From an uncultured Planctomycetaceae bacterium (lineage in GTDB: Bacteria > Planctomycetota > Planctomycetia > Planctomycetales > Planctomycetaceae), in NCBI GenBank assembly GCA_913031625.1, contig CAJWGB010000003.1, positions 1 through 64,000 on the forward strand: a stretch of 64,000 bases of DNA, in the 5' to 3' direction. Within the stretch, counting starts at the first letter, position 1. Each line of letters opens with the position of its first letter. The notes under the pieces were generated by a model, which saw nothing but the letters and a program-made list of their open reading frames with translations, did no database searches and was not told the DNA's origin. Shown piece after piece: positions 1-64,000 of this stretch. Made by a program: the position numbers and the translations under genes.

Positions 1-78
1 CTCGTTGACACCCGAGGCCTCACGGCCTTCGGCTCACATGTACTTCATGCAGCAATGTCAATCGTTCTCTCAGCGCAC

Positions 79-107
79 AAAAAAAAGCGACGTGGGTAAC
101 ACGTCGC
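79..107 (-). terminator. Rho-independent terminator for the 136..561 minus-strand gene
   Basis: Minus strand reads GCGACGTG-TTACC-CACGTCGC followed by 8 T; perfect 8-bp stem. Confidence 0.85.
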
Positions 108-135
108 CTGGTTTGTTCAGGTTGCGTGGCCAGAG

Positions 136-561
136 TCAGGCCCATTCGTCGTCGTCGTCGAAGTCATCATCATCCATGCCCTCGTCGAAGAACTCTTCGT
201 CACCAGCGTCGTCTTCGAAATCTCCCTCGTCGTCAAACGACGAGGGTTCTTCATCCATGTCATCATCGTCGTCTTCGAAGTCGTCCTCATTGTCATCCTG
301 AGTGGCAGGAGACGGTGATGGTGGAGCAGCTTCCGGAGCAAGACCGGCAAACCCTTCTTTGGGGTACAGGCCCATCAGAACGAACGGGCTCGCGACGAGC
401 AGCAGCGCCAGCACACCCGCCATGATGACGAAAACGGCCATGACTCCGCTGAAGAGATTCTCCCCATGCAACTCACGTGACTGAAAGCCAATGAGTGCCA
501 GCAGAATCCCGGCCGGCACGGCGACGAGGAACGACATCAGGATGACCTGCATTTTCGACAT
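136..561 (-). CDS. Small membrane protein with two hydrophobic segments and a very acidic low-complexity C-terminal tail
   Basis: 141-aa ORF; hydrophobic segments then DDNEDDFEDDDDDMDEE... tail; good terminator immediately downstream. Confidence 0.75.
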   Translation of the reverse strand: MSKMQVILMSFLVAVPAGILLALIGFQSRELHGENLFSGVMAVFVIMAGVLALLLVASPFVLMGLYPKEGFAGLAPEAAPPSPSPATQDDNEDDFEDDDDDMDEEPSSFDDEGDFEDDAGDEEFFDEGMDDDDFDDDDEWA

Positions 562-744
562 GGGATTACTTTACCGAATATTCGGGCTGTATGGATCGTG
601 TGGACCGACAGACAGTTCACACGCTGCATCAGTTATCGTCATGGTACGAAGCCCGTCTGAGTCACGGCAAGGACTCGTCCCGAAGGTTTTCTCATCTGAT
701 TCACAAAATGCGGGTGGTTACGGCTGATGAGGTCTCTGGTACCA

Positions 745-2022
745 CTATTCGAGCCGAAACAGCTTTCGAATTGCATCCAACAGCCCGTGAGGTGTGCCCT
801 CTTTGGCTTCTGACTTTAGCGTGTCCAGCGGTGGGTGAAGTACCTTGTTCACAATCCGATGGACGGTTTTCTCGATGGCCTGCTGCTGTTCATCATCCAG
901 TTCCGGCAGTCGGCGAAACAGAATCTCAAGTTCATTCTGGCTGATATCTGTCAGCTGATCTCGCAGTCGTTGAACCACGGGTCCTGTTGCCCGGTGATAC
1001 ACGTCGTGCATGAATCGCTCGGTCTGCTGTTGAATAATCTCTCTTGCTTTGTCGACTTCTGACAGCCGTTTCTGGCGATTCCGTTCACAGATGGATTCGA
1101 GAGAATCGATGTCGCAAAGGAACACATTGTCGTCGATCCCACCGATTGACGGGTCGAAGTCACGTGGCGCCCCGAGGTCAAGGATCACGATTGGCTGACG
1201 TCGGGAAGCCTGCCGAATCTTCGCAAATCGATCGCGGGAGACCAGAGTAGAGGTTGCTCCCGTGGTGCTGACGACGACATCGGCTTTGATGAGCCAGTCG
1301 TCCAGCTCGTCCCATGCGGCAGTTTGCCCCTGAAATGACTCAGCCAGCGCTTCCGCGCGTTCTCGACTGCGGTTTACGACGACGATGTCTTTCACACCTT
1401 CATCGGCAAGGTAACGAAGAGTCTCCTCTGCCATTTCGCCGGCACCGATGACGACGACCTGTTTGTTGTCGAACCGATTAAAGATGCCCTTGCCGAATTC
1501 TCCGACTGCCACACTGGCGATTGACACACGGCCTTCGCTCAGCTTCGTCCGGGTCCGGACCTGAGCCGATACATCCAGAGCTCTTTGAAACAGCACGTTG
1601 GTCAGAGCGCCGCAGGAACCATTCTCACTGGCGATGCGGTATGCTTCGCGCACCTGAGTGACAATCTGTGGTTCACCGAGCACCATGCTGTCCAGACTGC
1701 AGACCACCTCAAACAGATGTTCCACAGCGCGGGGCCCATGGTGAGACAACACAGAGCTTGTGAATTCATCACACGGCACGTTATGGAATTTTGAGACAAA
1801 GTCAGTGATGTGTGCTGAGCTCAGATTGCTTTCGTCGTTACTTGTCGCTGCATAGACCTCGACACGGTTGCAGGTTGACAGAACAACAATCTCTGAATCT
1901 GGATGCTGATCCCGCCACCGCGCATAGGCGTCGTTGAGCTGGTCTTCGGAGGAGAAAGCGAGTTTCTCGCGAAGTTCCAGCCCTGCGTTGTGATGATTAC
2001 AGCTGAGGACAAATACGTTCAT
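745..2022 (-). CDS. hemA: Glutamyl-tRNA reductase
   Basis: 425 aa; VLSTCNRVEVYA, GEPQIVTQVREAY, VVVIGAGEMAEETLRYL are typical of HemA. Confidence 0.95.
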   Translation of the reverse strand: MNVFVLSCNHHNAGLELREKLAFSSEDQLNDAYARWRDQHPDSEIVVLSTCNRVEVYAATSNDESNLSSAHITDFVSKFHNVPCDEFTSSVLSHHGPRAVEHLFEVVCSLDSMVLGEPQIVTQVREAYRIASENGSCGALTNVLFQRALDVSAQVRTRTKLSEGRVSIASVAVGEFGKGIFNRFDNKQVVVIGAGEMAEETLRYLADEGVKDIVVVNRSRERAEALAESFQGQTAAWDELDDWLIKADVVVSTTGATSTLVSRDRFAKIRQASRRQPIVILDLGAPRDFDPSIGGIDDNVFLCDIDSLESICERNRQKRLSEVDKAREIIQQQTERFMHDVYHRATGPVVQRLRDQLTDISQNELEILFRRLPELDDEQQQAIEKTVHRIVNKVLHPPLDTLKSEAKEGTPHGLLDAIRKLFRLE

Positions 2023-2064
2023 GATTTGTTTGAAGCGACGCGGAGTCGCGCCACTCCGTTATTG

Positions 2065-2976
2065 TCAGGCGATCCAGCTATATTCGTGGATCAAACTGGT
2101 TTGCGTCTCAGAATTCTCAGGAGTCTTCGATTCTTCTGACTGGCCGTGCACACCGCCTGACAGCAGCATCAGGCCAAACACCGTCAACAACAGAAAACCG
2201 CCTGCCAGCAGCGTAAGCCGCGCCACCTTACGACCGCTTTCGTCCGGATGCCTGATCTGCCAGACAAACGTCGTGACCATCAGCCCCCACACAATGACCG
2301 TCCCGGCGACAATAGGATCCGTCCACTGAAACGGTTGACCGCTGCTCTGAATGGACAGCACGAATCCGGTGACCAGCCCCACCGTGAGCAACAACACGGT
2401 GGCCGACGCCAGCCAGTAACAGATTGATGTGAGCCGCTCGAGACTGGGAAACTGAAAACCGTGCAGCCACGATGCTCCGCCCCGCAGCTTTTGATACTGC
2501 AGCAGATACATTACAGCGCAGACCGTGGATGAAAAGACGCTGCTGATCCCGAGGACAAGTGTGGAAGCGTGCAGCATGCCCCAGCGGTGAGTGGCTCGTT
2601 CACGTACTTCGCCGGCGGTGGCTGCGTCGTCGACCAGCAACGCCATTCCAATCAGGGCGAAAACGATCGGCAACAGAAATGGTCCCAGACTGATTCGTTG
2701 CTGCAGAGTCGTGATCAGCAGATAGACCAGTCCGCCCAGCCATGCCAGCACCAGCAGCCAGTCGTGACTGCTGCCAACCAGCGGAGGCAGATCGGATGAC
2801 TGCGAACGTGTAACCAGGTAAGCCGAATGAGCCAGCAGCCCGGCACAGGCAGCGATCAGTATGACCCAGCGAAGGACTCTTGTTCGTGCGCGAAGCACCT
2901 GAGTCAGCTCGCCGCCAAATGCGACCAGATAACTGAGGACAAAACACGACAGATGGACTTTGGAAAGAAATGCCAC
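2065..2976 (-). CDS. Cytochrome c assembly / CcsA (HemX/YpjD)-like membrane protein
   Basis: 303 aa multi-TM protein with THRWGMLHASTLVLG-like segment; directly upstream of hemA, as is common for hemX/ccsA-type genes. Confidence 0.75.
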   Translation of the reverse strand: MAFLSKVHLSCFVLSYLVAFGGELTQVLRARTRVLRWVILIAACAGLLAHSAYLVTRSQSSDLPPLVGSSHDWLLVLAWLGGLVYLLITTLQQRISLGPFLLPIVFALIGMALLVDDAATAGEVRERATHRWGMLHASTLVLGISSVFSSTVCAVMYLLQYQKLRGGASWLHGFQFPSLERLTSICYWLASATVLLLTVGLVTGFVLSIQSSGQPFQWTDPIVAGTVIVWGLMVTTFVWQIRHPDESGRKVARLTLLAGGFLLLTVFGLMLLSGGVHGQSEESKTPENSETQTSLIHEYSWIA

Positions 2977-3132
2977 GGTGGGGCCGTTCTCGAAATGAAA
3001 GTGTATCCATGCCCGGTTTCGTGCATTCTAAGCTGCCAAAGTGAGTAGAAAAGCGCTGAAGTCGTTTGAAGGACACTTCCCCGAACATCAATACAGAAGA
3101 TCCGGAACGATCCGTGCAGAAACACCAGATTC

Positions 3133-3939
3133 ATGAGCGAATACCAGTCCTCAAACCGCCAGACATGGAATCACCTTGCCGATTCCGGCAGCCTGTTTGC
3201 CCGGGTTGCCACGGATGAAGAGTGCCAGAAACCTTTGAAGGTGCTTGACGGCCGCGGCTGGCTGCCCCCCAGCGTGGCTGACCTGGATGTGCTGTGCCTC
3301 GCATCCGGAGGTGGCTGGCAGTCCATCCTGTATGGTGTTGCCGGCGCCAATGTGACGGTTCTGGACATCAGTGAATCGATGCTGCTGCTGGACGACCAGG
3401 AAGCCAAACGTCGAGGACTCAGCATCCGCACAATTCAGGGTTCGATGGACGACCTGCGAATGCTGGACAGCAGCACCTTCGACATTGTCCATCAACCTGT
3501 CAGCACGTGTTATATCCCGGACCTTGTCCCGATGTACGCAGAGATCGCTCGCGTGCTGCGGGATGATGGAATCTACATCAGCCAGCACAAACAGCCGACC
3601 AGTCTGCAGATCAGCCATCGCAATGAACGCCACCAGTTTGTGATCGGGGTTGAGTACTACCACCAGGGTCCACTCCCTCGGCAGATTGACGAGTCCTATC
3701 GCGAATCGGGAGCCACCGAGTACCTGCACCGGCTCGAAGACCTTGTCGGAGGTCTCGCCCGCACGGGGCTTATTCTGGAAGACCTGCGTGAACCGGTGCG
3801 AGCCAACCCCAAAGCCCCCGTCACTCACTACGGATATCGGGGGCGTTTTGTCGCTCCGTACCTGCGCATGAAAGCACGCCGCCGGCCGCGATCCGGGGAC
3901 GAACAGGCCCGTGCATCAGCAATCTGGACGCCGGAATAA
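3133..3939 (+). CDS. Class I SAM-dependent methyltransferase
   Basis: 268 aa; VLCLASGGGWQSILYGVAGANVTVLDISESML motif I/post-I. Confidence 0.85.
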   Translation: MSEYQSSNRQTWNHLADSGSLFARVATDEECQKPLKVLDGRGWLPPSVADLDVLCLASGGGWQSILYGVAGANVTVLDISESMLLLDDQEAKRRGLSIRTIQGSMDDLRMLDSSTFDIVHQPVSTCYIPDLVPMYAEIARVLRDDGIYISQHKQPTSLQISHRNERHQFVIGVEYYHQGPLPRQIDESYRESGATEYLHRLEDLVGGLARTGLILEDLREPVRANPKAPVTHYGYRGRFVAPYLRMKARRRPRSGDEQARASAIWTPE

Positions 3940-4105
3940 CGGGAAGCCTCAATGGAATGCGCTTTCAGGCGCGATCCCGGTTCGTCTCAGTTATCGACTC
4001 TGTGAGACTCTGTGCTCCCTGTGGTGAAAGCCGAGGCGTTGCCTGTCCCCCATTACGTCAGTGGATCTTCGGGTAACAACACCGACTACGTTGCTGACAT
4101 GCTCG

Positions 4106-5116
4106 CTACGGCGCGGGTAACTTATTCTGCCCTTCAACTGGCGGAACTGCGCGAATCTGAAACAGCTCAAGGTTGCGAAACTCAATCGCGTCTCCTTCGA
4201 CCTGAAGACCGATTCGTCCGGACCTGCGGCCTTCTGTCGCTCCGTTCTGGAGCGTACCGTTCACAAGCACCGTGACGTTGCCCTCGTAGACGGCAATCTG
4301 CATCCTGTTCCATTCTCCAATCGGTTTTTCGTTCGTCTCAGTTCTCTTCCGGGCATAAGAGATCAGTTGCTTACCAGACACTTTGGCCTGAAACGCTCCG
4401 AGTGACCAGAAGTCACCTGCACGACCGGAATACAGCTGCGCCTCGAGCCCGTTGGGGATGAGAGCGTCCTCGTCTGAGAGCATAAAGAAGATGCCGCTGT
4501 CTCCGCCGGTGCCTTCCGGCCACCGCCACTCAACAGACAGAATGTAATTGTCGTAAGGCTTCTCTGTTCGCAGGTATCCTTTTGCCTTTCCTGAACATGC
4601 GATAATGCCGTCTCGATATGTCCACACGGGAGCGGCCGGCGTCGGCCGGCCCCCATCAATCGCCTGCCAGCCCTGAAAGTCCTTCCCGTTCAGCAAGTCA
4701 ATTCGCTTCATTTCCGGCAGCTGAGTGCCAGCGGAATCATCGAGTTGGGCTGCTCGTGCCCACCGCAGCCATTTCAGGGCGGCGACGCGCTGCTGTTCGA
4801 GGGGTTGACCAGGCGAATAACCGAACCGTTCTTTGCTGAGCGAATGGAGAATGAGCATTGCTTCAAGGCGGACATGAAATTCCTTCGCCAGCAGGAGACG
4901 CGGCAGAACTGCCAGACACTTCGCGTCACCTTTCCGAATCGCCTTTCGGCACGCCTTCAACCGGATCGCAGGGTCTTTTGCGTCGAGTGTTACGGGTTCC
5001 TGAGCGGCCGGCCTGAACTCATCACCGGGCCCAGTCCTAAGAGTGATGCTGGACGGAAGACTCAACAGGCAGAGCATTGTCAGCGGAGTGACAGGCGATA
5101 TTCCGAACACGGTCAT
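4106..5116 (-). CDS. DUF1080 (3-keto-disaccharide hydrolase-like) secreted protein
   Basis: ORF 4106..5293; C-terminal LLNGKDFQGWQ...GGDSGIFFML...EWNRMQIAVYEGNVTVLVNG is DUF1080-like; start at internal MTVFGIS (hydrophobic N-terminus) assumed. Confidence 0.8.
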   Translation of the reverse strand: MTVFGISPVTPLTMLCLLSLPSSITLRTGPGDEFRPAAQEPVTLDAKDPAIRLKACRKAIRKGDAKCLAVLPRLLLAKEFHVRLEAMLILHSLSKERFGYSPGQPLEQQRVAALKWLRWARAAQLDDSAGTQLPEMKRIDLLNGKDFQGWQAIDGGRPTPAAPVWTYRDGIIACSGKAKGYLRTEKPYDNYILSVEWRWPEGTGGDSGIFFMLSDEDALIPNGLEAQLYSGRAGDFWSLGAFQAKVSGKQLISYARKRTETNEKPIGEWNRMQIAVYEGNVTVLVNGTLQNGATEGRRSGRIGLQVEGDAIEFRNLELFQIRAVPPVEGQNKLPAP

Positions 5117-5396
5117 GCTTTCAGGCGTTGACGGACGGCGCCGAAAATCGGGCAGTGTCCGGTGGCGACGGATTAATTTAAACGGACGAGATGGGAGACT
5201 CTGGTGAGCCGAAAGTCCCGTATTCAATAACGCTTTGAGTTCGGCGTAATATTTTGACCCTACGGGGAGGTCGTCAACTACTACTTGCAGCAATAGATTC
5301 CATGTCGAGGAGAAAAACTCTCAGGATTTCACGCAACCTCACCACCCGAAATCGGAAACTACATAAGTACCGAATAATCCAGCAAAGGAGAGAAAT

Positions 5397-5930
5397 ATGG
5401 CGGTCAGGATTCTGACACTGGTTACCAACGGTCGCGGGGGTACAGGTCCAGGGCACAGTGCTGTGGCCGTGAATGACAAAGTCTATTCGTTTGAAGAGTT
5501 CTTGGGGGCAAATACGAGCACGAAAACGAGCGGCTGGAAGATTTTTGGCTTCGCACCTTATCTGAAGAAGAATGGACATCGTCCTGCTCTGGTCCAGTGG
5601 TTAACCCAGGTTCAGGAAAAGCGTGTTCTCGCGTACATCAATGAATCGATCAGAGATGATGATGACTACGGTACATCAGGTGTGTGTTCGCAGCAGGTTT
5701 CGATGGCAATTGACTACGGTTTGCCGAAACGTAATTTCAATCCGAGAGGTTTTGATACGCCGTACGGTGTTTATCATCATGCTCGCAATAAGGGTCTGGT
5801 GCAGCGTGAGGAATATTTTTGGCCCAATCGCGCAGAGTTGAACGCGTTAGCGTGGGCGAGAATCGCAAATAAACTGAAGCGAGAATACCCACTTGCCTAC
5901 AAGCACAGTAAAAATGGCTGGACACCGTGA
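5397..5930 (+). CDS. Small protein resembling permuted papain-like (YiiX/LRAT/NlpC-P60-like) enzymes
   Basis: 177 aa; GPGHSAVAVNDKVYSFEEF (His) precedes GVCSQQVSMAIDYGL (Cys), the His-then-Cys order of permuted papain-like folds. Confidence 0.5.
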   Translation: MAVRILTLVTNGRGGTGPGHSAVAVNDKVYSFEEFLGANTSTKTSGWKIFGFAPYLKKNGHRPALVQWLTQVQEKRVLAYINESIRDDDDYGTSGVCSQQVSMAIDYGLPKRNFNPRGFDTPYGVYHHARNKGLVQREEYFWPNRAELNALAWARIANKLKREYPLAYKHSKNGWTP

Positions 5931-6160
5931 TCGTCCGCTCCGACTGAATTCGAAGGAAATTTGCCGTCGGCACGATTGGCTTCAGGAGTAATGTCTGGAC
6001 TACAACTCACCGCCACTGGAGTCGTTTCGATCCCGATAGAAGCAACGGCAGGTCGACGTCGAGAAAACAGGGAGGGGCAAAGGTGTCAGCGGCCAGTGGC
6101 TCTTTTGTCACCTTCAGTGTTTTTCAACGCCATGTGAACAGTGGAGTAATACCACTACAT

Positions 6161-6202
6161 CTCCGAAGCCGAAGGTTGCAGGTTCGAATCTCGCCGGGGA
6201 TA
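6161..6202 (+). other. 3'-half tRNA-like fragment (anticodon loop through acceptor 3' strand), resembling tRNA-Arg(CCG)
   Basis: CTCCGAA-GCCGA-AGGTT-GCAGG-TTCGAAT-CTCGC-CGGGGAT-A; no matching 5' half upstream. Confidence 0.5.
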
Positions 6203-6485
6203 TCTCTTAATGGCTGCCGGTGGCTGCAGAGCCCTGCAGTCTACGATACCCCGATGCTACTTGAGTGAACTCAGAGCCTCACCCACGTTCGGCATCTTCT
6301 GAGCATCCTGTTCCGACTGGTAGTTGACCAGTACGACGTACAGCCAGATGATTCATTCCCATGCCGGGATCTGGTCGACGGGATGAAGCCCTCTTCGCGT
6401 TGCCCTCGCTGGAGAATCTGTGGGCAACCTCGTATCCTGAACGGGCTCAATCTTTCGTTGTCCTTCAGGATTTGTGAGTCTGGCC

Positions 6486-8681
6486 ATGAGAACAACTGCT
6501 CTGCTTCTGTTGACTGGTTTGTGTGTTGTTTCAGCGAACACATGCGCAGCCGATGGTACGGATCACCGGGTCTTTGACGCCGGGCAGCAGCCGGATGACA
6601 GCCGACTGAAAGATCCCAAAGATCTGAACGCCTATTTCCCGTTTGTTGTTCCGGAATCCAAAGCCGCGTGGGAGCAACGACAGGCGGAGCTGAAACAGCG
6701 CGTGATGGTTTCCACCGGCCTGTTTCCAATGCCGAAGAAGACACCGCTGAACGCTGTGATCCATGGGAAAGTCCAGCGCGACGGATTCACGGTTGAGAAG
6801 GTCTACTTTGAGAGCCTTCCGGGACACTTTGTTTCCGGTCTGCTGTTCCGCCCGGAAGGCAAGGTGACGAGCAAACGTCCGGCCGTCCTTTCTCCTCATG
6901 GTCACGGTGGTAGGCAGCAGAATTATGGTGCCGACAAGATGAAGGCACTGATTGAATCCGGCGCAGAACTGCATGAGAAGTCAGGCCGTTTCCCCAAGCT
7001 GGCCCGCTGTGCTCAGCTGGCACGAATGGGGTGCGTCACGTTTATCTTTGACATGCTTGGTTACGTTGACAGCCACCAGATCTCATACGAAGTGGCCCAT
7101 CGATACTCGGCCATCCGGCCGGAGATGGAACTCCAGGGACGCTGGGGCTTTTATAGCCCGCAGGCCGAAGGGCGGCTCCACAGTATTCTTGGACTGCAGA
7201 CATGGAACTGCATCAGGGGACTCGACTTTCTTGAGAGTCTGCCGGATGTGGATGCCAAACGCATGGCGGTCACCGGAGGAAGTGGAGGAGGGACGCAGAC
7301 AATTCTCCTCGGGGCCGTAGACGATCGTCACATCGCCGGGTTTCCTAACGGCATGGTGTCCACAAGCATGCAGGGAGGCTGCACGTGTGAGAACTGTAGT
7401 CTGCTGCGAGTCGGCACCGGCAACGTGGAACTGGCGGCTCTGTTCGCACCTCGTCCGCAGAGCATGACGGCTGCCAACGACTGGACCAAAGAAATGATGA
7501 CGAAGGGATACCCGCAGCTGAAACAGCTTTACGAGATGCTGGGTGTTCCCGAGAACGTTGACTGCTATGAGATGCTGCACTTTCCTCACAACTACAACGC
7601 CGTCACTCGCCGTGAAATGTACACATGGATGAATCGACACCTGAAGCTGGGGCTGGACGATCCGATCCAGGAACTCGACTGGGAACCGCTGACGAAAGAA
7701 GAGTACACCGTCTGGACGGACGATCATCCGGAACCTCCCAAAGGCAACAACTACGAACGAAAGCTGCTGCAACAATTGAATGATCGCGACCTCGAAGTGT
7801 TGGCGCATCACAAACCGGAAGGCAGTACGGCCACGCAAAATTATCTGTCCACCGTTCGTTCGGCGTGGAGCACGCTGATTGGCCGAGGTCTCCCGAAAGC
7901 GGAGGACGTCCAGCGCACCAAAGGCTGGAAGGAAGTTCGTGCAGGATATCTTGAGTTCGGTGACTACCTGACACTAACGACTCACGGAGAGCAGCTGCCA
8001 ATCGTCAGCGTCTACCCCAAGTCTGTTGAGTGGAATCAGGAAGTTGTCCTGTGGATTGACGGACAGGGAAAACAGGGCATGTTTCCCAACGGTCAGGCGC
8101 ATGCCGATCTGCTGCGTCTGATTGATGCTGGTTATTCAGTGGTTGGAATCGACCTGTATGGGCAGGGCGAATTCACCACCAATGGCGTACCGCTGAAGGA
8201 GAATCCGACCGTCAAGACGTCACGTCAGTTCGCAGGATATACCTATTGTTATAACGATACTGTGTTTGCTCGTCGTGTTCACGACATCCTGACAGTCACG
8301 GCATGGGTGAATGGTGATGAGCACAGTCCGAAGGCCCTGCATGCTGTCGGAGTTAACGGCGGCGGACCGCTGCTGGCTGCTGCTCGGGCAATCGCCGGCT
8401 CTGAATTTTCAAAGGCTGCCGTTGATACCAAAGGGTTCCGGTTTGGAACGCTCAAGACCTGGAAGCATGCAGACTTTCTGCCCGGTGCCGTAAAGTATGG
8501 TGACCTGCCCACACTGCTCTCTCTGTCTGCTCCCAACAGGCTCTGGATTGGCGGCGAAGAGACCGTGCCGGGAATTGTCACTCAGGCCTACGCTGAGTCG
8601 AGTGCCAGCGACAGCGTTGGATCATCAGGAGGACGGCTCGATACGACCACCGCTGCGATTGAGTGGATTATTCAGCAGTAA
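6486..8681 (+). CDS. Secreted alpha/beta-hydrolase (acetyl xylan esterase / dienelactone hydrolase-like), tandem-type
   Basis: ~731 aa; signal peptide; MAVTGGSGGGTQTILLGAVDDR nucleophile-elbow-like motif, second hydrolase-like half. Confidence 0.7.
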   Translation: MRTTALLLLTGLCVVSANTCAADGTDHRVFDAGQQPDDSRLKDPKDLNAYFPFVVPESKAAWEQRQAELKQRVMVSTGLFPMPKKTPLNAVIHGKVQRDGFTVEKVYFESLPGHFVSGLLFRPEGKVTSKRPAVLSPHGHGGRQQNYGADKMKALIESGAELHEKSGRFPKLARCAQLARMGCVTFIFDMLGYVDSHQISYEVAHRYSAIRPEMELQGRWGFYSPQAEGRLHSILGLQTWNCIRGLDFLESLPDVDAKRMAVTGGSGGGTQTILLGAVDDRHIAGFPNGMVSTSMQGGCTCENCSLLRVGTGNVELAALFAPRPQSMTAANDWTKEMMTKGYPQLKQLYEMLGVPENVDCYEMLHFPHNYNAVTRREMYTWMNRHLKLGLDDPIQELDWEPLTKEEYTVWTDDHPEPPKGNNYERKLLQQLNDRDLEVLAHHKPEGSTATQNYLSTVRSAWSTLIGRGLPKAEDVQRTKGWKEVRAGYLEFGDYLTLTTHGEQLPIVSVYPKSVEWNQEVVLWIDGQGKQGMFPNGQAHADLLRLIDAGYSVVGIDLYGQGEFTTNGVPLKENPTVKTSRQFAGYTYCYNDTVFARRVHDILTVTAWVNGDEHSPKALHAVGVNGGGPLLAAARAIAGSEFSKAAVDTKGFRFGTLKTWKHADFLPGAVKYGDLPTLLSLSAPNRLWIGGEETVPGIVTQAYAESSASDSVGSSGGRLDTTTAAIEWIIQQ

Positions 8682-8838
8682 TCAGAGTTGTTTGAACAAA
8701 TGACTCTGTCTGTTGGCTCAATGGACCGGCGTGCAGCAGTCGTACTGGGGCTGATTGCGAAGAGGTCCGTCGCTCGCGCGTCGGGTTTGCATTCAACCAA
8801 ATGCCCCCAACGGACGTTTGACGTAAACATCAAGCGTG

Positions 8839-10371
8839 TTATGCGGCGTGTTTTTGGTCTTCACGAGCGGCGAACTGCTTCCAGCGATCCACTTCAGTTG
8901 CATCGGGAGGCTGCCCGTCTCGCAGGATGCGTTGGCCTTCTTTAGTAGTGGAAACATGGGTTACCAACTGCAGCACCGTCGTGTTGTCTGTCTCTTCGAG
9001 ATCTGTTTTTGTCGTGATCCCGGCTTCGACCAGAAGCTGAGCATCGTGCCCGCGCAAGCCAGCGACATCACAAACGAGCTGGGCCTGCTGCTGCCATTTT
9101 TCAAACAGTTCCTCTGTGATCCACTTTTGCCTTAGTCGTGACACGCTTGCGGCTCGGTCGGCTGAAAGTAGCTCCTCAACCGTTTCAATTCCGATTTGTT
9201 CCAGCCTGGCTGCTGTTTTGGGACCAATGGATGGAGCATTCACGACGGGACTTTTGGGAGTCAGCCCCGGCTTTGGCAGTGGGATCGTGTCTGGCTTGTG
9301 TTCACGTGCTTCCCTCGTCGAGTCAGTGGTGGCAGCTTGCTGCCGTTTGGTGCCAGCCTTGCGAGGCTGAACAGCATCCAGCTCTTCAAGCGAGACCTTG
9401 AGCACTTCTGTCGCGTGCTGTTCACGGATCTCCTTCTCATCCGGCGGCAGACTCTTGATGACCTTTCCGGTCTCCTGCAATTCATCCCAGATCGCCTTCA
9501 CGGGCTTTCGGTCGGCAGCGCTGGCGAGTTTCCTTGTGATCCAGAAAATCGGAGTAGAGACTCCGGAAAGAACCGTCGCCAGAGTCAGGCGAGTTTTTCC
9601 GGGAGCAGCATTGGCCTCCGCGATCGCTCGATCAAGCACAAAAGAAAACGCCCTCACCGACCACCCAAGCAACAGTGCGATGCTGTCACGGCACGTCTGG
9701 TCAAATCCTTCGGCCGCATTCTTCCTGCCGATCGCCGGGTCATAATGGTCAATCATGATGTCGTAATGAGCGTGTGCTGTCTGAGCGCCCGTGATGATCA
9801 GATGGCCCAGCCAGTCGTCTGGGTCCGATTCCGGTGCGGGCTCCGATTCCGGTGCCACCCATGAGTTCAGGATCTGTTCAGCCGGCGGAGAGGCCAGCAG
9901 CTCTTCGTAGATTTTCACAGTGCCCCATTCAATGAACTTATGGACCTGTCCTTCGTCTTCGGTCTGTCCGGTATGCAGTGGCATCAGCGGGTCTGTGACG
10001 TAATGACTCAGGACTCCGGCACTATAGACCGCTCGCGGCCAATCCTGTTCTTTCAGCTTTTCAATCAGACGTCCGTACCAGAGCTCTGCGGTTTTGACGG
10101 CTCCGCCCCAGTTGTTTTCTGAGACATGCAGCACGTGGTTTCGGAAGTCCTTGAACTTCTTATCCGGCGCTTTGGCTCCATCGGTGTAGAGCTCGACATG
10201 TTTAAGAAACAGTTGAACCCAGTGCTCCTGATTTTCCGTCGACAGGTAGCGCAGCGCATCCAACGCCAGCTTGTGGTGCGTGCTGGAGCATTTGTGAGCG
10301 TACAGTGTTCGGAACAGAAGGTTCATTGGGCCGCCGGAGAACTGCCAGACAGCTCGCAGCGTAGACGTCAT
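8839..10371 (-). CDS. Zinc-dependent phospholipase C-like N-terminal domain fused to DUF4332 (helix-hairpin-helix) C-terminus
   Basis: SSTHHKLALDALRYL...SHYVTDPLMPLHTG...VHKFIEW resembles the Zn-PLC fold; C-terminal INAPSIGPKTAARLEQIGIETVEELL is DUF4332-like. Start uncertain (ORF to 10437). Confidence 0.65.
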   Translation of the reverse strand: MTSTLRAVWQFSGGPMNLLFRTLYAHKCSSTHHKLALDALRYLSTENQEHWVQLFLKHVELYTDGAKAPDKKFKDFRNHVLHVSENNWGGAVKTAELWYGRLIEKLKEQDWPRAVYSAGVLSHYVTDPLMPLHTGQTEDEGQVHKFIEWGTVKIYEELLASPPAEQILNSWVAPESEPAPESDPDDWLGHLIITGAQTAHAHYDIMIDHYDPAIGRKNAAEGFDQTCRDSIALLLGWSVRAFSFVLDRAIAEANAAPGKTRLTLATVLSGVSTPIFWITRKLASAADRKPVKAIWDELQETGKVIKSLPPDEKEIREQHATEVLKVSLEELDAVQPRKAGTKRQQAATTDSTREAREHKPDTIPLPKPGLTPKSPVVNAPSIGPKTAARLEQIGIETVEELLSADRAASVSRLRQKWITEELFEKWQQQAQLVCDVAGLRGHDAQLLVEAGITTKTDLEETDNTTVLQLVTHVSTTKEGQRILRDGQPPDATEVDRWKQFAAREDQKHAA

Positions 10372-10464
10372 GGCGCGATCACTCCTAGCCGCATCCGGGA
10401 CTGAATTACGGCCGGGACAGACCATCCGGCAATTCATGCCGGAGCCGGGAGGGGCAAGTGGAAA

Positions 10465-11931
10465 TCATGTTCCACAGAACGTGCGGTATCGGCACGAATC
10501 CGGCGGAGGCGGCTCCCGCAGATCGGCAAACTCCTGTCGGTCCGAGTACGGGTCCGATGCTCCAGCGACCAGATTATTTAGAGGATTAAGGTCGCCCGTG
10601 TCTGCTGACACGAGAGCTGCTTCCACTCGGTGATTCCTTGGGATCAAAAACGGATTGACTGACCTCATTCGTGCTGACCTGACTTCCCCTGGTTCCTGTT
10701 GTTCTTCAATTCGCCGCTGCCACTTTTTGTGCCACTGCCTAAACTGCTCATCGGATTGCATCAGCTCAGTGTGCTGACCGGTTGTGAGTGCGGTGAATGT
10801 CTGTGTGAAGTCTGACTCCGTTGACTGCATCCACGACATCAGGTCTTCGATGAGTGGCCGGTCCGACTCCGTCGCTGCGGAAAGGCCAATCTTGTGCCCC
10901 ATTCCAGTCAGCCAGTGCCCCTCGAAGAGATCCGGGTACTGTTGAAGCAGCTCCATGGCCATTTCGATGGCCGTGTCCTGAACATCATGAATCAGAGGGA
11001 TCAGCGTTTCAGCGAAGCGAGCGAGGTTCCACTGGCCGATGAGTGGTTGCTGGCCGTAGGCGTAGCGGCCTCCATGATCGATCGAGCTAAAGACGGTCTC
11101 GTAGTGGTACTTGTCCATGAAGGCACAGGGGCCATAGTCGATTGTTTCGCCGCAGATGCTGACGTTGTCTGTGTTCATTACGCCGTGTATGAATCCCACC
11201 ATCTGCCAGCGGGCAATAAGTTCCGCCTGCCGCTCAATCACACGGCGGAGAAATGCAAGGTAAGGTTGATCTGCCGACGCAACATCCGGGTCATGCCGCT
11301 GGATCGCGTAATCAGCCAGTGCCTTGAGTGCCTCCGGTCTCTGCAGTGCTGCGGCGTATTGAAAGGTGCCCACGCGAATGTGACTGGCAGCGGTCCGAGT
11401 GAGGACAGCGCCTCTCTGGATCGTCTCTCGATAAACAGGATCACCCGTCAGTATCACGGCGAGGCTGCGGGTTGTTGGAATCCCGAGTCCATGCATTGCT
11501 TCGCTGATGATGTACTCACGCAGCATTGGGCCCAGAGCAGCGCGCCCGTCTCCTCGACGGGAGTAAGCGGTCTGTCCGGATCCCTTGAACTGAATGTCAA
11601 CGAGGTCACCGGAGGGCGTTCTCTGTTCTCCCAGCAGGATAGCACGTCCGTCTCCCAGCATCGTGAAGCCACCGAACTGATGACCCGCGTACGCCTGAGC
11701 AATTGGGCGAGCATTTTCCGGAACCTGCTGGCCGCCAAACAGTTGAGACAACGCATCACTGTCAGCTGAATCAGTGTTCAGCCCCAACTCGTCAGCCAGC
11801 CGATGATTGACCACCACTGCTTTTGGCGCGCTGATACGGGCGGGCGTTGCGTCCGAATAGAACGTCGTTGGCAACTGCGTGTAGGTGTGTTCGAAATTGA
11901 AGCCGAGGTCGGCAGGAGCAGCGGTAGCCAC
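10465..11931 (-). CDS. selO: Protein adenylyltransferase SelO (YdiU family)
   Basis: 488 aa; AYAGHQFGGFTMLGDGRAILLGEQ, GSGQTAYSRRGDGRAALGPMLREYIISEAMHGLGIPTTRSLAV, HGVMNTDNVSICGETIDYGPCAFMD, C-term YRTFCGT. Confidence 0.95.
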   Translation of the reverse strand: MATAAPADLGFNFEHTYTQLPTTFYSDATPARISAPKAVVVNHRLADELGLNTDSADSDALSQLFGGQQVPENARPIAQAYAGHQFGGFTMLGDGRAILLGEQRTPSGDLVDIQFKGSGQTAYSRRGDGRAALGPMLREYIISEAMHGLGIPTTRSLAVILTGDPVYRETIQRGAVLTRTAASHIRVGTFQYAAALQRPEALKALADYAIQRHDPDVASADQPYLAFLRRVIERQAELIARWQMVGFIHGVMNTDNVSICGETIDYGPCAFMDKYHYETVFSSIDHGGRYAYGQQPLIGQWNLARFAETLIPLIHDVQDTAIEMAMELLQQYPDLFEGHWLTGMGHKIGLSAATESDRPLIEDLMSWMQSTESDFTQTFTALTTGQHTELMQSDEQFRQWHKKWQRRIEEQQEPGEVRSARMRSVNPFLIPRNHRVEAALVSADTGDLNPLNNLVAGASDPYSDRQEFADLREPPPPDSCRYRTFCGT

Positions 11932-12009
11932 GGACTGCTTTCAGTAGGGACGAGGTGACACCCTCGTTTTACCACAGAGTCGTCAGAGGTCCACAGAGAT
12001 TCAAAGAAC

Positions 12010-13359
12010 TCAGGCGGCTCTTGAATCGATCTGTCGGGAATCCGTGATCTGAGCCCCAATTGATCGCAGCCGAGCGGGGACGTCTGAGTAGCCTCGTTCG
12101 AGATATTCAAGCCCCGTCACGCGGCTCATGCCATCCGCGACCAGAGCCGCCACAATGTATGCGAATCCTGCGCGCAGATCGGGAATTGCAATATCGGCTC
12201 CGTGAAGAGTGGTTCCTCCTCGAATAATGGCGCTGTGAGCATGTCCGCGCCCGCGGAATCGACACTCTGCTCGTCCCATGCAGAAGTCGGAGAGTTCGAT
12301 GTCGGCACCCATTTCGATGAGTGCACGCGTATAGCCGAACCGATTTTCGTAAACCGTTTCGTGGATCACGGAGACTCCGGACGCCTGAGTCATCAGGACA
12401 GCAAACGGCTGTTGCCAGTCGGTCATGAATCCTGGATGAACGTCTGTCTCAAGATGCTGTGGCCGGAGCTCTGACTGCTCACGGAAGAACGTGATTCCGT
12501 TATCTTCAACTCGGAATCCGCCACCCGCTTTGCGCAGCGCATTCAGGAAGGTCGTCATGTGCTCCTGGCGAGCATTCCTCACACAGATTTCGCCATCCGT
12601 TGCGACTGCTGCCACGGCGAATGAAGCAGCCTCGATTCGATCAGGAACGGGTGCGTGAGTTGTTCCGTGAAGCTCCTGAACACCTTCAATCGTCAGCTGA
12701 CGGTTAACACCGATACTGATCTGAGCACCCATCTTCTGCAGAAACAGAATTGTATCGATCACCTCCGGCTCAATGGCAGCGTTGGAGATGGTGGTCGTCC
12801 CTACTGCCAGCACCGCAGCAAGGATGGCTGTTTCTGTGGCTCCCACGCTGGGGTACGGCAGACTAATCTGGCACCCCCTGAGCCGACCCCTTGCTATAAA
12901 GCCGCAGTCGGATGCGGTTACGTCGGCTCCCATCTGTTCCAGAGCCGCGAGATGAAAGTCCACAGGTCGTGGTCCAATTCGGCAGCCACCCATGATCGGC
13001 ACTGAGGCCTGCCCGGTCCGATGCAGCAGCGGACTGAGCAGCAGGATGGGAATTCGATTGAACCCGGAGTATTCCTGAGACACATTCACCGACTGAATCT
13101 CTTCGGTCTGCAGTCGCAGCGTGGATTCATCCAGCCAGTCATGTTGCGTCCCAACCTGAGTCAGCATTTTCAGGATTGTGTCGACTTCTGCGATTCGCGG
13201 GATGCCTCGGAGGACACAGGGTTCCCGCGTGAGCAGGGTGGCCACCAGTTGCTTATTCAGGGCATTCTTGGCACCGAGCACCGCGATGTCACCGCGCAGC
13301 GGCTGACCGCCTTCGATGCGGTAATGCGCGGAGTGTGGCAGTTGAGTGCGGCCGTCCAT
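12010..13359 (-). CDS. murA: UDP-N-acetylglucosamine 1-carboxyvinyltransferase
   Basis: 449 aa; GQPLRGDIAVLGAKNALNKQLVATLLT, GCRIGPRPVDFHLAALEQMGADV, DLRAGFAYIVAALVADG. Confidence 0.93.
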   Translation of the reverse strand: MDGRTQLPHSAHYRIEGGQPLRGDIAVLGAKNALNKQLVATLLTREPCVLRGIPRIAEVDTILKMLTQVGTQHDWLDESTLRLQTEEIQSVNVSQEYSGFNRIPILLLSPLLHRTGQASVPIMGGCRIGPRPVDFHLAALEQMGADVTASDCGFIARGRLRGCQISLPYPSVGATETAILAAVLAVGTTTISNAAIEPEVIDTILFLQKMGAQISIGVNRQLTIEGVQELHGTTHAPVPDRIEAASFAVAAVATDGEICVRNARQEHMTTFLNALRKAGGGFRVEDNGITFFREQSELRPQHLETDVHPGFMTDWQQPFAVLMTQASGVSVIHETVYENRFGYTRALIEMGADIELSDFCMGRAECRFRGRGHAHSAIIRGGTTLHGADIAIPDLRAGFAYIVAALVADGMSRVTGLEYLERGYSDVPARLRSIGAQITDSRQIDSRAA

Positions 13360-13651
13360 GACCTTGTCCTGAGTCAGTTTGAGCAGTCGTTCCTGACAGC
13401 CCCGCCGTGCTGAAACGGCAGAATCTGCCGAAGTCTACTTCAGGCCTCAATTGACCGAAAGAGCGCGATTTGGAGCGAGAAATGGCCTAAATTGCGGCTT
13501 GCGTGAGACTGTAGGGCCATTTTCGGGCTGGATTGCGGGAATCTCGCGACCCCGCACGCCCTGCTGTGGAGAGGCCTCAAACGGGCTGATACTCTGCCGC
13601 GTCCCCGTCGTCATCTGCAGTAGCGAGGATCGCTCCGGTGACGCATCGTTT

Positions 13652-13671
13652 TCAGGTTCGGCCGAACCTGA
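13652..13671. promoter_or_regulatory. 20-nt perfect palindrome upstream of hisI (candidate operator)
   Basis: TCAGGTTCGG|CCGAACCTGA, perfect dyad, in the 381-nt murA-hisI intergenic region. Confidence 0.4.
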
Positions 13672-13740
13672 TCCTTCGAATTTGGTCGATTCAGCGTCCC
13701 CTTTTTGGCGCCTTACGACGAAATCACGGAGAACAAGACC

Positions 13741-14133
13741 ATGGCAAGTGACAGTACCGGACCCGACTTTTCAAAATCAGAACTTCTTCCCGCAATCGCT
13801 CAGGACGCAGAATCCGGCGATGTGCTCATGATGGCATGGATGAACGAAGAGGCATGGAAGGAAACTCTGGCGACTAACAAAGTCGTCTACTTCAGTCGCA
13901 GCCGTCAGAAGCTCTGGCGCAAAGGGGAAGAAAGTGGCAACGTTCAGGAACTGAAAGCCGTCTACTTCGACTGTGACTCGGACTGCATTCTGGTCAAAGT
14001 GAATCAGATCGGTGGAGCGGCCTGTCACACCGGTTACCGGAGCTGCTTCTTCCGACGGATCGATCCCGCGACCGGAGATATTGCGACTGAAGGAGATCGC
14101 GTTTTTGATCCGGCTGAAGTCTACGGAAAATAG
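13741..14133 (+). CDS. hisI: Phosphoribosyl-AMP cyclohydrolase
   Basis: [42 protein letters not shown] and [30 protein letters not shown]. Confidence 0.95.
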
Positions 14134-14171
14134 TCGCCTCACCTGGCACGCTAATAGAATCAAAGAATTCC

Positions 14172-15050
14172 ATGAGTGATCGCATTCTGAAACTCGGCAT
14201 CCCGGCAGGCAGCCTGAAAGATTCAACGGCAGAGCTGTTTCGTCGCGCCGGGTACAACATCAAATTTGCCTCCCGTTCGTACTTTCCGACCGTCGACGAT
14301 CCCGAAATCGAATGCATGCTCATTCGTGCTCAGGAAATGGCGCGGTACGTTGCCAATGGAATTCTGGACGCGGGCATCACAGGCCATGACTGGGTTCTCG
14401 AGACCGGTGCAGACGTCCACGAAGTCTGTGAACTCGTGTTTTCAAAAGTCAGTCGCCGCCCCGTTCGCTGGGTCCTGTGTGTGCCGGAGTCGTCGGACAT
14501 TAAAACGGTTGCCGACCTCGAAGGCAAAACAATCGCTACCGAAGCGGTGGGGCTGACGACTTCTTATCTGAAGAAACACGGCGTAACTGCAGAAGTTGAG
14601 TTCTCATGGGGCGCCACAGAAGTGAAGCCCCCAAAACTTGCAGACGCCATCGTCGAAGTCACCGAAACCGGCAGCTCACTTCGCGCCAACAATCTTCGGA
14701 TCCTCGACGAAGTTATTCAGAGCACGACTCGGTTCATCGCCAACCCCAACAGCTATCAGGATGACTGGGTAAAAACCAAGATCGACAACATCGCGCTGAT
14801 GTTGCAGTCATGTCTTGCCGCGGAGGGCAAAGTCGGTCTGATGATGAATGTGCATCGGGAGATGCTCGATTCGGTTGTCGGAATTCTTCCCGCTCTGCAG
14901 ACGCCCACCGTGTCCCATCTGTCTGACCCGGACTGGGTGGCCGTCAACACGATCGTTGACGAACAGGTCGTCCGCACAACGGTCCCACAACTGAAGGCTG
15001 CCGGTGCCAAAGGGATCGTGGAATATCCTATCAGCAAGATTATTGACTAA
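14172..15050 (+). CDS. hisG: ATP phosphoribosyltransferase
   Basis: 292 aa; [38 protein letters not shown]-terminal regulatory domain. Confidence 0.93.
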
Positions 15051-15054
15051 TGGG

Positions 15055-15175
15055 ACCGCGTTCTCGTTGCCTTAGGCTAATCGCCTAAGGTCGAGCTCCG
15101 TGCTAATCGCCCGGCGAGCCTTGGGTGTAAACCCACGGGCTGGCGGATCGGGGATCAATCACCGATCACGGCGCA
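15055..15175. repeat. REP-like intergenic hairpin cluster
   Basis: CCTTAGGC-TAATC-GCCTAAGG hairpin (15070..15090), 10-nt direct repeat GCTAATCGCC at 15076 and 15102, second imperfect hairpin AGCCTTGGGT-GTAA-ACCCACGGGCT. Confidence 0.5.
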
Positions 15176-15248
15176 AATCTTTGACGAGGCGAAACACGCG
15201 CCGGATTGTCGCTGCGTTCCATAATCCGGCCTGCTTTCAGCAGCGAAA

Positions 15249-17405
15249 TTACGACTCAGACTTGCGACTCAGACTGATGCGTTTTCGGTCGGGGTCCACT
15301 TCCTGGACGCGAACCTGAACGATGTCTCCGGCACTCAGTTCGTCGGCCGGATCCTGAACGAAATGGTCTGCCAACTGGGAGATATGAATCAGGCCATCCT
15401 GATGAACACCAATGTCCACAAAGGCGCCAAAATGGGTCACGTTGGTGACAACGCCTTCCAGCCGCATGCCTTCGCGAACGTCTGAGATTTCCTGCACGTC
15501 TTCCGCAAACTGCACTGTTCGAAAGTCGCTGCGCGGGTCTCGTCCGGGTGAGACAAGTTCGTCGATGATGTCAGCGATCGTGAGAGCCCCGCAATTGGAG
15601 GACACAAATTGCGCCACGTCCAGTCGTGAAGCGATCGACCGGTTGCCGACGAGACGTTCCTGCGACGTTTTAAGGTGGTCGGCCATCCGCTGTACAACCT
15701 CATAGGACTCCGGGTGAACGGCAGAGTTGTCCAGTGGCTCATCGCCGTCAGAGATGCGGAGAAAACCGGCACTCTGTTCGAATGCTTTGGCACCCAGTCC
15801 TGAGACGGAGGTTAGCTCGGCACGGTTTCGAAATGGTCCCTTTCGATCTCGATGCTGCACAATTCTCCGTGCGACTGACCGATTCAGCCCTGGCACGAAC
15901 TGCAGCAGACTCGCACTGGCCGTGTTGAGATTGACTCCCACTGCACTCACGCTGGATTGAATTTCACCTTCCAGAGCACGCTGCAGTTGTTTCTGGTCCA
16001 CGTCGTGCTGATATTGGCCAACTCCAATCGCCTTGGGGTCGATCTTCACTAACTCGGCAAGCGGATCCTGAAGGCGATGAGCAATGCTGATGGCTCCACG
16101 AATCGTCACATCAAGATCAGGGTATTCCTCACCTGCCAGTTCACTGGCGGAATAAACGCTGGCACCCGCTTCATTGACCATCACCTTTGTGACCTGCAGA
16201 TCGCGATCGCGAATCAGCTGGGCAACGAACGACTCTGTTTCTCGTGAAGCAGTGCCGTTGCCGATCGCGATCAGGTCGACCGAATGTCGCGCGATCAGAT
16301 CCGCGAGTCGCTCGGCAGCTTCCTCAGTTTTGCGGTGAGGGGGCGTTGGATAAATCGTTGCCTGATCAAGGAATCTGCCAGTTCCGTCAACCACTGCGAC
16401 TTTGCAGCCCGTTCGGAATCCAGGATCGATTCCCAAAGTGATTCGCTGCCCGGCTGGCGCAGCAAGTAACAGGTTTCGCAGATTGCCCGCGAAGACAGAG
16501 ATCGCCGACAGGTCAGATTGTTCTTTGAGTTCCTGAAAGACAATGGTGCGAGCAGCAGGGATCAACAGTCGCGTCAGACAGTCATCGACCGTGCGGCGCA
16601 AAGCGTCCGCAAATTCGTAGTCCGGACGCAGATCAAGTTGCCGTTTCAGCTGGCCACCGACCTGACGTTCATTCACGACCAGGTCGGCCCGCAGGATGCC
16701 TTCCGAAACTCCGCGATCAATCGCCAGAAAACGATGAGAAGGAATGCGCGAGAGTCGTTCGGAATGGTCAAACCATGCCTCAAATGACTGACCGGCTTCC
16801 TTCTTACCTCGCTTGACCACGGAGTGGATTCGACCGTCTCTTGCCGCCTCAAGAACAGTACGACGGAGCGATGTGTCTTCAGACCACTCTTCTGCCACGA
16901 TATCGCAGGCGCCCTGAAGTGCAGCCTTTTCGTTTTCGACTCCTGACTCCGCTGACACAAATGACCGCAGCAACTGCCCTGCTGTCTGATCAAAGGTCTG
17001 CTGCCCCTTCAGGATGTCGGCCAGAGGCTGTAGCCCCTGGTCTCTGGCAGCAGTTGCTCGTGTTTTTCGTTTTGGTCGAAACGGGAGGTACAGCGATTCA
17101 AGATCGGCTCGGTTGGAGCACCCCATGACCTGCTGGCGAAGTGCGGCCGTCAGTTTTCCCTGTTCGTCAATCGTCTTCAGAATAGTCTGACGTCGCTGCT
17201 GCAGTTCCTTCTGCAACTGCAGCTGACGCTCGATCTCTCGCAACTGAACTTCGTCCAGTCCGCCCGTCTGGTCTTTGCGGTAACGTGCAATAAACGGGAG
17301 CGTGCAGCCATCATCCAGCAGCCGCACAGCCGCCTGAACCTGCTTTGCGGGCAGATTCAGGATGTCAGCGATGACGTTCGCAATGTCTGCGCCGTCCATT
17401 GGCAC
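15249..17405 (-). CDS. tex: Tex-like RNA-binding S1 protein
   Basis: 718 aa; LPFIARYRKDQTGGLDEVQLR, LGIDPGFRTGCKVAVVD, VNLNTASASLLQFVPGL, C-terminal S1 domain. Confidence 0.95.
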   Translation of the reverse strand: MPMDGADIANVIADILNLPAKQVQAAVRLLDDGCTLPFIARYRKDQTGGLDEVQLREIERQLQLQKELQQRRQTILKTIDEQGKLTAALRQQVMGCSNRADLESLYLPFRPKRKTRATAARDQGLQPLADILKGQQTFDQTAGQLLRSFVSAESGVENEKAALQGACDIVAEEWSEDTSLRRTVLEAARDGRIHSVVKRGKKEAGQSFEAWFDHSERLSRIPSHRFLAIDRGVSEGILRADLVVNERQVGGQLKRQLDLRPDYEFADALRRTVDDCLTRLLIPAARTIVFQELKEQSDLSAISVFAGNLRNLLLAAPAGQRITLGIDPGFRTGCKVAVVDGTGRFLDQATIYPTPPHRKTEEAAERLADLIARHSVDLIAIGNGTASRETESFVAQLIRDRDLQVTKVMVNEAGASVYSASELAGEEYPDLDVTIRGAISIAHRLQDPLAELVKIDPKAIGVGQYQHDVDQKQLQRALEGEIQSSVSAVGVNLNTASASLLQFVPGLNRSVARRIVQHRDRKGPFRNRAELTSVSGLGAKAFEQSAGFLRISDGDEPLDNSAVHPESYEVVQRMADHLKTSQERLVGNRSIASRLDVAQFVSSNCGALTIADIIDELVSPGRDPRSDFRTVQFAEDVQEISDVREGMRLEGVVTNVTHFGAFVDIGVHQDGLIHISQLADHFVQDPADELSAGDIVQVRVQEVDPDRKRISLSRKSES

Positions 17406-17465
17406 TCCTTATTGGGATGCCCGCGCGAATACGAGCATGCCACTCGGCTTGACCTGTCACAATTG

Positions 17466-18407
17466 TCAGGCGTCTTTGCCTGGCCAGTTCTCCCACCACT
17501 GCAGGAATGCGTTCAGTTGTGCTTCTGCGAATCCTGCCTGACTGGGTGTCAGCTCATCGGTTGGGTTGAAGTGGAGAGTGAAGTCTTTGTCGCCCAGCAG
17601 CACGAGCAGGTACTTGTAGTACAGGACCAGGTCCGGCCCCTCGTCATAGGTCGAAAGCACGATCAACGCATCATCGAGCTCTTTGGCGAACCGACGTGCT
17701 TCCACATCCCCGGCTGCGCCTCGTTCACACAGGTCGATCAGCTTCAGGACCTGTTTCGGAATACAGTTTCCGATGCCTGTGATCGCGCCGACCGCGCCGC
17801 AGTGGATGAAGCCGTGGAATACCTGAGTATCCACACCAACCATCAGGACGACGTCGTCTTTCGCGGATGTAATATGCTCAGCCGCGTAGCTCAGCGACTC
17901 GGCTCCGCCGAACTCTTTGAATCCCACGAGGGATGGAAACTCAGACCTGAGATCGAAGAACAGCGGTGCTTTGGTTTCGAAGCCGTAGTACGGGCTGTTG
18001 TAGATGACGGCCGGCAGATCAGGAGCAGCTCGCAGGATGTCTGCGAAGTGGTGTCGCTGCGCTGCGGGTGAAGTGCCTCGGGAAAGGACTCGCGGAATCA
18101 CCATCAGGCCGTGTGCTCCGACTTCCTGAGCATGAGCCGCATGAGCGGCCGCTGTCTGGGAATTCTGAGCTCCGGTCCCCACGATGACCCGCACGCCAGC
18201 TTCCACGAGTCGTCGGACGCCCTCCTGTCGCTGTTCGTCTGTCAGCAGCGGCCAGTCACCCATCGAGCCGCAATAAACAACGGCATTCATGCCGGCGTCC
18301 ATCAGCTCCTTACCCTTGCGGACAAGGCCATCAAAGTTGGGTGTTCGGTCTTCGTTGCAGGGAGTCATCAGAGCGGGCACACAGCCGCGAAATACGTCAG
18401 CAGTCAT
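17466..18407 (-). CDS. Dihydrodipicolinate synthase / N-acetylneuraminate lyase family protein
   Basis: VFRGCVPALMTPCNEDRTPNFDGLV, VIYNSPYYGFETKAPLF, LVGFKEFGGAESL. Start at MTADVFRG within ORF to 18530. Confidence 0.88.
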   Translation of the reverse strand: MTADVFRGCVPALMTPCNEDRTPNFDGLVRKGKELMDAGMNAVVYCGSMGDWPLLTDEQRQEGVRRLVEAGVRVIVGTGAQNSQTAAAHAAHAQEVGAHGLMVIPRVLSRGTSPAAQRHHFADILRAAPDLPAVIYNSPYYGFETKAPLFFDLRSEFPSLVGFKEFGGAESLSYAAEHITSAKDDVVLMVGVDTQVFHGFIHCGAVGAITGIGNCIPKQVLKLIDLCERGAAGDVEARRFAKELDDALIVLSTYDEGPDLVLYYKYLLVLLGDKDFTLHFNPTDELTPSQAGFAEAQLNAFLQWWENWPGKDA

Positions 18408-18613
18408 CGTTTTCGTCCACGTTTGAGCAGTGATCTGCGTATTCTGGCAGCCAATTGCCGGATTCAGAGTCTGGGGTCCCGATTCTCGCTCACATCCCGC
18501 GATTTTTTTGGTCACCCCCTTTTTCAACACGCTATTCCGTGTACGGTGAGCTGATTCGGTCCCGGCAATTTCGCCTGATTCCCTGTTGACGGACAGTCTC
18601 CCACCGGTTCAGC

Positions 18614-20239
18614 ATGCAGCCTGATCAGATCATCGTTCCGGCTTTGCGACGATATCTCGTCCCATTTGACCCTAAGCGGGTTCCGCACCAGTTTGCCGAT
18701 GTGCTCATTCTGGGAGGTGGGATTGCGGGCTGCCGCGCCGCGCTGCAGATTGATTCGTCCCTGCGGACGATCATCGTTTCCAAGGATCAGATTTCTCAAT
18801 CCAACAGCGCTTGGGCTCAGGGAGGAATCGCCGGAGTCCTGGACCCACTCGACGATTTTGCCAACCACGTTGCAGACACGATGATGGCGGGCAAAGGCAT
18901 GTGCAGTCAGGACGTCGTGGAATCTGTTGTGCAGGAAGCACCGGATCGAATTCGCGATCTCATGCGGTTTGGAGCCGAATTTGATCGTGTGCAGGGTGAG
19001 ATCGCTCTGACGCTCGAGGGCGGGCACAGTCATCCAAGAGTTGCCCATGCGCTCGGAGATGCCACCGGCAAGGAAGTGATGCGAGCCATGCAGCAGTCAA
19101 TTGCTGAGGCTGATCACATCGATTTGTGGCAGAAGACATTTACGATCGACCTGCTCACTGTCGACGGTAAGTGCTGTGGAGCGCTCGTCTGGAACCCAAG
19201 TCACGGTCGGACGTTTGTCTGGGCCAAACAGACAATTCTGTGCACCGGCGGTGCCGGAGCACTTTATCGCGAAACAACCAATCCGCCGATTGCGACAGCC
19301 GACGGTCACGCAATCGCTTACCGAGCCGGCTGCGAACTGCGTGACATGGAATTCATGCAGTTTCATCCGACTGTCCTGTACATCGCAGGAAGCTCCCGTC
19401 ACCTGATCACAGAAGCTGTCCGTGGTGAGGGCGCTCATCTGGTAGACGCAGACGGCTACCGCTTCATGGAAGACTATGATGAACGCATGGAGCTGGCTCC
19501 TCGTGATGTTGTCAGCCAGGCGATCACACAACAGATGGCTCGCACATCACACCCATGTGTGTATCTGGATCTGTCACCCATCAGGGAGGAAAAGATCCGT
19601 GCTCGATTCCCTCACATTGGCCGTGTGTGTACGGAATTCGGTCTGGATATTACTCGAGACCGAGTGCCTGTTCGGCCAGGCGCGCATTACATGATCGGGG
19701 GGGTCACCACGGACACAGAGGGACGTACTTCGTTGCCGGGACTCTGGGCTGCCGGCGAAGTGACCAGCACCGGTCTGCATGGAGCCAATCGACTCGCCAG
19801 CAACAGCCTTCTGGAGGGAGTGGTCTACGGGCTGCGGTGTGGAAAGAATGCCTCCGACGCAGCACTCGGAACCAGCGACAGCTTCACCGCGCCGTCATTG
19901 GTTTCTGAGAAAGGACTGCCTCACGAGACGGATGAGACTCTGGACCTGACGGACATTCGAAACGCACTTCGCAGTCTGATGTGGCGAAGCGTGGGGATCA
20001 GCAGGACCGAACAGGAGTTGAGTACTGCTCGTGCCCAGCTGGACTTCTGGGCAAATTATGTGTGCCGGCGTGACCTGACAGAACCTGCCGGCTGGGAACT
20101 GCAGAACATGATGCTGGTCAGCCGCGTGATGGCGGCGGCCGCTTTATCACGCCAGGAAAGTCGAGGCGTGCACCTGCGAACTGATTACCCGGAAACCGAT
20201 GAAGCTGCTGCAAGGCACATCACTGTTTCGTCGGCGTAA
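18614..20239 (+). CDS. nadB: L-aspartate oxidase
   Basis: 541 aa; DVLILGGGIAGCRAALQ, SNSAWAQGGIAGVLD, LEGGHSHPRVAHALGDATGKEVM, GAHYMIGGVTTDTEGRTSLPGLWAAGEV. Confidence 0.95.
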   Translation: MQPDQIIVPALRRYLVPFDPKRVPHQFADVLILGGGIAGCRAALQIDSSLRTIIVSKDQISQSNSAWAQGGIAGVLDPLDDFANHVADTMMAGKGMCSQDVVESVVQEAPDRIRDLMRFGAEFDRVQGEIALTLEGGHSHPRVAHALGDATGKEVMRAMQQSIAEADHIDLWQKTFTIDLLTVDGKCCGALVWNPSHGRTFVWAKQTILCTGGAGALYRETTNPPIATADGHAIAYRAGCELRDMEFMQFHPTVLYIAGSSRHLITEAVRGEGAHLVDADGYRFMEDYDERMELAPRDVVSQAITQQMARTSHPCVYLDLSPIREEKIRARFPHIGRVCTEFGLDITRDRVPVRPGAHYMIGGVTTDTEGRTSLPGLWAAGEVTSTGLHGANRLASNSLLEGVVYGLRCGKNASDAALGTSDSFTAPSLVSEKGLPHETDETLDLTDIRNALRSLMWRSVGISRTEQELSTARAQLDFWANYVCRRDLTEPAGWELQNMMLVSRVMAAAALSRQESRGVHLRTDYPETDEAAARHITVSSA

Positions 20240-20346
20240 GCTGGCCGACGCGGAATTATTCCGCGTCCGGATTTCTGGCGAAGTCCACTCCACAAACAAC
20301 AGACAAGTCGTGGCCTTCACCAGCGCGCCTGAATCGAATGCGTCTG

Positions 20347-21306
20347 CTAACTGCGTGGCTTGCAGATGATCGTCTGCATTGACAGGTTCAGTCGCTTCTC
20401 GAACAGCAGGATCGGACTTAGCAACAACTGGCCCAGCGCGTAGGGGTAGATGGCTTTCTGCAGGTTTAGTCCGCGCCCCCGGAAGAACAGAAACACGGTC
20501 CCTGCAAACAGATAAAAGTAAGCCGGGAACGCGCCCCAGGGAAGGTAGTCAACCACTTCGAGTCCGGATCGTTCGGCGAACTTTGTCAGCATCTCTTTGG
20601 AATACAGGACGGTATGCTGCGGTGCCTGGACGCCCGGCCAGCGATTGCCAAACAGTTTGTAGGTAACGCAGTCGAGGCGCGGAACTTCCACCACGAGCCT
20701 GCCATCGGGCTTCAGAGTTCGAGCGGCGGTTTCCAGTGTTTGAACGGGGTCGTAATCATGTTCCAGGAAATGCCACATGGTGACGAGGTCATAACTGTTG
20801 TCTTCGTGCGGTGCCTCGTAGAAGAGACCCTGATGAAAGTCGACGCCCTCATAAAATGGCAGGTCGCTCAGGTCCTTGAAGTCGATTCCTCCGGCCGAAC
20901 AGTTGTACTGCTGGCGGAGACGCTGCAGGAAGGAACCGCTTCCTGACCCCACATCCAGAACACGACTGTCGGAGTTCAGAGTGATATAGCGACTGATCAG
21001 CTTGTCCTTTTCGCGGTCATGCTTATCCATTCCGCGCTGATAGAACTTTGTCAGAATCCCCCAGTTCTTCTTACGACGATGGGCGATGTAATCGTCATCA
21101 TACCAGTCGCCGATATGTTCAATCTTCAGTCTCGGTGTCTGATAGACGAGCCCACAACCGTCACACGTGACATAGGTAAAGTTACCTGGCTTGCCAGTCA
21201 GGTCATCCTGGCCGGTGAGCAGAAAGGTATGAGCTGACTCACCACAGTGATAACAGTTGACGTCCTCGAACTGATCAGAAGTAGGTTCAGTCAGTGGGGT
21301 GTTCAT
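20347..21306 (-). CDS. Class I SAM-dependent methyltransferase with N-terminal CxxC/CxxC zinc-ribbon-like module
   Basis: 319 aa; CYHCGE...CDGCGLVYQTPR then RVLDVGSGSGSFLQRL. Confidence 0.85.
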   Translation of the reverse strand: MNTPLTEPTSDQFEDVNCYHCGESAHTFLLTGQDDLTGKPGNFTYVTCDGCGLVYQTPRLKIEHIGDWYDDDYIAHRRKKNWGILTKFYQRGMDKHDREKDKLISRYITLNSDSRVLDVGSGSGSFLQRLRQQYNCSAGGIDFKDLSDLPFYEGVDFHQGLFYEAPHEDNSYDLVTMWHFLEHDYDPVQTLETAARTLKPDGRLVVEVPRLDCVTYKLFGNRWPGVQAPQHTVLYSKEMLTKFAERSGLEVVDYLPWGAFPAYFYLFAGTVFLFFRGRGLNLQKAIYPYALGQLLLSPILLFEKRLNLSMQTIICKPRS

Positions 21307-21360
21307 CCGGCAGTGGTGTCCTGATGAGTACTTCAGGTGATTGGCGGCAGGTCTGCTTGT

Positions 21361-22788
21361 TTACCGGTCCTGCAGTCCGGCCGATGGTCGGGGCACAGGT
21401 TCGTTTGCGTTGACCGACTGTCGCCAGTCTTTGAGTTGCTTCAGCAGTCTGTTCGCCAGTTGTGGTTTACTCTTCGCAAGGTCCTTTCGCTCCGAAATAT
21501 CTTTCCGAACGTTGTACAGCTCAACACTGTCAGTGTCATAAAAGTGAATGAGCTTGTGATCACCGGACCGGATGGCAGTCCCCAGCCGATTGTCTTTGTG
21601 AAATGCGAAGTTGGGATAATGGATGTAGATGGCGTCTCTGTCCGGCCGCTTTCCCCCTTTCAGGTGTGGCAGCAGGCTGATCCCATCACCCGGATAGCTG
21701 TCGCGAGGTCTGAGGCCGGCGACTTCAAGGAGTGTGGGATAGAAGTCCGTCAGAATCACCGGTTCACTGCTGACTCTGCCTTTGGGGATGATGCCTGGCC
21801 AGCGAACGATTAACGGGATCCGAATGCCTCCTTCATAGAGATGCCCCTTATCGCCTCGCAGTGGCGTTGGGTCGCCGACTCCTCCATAAGGACCGTTGTC
21901 CGATGTGAATACGACGAACGTTTCATCCTCAATCTTCAGATCTCTCAGTTCCTGCAGGATCCGTCCGATCGCGTTGTCCATGGCTTCAATCATGGCGGCG
22001 TATCGATGATCGCGAAAACCCTTCAACGGACGATCTTTGTACTTGCTGATCAGGTCTTCCGGCGCTTCCATCGGCCAGTGGACTGTGTAGTTGAAAAGAG
22101 AGACAAAGAACGGTTCATCTTTCTTCTGTTGCTGACGAATGAACTGAATCGTCTCATCCGCAAGGCGATCCGGGAGATACTCACCTTCTTTGCGGTCCTG
22201 CAGAAAATCGATTCGGTACGGATCAAAGAACGTGCGGGGACCGCCAAACGAACATCCGCCGATGTTGATGTCGTAACCCTGGTGCTGCGGCGCGAATTGA
22301 TGATCTTTGTTACAGTACAGGTGCCACTTTCCGATAAACGCAGTGGCATATCCGCCATCTGCCTTCAAGCGCTCGGCGATCGTTGTGTAGTCCAGATCGA
22401 GGTGATCCTTCATGGGAGCCGGCAGCAGCTTTGAGTCTTCCGGCGTAAAACGATCCTGATGCGGCAGATGATTCGTGATGTGGAGTCGTGCCGGAGCCAG
22501 TCCGGTGACAATTGCAGCTCGGGTTGGCGAACAAACGGGAGCAGCAGCGTACGCGTCCGTAAATCGGATGCCCTCACTGGCCAGTCGATTGACGTGGGGC
22601 GTATGAACGTGCTCATTCCCCTGACACGCGATATCCATCCATCCCATGTCGTCAATGAGAATAAACAGGATGTTGGGACGCTCCGCAGCACTGGCGACTG
22701 TGCAGAGTAACGCCACGAGAAGGGTAGACAGGTGTCGAAATGTCATGGTTGAGTCCGTTGAATTCGCGGGAAGCTCATACCGTGACAA
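21361..22788 (-). CDS. Sulfatase (arylsulfatase family)
   Basis: 475 aa; RPNILFILIDDMGWMDIACQGN and Cys-type formylglycine motif APVCSPTRAAIVTG. Confidence 0.95.
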   Translation of the reverse strand: MSRYELPANSTDSTMTFRHLSTLLVALLCTVASAAERPNILFILIDDMGWMDIACQGNEHVHTPHVNRLASEGIRFTDAYAAAPVCSPTRAAIVTGLAPARLHITNHLPHQDRFTPEDSKLLPAPMKDHLDLDYTTIAERLKADGGYATAFIGKWHLYCNKDHQFAPQHQGYDINIGGCSFGGPRTFFDPYRIDFLQDRKEGEYLPDRLADETIQFIRQQQKKDEPFFVSLFNYTVHWPMEAPEDLISKYKDRPLKGFRDHRYAAMIEAMDNAIGRILQELRDLKIEDETFVVFTSDNGPYGGVGDPTPLRGDKGHLYEGGIRIPLIVRWPGIIPKGRVSSEPVILTDFYPTLLEVAGLRPRDSYPGDGISLLPHLKGGKRPDRDAIYIHYPNFAFHKDNRLGTAIRSGDHKLIHFYDTDSVELYNVRKDISERKDLAKSKPQLANRLLKQLKDWRQSVNANEPVPRPSAGLQDR

Positions 22789-22949
22789 TCTCAGCGCGTG
22801 ACGTCAACGGACTCAGAAATCCTGTGCGACGGTCGTCGAGTAACACGACACCTGTCGCCGGTCATTGAGAAGCCGGAATCTCCAGTCGGCCTCTGTGAGG
22901 CCGGATCGATCAGCCGCAAGGTGAAATACCTCAGCGACATGAATCTCAG

Positions 22950-24062
22950 CTATTGTCCGCCGGAGGGTTGCCATCCAAAGCCGTCCGTACGCTTCTGCTC
23001 ATTTGTCCGGAATCGGGCAAACGGGCTGTCATCCTGCTGCTCCACCTGACGAGGTGGCATGCGTCGAACGGTTGGTTTCGGTGGTTCCAGCGGCACGGCC
23101 GTCCGCCCCGAGCTGTCACCGAACGGGTCTGCGTCCAAATCAACCGGGGGCGAAAGTGTCTTGAGTGGATTCACAGGTGTCGATCGGTGCGTCTGCATTC
23201 GGGTTGGTGAAGTACGACTCTGTGTTGTTCGCGGTTGCGGGAGCTTCTGAACAACTGCGGCGTTCGGATCTTCATAGATTAGTGGTTCCGCTTTCTCTGA
23301 ACCGACCGGCTGTGGTTTGATGAAGCCTGCCATGGGCGCAGTCCCGGAACTGCCTTCTGATTCAGGAATCAGAGGTTCCGCGAATTCCCTTGCCAGAGCT
23401 TCCCGCTGTGCTTCCATGTTGTTGCGAGCTTCTCGTCGAACCTGTTCAAACTCATTTGCAGAGGAATGCAGCTCGTTTTCAAACTCATTCCTCAGGTCCG
23501 TAAACGACTCTTCGGTCTGGCTGACCTGCTGGATGGCCCCGGCATGCATGCGAGTAGCCTCGCGGTCCCATTCTCGCTGTCTTGACTCTCGGAACTGTGC
23601 AAAGTCCTTGCTGAGCATTTCGACCGTTTCAGTCAGACCACTTTCCATTGCTTCATCACGAACGAAGGCCGCCATTTCTTCCATGTTGGGTGGAGGGGCA
23701 GGCGTGTTTGGTTCTTTGGTGAAGTCGGTAAACAGTGAATCAGCCTCTGACTCGATTTGCGCGAGTCGCGGGTCCGTTGTTCCGGCCTTCTGCGAGCCCG
23801 CCGTGTGCATGATGCGACTATAATCGGACGGGTCGGACGGAACGGTCGGATCTTTCGGAGCGCTTCCTGACAGGCTGGCGACATCAAAGCCGCCCGGTCT
23901 GACGGGAGCTGGCTGAGGAGCTTCCGATTCATCACCGGTGTCCAGTGCAAACGGATCATCCGTGAGGGCTGCGTAACCGGGGCGCGTCATCTCACGAAAC
24001 CGATGACAACCGGTCGTTGCGATGATTGAAATGGCCATCAGAGTGAATGTGAGAGGTTTCAT
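22950..24062 (-). CDS. Planctomycete lipoprotein, hypothetical
   Basis: 370 aa; lipobox ATTGC in hydrophobic N-terminus; overlaps upstream gene by ATGA (24059..24062). Confidence 0.7.
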   Translation of the reverse strand: MKPLTFTLMAISIIATTGCHRFREMTRPGYAALTDDPFALDTGDESEAPQPAPVRPGGFDVASLSGSAPKDPTVPSDPSDYSRIMHTAGSQKAGTTDPRLAQIESEADSLFTDFTKEPNTPAPPPNMEEMAAFVRDEAMESGLTETVEMLSKDFAQFRESRQREWDREATRMHAGAIQQVSQTEESFTDLRNEFENELHSSANEFEQVRREARNNMEAQREALAREFAEPLIPESEGSSGTAPMAGFIKPQPVGSEKAEPLIYEDPNAAVVQKLPQPRTTQSRTSPTRMQTHRSTPVNPLKTLSPPVDLDADPFGDSSGRTAVPLEPPKPTVRRMPPRQVEQQDDSPFARFRTNEQKRTDGFGWQPSGGQ

Positions 24063-25147
24063 CGCGATTTCTTCCGCTGAATCGGCGCCTGCTCTTTGGC
24101 AGTCGGATTCAGACTCGGATTGACTCCGGTCTTTGGGGAACCGGAATGGTATCTGCGGTTAAATGCTGAAGGGTCAAAGTCGTCTCGGCGCGCGGCCGAT
24201 TTGGCGTTGTACAGAAACTTCTGCTCAGCTGGCAGCTGCTCAGGGTTGATCTGACTGACAGTTGTACGTGCTGGCGACGAGGCTGTGCTGACAAGCGTTG
24301 GCTCAAGGTGTTGGGCAACACTGCGAACCCATGTCTTCAGCAGGTCAAGCTGGAGACTGCCGCTGCGGCCAGGGAAACTGGGGTGTCGGCTCCCACCATG
24401 CATCTTCAATGCGTGGACCAGGAGCGGACTGCTGTCGGGAGATTCGAGGTTAACCTGGCTGAGCACTGAGGCCAGATTCTGCTCCGAGATTCGCGGCTTC
24501 ATGATTCGACCATATCGCACCAGTCGGAAGTCCGTCTTCAGGCCAGCATGACACTGCGCACACTTGTTAATCATGATTGGCTGAATCCGCAGCGTGAATT
24601 GTCGAGCCTGCTCCGGCGGGAGACCTCCCAGAGAAAGTCGGTCGGCCACCATCGCTTCCGCGACTGCCTGCTGAAGATGCATTGGCTTTTGAGCAGCCTC
24701 AGTCCGTTGTCGCTCCATTCGCGCCAGTGATTCGAGGATACCCTTTGCGTCCTGTCGGTTCGGGTCAAGGTGCAGCGCGTCGAGTGCTTCACGGCGAGCG
24801 GCGGCCTTCAGGTGATGGCTCAGGCACCACCGTGCGAGTTGCAGATGTACGTCGGGCGACAGAGTTTCAAATGACGAACGCATTCTGCGATACGCGTCAT
24901 CCATGTCACGAGCGGCAAACTTGATATTGCCGGCGGCAACCAGCATCTGACCGTTGGGCAGTTTGACTTCGTAACCGCCGGGCCGCGGCGTCAATTCGCC
25001 TTTGACCACATTTCCGGTATGCAGCACGAGAACGCCTCGCCGTGACGCATCCGTGGAATCGGAATCGCGCAGCGACAGCTGCTGGGCTGCGAGGTCCGCG
25101 TGCCCCAGAAGAACGGTTGCCAGGATGAGTCTGTAAATCGTCTTCAT
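24059..25147 (-). CDS. Secreted protein with single cytochrome c-like CxxCH site
   Basis: MINKCAQCHAGLKTDFRLVRYG; start MKTIYRLILATVLLGHADLAAQ (signal peptide) within ORF to 25210. Confidence 0.7.
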   Translation of the reverse strand: MKTIYRLILATVLLGHADLAAQQLSLRDSDSTDASRRGVLVLHTGNVVKGELTPRPGGYEVKLPNGQMLVAAGNIKFAARDMDDAYRRMRSSFETLSPDVHLQLARWCLSHHLKAAARREALDALHLDPNRQDAKGILESLARMERQRTEAAQKPMHLQQAVAEAMVADRLSLGGLPPEQARQFTLRIQPIMINKCAQCHAGLKTDFRLVRYGRIMKPRISEQNLASVLSQVNLESPDSSPLLVHALKMHGGSRHPSFPGRSGSLQLDLLKTWVRSVAQHLEPTLVSTASSPARTTVSQINPEQLPAEQKFLYNAKSAARRDDFDPSAFNRRYHSGSPKTGVNPSLNPTAKEQAPIQRKKSR

Positions 25148-25360
25148 GACTGCATTGAACGGGATAGTCAGCGCGCAGGTTTCGGGGCGCAGGACTTCCA
25201 TTGGCCGCAACCGTATCTGTGAATGGTGAAACGGGTCAATACGAGCCGTTCTTCGCCGGTCGCCTCGATGATCTGCTGTGATTCCAGAGGGTCCGACTTA
25301 CGTATGACTGGCGAAATGGGATCTCGTTTCGGCAGAATCTGCTGAAAGCGGCGCACACCC

Positions 25361-25918
25361 GTGCTTCTCTGTCGTGGATTACCCCAGATGACCGACTCGC
25401 AAAAAGACGCCTGCTCACTGATTCAGCTGAGACCTGTGAGACGATCAGACCTGGATGCGATCTTCGTTTTGCAGGGAGACGCTGCTGGCAACGACCAGGC
25501 CGCCACCATTCCGAGAAGTCGGGAATCGTTCGATGAACACTGGGACCTCGTATTGAACGACTCCAGTGCAGGTGCATACAGCATCATTGTTTCCGACCGG
25601 CTGGTCGGAACGATTGCACGCTATCGGATGCAGAGCACTGACTATGTTGGATACTGGATCGGACCTGACGATCGTGGCCGAGGCGTTGCAACGCAGGCAT
25701 TGTGTAAACTTTTGAAGCTTCATCCGGAACGGCCGTTGATGGCCCGCGTGGCCGTCAGTAATGCCGCTTCCGTTCAGGTATTGCAAAAGAACGGGTTTGA
25801 GATCGTTGATCGGTATCACGCGGAAGCAACCGATCGCTTTCTTGCCTGTGAGGAGTACCTTATGCAGCTGGACAGCTTAAAAGATGGCAGAATTCATTCC
25901 GACGGGAGAGACCAATGA
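25361..25918 (+). CDS. GNAT-family N-acetyltransferase
   Basis: 185 aa; VGYWIGPDDRGRGVATQALCKLLK...VSNAASVQVLQKNGFE. Confidence 0.88.
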   Translation: MLLCRGLPQMTDSQKDACSLIQLRPVRRSDLDAIFVLQGDAAGNDQAATIPRSRESFDEHWDLVLNDSSAGAYSIIVSDRLVGTIARYRMQSTDYVGYWIGPDDRGRGVATQALCKLLKLHPERPLMARVAVSNAASVQVLQKNGFEIVDRYHAEATDRFLACEEYLMQLDSLKDGRIHSDGRDQ

Positions 25919-27462
25919 GCCCTGGCAGTGATCGCTTTGGACGACGTGACCTTCTCAAAGGAACGGCGGCAGCCAGTGCTGCCGCCCTTACCGGGACAGT
26001 CAATGCAGACGAACAGTCAGGCCTGATTGCCGGGGAGAATGCTCGTAAAGGAACAACGGACTGGCAGCTGACTCGTGTCCGGACTGATGAAGGTCCGTTT
26101 CGGACGTCGCTGATTGAAGGATACTGTTCTCATCAGTCAGTTGCGGCTGGTGATACCCTCAGTGTGTTCGTAAGCACTCAGCCCGCTCGAAAGTTTCGCC
26201 TCGATGTTTACCGTATGGGATATTACGGCGGCACAGGTGGTTATCACAAGGCGACATTTGAAGGAAGTGGCAAGCCTCAGGCAGTTCCGGAAATCGGCTC
26301 GCTGCCAGGACGACTACGAGAGTGTCAGTGGGAACCGACACTCGAGATCACGATCCCTCAGGACTGGGTCAGCGGTGTTTACCTCGGCAAACTCACCACC
26401 ATTCCGGAGTCCGCCAGTGAACCGTACTGGCAGAGTTACGTCGTGTTCATTGTCCGAGACAACAGGAAAGCAGATTTCCTTTTTCAGTGCAGTGACAATA
26501 CGTGGCAGGCCTACAACAAATGGCCCGTGAATGAGTCACTCTACACGCATCCGGACGGTGCTCATGCTCCGGGTGTTGCTGTCAGCTTCGACCGACCGTA
26601 CGGCAAGTACACACAGATCTTTGATCACCCGCTGTCGATTGGTTCGGGCGAGTTTCTGCTGTGGGAATATCCACTCGCATTCTGGATGGAGCAGCAGGGG
26701 ATGGATGTGACGTACGGATCCAACCTTGATACATGCCAGAGTGAGTTCGTGGAGCGCTGTGGAGTGTTTGTCAGTGTGGGCCATGATGAATATTGGGATC
26801 GAAGACAATATGACGCTGTTGAGAAGGCTCTGAAGAACGGGACCAGCCTTGCATGGCTGTGTGGCAACTCGGTGTTCATCGACTCTCCGTTTTCAGCATC
26901 ATCCCGTGGGGTCGACGGTCGAATTATTACACGCACCGGATGTTTCGGAGAGATGCGCAGGGAGGAGCAGGAATCCTACGCCTCTCTATTCGCAGGGCTG
27001 AAACAGACTGCACCCGACGAACGCCGCATCATGGGTGTTCGCAGTGTGGTGCCATTCAATGGAGGAGGCGACTGGACGTGCCGCAAACCCGATCACTGGC
27101 TGTTTGAAGGTACGGGAATGCAGGCCGGTGAGAGCATCCCGGGGCTGGTTGGCTGGGAACACCACGGCGAACCCGACCCAAATCTCGCCGGGATAGAGGT
27201 CGTGGCCTCTGGCTCCATCTGGTCCGGCGGGACTCGGGAGGGGCACTACGAGAGCGTTGTGTTTCAAGGGCCAAAGGGAAACCTCGTGTTTAATGCCTCA
27301 AGTGTTTTCTGGGCGCAGGGACTTGCCGCACCTCCGGGACACATCATCCCGTGGTCACACTTCAGCAGACCGCATGGACCTGATTCACGCGTGCAGAAAA
27401 TCACGGCAAACGCGCTGGCCAGACTTCTGCAGTCGTCAGCGAGCCACACAAAAACACGTTAG
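25915..27462 (+). CDS. Tat-exported protein with N,N-dimethylformamidase large-subunit-like domain
   Basis: 515 aa; RRDLLKGTAAASAAALTG Tat signal; FRLDVYRMGYYGGTGG, SVGHDEYWDRRQYDAVEKALKNGTSLAWLCGNSVF. 4-nt ATGA overlap with upstream GNAT gene. Confidence 0.75.
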   Translation: MSPGSDRFGRRDLLKGTAAASAAALTGTVNADEQSGLIAGENARKGTTDWQLTRVRTDEGPFRTSLIEGYCSHQSVAAGDTLSVFVSTQPARKFRLDVYRMGYYGGTGGYHKATFEGSGKPQAVPEIGSLPGRLRECQWEPTLEITIPQDWVSGVYLGKLTTIPESASEPYWQSYVVFIVRDNRKADFLFQCSDNTWQAYNKWPVNESLYTHPDGAHAPGVAVSFDRPYGKYTQIFDHPLSIGSGEFLLWEYPLAFWMEQQGMDVTYGSNLDTCQSEFVERCGVFVSVGHDEYWDRRQYDAVEKALKNGTSLAWLCGNSVFIDSPFSASSRGVDGRIITRTGCFGEMRREEQESYASLFAGLKQTAPDERRIMGVRSVVPFNGGGDWTCRKPDHWLFEGTGMQAGESIPGLVGWEHHGEPDPNLAGIEVVASGSIWSGGTREGHYESVVFQGPKGNLVFNASSVFWAQGLAAPPGHIIPWSHFSRPHGPDSRVQKITANALARLLQSSASHTKTR

Positions 27463-27473
27463 GGGACAGCTCG

Positions 27474-27487
27474 GCAGGTGCACCTGC
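27474..27487. promoter_or_regulatory. 14-nt perfect palindrome upstream of argA
   Basis: GCAGGTG|CACCTGC in the 27463..27682 gap. Confidence 0.25.
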
Positions 27488-27682
27488 AGCATTGGAAGCA
27501 CGTCCCGAAGGCTGGAGGACAGACGAGAGACGGTCCGCAGGAATCCAGCGGGATTCGCGAACGTGAATCTCTGATCATTGTCCGGAACGTAGCGATTATC
27601 TCGCAGCATCTCTTCGGCCCTCGGGCGTTTTCGTCGGAGCGCAATTCCACGCCTCTGCTGAGTTGGTCACACTGGTAAGGCT

Positions 27683-28972
27683 ATGAGTCTGACGCACTTT
27701 CGTGAAATCCTCCGCTATGTCCCGGGATACCGCGACACGACCTTTGTCGTGGGCGTGGATGGGGGCGTCGTGGACCGCGTCAATCTCACGAATCTTATGC
27801 TCGACGTTGCAGTTCTGCGTAGTCTGAACATCAACGTGATTGTGGTTCACGGCATTCGCGGTCACCTGCGAGATCTGGCCGCAGAACGCGGCCAGACCCT
27901 TTCCAGCGACCATGCCGGGGGTGTTACCGACGAAGACACCATGAGCCTGGTGCGTCAGGCCAGCAGCGAAATGACGCAGCTGATTCTGGGCGCCTTTCGC
28001 GCCTCTCGATTGCCGGCCGCGTCTCCGAATGCTGTGGTAGGCCGTCCTGCGGGGATTCTCAACGGGATCGACATGCAGAATTCCGGTGTGGTGCTGCGAG
28101 TCGACGGTTCCATGCTGAATGATCTGCTGGCACAACAGATCATTCCTGTCCTTCCACCTCTTGCCTTCGACCATCAGGGACAGCTGCTCAGAGTGGGGGC
28201 CGATGCCCTCGCAGTCGAAGTCGGTATCGCGGTCGGCGCGCGAAAGGTCATGTTTGCGGGAAGCGTGGATGGAATCACTGAAGAAGAATCGCTTGTGCGC
28301 CAGCTGAACATTGAGCAGGCACGTGCGCTGCTGGCAGACGATGCAGGTTCTTCTGACACGATGCAGGCAAAGCTGAGATTGGCTTTGAAAGCCTGTGAGG
28401 CGGGCATCGACCGTGTCCATATTCTTAACGGAAGAACGCCCCAGGGACTGCTGGCAGAAGTGTTCTCCAATAAAGGGATCGGCACACTCGTTTACTCGGA
28501 CGACTATCAGACGATTCGTCCTGCCGTTCCAGGAGATGTTGCCTTTATTCATTCGCTGGTTGTTGGCGCGGCCGGAGATGACGAGTTAATTGCCCGTTCG
28601 CCTGAGCAGATCGCAGCCACCATTGACGATCATTTTGTGGCCGAGATCGATTCCAATCCGGTCGCCTGTGTCGCACTTCACATTTATCAGGAGTGTGGAA
28701 AAGCGGAACTGGCCAGTCTTGTTGTTCGCGAGGGCCACCGCAATTTTGGGCTCGCGTCACGACTCACAGAGTTTGTTCAGCATCGCGCCAGGGATGCTGG
28801 AGTTCGGGAGCTCTTTTGTCTCTCAACTCAGGCGGACTCCTGGTTTCGTCGCAAAGGTGGATTTGAGAAGACTGACCCGACCGAACTGCCGGAAGCCAGA
28901 TATCAGCGGTGGGCCACTAATGGCCGCAACTCGATCGTGCTGAAGAAGACCCTGAACGGCCAGGGTGCTTAG
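27683..28972 (+). CDS. argA: Amino-acid N-acetyltransferase (N-acetylglutamate synthase; AAK + GNAT)
   Basis: 429 aa; amino-acid-kinase domain followed by GNAT domain with CGKAELASLVVREGHRNFGLASRL. Confidence 0.9.
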   Translation: MSLTHFREILRYVPGYRDTTFVVGVDGGVVDRVNLTNLMLDVAVLRSLNINVIVVHGIRGHLRDLAAERGQTLSSDHAGGVTDEDTMSLVRQASSEMTQLILGAFRASRLPAASPNAVVGRPAGILNGIDMQNSGVVLRVDGSMLNDLLAQQIIPVLPPLAFDHQGQLLRVGADALAVEVGIAVGARKVMFAGSVDGITEEESLVRQLNIEQARALLADDAGSSDTMQAKLRLALKACEAGIDRVHILNGRTPQGLLAEVFSNKGIGTLVYSDDYQTIRPAVPGDVAFIHSLVVGAAGDDELIARSPEQIAATIDDHFVAEIDSNPVACVALHIYQECGKAELASLVVREGHRNFGLASRLTEFVQHRARDAGVRELFCLSTQADSWFRRKGGFEKTDPTELPEARYQRWATNGRNSIVLKKTLNGQGA

Positions 28973-29231
28973 AGGTCACAGTGCGCGTTTGTGGGGCGTG
29001 CGAAACAGACCGAGCTGAGCTCGGCTGGAATGGCCGTCGCCAGCGGCGTGGGGAATCGTAAGGGAGCAGAAGATGTCGTCAGGCTTAGGAGCCGCCATGC
29101 CCCGTGTGTTTCAATCTTAGCGGAGCGGCGCGAGCCGCCCGGTCGAGCACGGTTACGAAGCGACTGCCGGTTCGGTCCATTCGAACTCCACGGTGAGGGT
29201 GAACATATTTCTGCGTCCGTGCCAACAGACA

Positions 29232-30491
29232 CTACATGTCGACGGGAGGATGCGATGTCAATTTCGGCTTTGGCGCCCAGGGGTAGTCGACAGCCGTGTA
29301 GTTAATTTCCAGCTCAGGGGTCCTGAGTTCACGATACCCTTTGATTCGTGATGTCAGCGCGCGGTCAAGAATTCCGCTGCTCAGCAGAGTGCGTTCCACT
29401 GGATACGATGGTTCTCCGGTATGCACCATTCGTTCAATGCCCTTTAACAGCCACGCGAAGTGCGGGTATCGGGGTTCCGTCCGTTCGTCGAATCGGGTGG
29501 CAATGATCTCTTTGTTCTCTCTAAGTTTCAGGGCAATTGAAGTGCCTCGCGAGAATCCCGGCAACATTACAACCGCGCCAGTCAGCCCATCGGTGTAATG
29601 AAAGAGGAACAGAGTGACGTTCTTCTGCTTACGAACGTCTCCATCGCTATGCGGCACGGCGGCCAGTGCAGCATCGAAGGCTTCCTGAGAAACAATGCCC
29701 TCGTCCATTGCCTTCCAGACGGCGGCTCCTTCAAGACAGCGGACGCGCGCCACACCATGCTCGGCGTTCTTTCGTCGTTCAGCGTGCCACTGAAAGAAGT
29801 CAAGGGCGTGGCTTCCGTAGATGTCGAGACCTGAGTAACCGACGCCAACTGCGGCTTCGATTTCACAGCCCATCGGAATTTCAATCTGTGGCTTCCGATA
29901 GCCCACGGTCATAGACGTGCCGGCCATAAAGGGCACCTTGAGTTCACGTGCTCGATCGTACATCCATTTGGCATCTTTCCAGACCGGCCCCAGGTGCTTG
30001 TCATTAAACACGGGGACAACGCGTCCATACTTTTCGAAGGCGTCGGTGATTCCTTTGAAGAATCGACGACGAGGATGCAGGACCTGGCCTTTTTCATTCC
30101 TTGGGTAGGTGCCGTGTTCACCGATACTGATAACGCCATCAACGGGGACCGAGTTGCCCCCAACGGTGACTGCTCCTTCGATGGTGTCAAAGATCGGGAC
30201 GTCATACTTTTTCGCCATAGCCCGTGCCATGTCGCGATCGGTGAATTGATCGACATACATTGACGACAGGGTAAGCAGAGGACGAGGCCCTCCCTTTTGT
30301 TCCCAGCCTTCGAGGATCTTTCCAATCAGCACGTCTGCGTGGAGGCCGCGCTCATAGGCTGTCACCACAGCGGCCACGGGGCGAGGTGGAGGAGGAGCCG
30401 CAATGGACGACGCTCCACATGTTGCGGCAACGGCTCCGGCCGCGACGGTCGACATCCAATGACGTCGATCATGGTTTCCGTGGTCGGTCAT
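29232..30491 (-). CDS. Tat-exported conserved hypothetical protein
   Basis: 419 aa; N-terminal RRHWMSTVAAGAVAATCGAS Tat-like signal. Confidence 0.65.
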   Translation of the reverse strand: MTDHGNHDRRHWMSTVAAGAVAATCGASSIAAPPPPRPVAAVVTAYERGLHADVLIGKILEGWEQKGGPRPLLTLSSMYVDQFTDRDMARAMAKKYDVPIFDTIEGAVTVGGNSVPVDGVISIGEHGTYPRNEKGQVLHPRRRFFKGITDAFEKYGRVVPVFNDKHLGPVWKDAKWMYDRARELKVPFMAGTSMTVGYRKPQIEIPMGCEIEAAVGVGYSGLDIYGSHALDFFQWHAERRKNAEHGVARVRCLEGAAVWKAMDEGIVSQEAFDAALAAVPHSDGDVRKQKNVTLFLFHYTDGLTGAVVMLPGFSRGTSIALKLRENKEIIATRFDERTEPRYPHFAWLLKGIERMVHTGEPSYPVERTLLSSGILDRALTSRIKGYRELRTPELEINYTAVDYPWAPKPKLTSHPPVDM

Positions 30492-30588
30492 CGAACTGCT
30501 CCTGCATTATCGGAGAGAAACTGCAAACGATTGCCCTGAACAATTATTGCAGCGTTCGAGCGGCGAAGACGCAACCTCAGGCTGTGAT

Positions 30589-31530
30589 TCAGAAGCCGGG
30601 GTCTGTTTTTTGCAACCCCTCTCGGATCTCGCCGACAGCTTCACGCACAATCCCGCGCAGGTAATCAATGTTCTTGAGCGTCTGCTCCATCTCTTCCATT
30701 GCGATCGGTGCTTCATTCCGCTGATCGTGCTGCTTGGCAGCAAGGTCGATAATATGCAGCTGACGCTGCAGGTCCGTCCCGATGAGCTCGACGATCGGAC
30801 GAGTCGCTCGCCGGATTCTTTTGCCGAGCACATGGAGTGACTCTCGTTCTTCATTTCGTGTGACAGCATCCAGCTGCCGCGGGGCCGTTCGGATGTTTCG
30901 TCTCTGCAGTTCCTCCTCATCCACAAGACGCCCCAATGGGGATGCATCCACTTCGATACCGTCCTTTGCCTGTTTGGCCTTTTCAAGAATGACAGGAAGC
31001 TTTTTGGAAGCCGGACATTTGTCAACGCCATCCTGTAGCAGTCTCACCGCCTGAGTCAGGTTGTTCATCTCAATGTACAGATTGCCGAGATTGACGTAGG
31101 CATCTGCCATCTCCGGCTCGAGGCGGATGGCTTCGCGGTACGCCGAAATTGCCATTGAGTTCATCTTCAAAGCTCGTTGAGCAATTCCCATGTTGTAGTA
31201 AGCGGACGAACACTTCTTGTCGCGTTTGATAGCGTTTCGCAGGACTTTGGTGGCCCCCTGATAGTCCTTGAGGACATTCAATACTGCTCCCAGATTGACA
31301 TAGGGAGTTGCGTTGCGCGGGTCCATGCGGGTGAGGTGTTCGAATGCATCTCGCGATTCTTCAAACCGTTTCAGCATGAACAGGGTCATTCCCAGCAGAT
31401 CCTGCGCTTCTCGGGAGTCCTGGTCGGCGGCAATGATCTCCTGAATCACTGCCAGGGCATCTTCAGCCTGCCGCTCCTGAAGAAGGCGGCGGGCAACAGC
31501 GAGGGGGGAAGCTGCGTTTGCGTCGGTCAT
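30589..31530 (-). CDS. Tetratricopeptide repeat protein
   Basis: 313 aa; repeated ...NATPYVNLGAVLNVLKDYQGA..., SSAYYNMGIAQRALKMNSMAISAYREAIRLEPEMADAYVNLGNLY. Confidence 0.85.
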   Translation of the reverse strand: MTDANAASPLAVARRLLQERQAEDALAVIQEIIAADQDSREAQDLLGMTLFMLKRFEESRDAFEHLTRMDPRNATPYVNLGAVLNVLKDYQGATKVLRNAIKRDKKCSSAYYNMGIAQRALKMNSMAISAYREAIRLEPEMADAYVNLGNLYIEMNNLTQAVRLLQDGVDKCPASKKLPVILEKAKQAKDGIEVDASPLGRLVDEEELQRRNIRTAPRQLDAVTRNEERESLHVLGKRIRRATRPIVELIGTDLQRQLHIIDLAAKQHDQRNEAPIAMEEMEQTLKNIDYLRGIVREAVGEIREGLQKTDPGF

Positions 31531-31907
31531 CTGTACTGCTCCCTGTCAGGAGAGGCTAACAGTCAGAAAGAATGGTCTTTTCTATTTGGCGTCTTCTGCT
31601 GTTTGCTCGACTGACATGCATGGATTGCCGGTTGATAAAGGTGGGATGTGATCAACCGAGGTGTGAAGAAGGCATCCGTGGCTGGAACTTTAGTCGTCCG
31701 CATCAATGAACTGGAATGGTTTGTCACATTTGCAACAACACAGGACAAAGCTGCCCAGTTTGACATTGTAGGAACACAGGTAAAGTTTGAGCGCTCTTCA
31801 CGTCCCGTTCAAGAGGGATTTTTGACACAGCCGAAACTCACGGTGTTCGTTCTCTCTGCGAACACCACCTCTTCTCTCTGAACCGCTGAAGAAGGCGCAG
31901 GTTCTGC

Positions 31908-33302
31908 ATGTTCTTAAATCAGCAAAGATGCCGACCTCTGCTGCTGCTCGCAGTCACAGTGTGGACCGCAGCCATCTGTGCTCCTGCTGTGGAAGCCACA
32001 GACAAAGACCCACGCATCACTCCACTGGTTCGTGCTGTCCGGCACTGTCAGGAATGTGTGGTCAACATTCACACAGAAAAGACGGGGCGCGGTGAAGCGG
32101 AGTCACGGTTCTTTTCCCCGAAGAGTCGCAAAGTAACCGGGATGGGAACAGGCATCGTTGTGGATGAGCGTGGCTACATCGTCACGAACTATCACGTGAT
32201 TCAGGATGTCGATCAGATCACCGTGACCCTGAAGGGCGGCGAAGTGCTCGATGCGCGGCCTGTCTCGTTCGATCGACGTCAGGATATGGCCATCATTCAG
32301 GTCAATTCGTCCAGCCCGCTGAAGGTCATGGAGATGGGTATCTCATCAGACGTCTTGCTTGCGGAGCAGGTCTTTGCAGTCGGAAACGCGTTCGGGTACG
32401 AACACACTGTGACCGCTGGCATCGTGAGTGCTCTTGGTCGAGACGTCGAAGTGGATGAAACTCAGGCTTACGAGAATTTGATTCAGACTGACGCAAGTAT
32501 CAATCCGGGGAACAGTGGTGGCCCACTATTGAACGTTCTCGGTGAAGTCATTGGCATCAACGTTGCGATTCGGGCGGGAGCTCAGAGAATCGGCTTTGCG
32601 ATTCCAATTGATGATGCTCGACGAACCATTGCTCGTCTGTTGAACACTGAACGTCTTAACGGGGTTTCTCACGGAGTGTTTTCATCGGACATCCGTGAAG
32701 GCAACAACAAGCGACTGAAGGTCGACACCGTCGCCGTCGGAAGTGCTGCTGATCGCTGTGGACTGCAAAAGGGTGATTTGATCACGAGTGTTCGTGGTAT
32801 CGAGATTCATGACGGAGCAGACCTCGAACGCAGCCTGCTGGACATGCCAGTTGGAACAGTCCTCGACGTGGATGTCATGAGAGACGGTAAGGCTGTCGCG
32901 TTGAAAATGAACGTGGGCGTTGGCAAGTCGGCGGCTGCTCCACGCAACCCGGTCCGAACTGTCTCTGTCGATACAGGGGACCTGTCTGAGGTCCGCCAGC
33001 GTGTCCTCACTTTGCTCGGAATGCACCTTGAGAACCTGCCGACTGATGATTTGCGTCTGCTGCAAAAGACCCACAATGGTGGGCTTCGCGTCGCGTCTGT
33101 TCACAAAGGAAGTCGAGCGGAACGATATGGCGTTCGCAAGGGCGATATCCTGCTTGGGCTGGATGGATTTGAAACGCTCGACGATCGAAACCTGAAGTTC
33201 ATTCTGCAGGATTCCCGGGTGCAACGTCTGGAAAAATTGTCCTTCCAGATCCATCGCGAAGGTCGCGGTGCACTTGTTGGACACATGGACCTGCGTCGCT
33301 GA
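31908..33302 (+). CDS. HtrA/Deg-type trypsin-like serine protease with PDZ domains
   Basis: 464 aa; IVTNYHVI (His), DMAIIQV (Asp), INPGNSGGPLLN (Ser); two PDZ-like segments. Confidence 0.93.
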   Translation: MFLNQQRCRPLLLLAVTVWTAAICAPAVEATDKDPRITPLVRAVRHCQECVVNIHTEKTGRGEAESRFFSPKSRKVTGMGTGIVVDERGYIVTNYHVIQDVDQITVTLKGGEVLDARPVSFDRRQDMAIIQVNSSSPLKVMEMGISSDVLLAEQVFAVGNAFGYEHTVTAGIVSALGRDVEVDETQAYENLIQTDASINPGNSGGPLLNVLGEVIGINVAIRAGAQRIGFAIPIDDARRTIARLLNTERLNGVSHGVFSSDIREGNNKRLKVDTVAVGSAADRCGLQKGDLITSVRGIEIHDGADLERSLLDMPVGTVLDVDVMRDGKAVALKMNVGVGKSAAAPRNPVRTVSVDTGDLSEVRQRVLTLLGMHLENLPTDDLRLLQKTHNGGLRVASVHKGSRAERYGVRKGDILLGLDGFETLDDRNLKFILQDSRVQRLEKLSFQIHREGRGALVGHMDLRR

Positions 33303-33310
33303 GCACGTCC

Positions 33311-34204
33311 ATGAGCGAGTGGACCGAACAGCTCACAGAATTCATTCGCTCAGCCTGCCGACTGGAAGTACTGGCGAGCAAGCCAGGGAATGTGTGCCCT
33401 GCGTACAGCTTCGCTGACGCAACGGTCGACGACTTTCTGGTCTCGGCTGACGCCGTTGCCCCTGTCCTCGCGCAGTCTGCTGAATTGGGAGTGGGTGCCG
33501 CTATTCTGCGCGCCGTCGAACTCACAGTGGAGAAGGTTGGGCACAACACAAACCTCGGGATCATCCTGCTGCTTGCTCCGCTGGCCGCTGTGCCACGCAG
33601 GGAGTGTCTTTCGGCCGGCATTCGCTCTGTGCTGAATAGCCTGACGGTTGACGATGCTGTCCAGACCTATCGAGCAATTGCTGCTGCGGCACCAGGGGGG
33701 CTGGGAACGGCAGACGCACAGGACGTTGGGCAGAGTCCCGATCAGAATCTTCGCGACTGCATGCGACTGGCAGCGGAACGAGATCTCATTGCAGCGCAGT
33801 ACTCCAATGGGTTTCGTGATGTGCTGGAACACGGTGCATGGAGTCTGTTCCACACCCGGTCATGGGAAGATTGCGCTGACAAACGGTTGGCGTGGCTGGC
33901 CGTCAACATGCTGGCCACGCGCGGAGACTCATTGATCGCACGCAAGTGTGGCGAACAGATAAGTCTGGATGTTCAATGCCGTGCTCATGGCGTGTTGCAG
34001 TCAGGCTGGCCTCAGAGTGCGAGTGGAGAGTCTCGGTACGCCGAATTCGACACGTTTTTGCGAGACACTCATCACCGCAGGAATCCCGGAACCACCGCTG
34101 ATATGATTGCTGCCGTTCTGTTTGCTGTTCTGCGCTCCGGTGTCTGCCGGTGCGACAATGATCAGCTTGTGTTTGTGGAAGGTGCGAATGTCCAGTCACT
34201 TTGA
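33311..34204 (+). CDS. Triphosphoribosyl-dephospho-CoA synthase (CitG/MdcB) family protein
   Basis: 297 aa; ACRLEVLASKPGNVCPAYSFADATVDDF and VGHNTNLGIILLLAPLAAV are CitG-family hallmarks. Confidence 0.88.
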   Translation: MSEWTEQLTEFIRSACRLEVLASKPGNVCPAYSFADATVDDFLVSADAVAPVLAQSAELGVGAAILRAVELTVEKVGHNTNLGIILLLAPLAAVPRRECLSAGIRSVLNSLTVDDAVQTYRAIAAAAPGGLGTADAQDVGQSPDQNLRDCMRLAAERDLIAAQYSNGFRDVLEHGAWSLFHTRSWEDCADKRLAWLAVNMLATRGDSLIARKCGEQISLDVQCRAHGVLQSGWPQSASGESRYAEFDTFLRDTHHRRNPGTTADMIAAVLFAVLRSGVCRCDNDQLVFVEGANVQSL

Positions 34205-34685
34205 AGCGCGCGTGACCAAAGACTCCCTTGTCTTTAGTGCGGCTCATTTCATCACCTTCAATGGCAACATCTGCGAACGACTGCACGGCCACAACTGGCG
34301 GCTGGATGTTTCCATTTCCGGTCAGCTTGATGAAAACGGCTACGTCTTTGACTTTATCGCGCTGCGGGATGCGTGTGGCAGGGTCGTGGAAGAGCTCGAT
34401 CATCGTGTTCTGCTTCCCGAGCATCATCCGTTGATCAAGGTTCAGCAGATCAGTGATGGCAAAGAAGTTCAGGCGACCTTTGAAGAGCGGCGCTGGATTT
34501 TTCCCGTGGAAGACTGCGCCATTCTGCCCATTGCCAATACAACTGCGGAACTCATTGCCGGCTGGACGGGGCAGCGACTGGTCCGCGAACTTGAACTGCC
34601 GGCTGTCTCCACTCTGGACCGTCTAGACGTGCGGGTCGAGGAGAATTTTGGTCAGTGGGCAACCGCCAGTGTCTCACTTCGTTGA
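34188..34685 (+). CDS. 6-pyruvoyl-tetrahydropterin synthase / 6-carboxytetrahydropterin synthase family protein
   Basis: FSAAHFITFNGNICERLHGHNWRLDVSISG (CxxxHGH). ATG at 34188 overlaps the end of the CitG-like gene by 17 nt. Confidence 0.9.
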   Translation: MSSHFEARVTKDSLVFSAAHFITFNGNICERLHGHNWRLDVSISGQLDENGYVFDFIALRDACGRVVEELDHRVLLPEHHPLIKVQQISDGKEVQATFEERRWIFPVEDCAILPIANTTAELIAGWTGQRLVRELELPAVSTLDRLDVRVEENFGQWATASVSLR

Positions 34686-34844
34686 TCGACAGCATCTGCA
34701 TTCGGTACTGCAGACGCTGTGGAATAACCGATCAATCGGTGTGGCGAATTCCCGGTCCTCAAAAGGGAGCCAGGTTCTGTGAGCCAGGTTCGACTGATCA
34801 TGGCTGTACTGTCAGGTTGAAACCTGACCTACGCGCAGCCAAAA

Positions 34845-34871
34845 ACAGGCCAGGCGAAAAGCCTGGCCTGT
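34845..34871. terminator. Strong hairpin between convergent genes
   Basis: ACAGGCCAGGC-GAAAA-GCCTGGCCTGT, perfect 11-bp stem; preceded on the + strand by a second 7-bp hairpin TCAGGTT-GA-AACCTGA. Confidence 0.8.
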
Positions 34872-34925
34872 CTCAACACTTCCCGGAGTCACCCAGAGGA
34901 AGTGTCGGAGACGGTGCAAGCGGTG

Positions 34926-35357
34926 TTACTTTGACGCCGTTCGTCGAGTGCGACTGCTGGACCGACGAGAGCTTGTCTTTGAATCCTCCTTTTCCTCCTC
35001 GTCGCTGGCTTTGGTCGCTTTTGTCCGGCTGCTCCTGAGCTTTGCCAGGGCTGATTTCTGAGAGCTGGTCAGAACATCATCCAGTTCGTCATCCATCTCT
35101 GCCTGCAGTCGTTCAATCTGAGCCTTCAGCTCCGCGATCTGCACTCCGTAGTCTTCACGAATGTCATACACGTCTGCTCGCTGATCTTCGTCCAGTTCCA
35201 GCTTGCCCCAGTATGGTGGCAGGCGGCGATAACGAGCACTTTCAGATTTCTGTTCTGATACAGCTTTGCCGGATGATTTGGATTTCGTCTGAGCAGTTGC
35301 TGAAACAGAACCGGCGGTGATTACGAGAGCCAGCATGGGGATGATGAAGCGATGCAT
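34926..35357 (-). CDS. Small secreted coiled-coil-like protein with basic Ser/Arg C-terminal tail
   Basis: 143 aa; signal peptide; DEDQRADVYDIREDYGVQIAELKAQIERLQAEMDDEL; tail SSRRSSSRTRRTASK. Confidence 0.7.
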   Translation of the reverse strand: MHRFIIPMLALVITAGSVSATAQTKSKSSGKAVSEQKSESARYRRLPPYWGKLELDEDQRADVYDIREDYGVQIAELKAQIERLQAEMDDELDDVLTSSQKSALAKLRSSRTKATKASDEEEKEDSKTSSRRSSSRTRRTASK

Positions 35358-35627
35358 GTTTGAGTCTCCGAATAGGTGTTTGGTTTTTGTCAGCGATTCT
35401 GTTGATCACTGCTCACATCAAACAGCACGCAATTGGTGACTTAACCCCGCCACGAAATCTCAGAGTTTTTCCGGCCGTGCCGGGGCGCCCCAACTTCATG
35501 AAGCACTTCCTCTTAATGTTTTAACGAGCTGCGCGTGCCATCGCAGGCCAGCCATCACAGTCACAGCTGCAGTAAGTAGCTGCGCTCGCCTGAGCGTGGG
35601 GGCTCTGCTTTCTATCCACCATCGCAA

Positions 35628-38582
35628 CTATTGCTGCTTCAGAAACTCAAGCAGGTCTGTCATCTGAGAAACACTGACTTCCTTCTCAATTCCGACGGGC
35701 ATCAGTGACTTACCGGTTCCCTGCATCTCTTCAATTTCTGCACGCGGAACGGTCGTCTCTTTGCCTTCCGGCTGCCGCAATACGATCTGCTCCGGAGTTT
35801 CGCTGACCAGCAATCCATTGAGCGTCCGGCCTGATGTCGTCAAGACGACGTATTCGCTAAACTGGGCATCCACGCGCCGATTGGGATCGAGAATGTCATA
35901 CAGCAGTGCATCTCTGGAACGTGCGCGAGTGTCACTAATGTCGGGACCTACTACATGGCCGACTCCCTTGATCCGATGACACTTGCTGCAGTTCTTCTGG
36001 AAAACCTGAGCGCCTCGCTCTGCGGATCCCTGAGTTGTGATCGCAGGCCGATACTCTTTTGCAATGGCAGTGCGGTCGGCAGACACAACTCCACCGAAAA
36101 TCCGAATGGCTGTTTCCTTAATGGATGCATCCCTGTTCTGCAGCAGTCGCAGACGAATGTCCAATGGCACAGCTCCGGATGGAATTTCCTCGGCCTCAAT
36201 CCTGCTCAGCAGAGCCTTTGTTGTGGAAGCACGTGTCACCCACAGACTAATGGCGTCTGACCGAACGCCGGCGGCAAGGCCCTTCCACTGATCAAGAATT
36301 GCAGTGGCGGCAGGTTCGCCTCCTCGGGTCCGCACGATCTGCATGAGGGCAGCCTGAAGTTCTGCTGGCTCCTGTGGGACAAACAATTGAGGGGCGTATT
36401 CAGAAATCTGTGTCGAACTGGCAGCGGCCAGCAGCTGAACTCCAGCGAGCCTGTCCTGAAGCGAGCGACTTCGGTCGGTGCGAGCAGCAGAGAGGTCGGT
36501 GACGAATATCGAGAGTTCGGCCAGCCAGTCATTTTCTGTCGCATAGTGTGCAAGGAATGCAGGAATTGACTTTGCCGGGGCGTTGGCATTCCCGGCAATG
36601 CCGTGCCCCAGACCGGTCAGCACTGCAACACGGAGTGGAGTGTCCGCCAGGGCATGAGCTGTCGCGGCAACGGATAGCAGTTCCTTTTCTGTTCCGGATG
36701 CTGCGGCGCGTCGAGCAAGCTCGCTGAGTAGTTTTGCCGCAGCTGGGGAAGAATCCAGCTCGGCATGAGACATCTCCGCCAGCAACCCGGCGGGGTCTCT
36801 TGACAGCAGAAACAGATCATTGAACCAGTCGACTCCCGTGCTGCGTTTCACAAACAGCTGCTGAAGTTGTCCCTGCTGCGCTTCGTTCAACTCCCGATCG
36901 GAAGTCATCCAGTGCAGTGCTGCTGTGTACCTCAGCTCAAGATCAGCCGAATTGAGCCCGGCTTCAATTGCCTGAAACCACGGCTTTCCATTTCCGAATT
37001 CAATGTGTGTCCTTAGCAGGAAGGCCCCCGGAGGCAGTGCTCTTGAATCAGCGTCCGTCCATTCTCCACGTGCCACAAGACATCGGACTGCGAGATCAGT
37101 CGCCTGTTTTAAAGCTGGCCTGCGTTCGAGGATACTGCGCAGCGCACGCTCTGCGTCGGGATCCCTGGAGTGACTCAGCAGCCGGTGGGCAGTCTGGCGG
37201 ACATGGCCGTTGGGATGGGAGAGTGCATGAGTCAGGCTGAAGACCCGTCCGTCCCACTTCCATGGTTTCCGGACAATCTTCTGGGTAATCGGGACGATTC
37301 GCCAGATGCGTCCTCTTTCCTCGCCCGCGCGCCAATCAATACGGGCCGCAATTTCAGGAGGCAGGAATTTCGGATGTTCCACCCACAGTCGATACATATC
37401 TGCGAGGTAGAGTGCTCCGTCCGGCCCCGTTCGCAGACTGGACGGACGGAACCAGGTATCACTCGACGCAAGAAAATCTGCCTTTGGCCGTGCGCGAACG
37501 GCCGTGAGTGCCGGGCTGTTGGGCTGAGGTTTCAGGATGGATCTCGTCACGAGATGTCCAACCGGCTCGCAGGCGAAGACGCTTTTTTGAAACGCAGAGT
37601 TCCACAACTGGCCGCGATACGCAGTGACACCGCAGGCAGACGTGTGTGTGCCCGCATGTGAAAGCCAGTTGCTTTTCATGGCGACCAGCGGGAAGACTTC
37701 GGTGGCTGCTCCTGCCGGCCCGACATTTGTGTGGCGGCGGCTGACCGAGCCCAGGCGCGATGCCAGATGATGAGGAATCATCTCCGTCATGAATGGGTTT
37801 CGATTCGTACAGAAGAACCGCCGTCCTTCGTTGTCGAAGCACTGACCGAACTGCCCGAGCCCAGTCACAGGCTCAAATGCCATGGTGACCGGGTGAAATC
37901 GCATGTCCTGCCGTGGCATTGCCACAGGTTCTTTGGTTTCGAATCCGGGTCGCCGACAGACAATCTTTCCGGGAGCGTAGGTCAGGTAGACCCAGCCATC
38001 GTTTCCCCAGCGTGGGCAGCCGATCTGCATTTGCGGGTGCGCCGGAGTGAACCCCTCAAACCAGACTTCCCGAATGTCCGCCTGATTATCACCGTCAGTG
38101 TCTTTCAGAAACAGGATTTGAGTCTGAGCAGCAGCGAGGATGCCTCCCATCAGTGGCATGAAGCTGTGGCAGAAATTGAGGTCTTTGGCGAAGACGGTGC
38201 GGCGATCCATCACTCCGTCGCCGTTCTCATCTTCCAGCAGGACGATCTGCGAGAGCGGAGCGGCGTCTTTTTTGGGCGTACCGTCTTTGTCCACCGGTCC
38301 GATCGGGTAGTCCGTGTATTCCGCAGCGAACAGGCGGCCCTGGTCATCGAAGTCGATCCAGACGGGGTCTTTCACCAGCGGTTCACTGGCGACCAGCTGG
38401 ATGCGGCTGGTCGGCTCAATCTTAAAGCGGGCCAGTGATTCTGCAGGCGAAAGAGGAGGAGCTGTCTTTTGGTCGATCCAGTGCCGGCCGCCGCGTTCCT
38501 GATTGATTGAGTCGACCAGATTCTCTGGCGGCGGCTGACTGATGGGCAAGGCTGACAGCAGGAGAAGCACAAGGAGTTTCAT
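35628..38582 (-). CDS. PVC-type heme-binding CxxCH protein (membrane-bound dehydrogenase-like propeller + HEAT-like + cytochrome c)
   Basis: VFQKNCSKCHRIKGVGHVVGPDIS; N-terminal RIQLVASEPLVKDPVWIDFDDQGRLFAAEYTDYP. Start MKLLVLLLLSALPIS (38582) within ORF to 38906. Confidence 0.88.
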   Translation of the reverse strand: MKLLVLLLLSALPISQPPPENLVDSINQERGGRHWIDQKTAPPLSPAESLARFKIEPTSRIQLVASEPLVKDPVWIDFDDQGRLFAAEYTDYPIGPVDKDGTPKKDAAPLSQIVLLEDENGDGVMDRRTVFAKDLNFCHSFMPLMGGILAAAQTQILFLKDTDGDNQADIREVWFEGFTPAHPQMQIGCPRWGNDGWVYLTYAPGKIVCRRPGFETKEPVAMPRQDMRFHPVTMAFEPVTGLGQFGQCFDNEGRRFFCTNRNPFMTEMIPHHLASRLGSVSRRHTNVGPAGAATEVFPLVAMKSNWLSHAGTHTSACGVTAYRGQLWNSAFQKSVFACEPVGHLVTRSILKPQPNSPALTAVRARPKADFLASSDTWFRPSSLRTGPDGALYLADMYRLWVEHPKFLPPEIAARIDWRAGEERGRIWRIVPITQKIVRKPWKWDGRVFSLTHALSHPNGHVRQTAHRLLSHSRDPDAERALRSILERRPALKQATDLAVRCLVARGEWTDADSRALPPGAFLLRTHIEFGNGKPWFQAIEAGLNSADLELRYTAALHWMTSDRELNEAQQGQLQQLFVKRSTGVDWFNDLFLLSRDPAGLLAEMSHAELDSSPAAAKLLSELARRAAASGTEKELLSVAATAHALADTPLRVAVLTGLGHGIAGNANAPAKSIPAFLAHYATENDWLAELSIFVTDLSAARTDRSRSLQDRLAGVQLLAAASSTQISEYAPQLFVPQEPAELQAALMQIVRTRGGEPAATAILDQWKGLAAGVRSDAISLWVTRASTTKALLSRIEAEEIPSGAVPLDIRLRLLQNRDASIKETAIRIFGGVVSADRTAIAKEYRPAITTQGSAERGAQVFQKNCSKCHRIKGVGHVVGPDISDTRARSRDALLYDILDPNRRVDAQFSEYVVLTTSGRTLNGLLVSETPEQIVLRQPEGKETTVPRAEIEEMQGTGKSLMPVGIEKEVSVSQMTDLLEFLKQQ

Positions 38583-38904
38583 CGAACCGTCCTGAGCGTA
38601 AGTGTAAGCATCAGAATGCGCTCTGTTGTCTGAGACGCCAGTGGTCAACCGGGGAATCGGTGGGCTGTAGCACAGAGTTCTCAGAGGGCAAAAAGAGGTA
38701 ATTGGAGTATCAGTTTGGCAATTGCCGGAGCGTCCTTCCACCAACCCTGGCGATTGACCGGCCGTCATGCCTGCCAGGCCTGGGATGCCTACCTCCCGAT
38801 TGTGGGAAACACTGGGAGGCCCGGAGCCCCTCTTTGACTGCTCCCAGGGGGCCTGTAGACTCCCGAACACTGAGCAGGCGACCTTCTTTTTTCGCGGCGG
38901 TGAC

Positions 38905-39204
38905 ATGGTCAGCGACCGAACAGAGCGGCGGCGAAACGCGATGCGTTCAATTGCTCAGGCCTATCGGGATGCTCAGGAACTGATGACAGCCTGCATTTTG
39001 CTCGGAGTTTTCATCTGGGGCGGGTTCTGGCTGGATCAGCGGTATGGGTTGAAGCCTCTTCTTACTTTGAGTGGTGTTTTTCTGGGTCTTCTCACTGCCG
39101 GTATCTTTCTCTGGCAGTTCATGAAGCGAATGGAGCGCCGTCGAAAACTGGCAGAGGACAGGCGATCGGATGACCGAAAGCAGCGATCCGAAAGGTGTGA
39201 TTAG
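38905..39204 (+). CDS. AtpZ/AtpI-family ATP synthase accessory membrane protein
   Basis: ~99 aa; two TM segments, AYRDAQELMTACILLGVFIWGGFWLDQRYGLKPLLTLSGVFLGLLTAGIFLW; first gene of the ATP synthase operon. Confidence 0.75.
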   Translation: MVSDRTERRRNAMRSIAQAYRDAQELMTACILLGVFIWGGFWLDQRYGLKPLLTLSGVFLGLLTAGIFLWQFMKRMERRRKLAEDRRSDDRKQRSERCD

Positions 39205-39625
39205 TTCTCTCATTCGGCTCACACTGGTGTTTGGTGTTGCCTGGAGCGTCTGCTTCTGGCCGGCCCGAACCCTGAGACCGGAAGAGGGTGTCTGGTGGAT
39301 GACAGTGGCATGTCTCATCAGTCTGATACCAGGCTGGGGGATTGTGCTGATTGAGTTTCTGCCCTGGTTTCGGGGGAGCCTCAATAAGCTGATCGTTGGT
39401 CAGATGAGTGCGAGATTTCTGTCGGTTCTTGTGGCCTGTGCAGTAATCAAGATTATGAGACCTCAGCTGGGGTTGGTGGACTTTTACCTCTGGCTGCTGA
39501 TTTACTACCTTGTGGCGATGGTTGTTGAAGTGATGTTTCTGCGGCGGAAGCTGCAGGCCATCCAAACGCAGGAATCGAATCCCGACGTTAATCAAACTTC
39601 TCATCAGGACCCGGCACTTCCATGA
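39170..39625 (+). CDS. ATP synthase subunit I-like membrane protein
   Basis: 151 aa four-TM-like protein between the atpZ-like gene and atpB; overlaps both neighbours. Confidence 0.65.
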   Translation: MTESSDPKGVISSLIRLTLVFGVAWSVCFWPARTLRPEEGVWWMTVACLISLIPGWGIVLIEFLPWFRGSLNKLIVGQMSARFLSVLVACAVIKIMRPQLGLVDFYLWLLIYYLVAMVVEVMFLRRKLQAIQTQESNPDVNQTSHQDPALP

Positions 39626-40518
39626 GTGCATCTGACCCATTTCATCATGTCCGCGACGCCAACTATTTCGAGTTGCCGCGTGGTCTGCATATCGACCTTC
39701 CTGAGATTGCCGGATTTCAGGTGACGAAGTTCATGGTCCTGCAGGTGATTGCTGCAGTAATCGTGTTTGTCATCTTTAAAGGCCTTGCGAAACGCGCCCG
39801 GACAGGGCAGCCGGTCGCCGGCCGATTCTGGAATTTTTGGGAGGCAATTGCGTTATTCCTCCGGGATGAACTCATACGCCCCACAATCGGCGACGGGCAT
39901 CACGATCACGGACATGACGATGATCATGGCCATGGTGACCACGGACACGATGCTCACGGCCACAGTGATGATGGTCCCCACTTTGCGGATCAATATGCCC
40001 CCTTCATTCTCAGCTGTTTCTTTTTCATCCTGATCTGCAACCTCCTGGGAGCAATTCCCTGGATGGGTTCCGCAACAGGAAATATCAACGTCACGGGTGT
40101 CCTGGCTCTGTGTGCCTTTGGTGCCACAACCATCTATGGCGTGCAGGCCATGGGAGTCGGTGGCTTCTTTGGCAACCTGATTCCGGATACCGGGATGTCG
40201 GGTGCAGCCGGACTCGCGATGTCGATCGGCATGTTCCTGATCGAGCTACTCGGCTTTCTGATTAAACACACAATTCTCGCTTTGCGTCTGTTTGGCAACA
40301 TCATGGGTGGCCATACCGCGCTGGCGATTATTCTTGGATTCATCGCTGTTTCGTATCAGCACGGTGTCAGCACCGGGTTGTGGGCCACTATCACTTTTGG
40401 AAGTGTGGCGGGTCAGGTCGGCGTTGGCATTCTGGAGTTGCTGGTTGCAGTTCTCCAGGCATATGTGTTCTCGTTCCTCGCGACGATCTTTATCGCGGGT
40501 TCGATTCACAAACACTAA
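39622..40518 (+). CDS. atpB: F-type ATP synthase subunit a with His/Asp-rich insertion
   Basis: 298 aa; LLGFLIKHTILALRLFGNIMGGHTAL; insertion GDGHHDHGHDDDHGHGDHGHDAHGHSDDGPH. Confidence 0.95.
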   Translation: MSASDPFHHVRDANYFELPRGLHIDLPEIAGFQVTKFMVLQVIAAVIVFVIFKGLAKRARTGQPVAGRFWNFWEAIALFLRDELIRPTIGDGHHDHGHDDDHGHGDHGHDAHGHSDDGPHFADQYAPFILSCFFFILICNLLGAIPWMGSATGNINVTGVLALCAFGATTIYGVQAMGVGGFFGNLIPDTGMSGAAGLAMSIGMFLIELLGFLIKHTILALRLFGNIMGGHTALAIILGFIAVSYQHGVSTGLWATITFGSVAGQVGVGILELLVAVLQAYVFSFLATIFIAGSIHKH

Positions 40519-40599
40519 ACCAAAACTTTCTGCCTGCTGACTGGAAGTGGGCGGTTCGAATCACACGTCTCTCTTAGACATTGAAGAGGAGTTACTCTC

Positions 40600-40917
40600 G
40601 TGAGTCAGTTTCTGAAGAAATTTGGTCTGTTCTGTGCAGTGCTGTTCGCTCTTACCTCGCCGGCTATGGCTCAGGGCGAAGATGGCGAAGATGGCGCAGG
40701 TGAAGCGAAGAGCGATGCCGTTGTTCTCACCACCATTGGTGCTGGTCTCGTTGTGATCGGTGCTGGTTTCGGAATCAGTAAGCTGTCTGCTGCTGCATTC
40801 GAAAGCATGGCTCGTCAGCCTGAAGTTGCCGGCGACATTCGTGGTGCCATGATCATCGTTGCCGCGATGGTGGAAGGTGCTGCCGTGATTGGTCTCGTTG
40901 TCTGTATGATGCAGTAA
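40600..40917 (+). CDS. atpE: F-type ATP synthase subunit c with N-terminal signal-peptide-like extension
   Basis: 105 aa; ...SPAMAQGEDGEDGAG...; GFGISKLSAAAFESMARQPEVAGDIRGAMIIVAAMVEGAAVIGLVV. Confidence 0.95.
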   Translation: MSQFLKKFGLFCAVLFALTSPAMAQGEDGEDGAGEAKSDAVVLTTIGAGLVVIGAGFGISKLSAAAFESMARQPEVAGDIRGAMIIVAAMVEGAAVIGLVVCMMQ

Positions 40918-40973
40918 CGACTGTTTCACAGACTCGCGTCACACTTTACTGACTGTTTAGTTCCGGAGCCGTC

Positions 40974-41573
40974 ATGTCCAAGCTTCGAGCCTTCACACTG
41001 CTGTTGGTTGCCCTGTTCGCCGTTACTTTTGCTGCTCCTCAGGCAGCCGCAAAGGACGCCGAAGGTGATTCTCATGGAGGACACGCCGAAGGTGTCCCGA
41101 TGGACTTTCAGGAAGACCTCGCTCTGTGGTCTCTGATTGTCTTCGTTCTGTTTCTGGTCGTGATGAAGAAGATGGCCTGGGCGCCACTTCTGTCCGGTCT
41201 GGACAAGCGTGAATCTGGTGTCCGGGCGGCGATTGCAGAGGCAGAAGAGAACCAGCGAAAGTCTCAGGTCCTGCTGGCTGAGTACGAAGAGAAGCTTCGT
41301 CAGGCTGAGCAGACTGTGGCTGAGATGGTTGCCGAAGCAAAGCGTGATGCGGAACGAACCAGTCAGGATATCGTGGCCAAGGCCCAGGCCGACGTCGAAA
41401 GCATGCGAGAGCGTGCCAAAGACGATATCGCTCAGGCCAAAGATGCTGCTCTGGCTGAAGTGTTCAGTACCGTGAATGGTCAGGTTGCCGCGGCAACCGA
41501 ACGCGTTCTTGGGCGGGCACTGTCGGACGCTGATCAGGATCGTTTGATCAGCGAAGCCCTCGCAGAAATCTGA
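40974..41573 (+). CDS. atpF: F-type ATP synthase subunit b
   Basis: 199 aa; one TM then long charged helix; signal-like N-terminus with DSHGGHAEG. Confidence 0.9.
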   Translation: MSKLRAFTLLLVALFAVTFAAPQAAAKDAEGDSHGGHAEGVPMDFQEDLALWSLIVFVLFLVVMKKMAWAPLLSGLDKRESGVRAAIAEAEENQRKSQVLLAEYEEKLRQAEQTVAEMVAEAKRDAERTSQDIVAKAQADVESMRERAKDDIAQAKDAALAEVFSTVNGQVAAATERVLGRALSDADQDRLISEALAEI

Positions 41574-41619
41574 TCCTGGTTTGCATCACGCATTGGTTGC
41601 ATCAACGTTGAGGTAGGAA

Positions 41620-43720
<2,101 letters not shown>

Positions 43721-43753
43721 CCGTAGATCGACTGACCGGAAGACCCGACAACA

Positions 43754-44629
43754 ATGGCCAACGCAAGACTCCTTGTTAAACGACTGAAATCAGTTCGCAA
43801 CATCCGCAAGATTACGCGGACGATGGAACTGATTGCCACTAGCCGTTTCAAGCGCGCGATGGACCGGGCGACAGAAGCGGCCGAGTACACTCGCAAGATC
43901 TCTGAGATTGTGGGAGACCTCGGCAAAGCGGATCTGAAATTTTCTCATCCGCTGCTTCAGGATCGGCCGGAGCCAAAGAAGTCTGTGCTCCTCGTTCTGA
44001 CCTCTAACCGAGGACTTTGCGGCGGGTACAACGGTGCCGTTCTTCGTAACACGCTGAAGCACATCGAAACGCTGAAAGCAGACGGAATTGATTACAGCCT
44101 GGAAGTCTCCGGCAAACGCGGAATCAAGTTCCTGAACTTCCAGAAGGTCGACATCGACGAGAGCTACACGCACTTTGAAGACAGCCCGACGTTTGCCGAA
44201 GTGGATGAACTTGGCAGCCGCTACGTGGACGATTTCATTGCGGGACGAATCGATCGGCTGGATGTTTCTTATACTTCATTTCAGTCAATTTCCCGTCAGC
44301 AGGCAGTCGTGGAAAGCATCCTTCCTTTGTCCAGCCTCGGCGGAGACGAAGGAGAATCGGGCGGTTCCGGCGTCGATTACGAATTCCAGCCTTCTCCTCA
44401 GGAGATTCTGGAAGAGATCGTTCCGGCCGCATTCCGTGCCAAACTCTTCAAGTGCTTCCTTGATGCAGCCGTCAGTGAGCAGATCGCTCGAATGGTGGCC
44501 ATGAAGGGTGCGACAGAGAATGCCGACGAAATGGCGGGCGATCTCAAGCAGCAATACAACCGTGCTCGCCAGGCGGGCATCACCTCTGAACTGGCCGAGA
44601 TCATCGGCGGTGCAGCGGCCCTTGAATAA
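43754..44629 (+). CDS. atpG: F-type ATP synthase subunit gamma
   Basis: 291 aa; VRNIRKITRTMELIATSRFKRA; SNRGLCGGYNGAVLR. Confidence 0.95.
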   Translation: MANARLLVKRLKSVRNIRKITRTMELIATSRFKRAMDRATEAAEYTRKISEIVGDLGKADLKFSHPLLQDRPEPKKSVLLVLTSNRGLCGGYNGAVLRNTLKHIETLKADGIDYSLEVSGKRGIKFLNFQKVDIDESYTHFEDSPTFAEVDELGSRYVDDFIAGRIDRLDVSYTSFQSISRQQAVVESILPLSSLGGDEGESGGSGVDYEFQPSPQEILEEIVPAAFRAKLFKCFLDAAVSEQIARMVAMKGATENADEMAGDLKQQYNRARQAGITSELAEIIGGAAALE

Positions 44630-44661
44630 AACTGAACCAGACAGAATACAGAACTTAATAA

Positions 44662-46134
<1,473 letters not shown>

Positions 46135-46158
46135 TCTTTGATTTGACGGGACACTGAC

Positions 46159-46554
46159 GTGGCTGACCTGCGACTCGTTCTGGTAACACCTGAAAAGACA
46201 CTGTTCGACCGAGAGGTCGATTCAGTCAGCGTGCCGATGTTCGACGGAAGTGCGGGCATCTATCCTCATCGCGCTCCCCTTGTGGGACGTCTGGGTGTTG
46301 GTGAGCTGACGCTGCGTTCCGGTGGTGGAACAGAATCCTACTTCATCGAAGGTGGATTTGTTCAGGTCAAAGGACCTCAGGTATCTGTTCTCACAAGTGC
46401 AGCTGTTCCCGCAGGCGAACTGACCGTTGAAGAGGGAACCGCCGCTCTTGAAGAGGCGAAAGCAGAGAAAGGCAGCACGGACGCAGCCATTGAATCACGT
46501 GAGCAGAAACTGGATCGAGCTCGAAAAATGATTACGATTGCACGCCGCAACTAA
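46159..46554 (+). CDS. atpC: F-type ATP synthase subunit epsilon
   Basis: 131 aa; LRLVLVTPEKTLFDREVDSVSVPMFDGSAGIYPHRAPLVGRLGVGELTLR. Confidence 0.95.
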   Translation: MADLRLVLVTPEKTLFDREVDSVSVPMFDGSAGIYPHRAPLVGRLGVGELTLRSGGGTESYFIEGGFVQVKGPQVSVLTSAAVPAGELTVEEGTAALEEAKAEKGSTDAAIESREQKLDRARKMITIARRN

Positions 46555-46605
46555 CGTTGGCGCTCAATTCAATCCCGCTGCAAGTCAGACTCAGCAGGCA
46601 GACTC

Positions 46606-46839
46606 ATGGCAAAGTTCGATCCTCGCGTAGACGCCCTTGTGATGGAAACCCGTACACAATGGGATGATTCCGTCGGTGACCTGAGTGAAGAAGATCGCCA
46701 GTGGGTTATCCGTGAGATCCATGCGTCTCCGGAGCAGGCCAGTCAGCTTCAATATGAGCGATCTCATACGGGCTTCACACGGATCATCACAGTCACGCTG
46801 GAAGACATTCAGCGGCTGTATCTGTCTAAAGAGGCGTAG
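46606..46839 (+). CDS. Hypothetical 77-aa protein downstream of the ATP synthase operon
   Basis: Same strand, 51 nt after atpC; soluble acidic protein; no family recognised. Confidence 0.55.
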   Translation: MAKFDPRVDALVMETRTQWDDSVGDLSEEDRQWVIREIHASPEQASQLQYERSHTGFTRIITVTLEDIQRLYLSKEA

Positions 46840-47287
46840 AACCGCCTGCCGCACTGTAGCCGGGCTCTGCGGGCCTCGGAAACCCGCTCTATCTCATGCT
46901 GTGCTGCGCGTGCGAGCAATTGACGCATCTCAGAGATCGTGGTGTTTAACAGCGCGAACCACGGCCGAGGGCCCGCAAGCGAGCGGGTGAAATGCAGAAA
47001 CTGAATGCTCGTTGCCACCCGCGGCCTCGCGGCCATCGTCAGACGGCGGGCCACATTCGTTTCACCGCAGACCCGCAGCGTCCCGTGTACAGCGTTCCGA
47101 ATTTCGCGAAGCAGATAACTCACGTCGCAATGCAAATCCTGCAGAACTGGCAGATCGCATTCGGACACTTGAAACACCATGGGTTATTTCTCAGGATGGA
47201 TCTCAGGTAACTCTGCCTGTCATGATTGACGCCGCGCCTGCTCTCACCGGCCCCTGATCGAACTGGGGCTCCTTGAATGCCCCAGCC

Positions 47288-48520
47288 ATGCACCGACTGA
47301 CGTCCGCTGCCCTCGTCCTCTGTTTTGTTCCGTGTCTGGCTGCCCAGGAATGGACACGATTTCGGGGACCCAATGGTTCCGGCGTTGCCGTCGCACCAGG
47401 GCTACCCGTCAAATGGACCGAAGACGATTATTCATGGACGGCCGAGTTGCCGGGCACGGGCAACTCTTCGCCGGTTGTCTGGGGCGATCGACTGTTTGTG
47501 ACGGCGGCAGACGAGGACTCCGGGACGCGATTCCTGCTGTGTCTTGCTGCAGATTCGGGGAAGACACTCTGGACGCGGCAGTTTGAGTTCTCGTCATACA
47601 AGAAGCACAAGAACAACAGCTTTGCATCCAGTACGCCGTGCGTGGATTCGGATCACGTGTACGTGCTGTGGCAGTCAAAAGCCGGGTCTTCGCTCTCGGC
47701 AATCTCCCATGATGGGGAACCTGTCTGGGAATATGACCTCGGCAACTACACGCATGGGCAGGGAGGAGCCACCTCTCCAATCGTGGTCGGTGATCGGGTC
47801 ATCCTCAGCAACGACCAGAAGTCACCAAGCTTCCTGCTCGCAGTTGATCGGCTGACCGGTAAGGAACAATGGAAGGTGCCTCGCCTGGGCAAACGAGCCT
47901 GCTATTCAACTCCCTGCGTTTTTCGCTCTACTGGTCGTGGTGACGAACTGATTTTTACTCACTGTTATGAAGGGATCGTTGGAATTGATCCGGCGACAGG
48001 AAAACAACACTGGCACATCGACGTGTTTGGTCGCTCATCGCAGCGTGCTCTTGGTTCGCCCGTCGTGACTGACAATGTGGTCGTGGCCACAAGTGGCGCG
48101 GCAGCCGGAGAGCGACAACTCGTCGCCGTCAGACCTTCGGGCTCAAAAGGGAGTGCGTCAGCCGTGGAAGCGTGGCGCAGTGTGAAAATGACACCGCATG
48201 TTCCCACGCCCGTGATTCATGACGGGCGGCTGTACATTGTCAGTGATCAGGGGATTGCCAGTTGTGTGGATGCGGAATCCGGTGAGTTGCTCTGGAAGGG
48301 GAGGCTTAACGGGAGCTATTTTGGATCGCCTGTTTGTGTGAACGGGGTGATCTACTGCATTGACCTCGACGGGACCGTGGCCGTTTTCCAAACCGGAGAC
48401 AGTTTTAAGCTGTTGGCACGCGTGCCTCTCGGTGAAGGGTCGAAGGCCACACCAGCAGTGAGTGGCGGACGAATGTTCCTGCGCACGCATAGCAGGGTAT
48501 TCGCATTGTCAGGTCGCTAA
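47288..48520 (+). CDS. Secreted PQQ-like beta-propeller protein
   Basis: WTRFRGPNGSGVAVAPGLPVKWTEDDYSWTAELPGTGNSSPVVWGDRLFVTA and repeated propeller strands. ATG at 47288 (track uses a TTG). Confidence 0.88.
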   Translation: MHRLTSAALVLCFVPCLAAQEWTRFRGPNGSGVAVAPGLPVKWTEDDYSWTAELPGTGNSSPVVWGDRLFVTAADEDSGTRFLLCLAADSGKTLWTRQFEFSSYKKHKNNSFASSTPCVDSDHVYVLWQSKAGSSLSAISHDGEPVWEYDLGNYTHGQGGATSPIVVGDRVILSNDQKSPSFLLAVDRLTGKEQWKVPRLGKRACYSTPCVFRSTGRGDELIFTHCYEGIVGIDPATGKQHWHIDVFGRSSQRALGSPVVTDNVVVATSGAAAGERQLVAVRPSGSKGSASAVEAWRSVKMTPHVPTPVIHDGRLYIVSDQGIASCVDAESGELLWKGRLNGSYFGSPVCVNGVIYCIDLDGTVAVFQTGDSFKLLARVPLGEGSKATPAVSGGRMFLRTHSRVFALSGR

Positions 48521-50047
48521 TGTAGGTCGGTGTGAGGGACACATGTTCTGTGTGGCATACCTTCGCCGCGCGTCGAGAACCGATACACGGCAATCTGCAC
48601 TTTGCCATGCTTGATGGTACCGCCTCCGTCATAAGGAAAGTCGTCGACCATCCCGACAGGCACCCATTTCAGCGTCTCGAGTTCATCTTCGTGCTGAGAT
48701 TCGATTTCCCCGCGACACTTCTCCATGTTGAGGAACTGTTCCAGAGAAATTGCTGGACGAACAAACCTGACCCGAATCTGGCAGCATGTCAGTTCCAACG
48801 GCAGTTGCTCCGCCGGCAGATCCAGCCGTCAGATCTCCTGCAGAACAGGGAAGTGCTTCCTGCGATCGGACATAGCTGAGCAATGTTCCATAGTCGGCTG
48901 CGTCACCAATCAGAATACCACCAACCAGGTGGTTGCCACCTTTCGAGAAGACGAGCCTGCGGTACGTTCCGGCGACTGGATCGCTGAAGACTGTTGAGCA
49001 GACTGTTTCGTCGGATGTTTCGTAGTCGCCAAAGCTGGCAACATCGACACCCATCAGTTTGAGTTTTCTGGAGACGTCAGTCCCGCCGAATCGTCGATCG
49101 TCCCCACACAGGTTTGCTGCCATGATCTCAGCCATCTCCCAGCCGGGAGCCATAAGGCCGTAGATCATGCCATTATGAAACGTGCATTCGCCAATCGCGA
49201 AGATGTCAGAGTCACTGGTCTGCAGACGATCGTTGACCTGAATTCCACCGTGCTCTCCCAGCGCGAGTCCACATTCCTGCGCCAACTCGTCTCGTGGCCG
49301 AATCCCGGCCGACACAATGATCATCTCGCAATCGATTGATTCGCCGGTGGTGAACTTAATTCGCTCGACTTTTCTGTCGCCGTAAACTTCCTGCACACCG
49401 GAACTCAGATGAACATGAACTCCCAATTCTTCAATCTTGCGGACGAGCGTTTCCGAGCCGGCATCATCCACCTGTCGTGGCATCAGGCGTGAAGCAAATT
49501 CGATAACGTGTGTCTCGAGATCGAGGTCGAATGCGGCTTTTGCAGCTTCAAGACCAAGCAGGCCTCCTCCAATTACGGCACAGGCCTTTGAGTGCTCTGC
49601 GTATTGAATAATGTGCTGAAGATCCTCAATGGTGCGATAGACAAATACGCCTTTCTTCCGGATGCCGGGGATGGGCGGGACGAGTGGATACGAACCGGTC
49701 GCCATGACGATCCTGTCGTACGCGATCTCAACACCGCGACTGCTGACGACTGTTTTGCAGTCTCGGTCGATCGTGCACGCTCGGTCTCCCAGGTGCAACT
49801 TAATTCCAACGCGTTCGTACCATTCACGCCTTGCCAGCATCAGCTTCTCGGCGTCTCGATGCGCGAAGAACGAAGTGAGACCCACTCGGTCGTATGCTGC
49901 ACGTGGTTCTTCGCAGAATGTGACAATCCGGTATCGACGATTCAGGTCGTATTCGACCAGCCGCTCACAGAAACGAAGACCGACCATGCCGTTACCGATA
50001 ACGACGATCGTTTCCGGTTCGTCCGGAGTATTGCTTTCGATGCTCAT
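48517..50047 (-). pseudogene. Decayed NirB-NirD-like assimilatory nitrite reductase (FAD/NAD domain intact; BFD/siroheme portion missing; Rieske frameshifted and truncated)
   Basis: Frame A (48683..50047): ETIVVIGNGMVGLRFCERL ... LPDSGQVCSSSN then stop. Frame B (48517..48798): ELETLKWVPVGMVDDFPYDGGGTIKHGKVQIAVYRFSTRGE then frame-damaged WYATQNMCPH and early stop. Confidence 0.75.
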
Positions 50048-50083
50048 CACAATGCTCGAGTCCACAGAGTGCATTCCCGAAAG

Positions 50084-50099
50084 AGCAACGGACGTGCCA
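50084..50099 (-). promoter_or_regulatory. Sigma-54 (-24/-12) promoter upstream of the nirB-like ORF
   Basis: Minus strand TGGCAC-GTCCG-TTGCT matches consensus TGGCAC-N5-TTGCW; about 36 nt upstream of the ATG at 50047. Confidence 0.7.
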
Positions 50100-50480
50100 T
50101 TAGAGGCTTTCACGTGGCACTGCATTTTGCAATCGCTCAATACGCAGGCGATTGCCACAGGTCTGTGAATCAAGCGTTGACCAGCGTGTTGTGTGGTCTG
50201 TGGCAAGTACGGGGACTTCGCTGCGCGCTCATCATGCATCGACTCGACGGCGTTGCGAAGTATCTACGCAAAGCGTGGCAATCCACGATTCACCTGGGTC
50301 GGGGTAATTCGTCGGCCGGAGCGATCGCAGCGAGGACCGACGGCGAGCAGTGTTGGGCGGTTTATGAATGTCTGCGGGAAAGCCAGCGTCGCTCTGAAAT
50401 CAGAATGTTTTTCTGCAGACCGTGGGTTCAACAGCGATGACGTGCCGGTGCCCTATGTTGACCTGCGCTGACGTCGGACC

Positions 50481-51056
50481 TTACTGCCCTCGCTCCGACT
50501 GGTTGTTGAGTTGGTTGATCCAGTGTTGAAGAATCACGATGCAGGATGGTGTGTGGGTGATTTTTCCGGAGCACACGGCTTCGTAAGCTTCCCGTGCTGA
50601 CATCCTGACGCACTGAATCTGTTCCGTTCCTTCCGGAGACGATTCGTGGAACGTCAATTCTGTGGCGTGGAACAGGACTGTGGGGGAAACCACGCTTGCG
50701 GTAAACGGATCAACGGTCGAGAGCTCGGTCCATTCGGCAGCTCTGATTCCCAGCTCTTCCAGAAGTTCCCGCTGAGCACAGTCGACGGCCGGTTCATCAC
50801 CTTCACGCCCGCCACTGACGGCTTCAATGGTGACGCGGCCGACGGCGTAGTGAAACTCTTCAGTCAAGAAGACCTCATCTCCCTGCCATGCAAGGACGCA
50901 GATTCCGGGCTTGATGGTAACGACGCTGTGCGTGCCTGGCTGACCGTCCGGTCGGATAACGTCGTCCTTTTTCACGTGCAGCCAGGGGTCTCGGTATGCC
51001 TCTGTGGTTTCGAGGATTGTCCATGGGCCATGCGGGCGACCGTTCATGTTGTCCAT
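50481..51056 (-). CDS. NUDIX hydrolase
   Basis: TIEAVSGGREGDEPAVDCAQRELLEELGIRA Nudix box (GX5EX7REUXEEXGU-like). Start at 51056 (MDNMNGRPHG) chosen; ORF to 51170. Confidence 0.88.
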   Translation of the reverse strand: MDNMNGRPHGPWTILETTEAYRDPWLHVKKDDVIRPDGQPGTHSVVTIKPGICVLAWQGDEVFLTEEFHYAVGRVTIEAVSGGREGDEPAVDCAQRELLEELGIRAAEWTELSTVDPFTASVVSPTVLFHATELTFHESSPEGTEQIQCVRMSAREAYEAVCSGKITHTPSCIVILQHWINQLNNQSERGQ

Positions 51057-51508
51057 TCTCGTCCCTGTTGATCGTTCGATATCACTTCGATCACACGTGT
51101 GATCAGTCTGGGTGCCATCCCTGGTTCGAGTTGACGCCACACTCATGGGTTCCGTGTGATCGTAACTCATTTGGATAAAGGGTGTTACGGTGGGTTATCC
51201 CTGTTGTCCGGAAACTTTGGCACAGGCTTCGCCAATAGAATTGTCGTCAGCCGAGACAAGGAAACTCAGACGGAATTGAGATCAGGCGAGCGGTTTGCGT
51301 TCGCCGGATACGGCGGTTGCCGACACCGGAAATGGCGCTGGAGTTGTCGACGTACGTCCATGCACTCCAGCGATAACTCAATGGAGACTTTCTGTTCCCG
51401 CATCCGATCGTGAAACCCACCACGGAGCAATTGGCGTGGTTTACTTCTTCGATGGCGATCGCGATGCGGGGCAGAATGGACCCTGACTCATGACGAAAGG
51501 AACTGGCA

Positions 51509-51820
51509 ATGACTCGTAAATCCATGATGCTGGCGATGCTGGCTGCGGCAATGACTTTTGTCACCGCAGACACAGCGGAGGCTCAGACCTGGCGACGATC
51601 GCGCTCGGCATTCTCAATTAGTATCGGCGGACCTTCCGGCGGATTTTCTTATAGCCGCGGCTACAACCCTTATGTGGTTCGTCCTGTCCGCAGAAGTCCC
51701 GTCTATTACAACAGTCGATTCCGCAACTACGGGTACGGAGTTCCCGTGTATCGCTCCTACTCGGTACCGAGTTACGGATTCGGATATCCTTCGTACGGTT
51801 ATGGAAGCACCTGCTGGTAG
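51509..51820 (+). CDS. Small secreted Tyr/Arg/Gly-rich protein
   Basis: 103 aa; signal peptide then SRGYNPYVVRPVRRSPVYYNSRFRNYGYGVPVYRSYSVPSYGFGYPSYGYG; terminator follows. Confidence 0.7.
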   Translation: MTRKSMMLAMLAAAMTFVTADTAEAQTWRRSRSAFSISIGGPSGGFSYSRGYNPYVVRPVRRSPVYYNSRFRNYGYGVPVYRSYSVPSYGFGYPSYGYGSTCW

Positions 51821-51855
51821 GCCAGTCCTGATTGTCAGTAGTGCAGACTGCGAAT

Positions 51856-51896
51856 GAAGGTGGCCCGCAGCCTGGCTGTGGGTCGCCTTCTTTTTT
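51856..51896 (+). terminator. Rho-independent terminator after 51509..51820
   Basis: GAAGGTGGCCCGCAG-CCTGG-CTGTGGGTCGCCTTC then TTTTTT. Confidence 0.85.
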
Positions 51897-52075
51897 GAGC
51901 GGCACCCCTTTGAGCGAGGGGTTGTTGATCAAACGCTGGCTTTGGCAGGAGTAGAGAGAGCGAGGCCTGTCCGGTGACTCGTCCTCGCAGTAACCTGATT
52001 CGAAGTGATCAAAACAGCCCCGTGAGTTTGAAGGTGCCGGACCCCGCTTCGCTCGCCCCAGCCTACATGGTGGTC

Positions 52076-53155
52076 CTACCGTCGTCGGCCCTCACGCGAT
52101 CGACCGGAGCCTGACCGACCTGAGCGTCCCCCTCCTGGTCCCCCACGATCAATCTCTCCGTCACCGTCGCGGTCTTCACCATAGGGAACATCGGCTTCAA
52201 AGTAGATGTTGAGATTGCGGCCTTTGGTGACGTGTTCCGAGTAGACTTTCTTTTCGGTCGTCTTTGCGAATTCTCCATTGGCCGTCAGCATCGCTGTTTT
52301 GATTGCTGCATTCTCGGCGGTCAGGGGAAGTTGAGCCATGACCTTACCTTCAAGACCAAACTCTCCGGGTCTCACAAGCACGATCGACGGTTCATCTTTC
52401 AGTCCCTCGATCTTTTTCTTCCAGTCGGCCGATGAATCGAAGTCGATATGGAACCGTCCGATGATCGTTGGATCGTTTGCGACTTCTTTGAGGCTGCTCC
52501 GCAGCGGCTGAGTCTGCTCATCGCTTCCATGCACCAGAACAAGGACGCGTTGATCAGCGGACGCAACATTCAGTGCCTGACGGACACTGTGGAAGTCCTG
52601 CACGTTTGCGCGTGTCGTTTTCTCTTTTGCCGGATAGACGGCAGCCACTCGTTCGAGCTGCGCGACACAGGCAGCCGTGCTGCGTCCCAGGACATGCTCG
52701 GGCCCACGACCTGCTCTGGAAAGCCAGTCCTGTCCGTCGGGTGACAACAGACAGAAGGCGCTGTTTTCGAAGCGACCATTCAGAAACGTACGAACATATT
52801 TCTGATGCTCAGCACTCTCGTAGGAATCGATACGAACACACACGAAGTCACGAGTGGCTTCAATGAACTCATTAGATGCGAACAGACCGTTCTGCGTAGA
52901 GGTGTAGCCTGGTCAGAAGACGCCTGAAACGCCGTGACACTGGGTTGCGGCCGCCACAAACATGATCGGGCGCCCACTTCTCTTTGCTTCTGCGAGAGCG
53001 GTTTCCCATGTGGTGTACCATGCGATGCCCGGTTCACCGATGTCCAGCTCTGATGCGCCAAGGTCAGAGGGCCGCGGGCCACCCTGAGCCCATAACGGTG
53101 GTGCCAGCGCTACAAGTGTGCACAGGACCATCGGAATCCATTGTGTCGGTTTCAT
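52076..53155 (-). CDS. Candidate selenoprotein: secreted thioredoxin-like protein interrupted by one in-frame TGA
   Basis: ORFs 53215..52913 and 52843..52076 are in the same frame; TGA at 52915..52913 and no other stop to 52076. Signal peptide MKPTQWIPMVLCTLVALAPPLWAQG; WETALAEAKRSGRPIMFVAAATQCHGVSGVF[TGA]PGYTSTQNGLFASNEFIEATRDFVCVRIDSYE. Confidence 0.6.
52878..52895 (-). promoter_or_regulatory. Candidate bacterial SECIS hairpin
   Basis: RNA GC-A-GAAC-GGUCU-GUUC-GC: 6-bp stem with a single bulged A, apical loop GGUCU; loop starts 24 nt after UGA. Confidence 0.5.
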
Positions 53156-53404
53156 TGGAGATTTCCTGAGTTTCGGGCATCGATAAAGTCTGAAACGCGG
53201 TTCCGTGCCGCTCATCGACGTGCCATTCTCCCTTCAAACCCAATTTCCCTCCAATTGGGTCGCACGTTCTGCAGAAAGCGGTCTCGAAACGGTGTGTCTG
53301 AGCAGATTCCCGCATCGGGCCAGAGTTTGGGAGCTATGTTGAAGTGTGGCGTTTTGGTAACGCCCGGCATACCCCGCATAACCGCTTCAACTTGTCACGC
53401 CATC

Positions 53405-55144
53405 ATGGCAGATCCTTCCATAGAAGCCCCGCACTCAGCCGCAGGCTCGATGACTTCTCGATCACGCATGGCGGACGCAATCTGGCTGTGTTGTTTCCTG
53501 ATGGCAGGACTTGTCGTGATGTCGATTCACGGTGCGGATAATGACCTGTGGGGGCACGTGACTTATGGAAAGGACGTGCTGAGGGACGGATATCTGCACC
53601 CCACCACGACATGGTCATATGCGGTCGATGACTTCCGCTGGGTAAACCATGAGAACATTGCCGAACTCTCCATGGCTGCCGCCGACATGCTGGGGGGGCA
53701 GACTGGCCTGCTGCTGCTGAAATCTTTTCTCATTCTGGTAATCCTCGGCACGCCGGTCTTTGTTGCACGCCGCCAGGGAGCAGGACTGATTCCCTGTCTG
53801 GTGATTGTCGCCATGTTGGTGTTCAACATGGCGTTCCACTCGCTCATGAGGCCTCATCTGTTCAGCTACGCACTGTTTGTCCTGATGATGGCCGCATTGG
53901 TGACGGGGCTGCCCGGGGCAACAACTGATCGAGACAACACATGGAGATTCGGCAGGAGTTTGTGGTTCATTCCAATCATCCTGTGCGTCTGGACGAATGC
54001 CCACGGCGGCTATCTTGCCGGCCTTGCCATTCTTGCGGCATGGCTGGGGCTTGATGCGGGCGAATTGCTCATCAATCGCGACAGCCGCCTGCGGTCAACG
54101 GTCTATCACCATGCAATTCTGTTCTCCGTGAGTGTAGGGGCATGCCTGATAAATCCATACGGCCTTGAGCTTCATCGATGGATGCTTTCGTCGCTTGGCA
54201 GACAGCGTCCGGAGATCATGGAATGGGCGCCGTTGGCACTGTTGGAACTTCAGGGAGCTCCTTTCTGGGCGATGGTCTTCGCGGTTGTGCTGAGTCTCAG
54301 AAACTCAACAGCGGAGATTCGCTGGCCCGGCCTGCTCATGACGGGCCTTGTCGCGGTGATGGCGATTCTTCATCGCCGCCACTTGCCGTTCGTGGCAATG
54401 TCTCTGACGTTTGTCCTTGCTCCGCACCTGCAATCTGCATGGCAGGCGATTTGCCGGAGGATGGAGCAACAGGTGGAGTTGGCAGGTCAGAGTCCCGTTG
54501 CCCGTCGACCGCGTCTTGCCATGCCGGTTGCTGTTCTGATTGCACTTTGCTGTCTGCAGTATCCCAAACAGGCAATCCTGCCTGTGGAACGTGAAATCTA
54601 TCCGGTCAGCGCTATGGAGTTCATGGACCAGCATGATCTGTATGGCAATGTGTTCGTGACGTTTAACTGGGCTCAGTACGCCATTGGGGTTTTCTCAGAG
54701 AACAGTCCGGAGTCGCGAGTTGCCTACGACGGCCGATTTCGAACGTGTTACCCGCAACATATCATTGATATGTATTCGGATTTTGTTCTGGGAGATCTGC
54801 CTCCGACCGAACGATATCGTGAAGCAGCATCTGGCCCGTTTGATCCTGACAGGGCACTGGAGTTTCACTCCCCGGATCTTGTTCTGTTTGAACGCATGCG
54901 AGCGAACTGCATTGAGGTGATGGAACGAAACTCTGAGACATGGTGCCTGCTTTATCAGGACAGCAGAGCTCAGCTGTGGGGGCGTCGATCCATCTTCGAT
55001 GATCCAGCCTCTCCTCGGTACCTGCCGCAGGACCGGCGCGATATCAGCGATGAACTCCAGCACGGAATCGTTGAATGGCCAGCGATTCCGAAGTCGGCTG
55101 AGATCCCAGTGCGGGTTGCGCGAACTCGCGAGCTGGCTCTCTGA
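53405..55144 (+). CDS. Polytopic membrane protein (about 10 TM; hypothetical glycosyltransferase-like topology)
   Basis: Multiple hydrophobic segments; ATG at 53405 (MADPSIEAPHSAAG) within ORF from 53141. Confidence 0.75.
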   Translation: MADPSIEAPHSAAGSMTSRSRMADAIWLCCFLMAGLVVMSIHGADNDLWGHVTYGKDVLRDGYLHPTTTWSYAVDDFRWVNHENIAELSMAAADMLGGQTGLLLLKSFLILVILGTPVFVARRQGAGLIPCLVIVAMLVFNMAFHSLMRPHLFSYALFVLMMAALVTGLPGATTDRDNTWRFGRSLWFIPIILCVWTNAHGGYLAGLAILAAWLGLDAGELLINRDSRLRSTVYHHAILFSVSVGACLINPYGLELHRWMLSSLGRQRPEIMEWAPLALLELQGAPFWAMVFAVVLSLRNSTAEIRWPGLLMTGLVAVMAILHRRHLPFVAMSLTFVLAPHLQSAWQAICRRMEQQVELAGQSPVARRPRLAMPVAVLIALCCLQYPKQAILPVEREIYPVSAMEFMDQHDLYGNVFVTFNWAQYAIGVFSENSPESRVAYDGRFRTCYPQHIIDMYSDFVLGDLPPTERYREAASGPFDPDRALEFHSPDLVLFERMRANCIEVMERNSETWCLLYQDSRAQLWGRRSIFDDPASPRYLPQDRRDISDELQHGIVEWPAIPKSAEIPVRVARTRELAL

Positions 55145-55262
55145 GGCTGCCGTTGCCGGTCGAGTCTTTCCACCATTCGGCCTGCACCGTTGTCTTTCCG
55201 TCGCTGCGCAGCAAAATGCAGCCTCCTGTGAGACTTCACCACACTCGTGACCCGGCCATCGA

Positions 55263-55955
55263 ATGGCGTCTAAAAGCATTATTGTTTCCCCTGGAATCCG
55301 CGAACGCACGGTTGTATTTGATGGCGGTCGAATTGAAGAAGTGCCCGACGACTGGGCTCATCTTCCGCCCGGCGATGCAACATGGACGCGTCGTGTTAAG
55401 GCAGCCGGGCCGTCATGGACCGTGCAGGAGAAGCGTGGCCGCAAGACGTTTGGTCGAGGGATCTACGCTCCGGCTGCCACAATCAAGCAGGTGAAGGATG
55501 ACCTTGATGCAGAACGATCGACGGAGAAGTATCAGAAGCAGCGCGCGGCACAGGTTCGTCGTCGGGAGCAACAGCAGACGGAGTATGTCGAAGATTTTCA
55601 TGGTGCCGTTGTCACGTTTCTCAGATTCCACGAGCGGTATCGGGAGATCGCACGACAGCTGGCCACTCAGGTCACTGTACACGCAACGCCGGTCGGCAGC
55701 GGAACAGTGGCGAGAACAAAGAGGATTCCGATTGAGGAGCGTGCCGAGTCAGCCGTGATCGCATGGTTGCGTCATCAGACAACCGGCTATGACCAGATGA
55801 GTATCCCTCGAGTCCGCGGCAAGCGACGTGAGGTCAGACGAATGCTGGCAGAACGATCGAGAGCTCTGCTGAAGAAGTATCGGGACGGTCTTGATGTCCC
55901 GTCGAGTTGCCCGCTGCGACAGGCACTCAACCAGGTTAGGCCAACCGTATTATAA
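55263..55955 (+). CDS. DUF2293 domain protein
   Basis: 230 aa; AESAVIAWLRHQTTGYDQMSIPRVRGKRREVRRMLAERSRALLKKYR. Confidence 0.75.
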   Translation: MASKSIIVSPGIRERTVVFDGGRIEEVPDDWAHLPPGDATWTRRVKAAGPSWTVQEKRGRKTFGRGIYAPAATIKQVKDDLDAERSTEKYQKQRAAQVRRREQQQTEYVEDFHGAVVTFLRFHERYREIARQLATQVTVHATPVGSGTVARTKRIPIEERAESAVIAWLRHQTTGYDQMSIPRVRGKRREVRRMLAERSRALLKKYRDGLDVPSSCPLRQALNQVRPTVL

Positions 55956-56104
55956 AAGCCCGCAGGGGACTGTGACCTTTTCGCTTACATGTCAGGAATT
56001 ACATCTGCTGTTGCAGGGTGGCTGACTGGAATGTGGCCATGCTGATGGTTTCTGTGAGCCCGGCGGGGTGTCCTGTGGATCCGGGTTCTGCGAGCCCGAC
56101 CTGA

Positions 56105-58201
56105 TTACTTCGGCAGAAACTGGACACCATCAACGATCACGTATCCGTCGGCGCCATCGTTCCTGACAACCACTTTCGCCTGCTCCCCAAAATTAAATTT
56201 CCCCAGAGATACGAAGAGTTCATCGATGGGAGCGGCTTTCTTTTGATTGATCCGAGTTGTTAATACGCCGTCGCGGTGGTGAACTTCAACAAGCGTATTG
56301 CTGGCTCGGTTGGCGTTTGGGGTGTAGGCAAATCGAACTTCGTATTGGCCTGACTGAGGTAGCTTCGCATTGAATGTGGCGGAGCACTTCCCGTCCCGCT
56401 TGTCTCCGTCGTGCAGGTAGCTGACGCCCAGCCACTTCTTCCATGAGGTGCTGGGCCCCCATGGTCCTGTGAGTTGAGCGTCAATGTCGTCAATGACGAT
56501 TCCCGGAAGCTTGCGAGGGTCAATTCCTGCGCCACTGACCACAACTTTGTACGAAAGGACCTGACCATCCTTTTCGAGTTGCTGCCTGAGCAGTTCATAA
56601 GACAGGTCCTGAACAGCCAGATTTCTGTCGATTGCCATGCAGGCAGCAGTCGCACCGCTCTGTCCAAGGATCATAAACACGGGTTCCATCCGGATAGATC
56701 CGAATGCAATGTGTGAACTGGAGACACAGACCGGAACAACAAGGTTGCTGCATTCGCGTTTTTTTGGCAGCAGTGATCCCAGTGCAATTTCGTAGGGTCG
56801 GCAGCCGACTCCAATATCACCTTCGTTTTGCACGTAGCCTTCGGGCGTGATGTAGCGCTGGACGTTGTGGGAATCGATCGTGTAACTGCCCATGCCGACG
56901 GACTCAGGGGTGGGCTTCCGTTTTAACAATTCGTTTTCGGTCATGACGAAGCGGCCCGTCATGCGGCGTGCTTCACGGATATAAAGCTGGTGCGGCCAGT
57001 TGCTGTTGTCAGTGAACTCATCTTTGGCCAGTCCCCATTGCTGCATCCTGTTTCGGATCTTCTCAGGCACCCGCGGGCTGTTGGCGACGAAGTACATCAG
57101 GCCCTGCTGGTACTCTTCGTGATCACGAATAATCTCACGGCGCCGTTCATAGCTGGCTGTGGGGTAGTCATAGTTGGCGCCGATATTGTCGGTGCTCATG
57201 GGGCCATGGTTGTTGGTGTCCGTTTTTGAGTTGGGGATGGGATCAAATTTACGGAAGCCCTCATCCCACCCGGTTTCAAAAATGCGAGCAAGTAGCTCAT
57301 ACCGTTTTGGGTCGTAGTTGTCGGGCTTTGGAAAGGGAACTCTGTTCTCCGGAACGTTGGTGAGGCACATGCGAAAGCAATATGCCTGAACTCGGTGATC
57401 TCCCGCATGCTTCCGGCCGGGGTGTTCCGTCGAGACATGTGGGAGGACGCCACTGTCTGGATCACCCGGAACGATATAGGGCGAGATTCTCTGTTTGCCG
57501 GGAATCGCGTCGAAGTGGTGACCATGGTGGAGTGTGCCGGTTTGAACACCATTCCATTCTTCGCCGTAAACATCTTTTCCTTCGCGTCCGACATGAAAGG
57601 ACACTCCGGCCGCGGCCATCAGATCGCCCTCATAGGTGGCATCGATGAACATTCGTCCGTGAAATTGATTTCCACTGAGCGTCTCGAAGGAAACGATTCG
57701 GTTCCCATCTTTTTCAACACCGCCGTTTCGATTCAACCATTCGTTGCGGAGCACAGGAATTCGATAGTCACGGATGAGGTCTTCAAATACTTTTTCAGCA
57801 ACGTGCGGTTCGAAGATCCACATCGTTCTCTGGCCGCCGTCGACGGCAACTGTGCCCTGCCCTTTGTCTCCATACGTTTCCTTCTTCTGGAAAGTCCATG
57901 CTTCAGGCTTCTGATATTCCTTCCAGACACGGTGGTAGAAGTTCCGAGCCAGTCCACCAATGACTTCCTTACGCCCCGTATCAGTCCATCCGAGACCTCC
58001 GCTTGTGAGGCCTCCCAGATGTTGGTCGGGTGACACGACAATGGCCGTCCGGCCCATGCGCTTCGCCTGAACCGCGGCGATAATCGCTGCGGACGTCCCG
58101 CCATAGACAATCACGTCTGCTGAGTGCTTCGTCGTTACCTCGGATGCCGAAACCGTCGACGAAAGAAACAGAACGGTTACAACAAGACGCAATGCTGGCA
58201 T
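56105..58201 (-). CDS. Secreted FAD-dependent oxidoreductase (FAD_oxidored/PF12831-like)
   Basis: ADVIVYGGTSAAIIAAVQAKRMGRTAIVVSPDQHLGGLTSGGLGWTD; FIDATYEGDLMAAAGVSFHVGRE. Start MPALRLVVTVLFLSSTVSAS (58201). Confidence 0.88.
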   Translation of the reverse strand: MPALRLVVTVLFLSSTVSASEVTTKHSADVIVYGGTSAAIIAAVQAKRMGRTAIVVSPDQHLGGLTSGGLGWTDTGRKEVIGGLARNFYHRVWKEYQKPEAWTFQKKETYGDKGQGTVAVDGGQRTMWIFEPHVAEKVFEDLIRDYRIPVLRNEWLNRNGGVEKDGNRIVSFETLSGNQFHGRMFIDATYEGDLMAAAGVSFHVGREGKDVYGEEWNGVQTGTLHHGHHFDAIPGKQRISPYIVPGDPDSGVLPHVSTEHPGRKHAGDHRVQAYCFRMCLTNVPENRVPFPKPDNYDPKRYELLARIFETGWDEGFRKFDPIPNSKTDTNNHGPMSTDNIGANYDYPTASYERRREIIRDHEEYQQGLMYFVANSPRVPEKIRNRMQQWGLAKDEFTDNSNWPHQLYIREARRMTGRFVMTENELLKRKPTPESVGMGSYTIDSHNVQRYITPEGYVQNEGDIGVGCRPYEIALGSLLPKKRECSNLVVPVCVSSSHIAFGSIRMEPVFMILGQSGATAACMAIDRNLAVQDLSYELLRQQLEKDGQVLSYKVVVSGAGIDPRKLPGIVIDDIDAQLTGPWGPSTSWKKWLGVSYLHDGDKRDGKCSATFNAKLPQSGQYEVRFAYTPNANRASNTLVEVHHRDGVLTTRINQKKAAPIDELFVSLGKFNFGEQAKVVVRNDGADGYVIVDGVQFLPK

Positions 58202-58439
58202 TTCAGGATTCCCTGGTAGAAATGAACTGCGGCAGATTGTAGCACTACACGACGAGTCTGCTCCTCCGCGAGAACCAGTCCGCTGGAATATGCGCAACGT
58301 GTGTCTCTCTGCACGCAGCATCCCGGAGAAGGCTGGGGACGGCCCTGCCGAGGCATAAGATACACAGTCATCCTCTCAGCTTCCGAATTCAGGTCTGCCC
58401 CACCCTGCAGATTTATGCGCACCACAGGAGTTCCATTCA

Positions 58440-58920
58440 TTAAACGTCTGCAATGCAGCGAAGGTCCGGAAGGAATACGCTGCTTCTGCGAGGAGACGCC
58501 AAACCGAAATCGATGCGCGATTGCTAATCCGCCACTCGTTTCGCGCTGCCGAGCAGCAGCCGAACTTCTTCAGGTCCGCTGAAGCCCGTCCGCGCTTCCG
58601 CACGACACGATGACTGGCTTTCAACAGATGAACTACTCGATCGCGGTGAGCGGCTGCTGTCAACAGATGGGAGACTGTGCTGCATACTGCCCATCGAACA
58701 GGAGCAGCATGTCTGTGACGTCGCAAAGGCTCGAGGGTTGTTTGTGCAGAGAAGATGCCGAATCAGACCCCGGCCCGAAAAGGATCCTCATCGCGCCATG
58801 CTGGCGTTTGCCACGAGTGAGTCGTCGGTACAGGAGACAGAACTGGCAATTGAAGTTGAGCGTCATTTCCCGACGCCAGAGTACAGAGCTTTGACCTCCG
58901 AGTTTCTGTTGAAGCATTAG
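58440..58920 (+). pseudogene. Frameshifted remnant of a TrmN6/YfiC-like tRNA1(Val) (adenine-N6)-methyltransferase
   Basis: Frame 58563: ...RAAEQQPNFFRSAEARPRFRTTR*; frame 58588: ARHDDWLSTDELLDRGERLLSTDGRLCCILPIEQEQHVCDVAKARGLFVQRRCRIRPRPEKDPHRAMLAFA...ELAIEVERHFPTPEYRALTSEFLLKH*. Confidence 0.6.
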
Positions 58921-59006
58921 GGGGCTCCATCTGTCCCGGGAGTGGACTTCGCCAGAACTCTTTGCGGTCCACCGCAAGCCAGAACTCCGCAATGCCTTTG
59001 CTGCCC

Positions 59007-59699
59007 CTAATCTCCGTCTGCACTCTCTTCCGCAGCCTCTTCAAGCTGCGGCAGAAACCGTTGCGCGACGCCTGCGATCAGGACGGGCAGGACGATCGAG
59101 ATGCCAAGAGCGAGCGGCATGCTGTTTCGCTGGGCGGCATATTCGCCGAAGACCGAGTACGCGATCGCGATCCCAAGATTACTCAGGAGTACAGCCGGCA
59201 GGAAACGCCGCCATGCGAGCCGGTGGATTCCGGCAATCAGGACGCTGGCTTCGGCAAAGACGGGCATCGCGCGAGTCAGCATCAGGATGAGTGGTCCGAA
59301 TCGGTCGTTCAGCGATTCCATCCGCTTCAGATCCTCTTCTTTGGTAAACCACGTTGCGAATCGCTGCCCCCATTTTCGGGCCATCGCAAACCCGGCCGCC
59401 GCACCCAGCGAGAGCCCCAGCCATGCGGCAAGGGTTCCGAGCCATTTTCCCAGTTGCCCACCGGCCAGTGTCATCACCACACTGCTGGGAATGGGGAGGA
59501 AAATGTCGGTGGACAGCAGACCGACCACGAGTCCGGCGGTTGCGATCGGGGGCGGGGGATCATTGCGGACATCCTCCAGCCACCCCTGAAATGACTCTCC
59601 GAACAGGAGAAATGGGAGGACGGGGACCAGAAGGACCACGCACATCAGCGGAAATGTGCGAAACAGTTCTTTCATCCGTGGGAGGCCCAGGAAGTTCAA
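59007..59699 (-). CDS. VTT/DedA-SNARE-associated (TVP38/TMEM64-like) membrane protein
   Basis: 230 aa; FLPIPSSVVMTLAGGQLGKWLGTLAAWLGLSLGAAAGFAMARKWG...LTRAMPVFAEASVLIAG. Confidence 0.85.
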   Translation of the reverse strand: MNFLGLPRMKELFRTFPLMCVVLLVPVLPFLLFGESFQGWLEDVRNDPPPPIATAGLVVGLLSTDIFLPIPSSVVMTLAGGQLGKWLGTLAAWLGLSLGAAAGFAMARKWGQRFATWFTKEEDLKRMESLNDRFGPLILMLTRAMPVFAEASVLIAGIHRLAWRRFLPAVLLSNLGIAIAYSVFGEYAAQRNSMPLALGISIVLPVLIAGVAQRFLPQLEEAAEESADGD

Positions 59700-59980
59700 A
59701 TCGGGCGGACCAGTATATCTGAGCGGAAATTTGGGAAGAGTTGGACCTGGTCTGGACGGGAATCACCAGAAAAACGCTGATTCCTGAAGAATTGGACCAT
59801 GCCCGACGGTGTAATGGGTGCCCGCCTGATTCGTCCCGTATCCTCCCGAAAATGGGGACGCGTATGCCGAGTCTGCGGACCCCGCCAAATTGTGTCCCGC
59901 CTGTTGACCCTTCCAGCAACTCGTAAAGAATAATACGCCCGCCCTGTCCCCTGGCGGATGCGATAGATCCGGTTCAGATT

Positions 59981-60538
59981 ATGCGTGCTCAAATTATTCA
60001 ACTCTGCATTTTTGCGATGGTTGCCAGCCTGTCCGGCTGCGGCTTTGAAGCTGAGGTGCAGACCTACAAGGTTGAATCGGAGCAGTACAGCACCACCAAT
60101 GACTTTGTGCATGAGTTCGCGTTGCCCGAGTTTGACTCGCCGAAGGGCTGGAAACAGACTTCCAACGACGAGTTCAGCAAACTGGCCTTTGAGGTGGGGA
60201 CGGGAGCAAACTCTGCCCGCGTGACCGTGACCAAACTCGGTGCTTCAATTCCGATTGCTCAGCATGTGAGTCGCTGGGCCGGTCAGATCAAGCTCCAGAT
60301 CACGGAAGACACGACTCCGCGAGATGTGGAGTGGAAGTCGTTTGCGGGTCACCGCGGACTATATGTTCATCTGGAAGGCCCAAGAGAAGCGATCGCCGGC
60401 GCCATTGTGGAAGTTGAGCAGTCGCTTTGGTTCTTCAAGATGCGAGGGTCTGTGTCGGCAGTTGACCGGCACGCCGAGGAAATGAAAGAGTTCTGCAACA
60501 GCACGAAGAACTTTCCACAGAAGAAATCTGCGTCCTGA
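59981..60538 (+). CDS. Putative lipoprotein, hypothetical
   Basis: 185 aa; lipobox SLSGC near the N-terminus. Confidence 0.7.
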   Translation: MRAQIIQLCIFAMVASLSGCGFEAEVQTYKVESEQYSTTNDFVHEFALPEFDSPKGWKQTSNDEFSKLAFEVGTGANSARVTVTKLGASIPIAQHVSRWAGQIKLQITEDTTPRDVEWKSFAGHRGLYVHLEGPREAIAGAIVEVEQSLWFFKMRGSVSAVDRHAEEMKEFCNSTKNFPQKKSAS

Positions 60539-60573
60539 CGCAGAAATTGGTATTTGCCAGACAGGATTGCAGC

Positions 60574-63500
60574 ATGTCAACAGCCACCCTCGATGTCCGC
60601 TCTCAGGATGAGGTGGAATCACTCGATATCCCTGGCCTGAATTTTCTTGCGTCTCTGAAGTTCACCTGCATTCTGCTGGTGATTTCAATGTTTCTCGTGC
60701 TTGTTGGCAGCCTTGCTCAGGCTCGTCGAGATGTCTGGGAAGTAGTGCAGGAATACTTTCGCACATGGGTCGCATGGGTTCAGATTAAGGACCTGTTTCC
60801 TCCGGGCATGTTTCCAGGCCTGATTGATTTCGACTGGGACAAAAGCCTGGGTGTGTTTAGACAGATTCCGTGGCCGGGTGGCTGGACCATCGGACTTCTG
60901 ATGTGGGTCAATCTGGCACTGGCACATTTGAAACGTATCAGGGTGCGAGCCGGGGGCGGAAAAATGGCAGCCGGCCTCGCCGCCATGTTCGGCGCCGTCC
61001 TGTTGAATGCGACTCTCGTGATTTACGGCAACTACCAAAGCGCCGAACAGCAAACTGACTATGGCATTATCTGGACCCTGATTCTGGTTTCGATTTCAGG
61101 GATTTCACTGGGATCAATGGCCCTGACGTTTGGGCCTTTTGCCGGCAGGAAAGCCAGCCGTGTCGTCTGGGGCACCGTGGCATTGACAGCCGGTGCCGTC
61201 GCGATTTACTTCATCGTCGGTGGTGAGTCTGTCAAGCTCCGCAATGAGTCCATGCGAATCCTCTGGCAACTGCTGCAGGGGAGTGTGGCGGCAACCGCGT
61301 TGCTGATTCCTTCCATCATGCTGTTTGATAAACGCGGTGGTATTGTCGTGTTGCACCTCGGCGTGCTGATGCTGATGCTGAGCGAACTTCAGGTGGCAAT
61401 GACGGCTCACGAAGATCGTATTTCCATGTCGGAAGATGACTCCGGTCGCACGGCAGCCTATGCCTTTGATATTCGGTCCGTCGAACTGGCGATCGTCAAA
61501 CACGCGCAGCCGGAATACGACAGGAAGAAGGGCGATGACCTGCATGCGGGTGAGGATGAGAAAGATGAAGTGTGGGTGATTCCACAGGACACTCTGCTGG
61601 GTGCTCACGAGAATGATGCTCTGATTTCACGAGAGTCGCTGCCGTTTCACCTCAAAGTGCCTCGATACCTCGTGAACTGCGTGCTGGAAAGTCGTGCCGG
61701 TCCGCCGTCTGACGGCAAAGACGAAATTGATGCCACCGCAGGACTCGGTAAGCATGCTCGCGCCGTCGCGATCAATCAGAAAGACGGTATGCAGTCAGAG
61801 GTGGATTCAGGAGCCATTTACCTCGACATCATTGATCCGAAGTCCGGTAAGAAAACGGCCACCCATCTGGTTGCCAACAAGATGTCCGGCTACCTGCTTC
61901 CTCGCGGCGAAGAGGTGAAGTTTGGTGACAGCACATACCATCTCTACCTGCGATTTCGTCGAACCTATTTCCCATGGGCTATCAGCCTGAAGGAGACCAG
62001 GCGAGTCGACTATCTCGGAACGACCGTTCCGAAAGACTTTCGTTCCACCTTTGTGATTACAGAGGAGAGTGGGAAAGAGCACACTTTCACCACCAAGATG
62101 AACAATCCGGTTCGGTACAACGGTCTGACATTCTTTCAGTCGGACCATGGGCTCCAGAATGGAGTCGAGTTCACGTCTCTGCAGGTCGTTCGGAACTCCG
62201 GCTGGATGTTGCCTTACATTGGCTGCATGGTGGTTGCGTTTGGCATGTTTGCTCAGTTTGGGCAGACACTGATTCGCTTCCTCGGGCGGCAGGGCCTCGA
62301 AGACAGTGCACTTCCCGCTGATGTTACGGACTCCCAGGGTAATGTTGACGATGAATCAGACGCAGCTGTATCACCATTAGAAGCTGCAAGGCGGCCTCTT
62401 AAGCAGCCTGCAATGTCATTGTCAGCCAGCGAAGCGAAAGGTCACCCTGCCACATGGATTGTTCCTGTCGTGCTGATGGTCGTCACGGTTGGTTATGTGG
62501 CCAGTAAGGCCCGATCCAGGCCCAGGGAAGACCAGGTTGACTTCCGCGCGTTCAACCGTCTGCCGGTTACTGCGGGCGGCCGCGTCCAGCCAATTCGTTC
62601 GCTGGCCGAAGGCACATTCCTCCCGATTCTTGGCAAGGACAGTTTTGAAGGCGAAATGGAAGTTGCTGAGCTGGACAGAGAGCGAGCCGACATCGTGGAA
62701 ACGCTGGAGTCCGGCTGGGAAGACCATGACTGGTCACGCCTCAATGATTTCAGTGGCACTTATCCGGAGTGGGCGGCAGAGATTCGCAATATTGCCGGTG
62801 GCGATGCTGAGGATGTCCTCGAACTCATGCGACCGTACATGACGGAAGAGCGTTCTGCGTCGTGGTTGTTGCTCGACATTGTGGCTCGCCCGGAGCTCGC
62901 GGAACGTCATCGGATCTTTCACATCGTGAACGACGAAGTGCTCGCACTTCTGGGACTGGAGATCCGGCCCGGGCTGCGATACTCACTGTCAGAATTCCGA
63001 GAGAAACTACGGGACCTCATTCCGATTCAGATGGAAGCAATGCAGCTGCAGCAGCAGAACGAATCTGCTCGAATCACGACCAGGCAGCGGAAAGTCATGG
63101 AACTCATGACGAACGTGCGAACTTACAATCGACTCAGCTTCCTGTTCAACAATCCGGCTGAAGCTGAAGCACCAGACTACGAGCTCTTTGAGACCGTGGA
63201 ATGGACATGGCAGACGTTGACGATCGCTAAGAATGAATCCCTGCCGGCACTCTGTGTGCCCACAAACTCATGGCAGTCAGCGCTGCAGTTCCAGTCGCGT
63301 CCGTGTGCGGTTGCCATCAGCACCCTCGCTGAACATCTGCGTGACCGCAATCTGAATTCCAGAGAGGATCTGCTGAAGGCACTTACTTCAGAGATGGACG
63401 AGTCAGATGTCCGGAAGCGTCTGTTGACTCAGATGAACCGCGCCCTCATGGAGCTGACTTCCATCACCCAACAGTCAAACCCGGACCTTACCGGCGATGA

Positions 63501-64000
63501 ACTGGATGCAGAGGTGAAGGTTCTTGCCATCAGAGCGCTCAGTCAGATTCCGCCTCCATCAGCGCAGCATGAAATCCTGAAGGTGATCGCCGCTTCCTGG
63601 CCTGAATTGTCCAGCGAAGAACTTGTGGCAAAGATTGATCTGGAAAGCCTGGGGGCCGAAGACACGTCGATGATCTCTGCGGAGTCTGTCAGACGTGTTC
63701 CGGAGTCGCTGAAAGGAGACCCGCGGCAGGCTGATCTTCAGCGGCTGGTGGGATTGAACCTGCAGATCCCCAATGGATTTGGTACCGCTGGGCGACTGGT
63801 CGCGGAACTCATGCTGGATGACCTCGAAGATATGGCAGGGCCGTTTCTGTTCCCTGACTCGGAGAAAGAGCGACAGCAGATTGCGGCGGAACGTCTGGAG
63901 GCACGAAAGAACGGAACGAGCAAGGAACAGATGCCGGATGATCCGGATGACTGGGAAAGTGATGAAGACCTCGCCACTGCCGCCGAGGACCGTGATCCGG
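60574..64000 (+). CDS. ResB-like cytochrome c biogenesis membrane protein (5' part; continues past the window)
   Basis: Open from ATG 60574 to the window end as far as read; LNFLASLKFTCILLVISMFLVLVGSLAQ, TFVITEESGKEHTFTTKMNNPVRYNGLTFFQSD is ResB-like. Confidence 0.8.
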   Translation, partial: MSTATLDVRSQDEVESLDIPGLNFLASLKFTCILLVISMFLVLVGSLAQARRDVWEVVQEYFRTWVAWVQIKDLFPPGMFPGLIDFDWDKSLGVFRQIPWPGGWTIGLLMWVNLALAHLKRIRVRAGGGKMAAGLAAMFGAVLLNATLVIYGNYQSAEQQTDYGIIWTLILVSISGISLGSMALTFGPFAGRKASRVVWGTVALTAGAVAIYFIVGGESVKLRNESMRILWQLLQGSVAATALLIPSIMLFDKRGGIVVLHLGVLMLMLSELQVAMTAHEDRISMSEDDSGRTAAYAFDIRSVELAIVKHAQPEYDRKKGDDLHAGEDEKDEVWVIPQDTLLGAHENDALISRESLPFHLKVPRYLVNCVLESRAGPPSDGKDEIDATAGLGKHARAVAINQKDGMQSEVDSGAIYLDIIDPKSGKKTATHLVANKMSGYLLPRGEEVKFGDSTYHLYLRFRRTYFPWAISLKETRRVDYLGTTVPKDFRSTFVITEESGKEHTFTTKMNNPVRYNGLTFFQSDHGLQNGVEFTSLQVVRNSGWMLPYIGCMVVAFGMFAQFGQTLIRFLGRQGLEDSALPADVTDSQGNVDDESDAAVSPLEAARRPLKQPAMSLSASEAKGHPATWIVPVVLMVVTVGYVASKARSRPREDQVDFRAFNRLPVTAGGRVQPIRSLAEGTFLPILGKDSFEGEMEVAELDRERADIVETLESGWEDHDWSRLNDFSGTYPEWAAEIRNIAGGDAEDVLELMRPYMTEERSASWLLLDIVARPELAERHRIFHIVNDEVLALLGLEIRPGLRYSLSEFREKLRDLIPIQMEAMQLQQQNESARITTRQRKVMELMTNVRTYNRLSFLFNNPAEAEAPDYELFETVEWTWQTLTIAKNESLPALCVPTNSWQSALQFQSRPCAVAISTLAEHLRDRNLNSREDLLKALTSEMDESDVRKRLLTQMNRALMELTSITQQSNPDLTGDELDAEVKVLAIRALSQIPPPSAQHEILKVIAASWPELSSEELVAKIDLESLGAEDTSMISAESVRRVPESLKGDPRQADLQRLVGLNLQIPNGFGTAGRLVAELMLDDLEDMAGPFLFPDSEKERQQIAAERLEARKNGTSKEQMPDDPDDWESDEDLATAAEDRDP

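Follow-up and report, generated by a model that had tools for sequence, protein, structure and literature searches.

Does the in-frame TGA in a gene of an uncultured Planctomycetaceae bacterium encode selenocysteine, or does it mark a gene that is broken? The locus lies within a 64,000-nucleotide stretch of this organism's DNA (hereafter the window), and occupies positions 52076-53155 on the minus strand. Translation gives an ATG at 53155, 79 further sense codons, the TGA, 278 sense codons and a TAG at 52078-52076, a frame of 359 codons that is interrupted solely by the TGA at codon 81 (52913-52915, minus strand). A standard ORF finder cuts the gene into two pieces, 52913-53215 (100 aa) and 52076-52843 (255 aa). 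A sequence-only reading of the locus had claimed that there is one minus-strand frame open to 52076 which the ORF finder had split, that the TGA lies 8 codons past a Cys (Cys73), and that both halves are coding and belong to one joined protein. All three claims held, the first by translation and the ORF listing and the third by homologues that are conserved on either side of the TGA. The same reading took the TGA to be selenocysteine, with a TGG(Trp)-to-TGA nonsense mutation as the alternative, and named as checks the residue at the site in homologues, in particular Trp (TGG), and the presence of selA, selB, selC and selD in the genome. As described below, the selenocysteine reading is supported by the conserved TGA, a Cys form, a hairpin and co-occurrence with selA, and the nonsense alternative failed. 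The strongest evidence, a covarying SECIS-type hairpin, was absent from the earlier reading.

We analyzed the codon aligned with codon 81 in homologues of the gene. A scan of a genome collection identified 21 homologues with 50-73% identity in MAGs labelled Planctomycetota and Verrucomicrobiales/Akkermansiaceae. In all 21 the codon aligned with codon 81 is an in-frame TGA, and protein-level similarity runs on to either side of it with no change of frame. There was no match among plasmids. Profile searches detected the family in 17 of 150 genomes from the order to which the organism belongs, 16 with the TGA form and one (G118, locus L056) with TGT and hence Cys, and in 30 of 199 genomes across the phylum, where TGA was present in all of the 29 new loci read (L089-L117). 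Counting each contig once, there are 61 further TGA loci (21 from the genome-collection scan, 11 from the order search and 29 from the phylum search), and with the window the total comes to 62 TGA loci, beside 1 Cys locus, distributed over Planctomycetota and Verrucomicrobiota. L056 is the single Cys counterpart found, and none of these 63 loci has Trp at the site. The sequences form two subfamilies, a window type with the motif C-x6-F-U-P-G-Y and a broader type with mostly APxC-x6-W-U-P-G-[KY]. Two loci, L053 (G141:C203) and L117 (G199:C33), have a second TGA or a frameshift farther on, and are either decaying genes or assembly errors.

These data bear on the possibility that the gene is broken and that its TGA arose by nonsense mutation (from TGG, for example) or by an error in sequencing. 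One genome alone could not exclude this, and L053 and L117 do look disrupted. Against it, 61 other loci, drawn from two phyla, share the TGA at this codon, the sequence evolves in a coding manner before and after it, and Trp is not seen at the site in any homologue. A TGA that is conserved together with a covarying hairpin refutes this explanation, and we consider it all but excluded.

The hairpin, CGCAGAACGGTCTGTTCGCA (52877-52896, minus strand), is of the bacterial SECIS type, is located 24 nt after the TGA and has the apical loop GGTCT (52888-52884). It is supported by covariation, frozen synonymous sites and its fit to the bSECIS model. The 5-nt loop is GGUCU in the window and NGUNN in most members, and the stem comprises 4-7 bp, whose alignment columns coincide between the two subfamilies (alignment A4, 48 sequences). 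In this alignment 96.4% of the cells of the 4-bp upper stem are paired and 65 cells have changed on both sides in a compensatory manner, whereas pairing fell to at most 51% when the 3' arm was slid 1-3 columns out of place. The covariation score of the 4-bp stem was 0.91, compared with at most 0.15 for slid and at most 0.31 for shuffled alignments; the 7-bp stem was 83.9% paired and scored 0.57, compared with at most 0.19 when slid. RNAalifold recovered the same upper stem unaided. The hairpin fits poorly in a few members (L089, L112, L114), and there is no hairpin in that register in the Cys-form locus L056.

Synonymous sites within the hairpin are constrained. Measured as codon identity between sequences that share the same residue in the window-type subfamily, identical codon choice at codons 87-92 had a mean of 0.92; the mean for 108 other codons was 0.44, and not one of them was fully frozen. 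The bSECIS model describes a loop of 3-9 nt, an upper stem of 4-16 bp, a G within the first two loop positions and a location 16-37 nt after the UGA (PMC13188914). The window hairpin meets the loop, stem, G and spacing criteria; the energy criterion was outside this comparison. By single-sequence folding the window hairpin alone is not significant by energy (-4.8 kcal/mol, z -1.3), and the evidence for it is therefore comparative. In the hairpin codons of L090-L111, a change of AGG..CCTG to CAG..CTGG alters residues from DRSFLS to DQSFWS. As compensating stem changes persist even when residues alter, the protein sequence in this region appears to be shaped by the SECIS structure.

The weak folding energy of the window hairpin would agree with a role of the UGA as a switch, in which termination predominates and releases an 80-residue peptide, and read-through with selenocysteine under selenium repletion produces the enzyme. 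It is also the case that selenocysteine insertion generally competes with termination. However, the 80-residue fragment would be without most of the thioredoxin fold, the whole protein is conserved and there is no evidence of function for the short product, making a switch very unlikely. We retain the reading in which the UGA serves to insert selenocysteine into the full-length protein.

We then considered whether the organism has the machinery to do so. The window's genome contains matches to selA (5.6e-127) and selD (1.2e-72) and an open frame of 660 aa with a selB wing domain (1.3e-12). No gene for tRNA-Sec (selC) turned up in this draft, which consists of 444 contigs and is 96% complete. 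An Rfam search of the genome for tRNA-Sec returned only tRNA-Ser(TGA) and others, all below the cut-off, and selC was detected neither in the selA, selB and selD regions (ARAGORN, Rfam) nor by a DNA search with a selC from the same genus. One relative encodes selC directly behind selD, and another gene is present at that place in the window's genome. The missing selC probably reflects a gap in the assembly. A tRNA-Sec was identified in 14 of 16 related genomes carrying the family, each with the anticodon TCA according to ARAGORN. Three further features of the selenocysteine genes in the window's genome (G000) were observed: selB does not share a contig with selA and selD; selD (G000:C6:20030-21763, L015:30-1763) belongs to a 751-aa open frame whose N-terminal portion resembles an NADH-dehydrogenase-like flavoprotein; and a second, partial SelA-like match of 56 bits over 55 positions at a contig end (G000:C56:28091-28255) is probably another PLP enzyme.

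Across genomes, the TGA form co-occurs with selA. In the order sample, selA is present in all 16 TGA-form genomes versus 62 of 150 genomes overall (p=2e-7), and in the phylum sample in 29 of 30 family genomes versus 136 of 199 overall (p=8e-5); these p-values ignore shared ancestry. It was also detected in 11 of the 12 genomes from which the Verrucomicrobia-type loci were taken. In the Cys-form genome G118, neither selA nor tRNA-Sec gave a match above the cut-off. No selA match was obtained for two genomes with the TGA form, G228 (a 92% complete draft) and G343, and they may represent draft gaps or genes whose decoding has been lost.

Alternatively, TGA could be reassigned genome-wide or be read through in another way, for example as Trp by suppression, without selenocysteine being involved. 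The failure to find selC in the window's own assembly is a point for this explanation. Yet TGA ends 9 of the 27 window ORFs of at least 300 aa and also several homologues of the same gene, and so is otherwise a normal stop here. Moreover, the one natural substitution is Cys rather than Trp and occurs in a genome without selA, and the co-occurrence with selA and the SECIS-type hairpin favour selenocysteine. Reassignment or suppression is all but excluded by these data, and we refer to residue 81 as Sec81.

What kind of protein carries Sec81? Inspection by eye suggests a signal-peptide-like stretch at the N-terminus, MKPTQWIPMVLCTLVALAPPLWAQ (residues 1-24; 53084-53155; all features of the protein are on the minus strand). 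A first thioredoxin-like domain covers approximately residues 45-173 (52637-53023) and contains Cys73, Sec81 and Cys106; it is supported by AlphaFold, Foldseek and a weak Pfam match to Thioredoxin_7 (PF13899; E=5.8e-5, 23.6 bits), which is below the gathering cut-off of 27 and indicates a distant relative at best. The second thioredoxin-like domain, approximately residues 187-300 (52256-52597), is predicted from the order of secondary structure elements in the AlphaFold model and from whole-protein Foldseek matches to the two-domain proteins PDI, QSOX1 and PDO. Sec81 and Cys106 (52838-52840) are invariant and Cys73 (52937-52939) is nearly so in a 36-row domain alignment spanning both subfamilies, L056 having Cys where the others have Sec. 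Cys73, a candidate resolving thiol in a C-x7-U arrangement, is invariant in alignments A1 and A3 and nearly invariant in A5. The window-type subfamily also has a Gly/Arg-rich tail and a largely invariant motif, DRDGDGEID (residues 328-336; 52148-52174), with an EF-hand/dockerin-like pattern; that it forms a calcium loop is possible, and is inferred from the sequence alone.

The AlphaFold model of the whole protein (pLDDT 80) has two thioredoxin-like units, and Foldseek matched it to two-domain oxidoreductases with low whole-chain TM. Modelling of domain 1 alone with 36 sequences increased the pLDDT to 90. In this model an insertion with Cys73 comes after the strand formed by residues 64-69, and the active helix begins right after Sec81. 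The model thus predicts, in the absence of a solved structure, a thioredoxin fold whose active residue caps the N-terminus of the helix, with Sec81 where WCGPC has its nucleophilic Cys. This placement was read from the secondary structure without inspection of the coordinates. A search of the PDB by sequence gave no real match. Neighbouring genes provided no substrate, as none is conserved beyond 4 of 22 loci. The most likely role is that of a periplasmic selenol oxidoreductase; its secretion and redox catalysis are inferred, and its substrate is unidentified.

Sec81 might instead be a ligand and not a redox catalyst, with the second domain and the tail mainly binding a partner or a metal. The absence of a canonical CxxC, and the DRDGDGEID motif and Gly/Arg-rich tail of the window-type subfamily, speak for such a function. 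On the other hand, Sec81 is at the position of the thioredoxin nucleophile in the AlphaFold model and most of the nearest folds are oxidoreductases. We regard a ligand role as unlikely and favour redox catalysis.

We compared the family with known selenoproteins and thioredoxin-fold proteins. The family falls short of the cut-off of every NCBIfam model. The best match is the Trx7/PDZ selenoprotein NF041199, which PMC13188914 credits to the GOS study PMC2398784 and which likewise has a domain of the Thioredoxin_7 type and a Sec close to the active site; its scores are E 0.0003-0.17 and ~11-18 bits in the members shown (15.2 in one test) against a cut-off of 300. It differs in having CxxU instead of C-x7-U and a PDZ domain instead of the second thioredoxin-like domain. 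The VPGUxxT selenoproteins NF041382 and NF041383 are likewise thioredoxin-like with Sec in the active-site region and match a few members weakly (E 0.001-0.014, below cut-off), but their motif is absent here, where it is [FW]-U-P-G-[YK]. The GOS_B and GOS_C NCBIfam models (PMC13188914) were not among the matches. The nearest solved folds of domain 1 are DsbD-gamma, DsbH, ERp19/Rp19/TXNDC12 and AGR2 (Foldseek E 1e-5 to 2e-4, TM 0.56-0.69), which have only 15-20% identity to it. These proteins use CxxC or CxxS without Sec, and to our knowledge none has an insertion of the Cys73 type before the helix. PDI, a QSOX1 fragment and archaeal PDO resemble the family in being oxidoreductases with tandem thioredoxin-like domains, but they are without Sec and have a whole-chain TM of only ~0.2-0.26 by query length. 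A 2026 review inventories 119 prokaryotic selenoprotein families and subfamilies (PMC13188914), and a CX7U or [FW]UPG[YK] family is absent from this inventory. The family is therefore probably new, with a known decoding mechanism, although GOS_A was not compared and a listing in the supplement of PMC4807772 (S9) is not excluded.

Overall, our analysis makes it very likely that the TGA at codon 81 inserts selenocysteine in a secreted, two-domain thioredoxin-fold selenol oxidoreductase; no experiment has addressed insertion or catalysis. The frame, the conservation of the TGA, the hairpin, the co-occurrence with selA and the Cys counterpart were established by computation, the fold and the position of Sec81 are predicted, and secretion, redox catalysis, the resolving Cys and the substrate are inferred. 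In the mechanism we propose, the SECIS hairpin 24 nt 3' of UGA-81 would recruit SelB and Sec-tRNA, and UGA-81 would then be decoded as selenocysteine. Sec81, which is predicted to cap the active-site helix at its N-terminal end, where W/F-U-P-G-K/Y replaces W-C-G-P-C, would be the catalytic selenol and may attack an extracytoplasmic substrate, either a disulfide or one of the peroxide type. Either Cys106 or Cys73, which precedes Sec81 by eight residues, would then resolve the mixed selenenylsulfide; the identity of the resolver is an inference.

A bolder interpretation of the 62 TGA forms to 1 Cys form is that the family is nearly Sec-obligate and performs extracytoplasmic chemistry through a C-x7-U centre in which Cys is rarely able to substitute. 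We put this forward tentatively and would not yet prefer it. The ratio fits a caveat of the deep-Sep study that its method may miss selenoproteins without Cys homologues, of which glycine reductase protein A is the only one named there (PMC12013277). G118 offers a natural experiment: it is the sole relative without selA among the carriers in the order sample, and it has Cys and lacks the hairpin. Our results add a selenoprotein family that is present in ~15% of the sampled Planctomycetota genomes and that standard gene finding would misread in all of them. Because Cys homologues are nearly absent, screens based on Cys/TGA pairs would tend to discard this family, and other Sec-only families may be hidden for the same reason.
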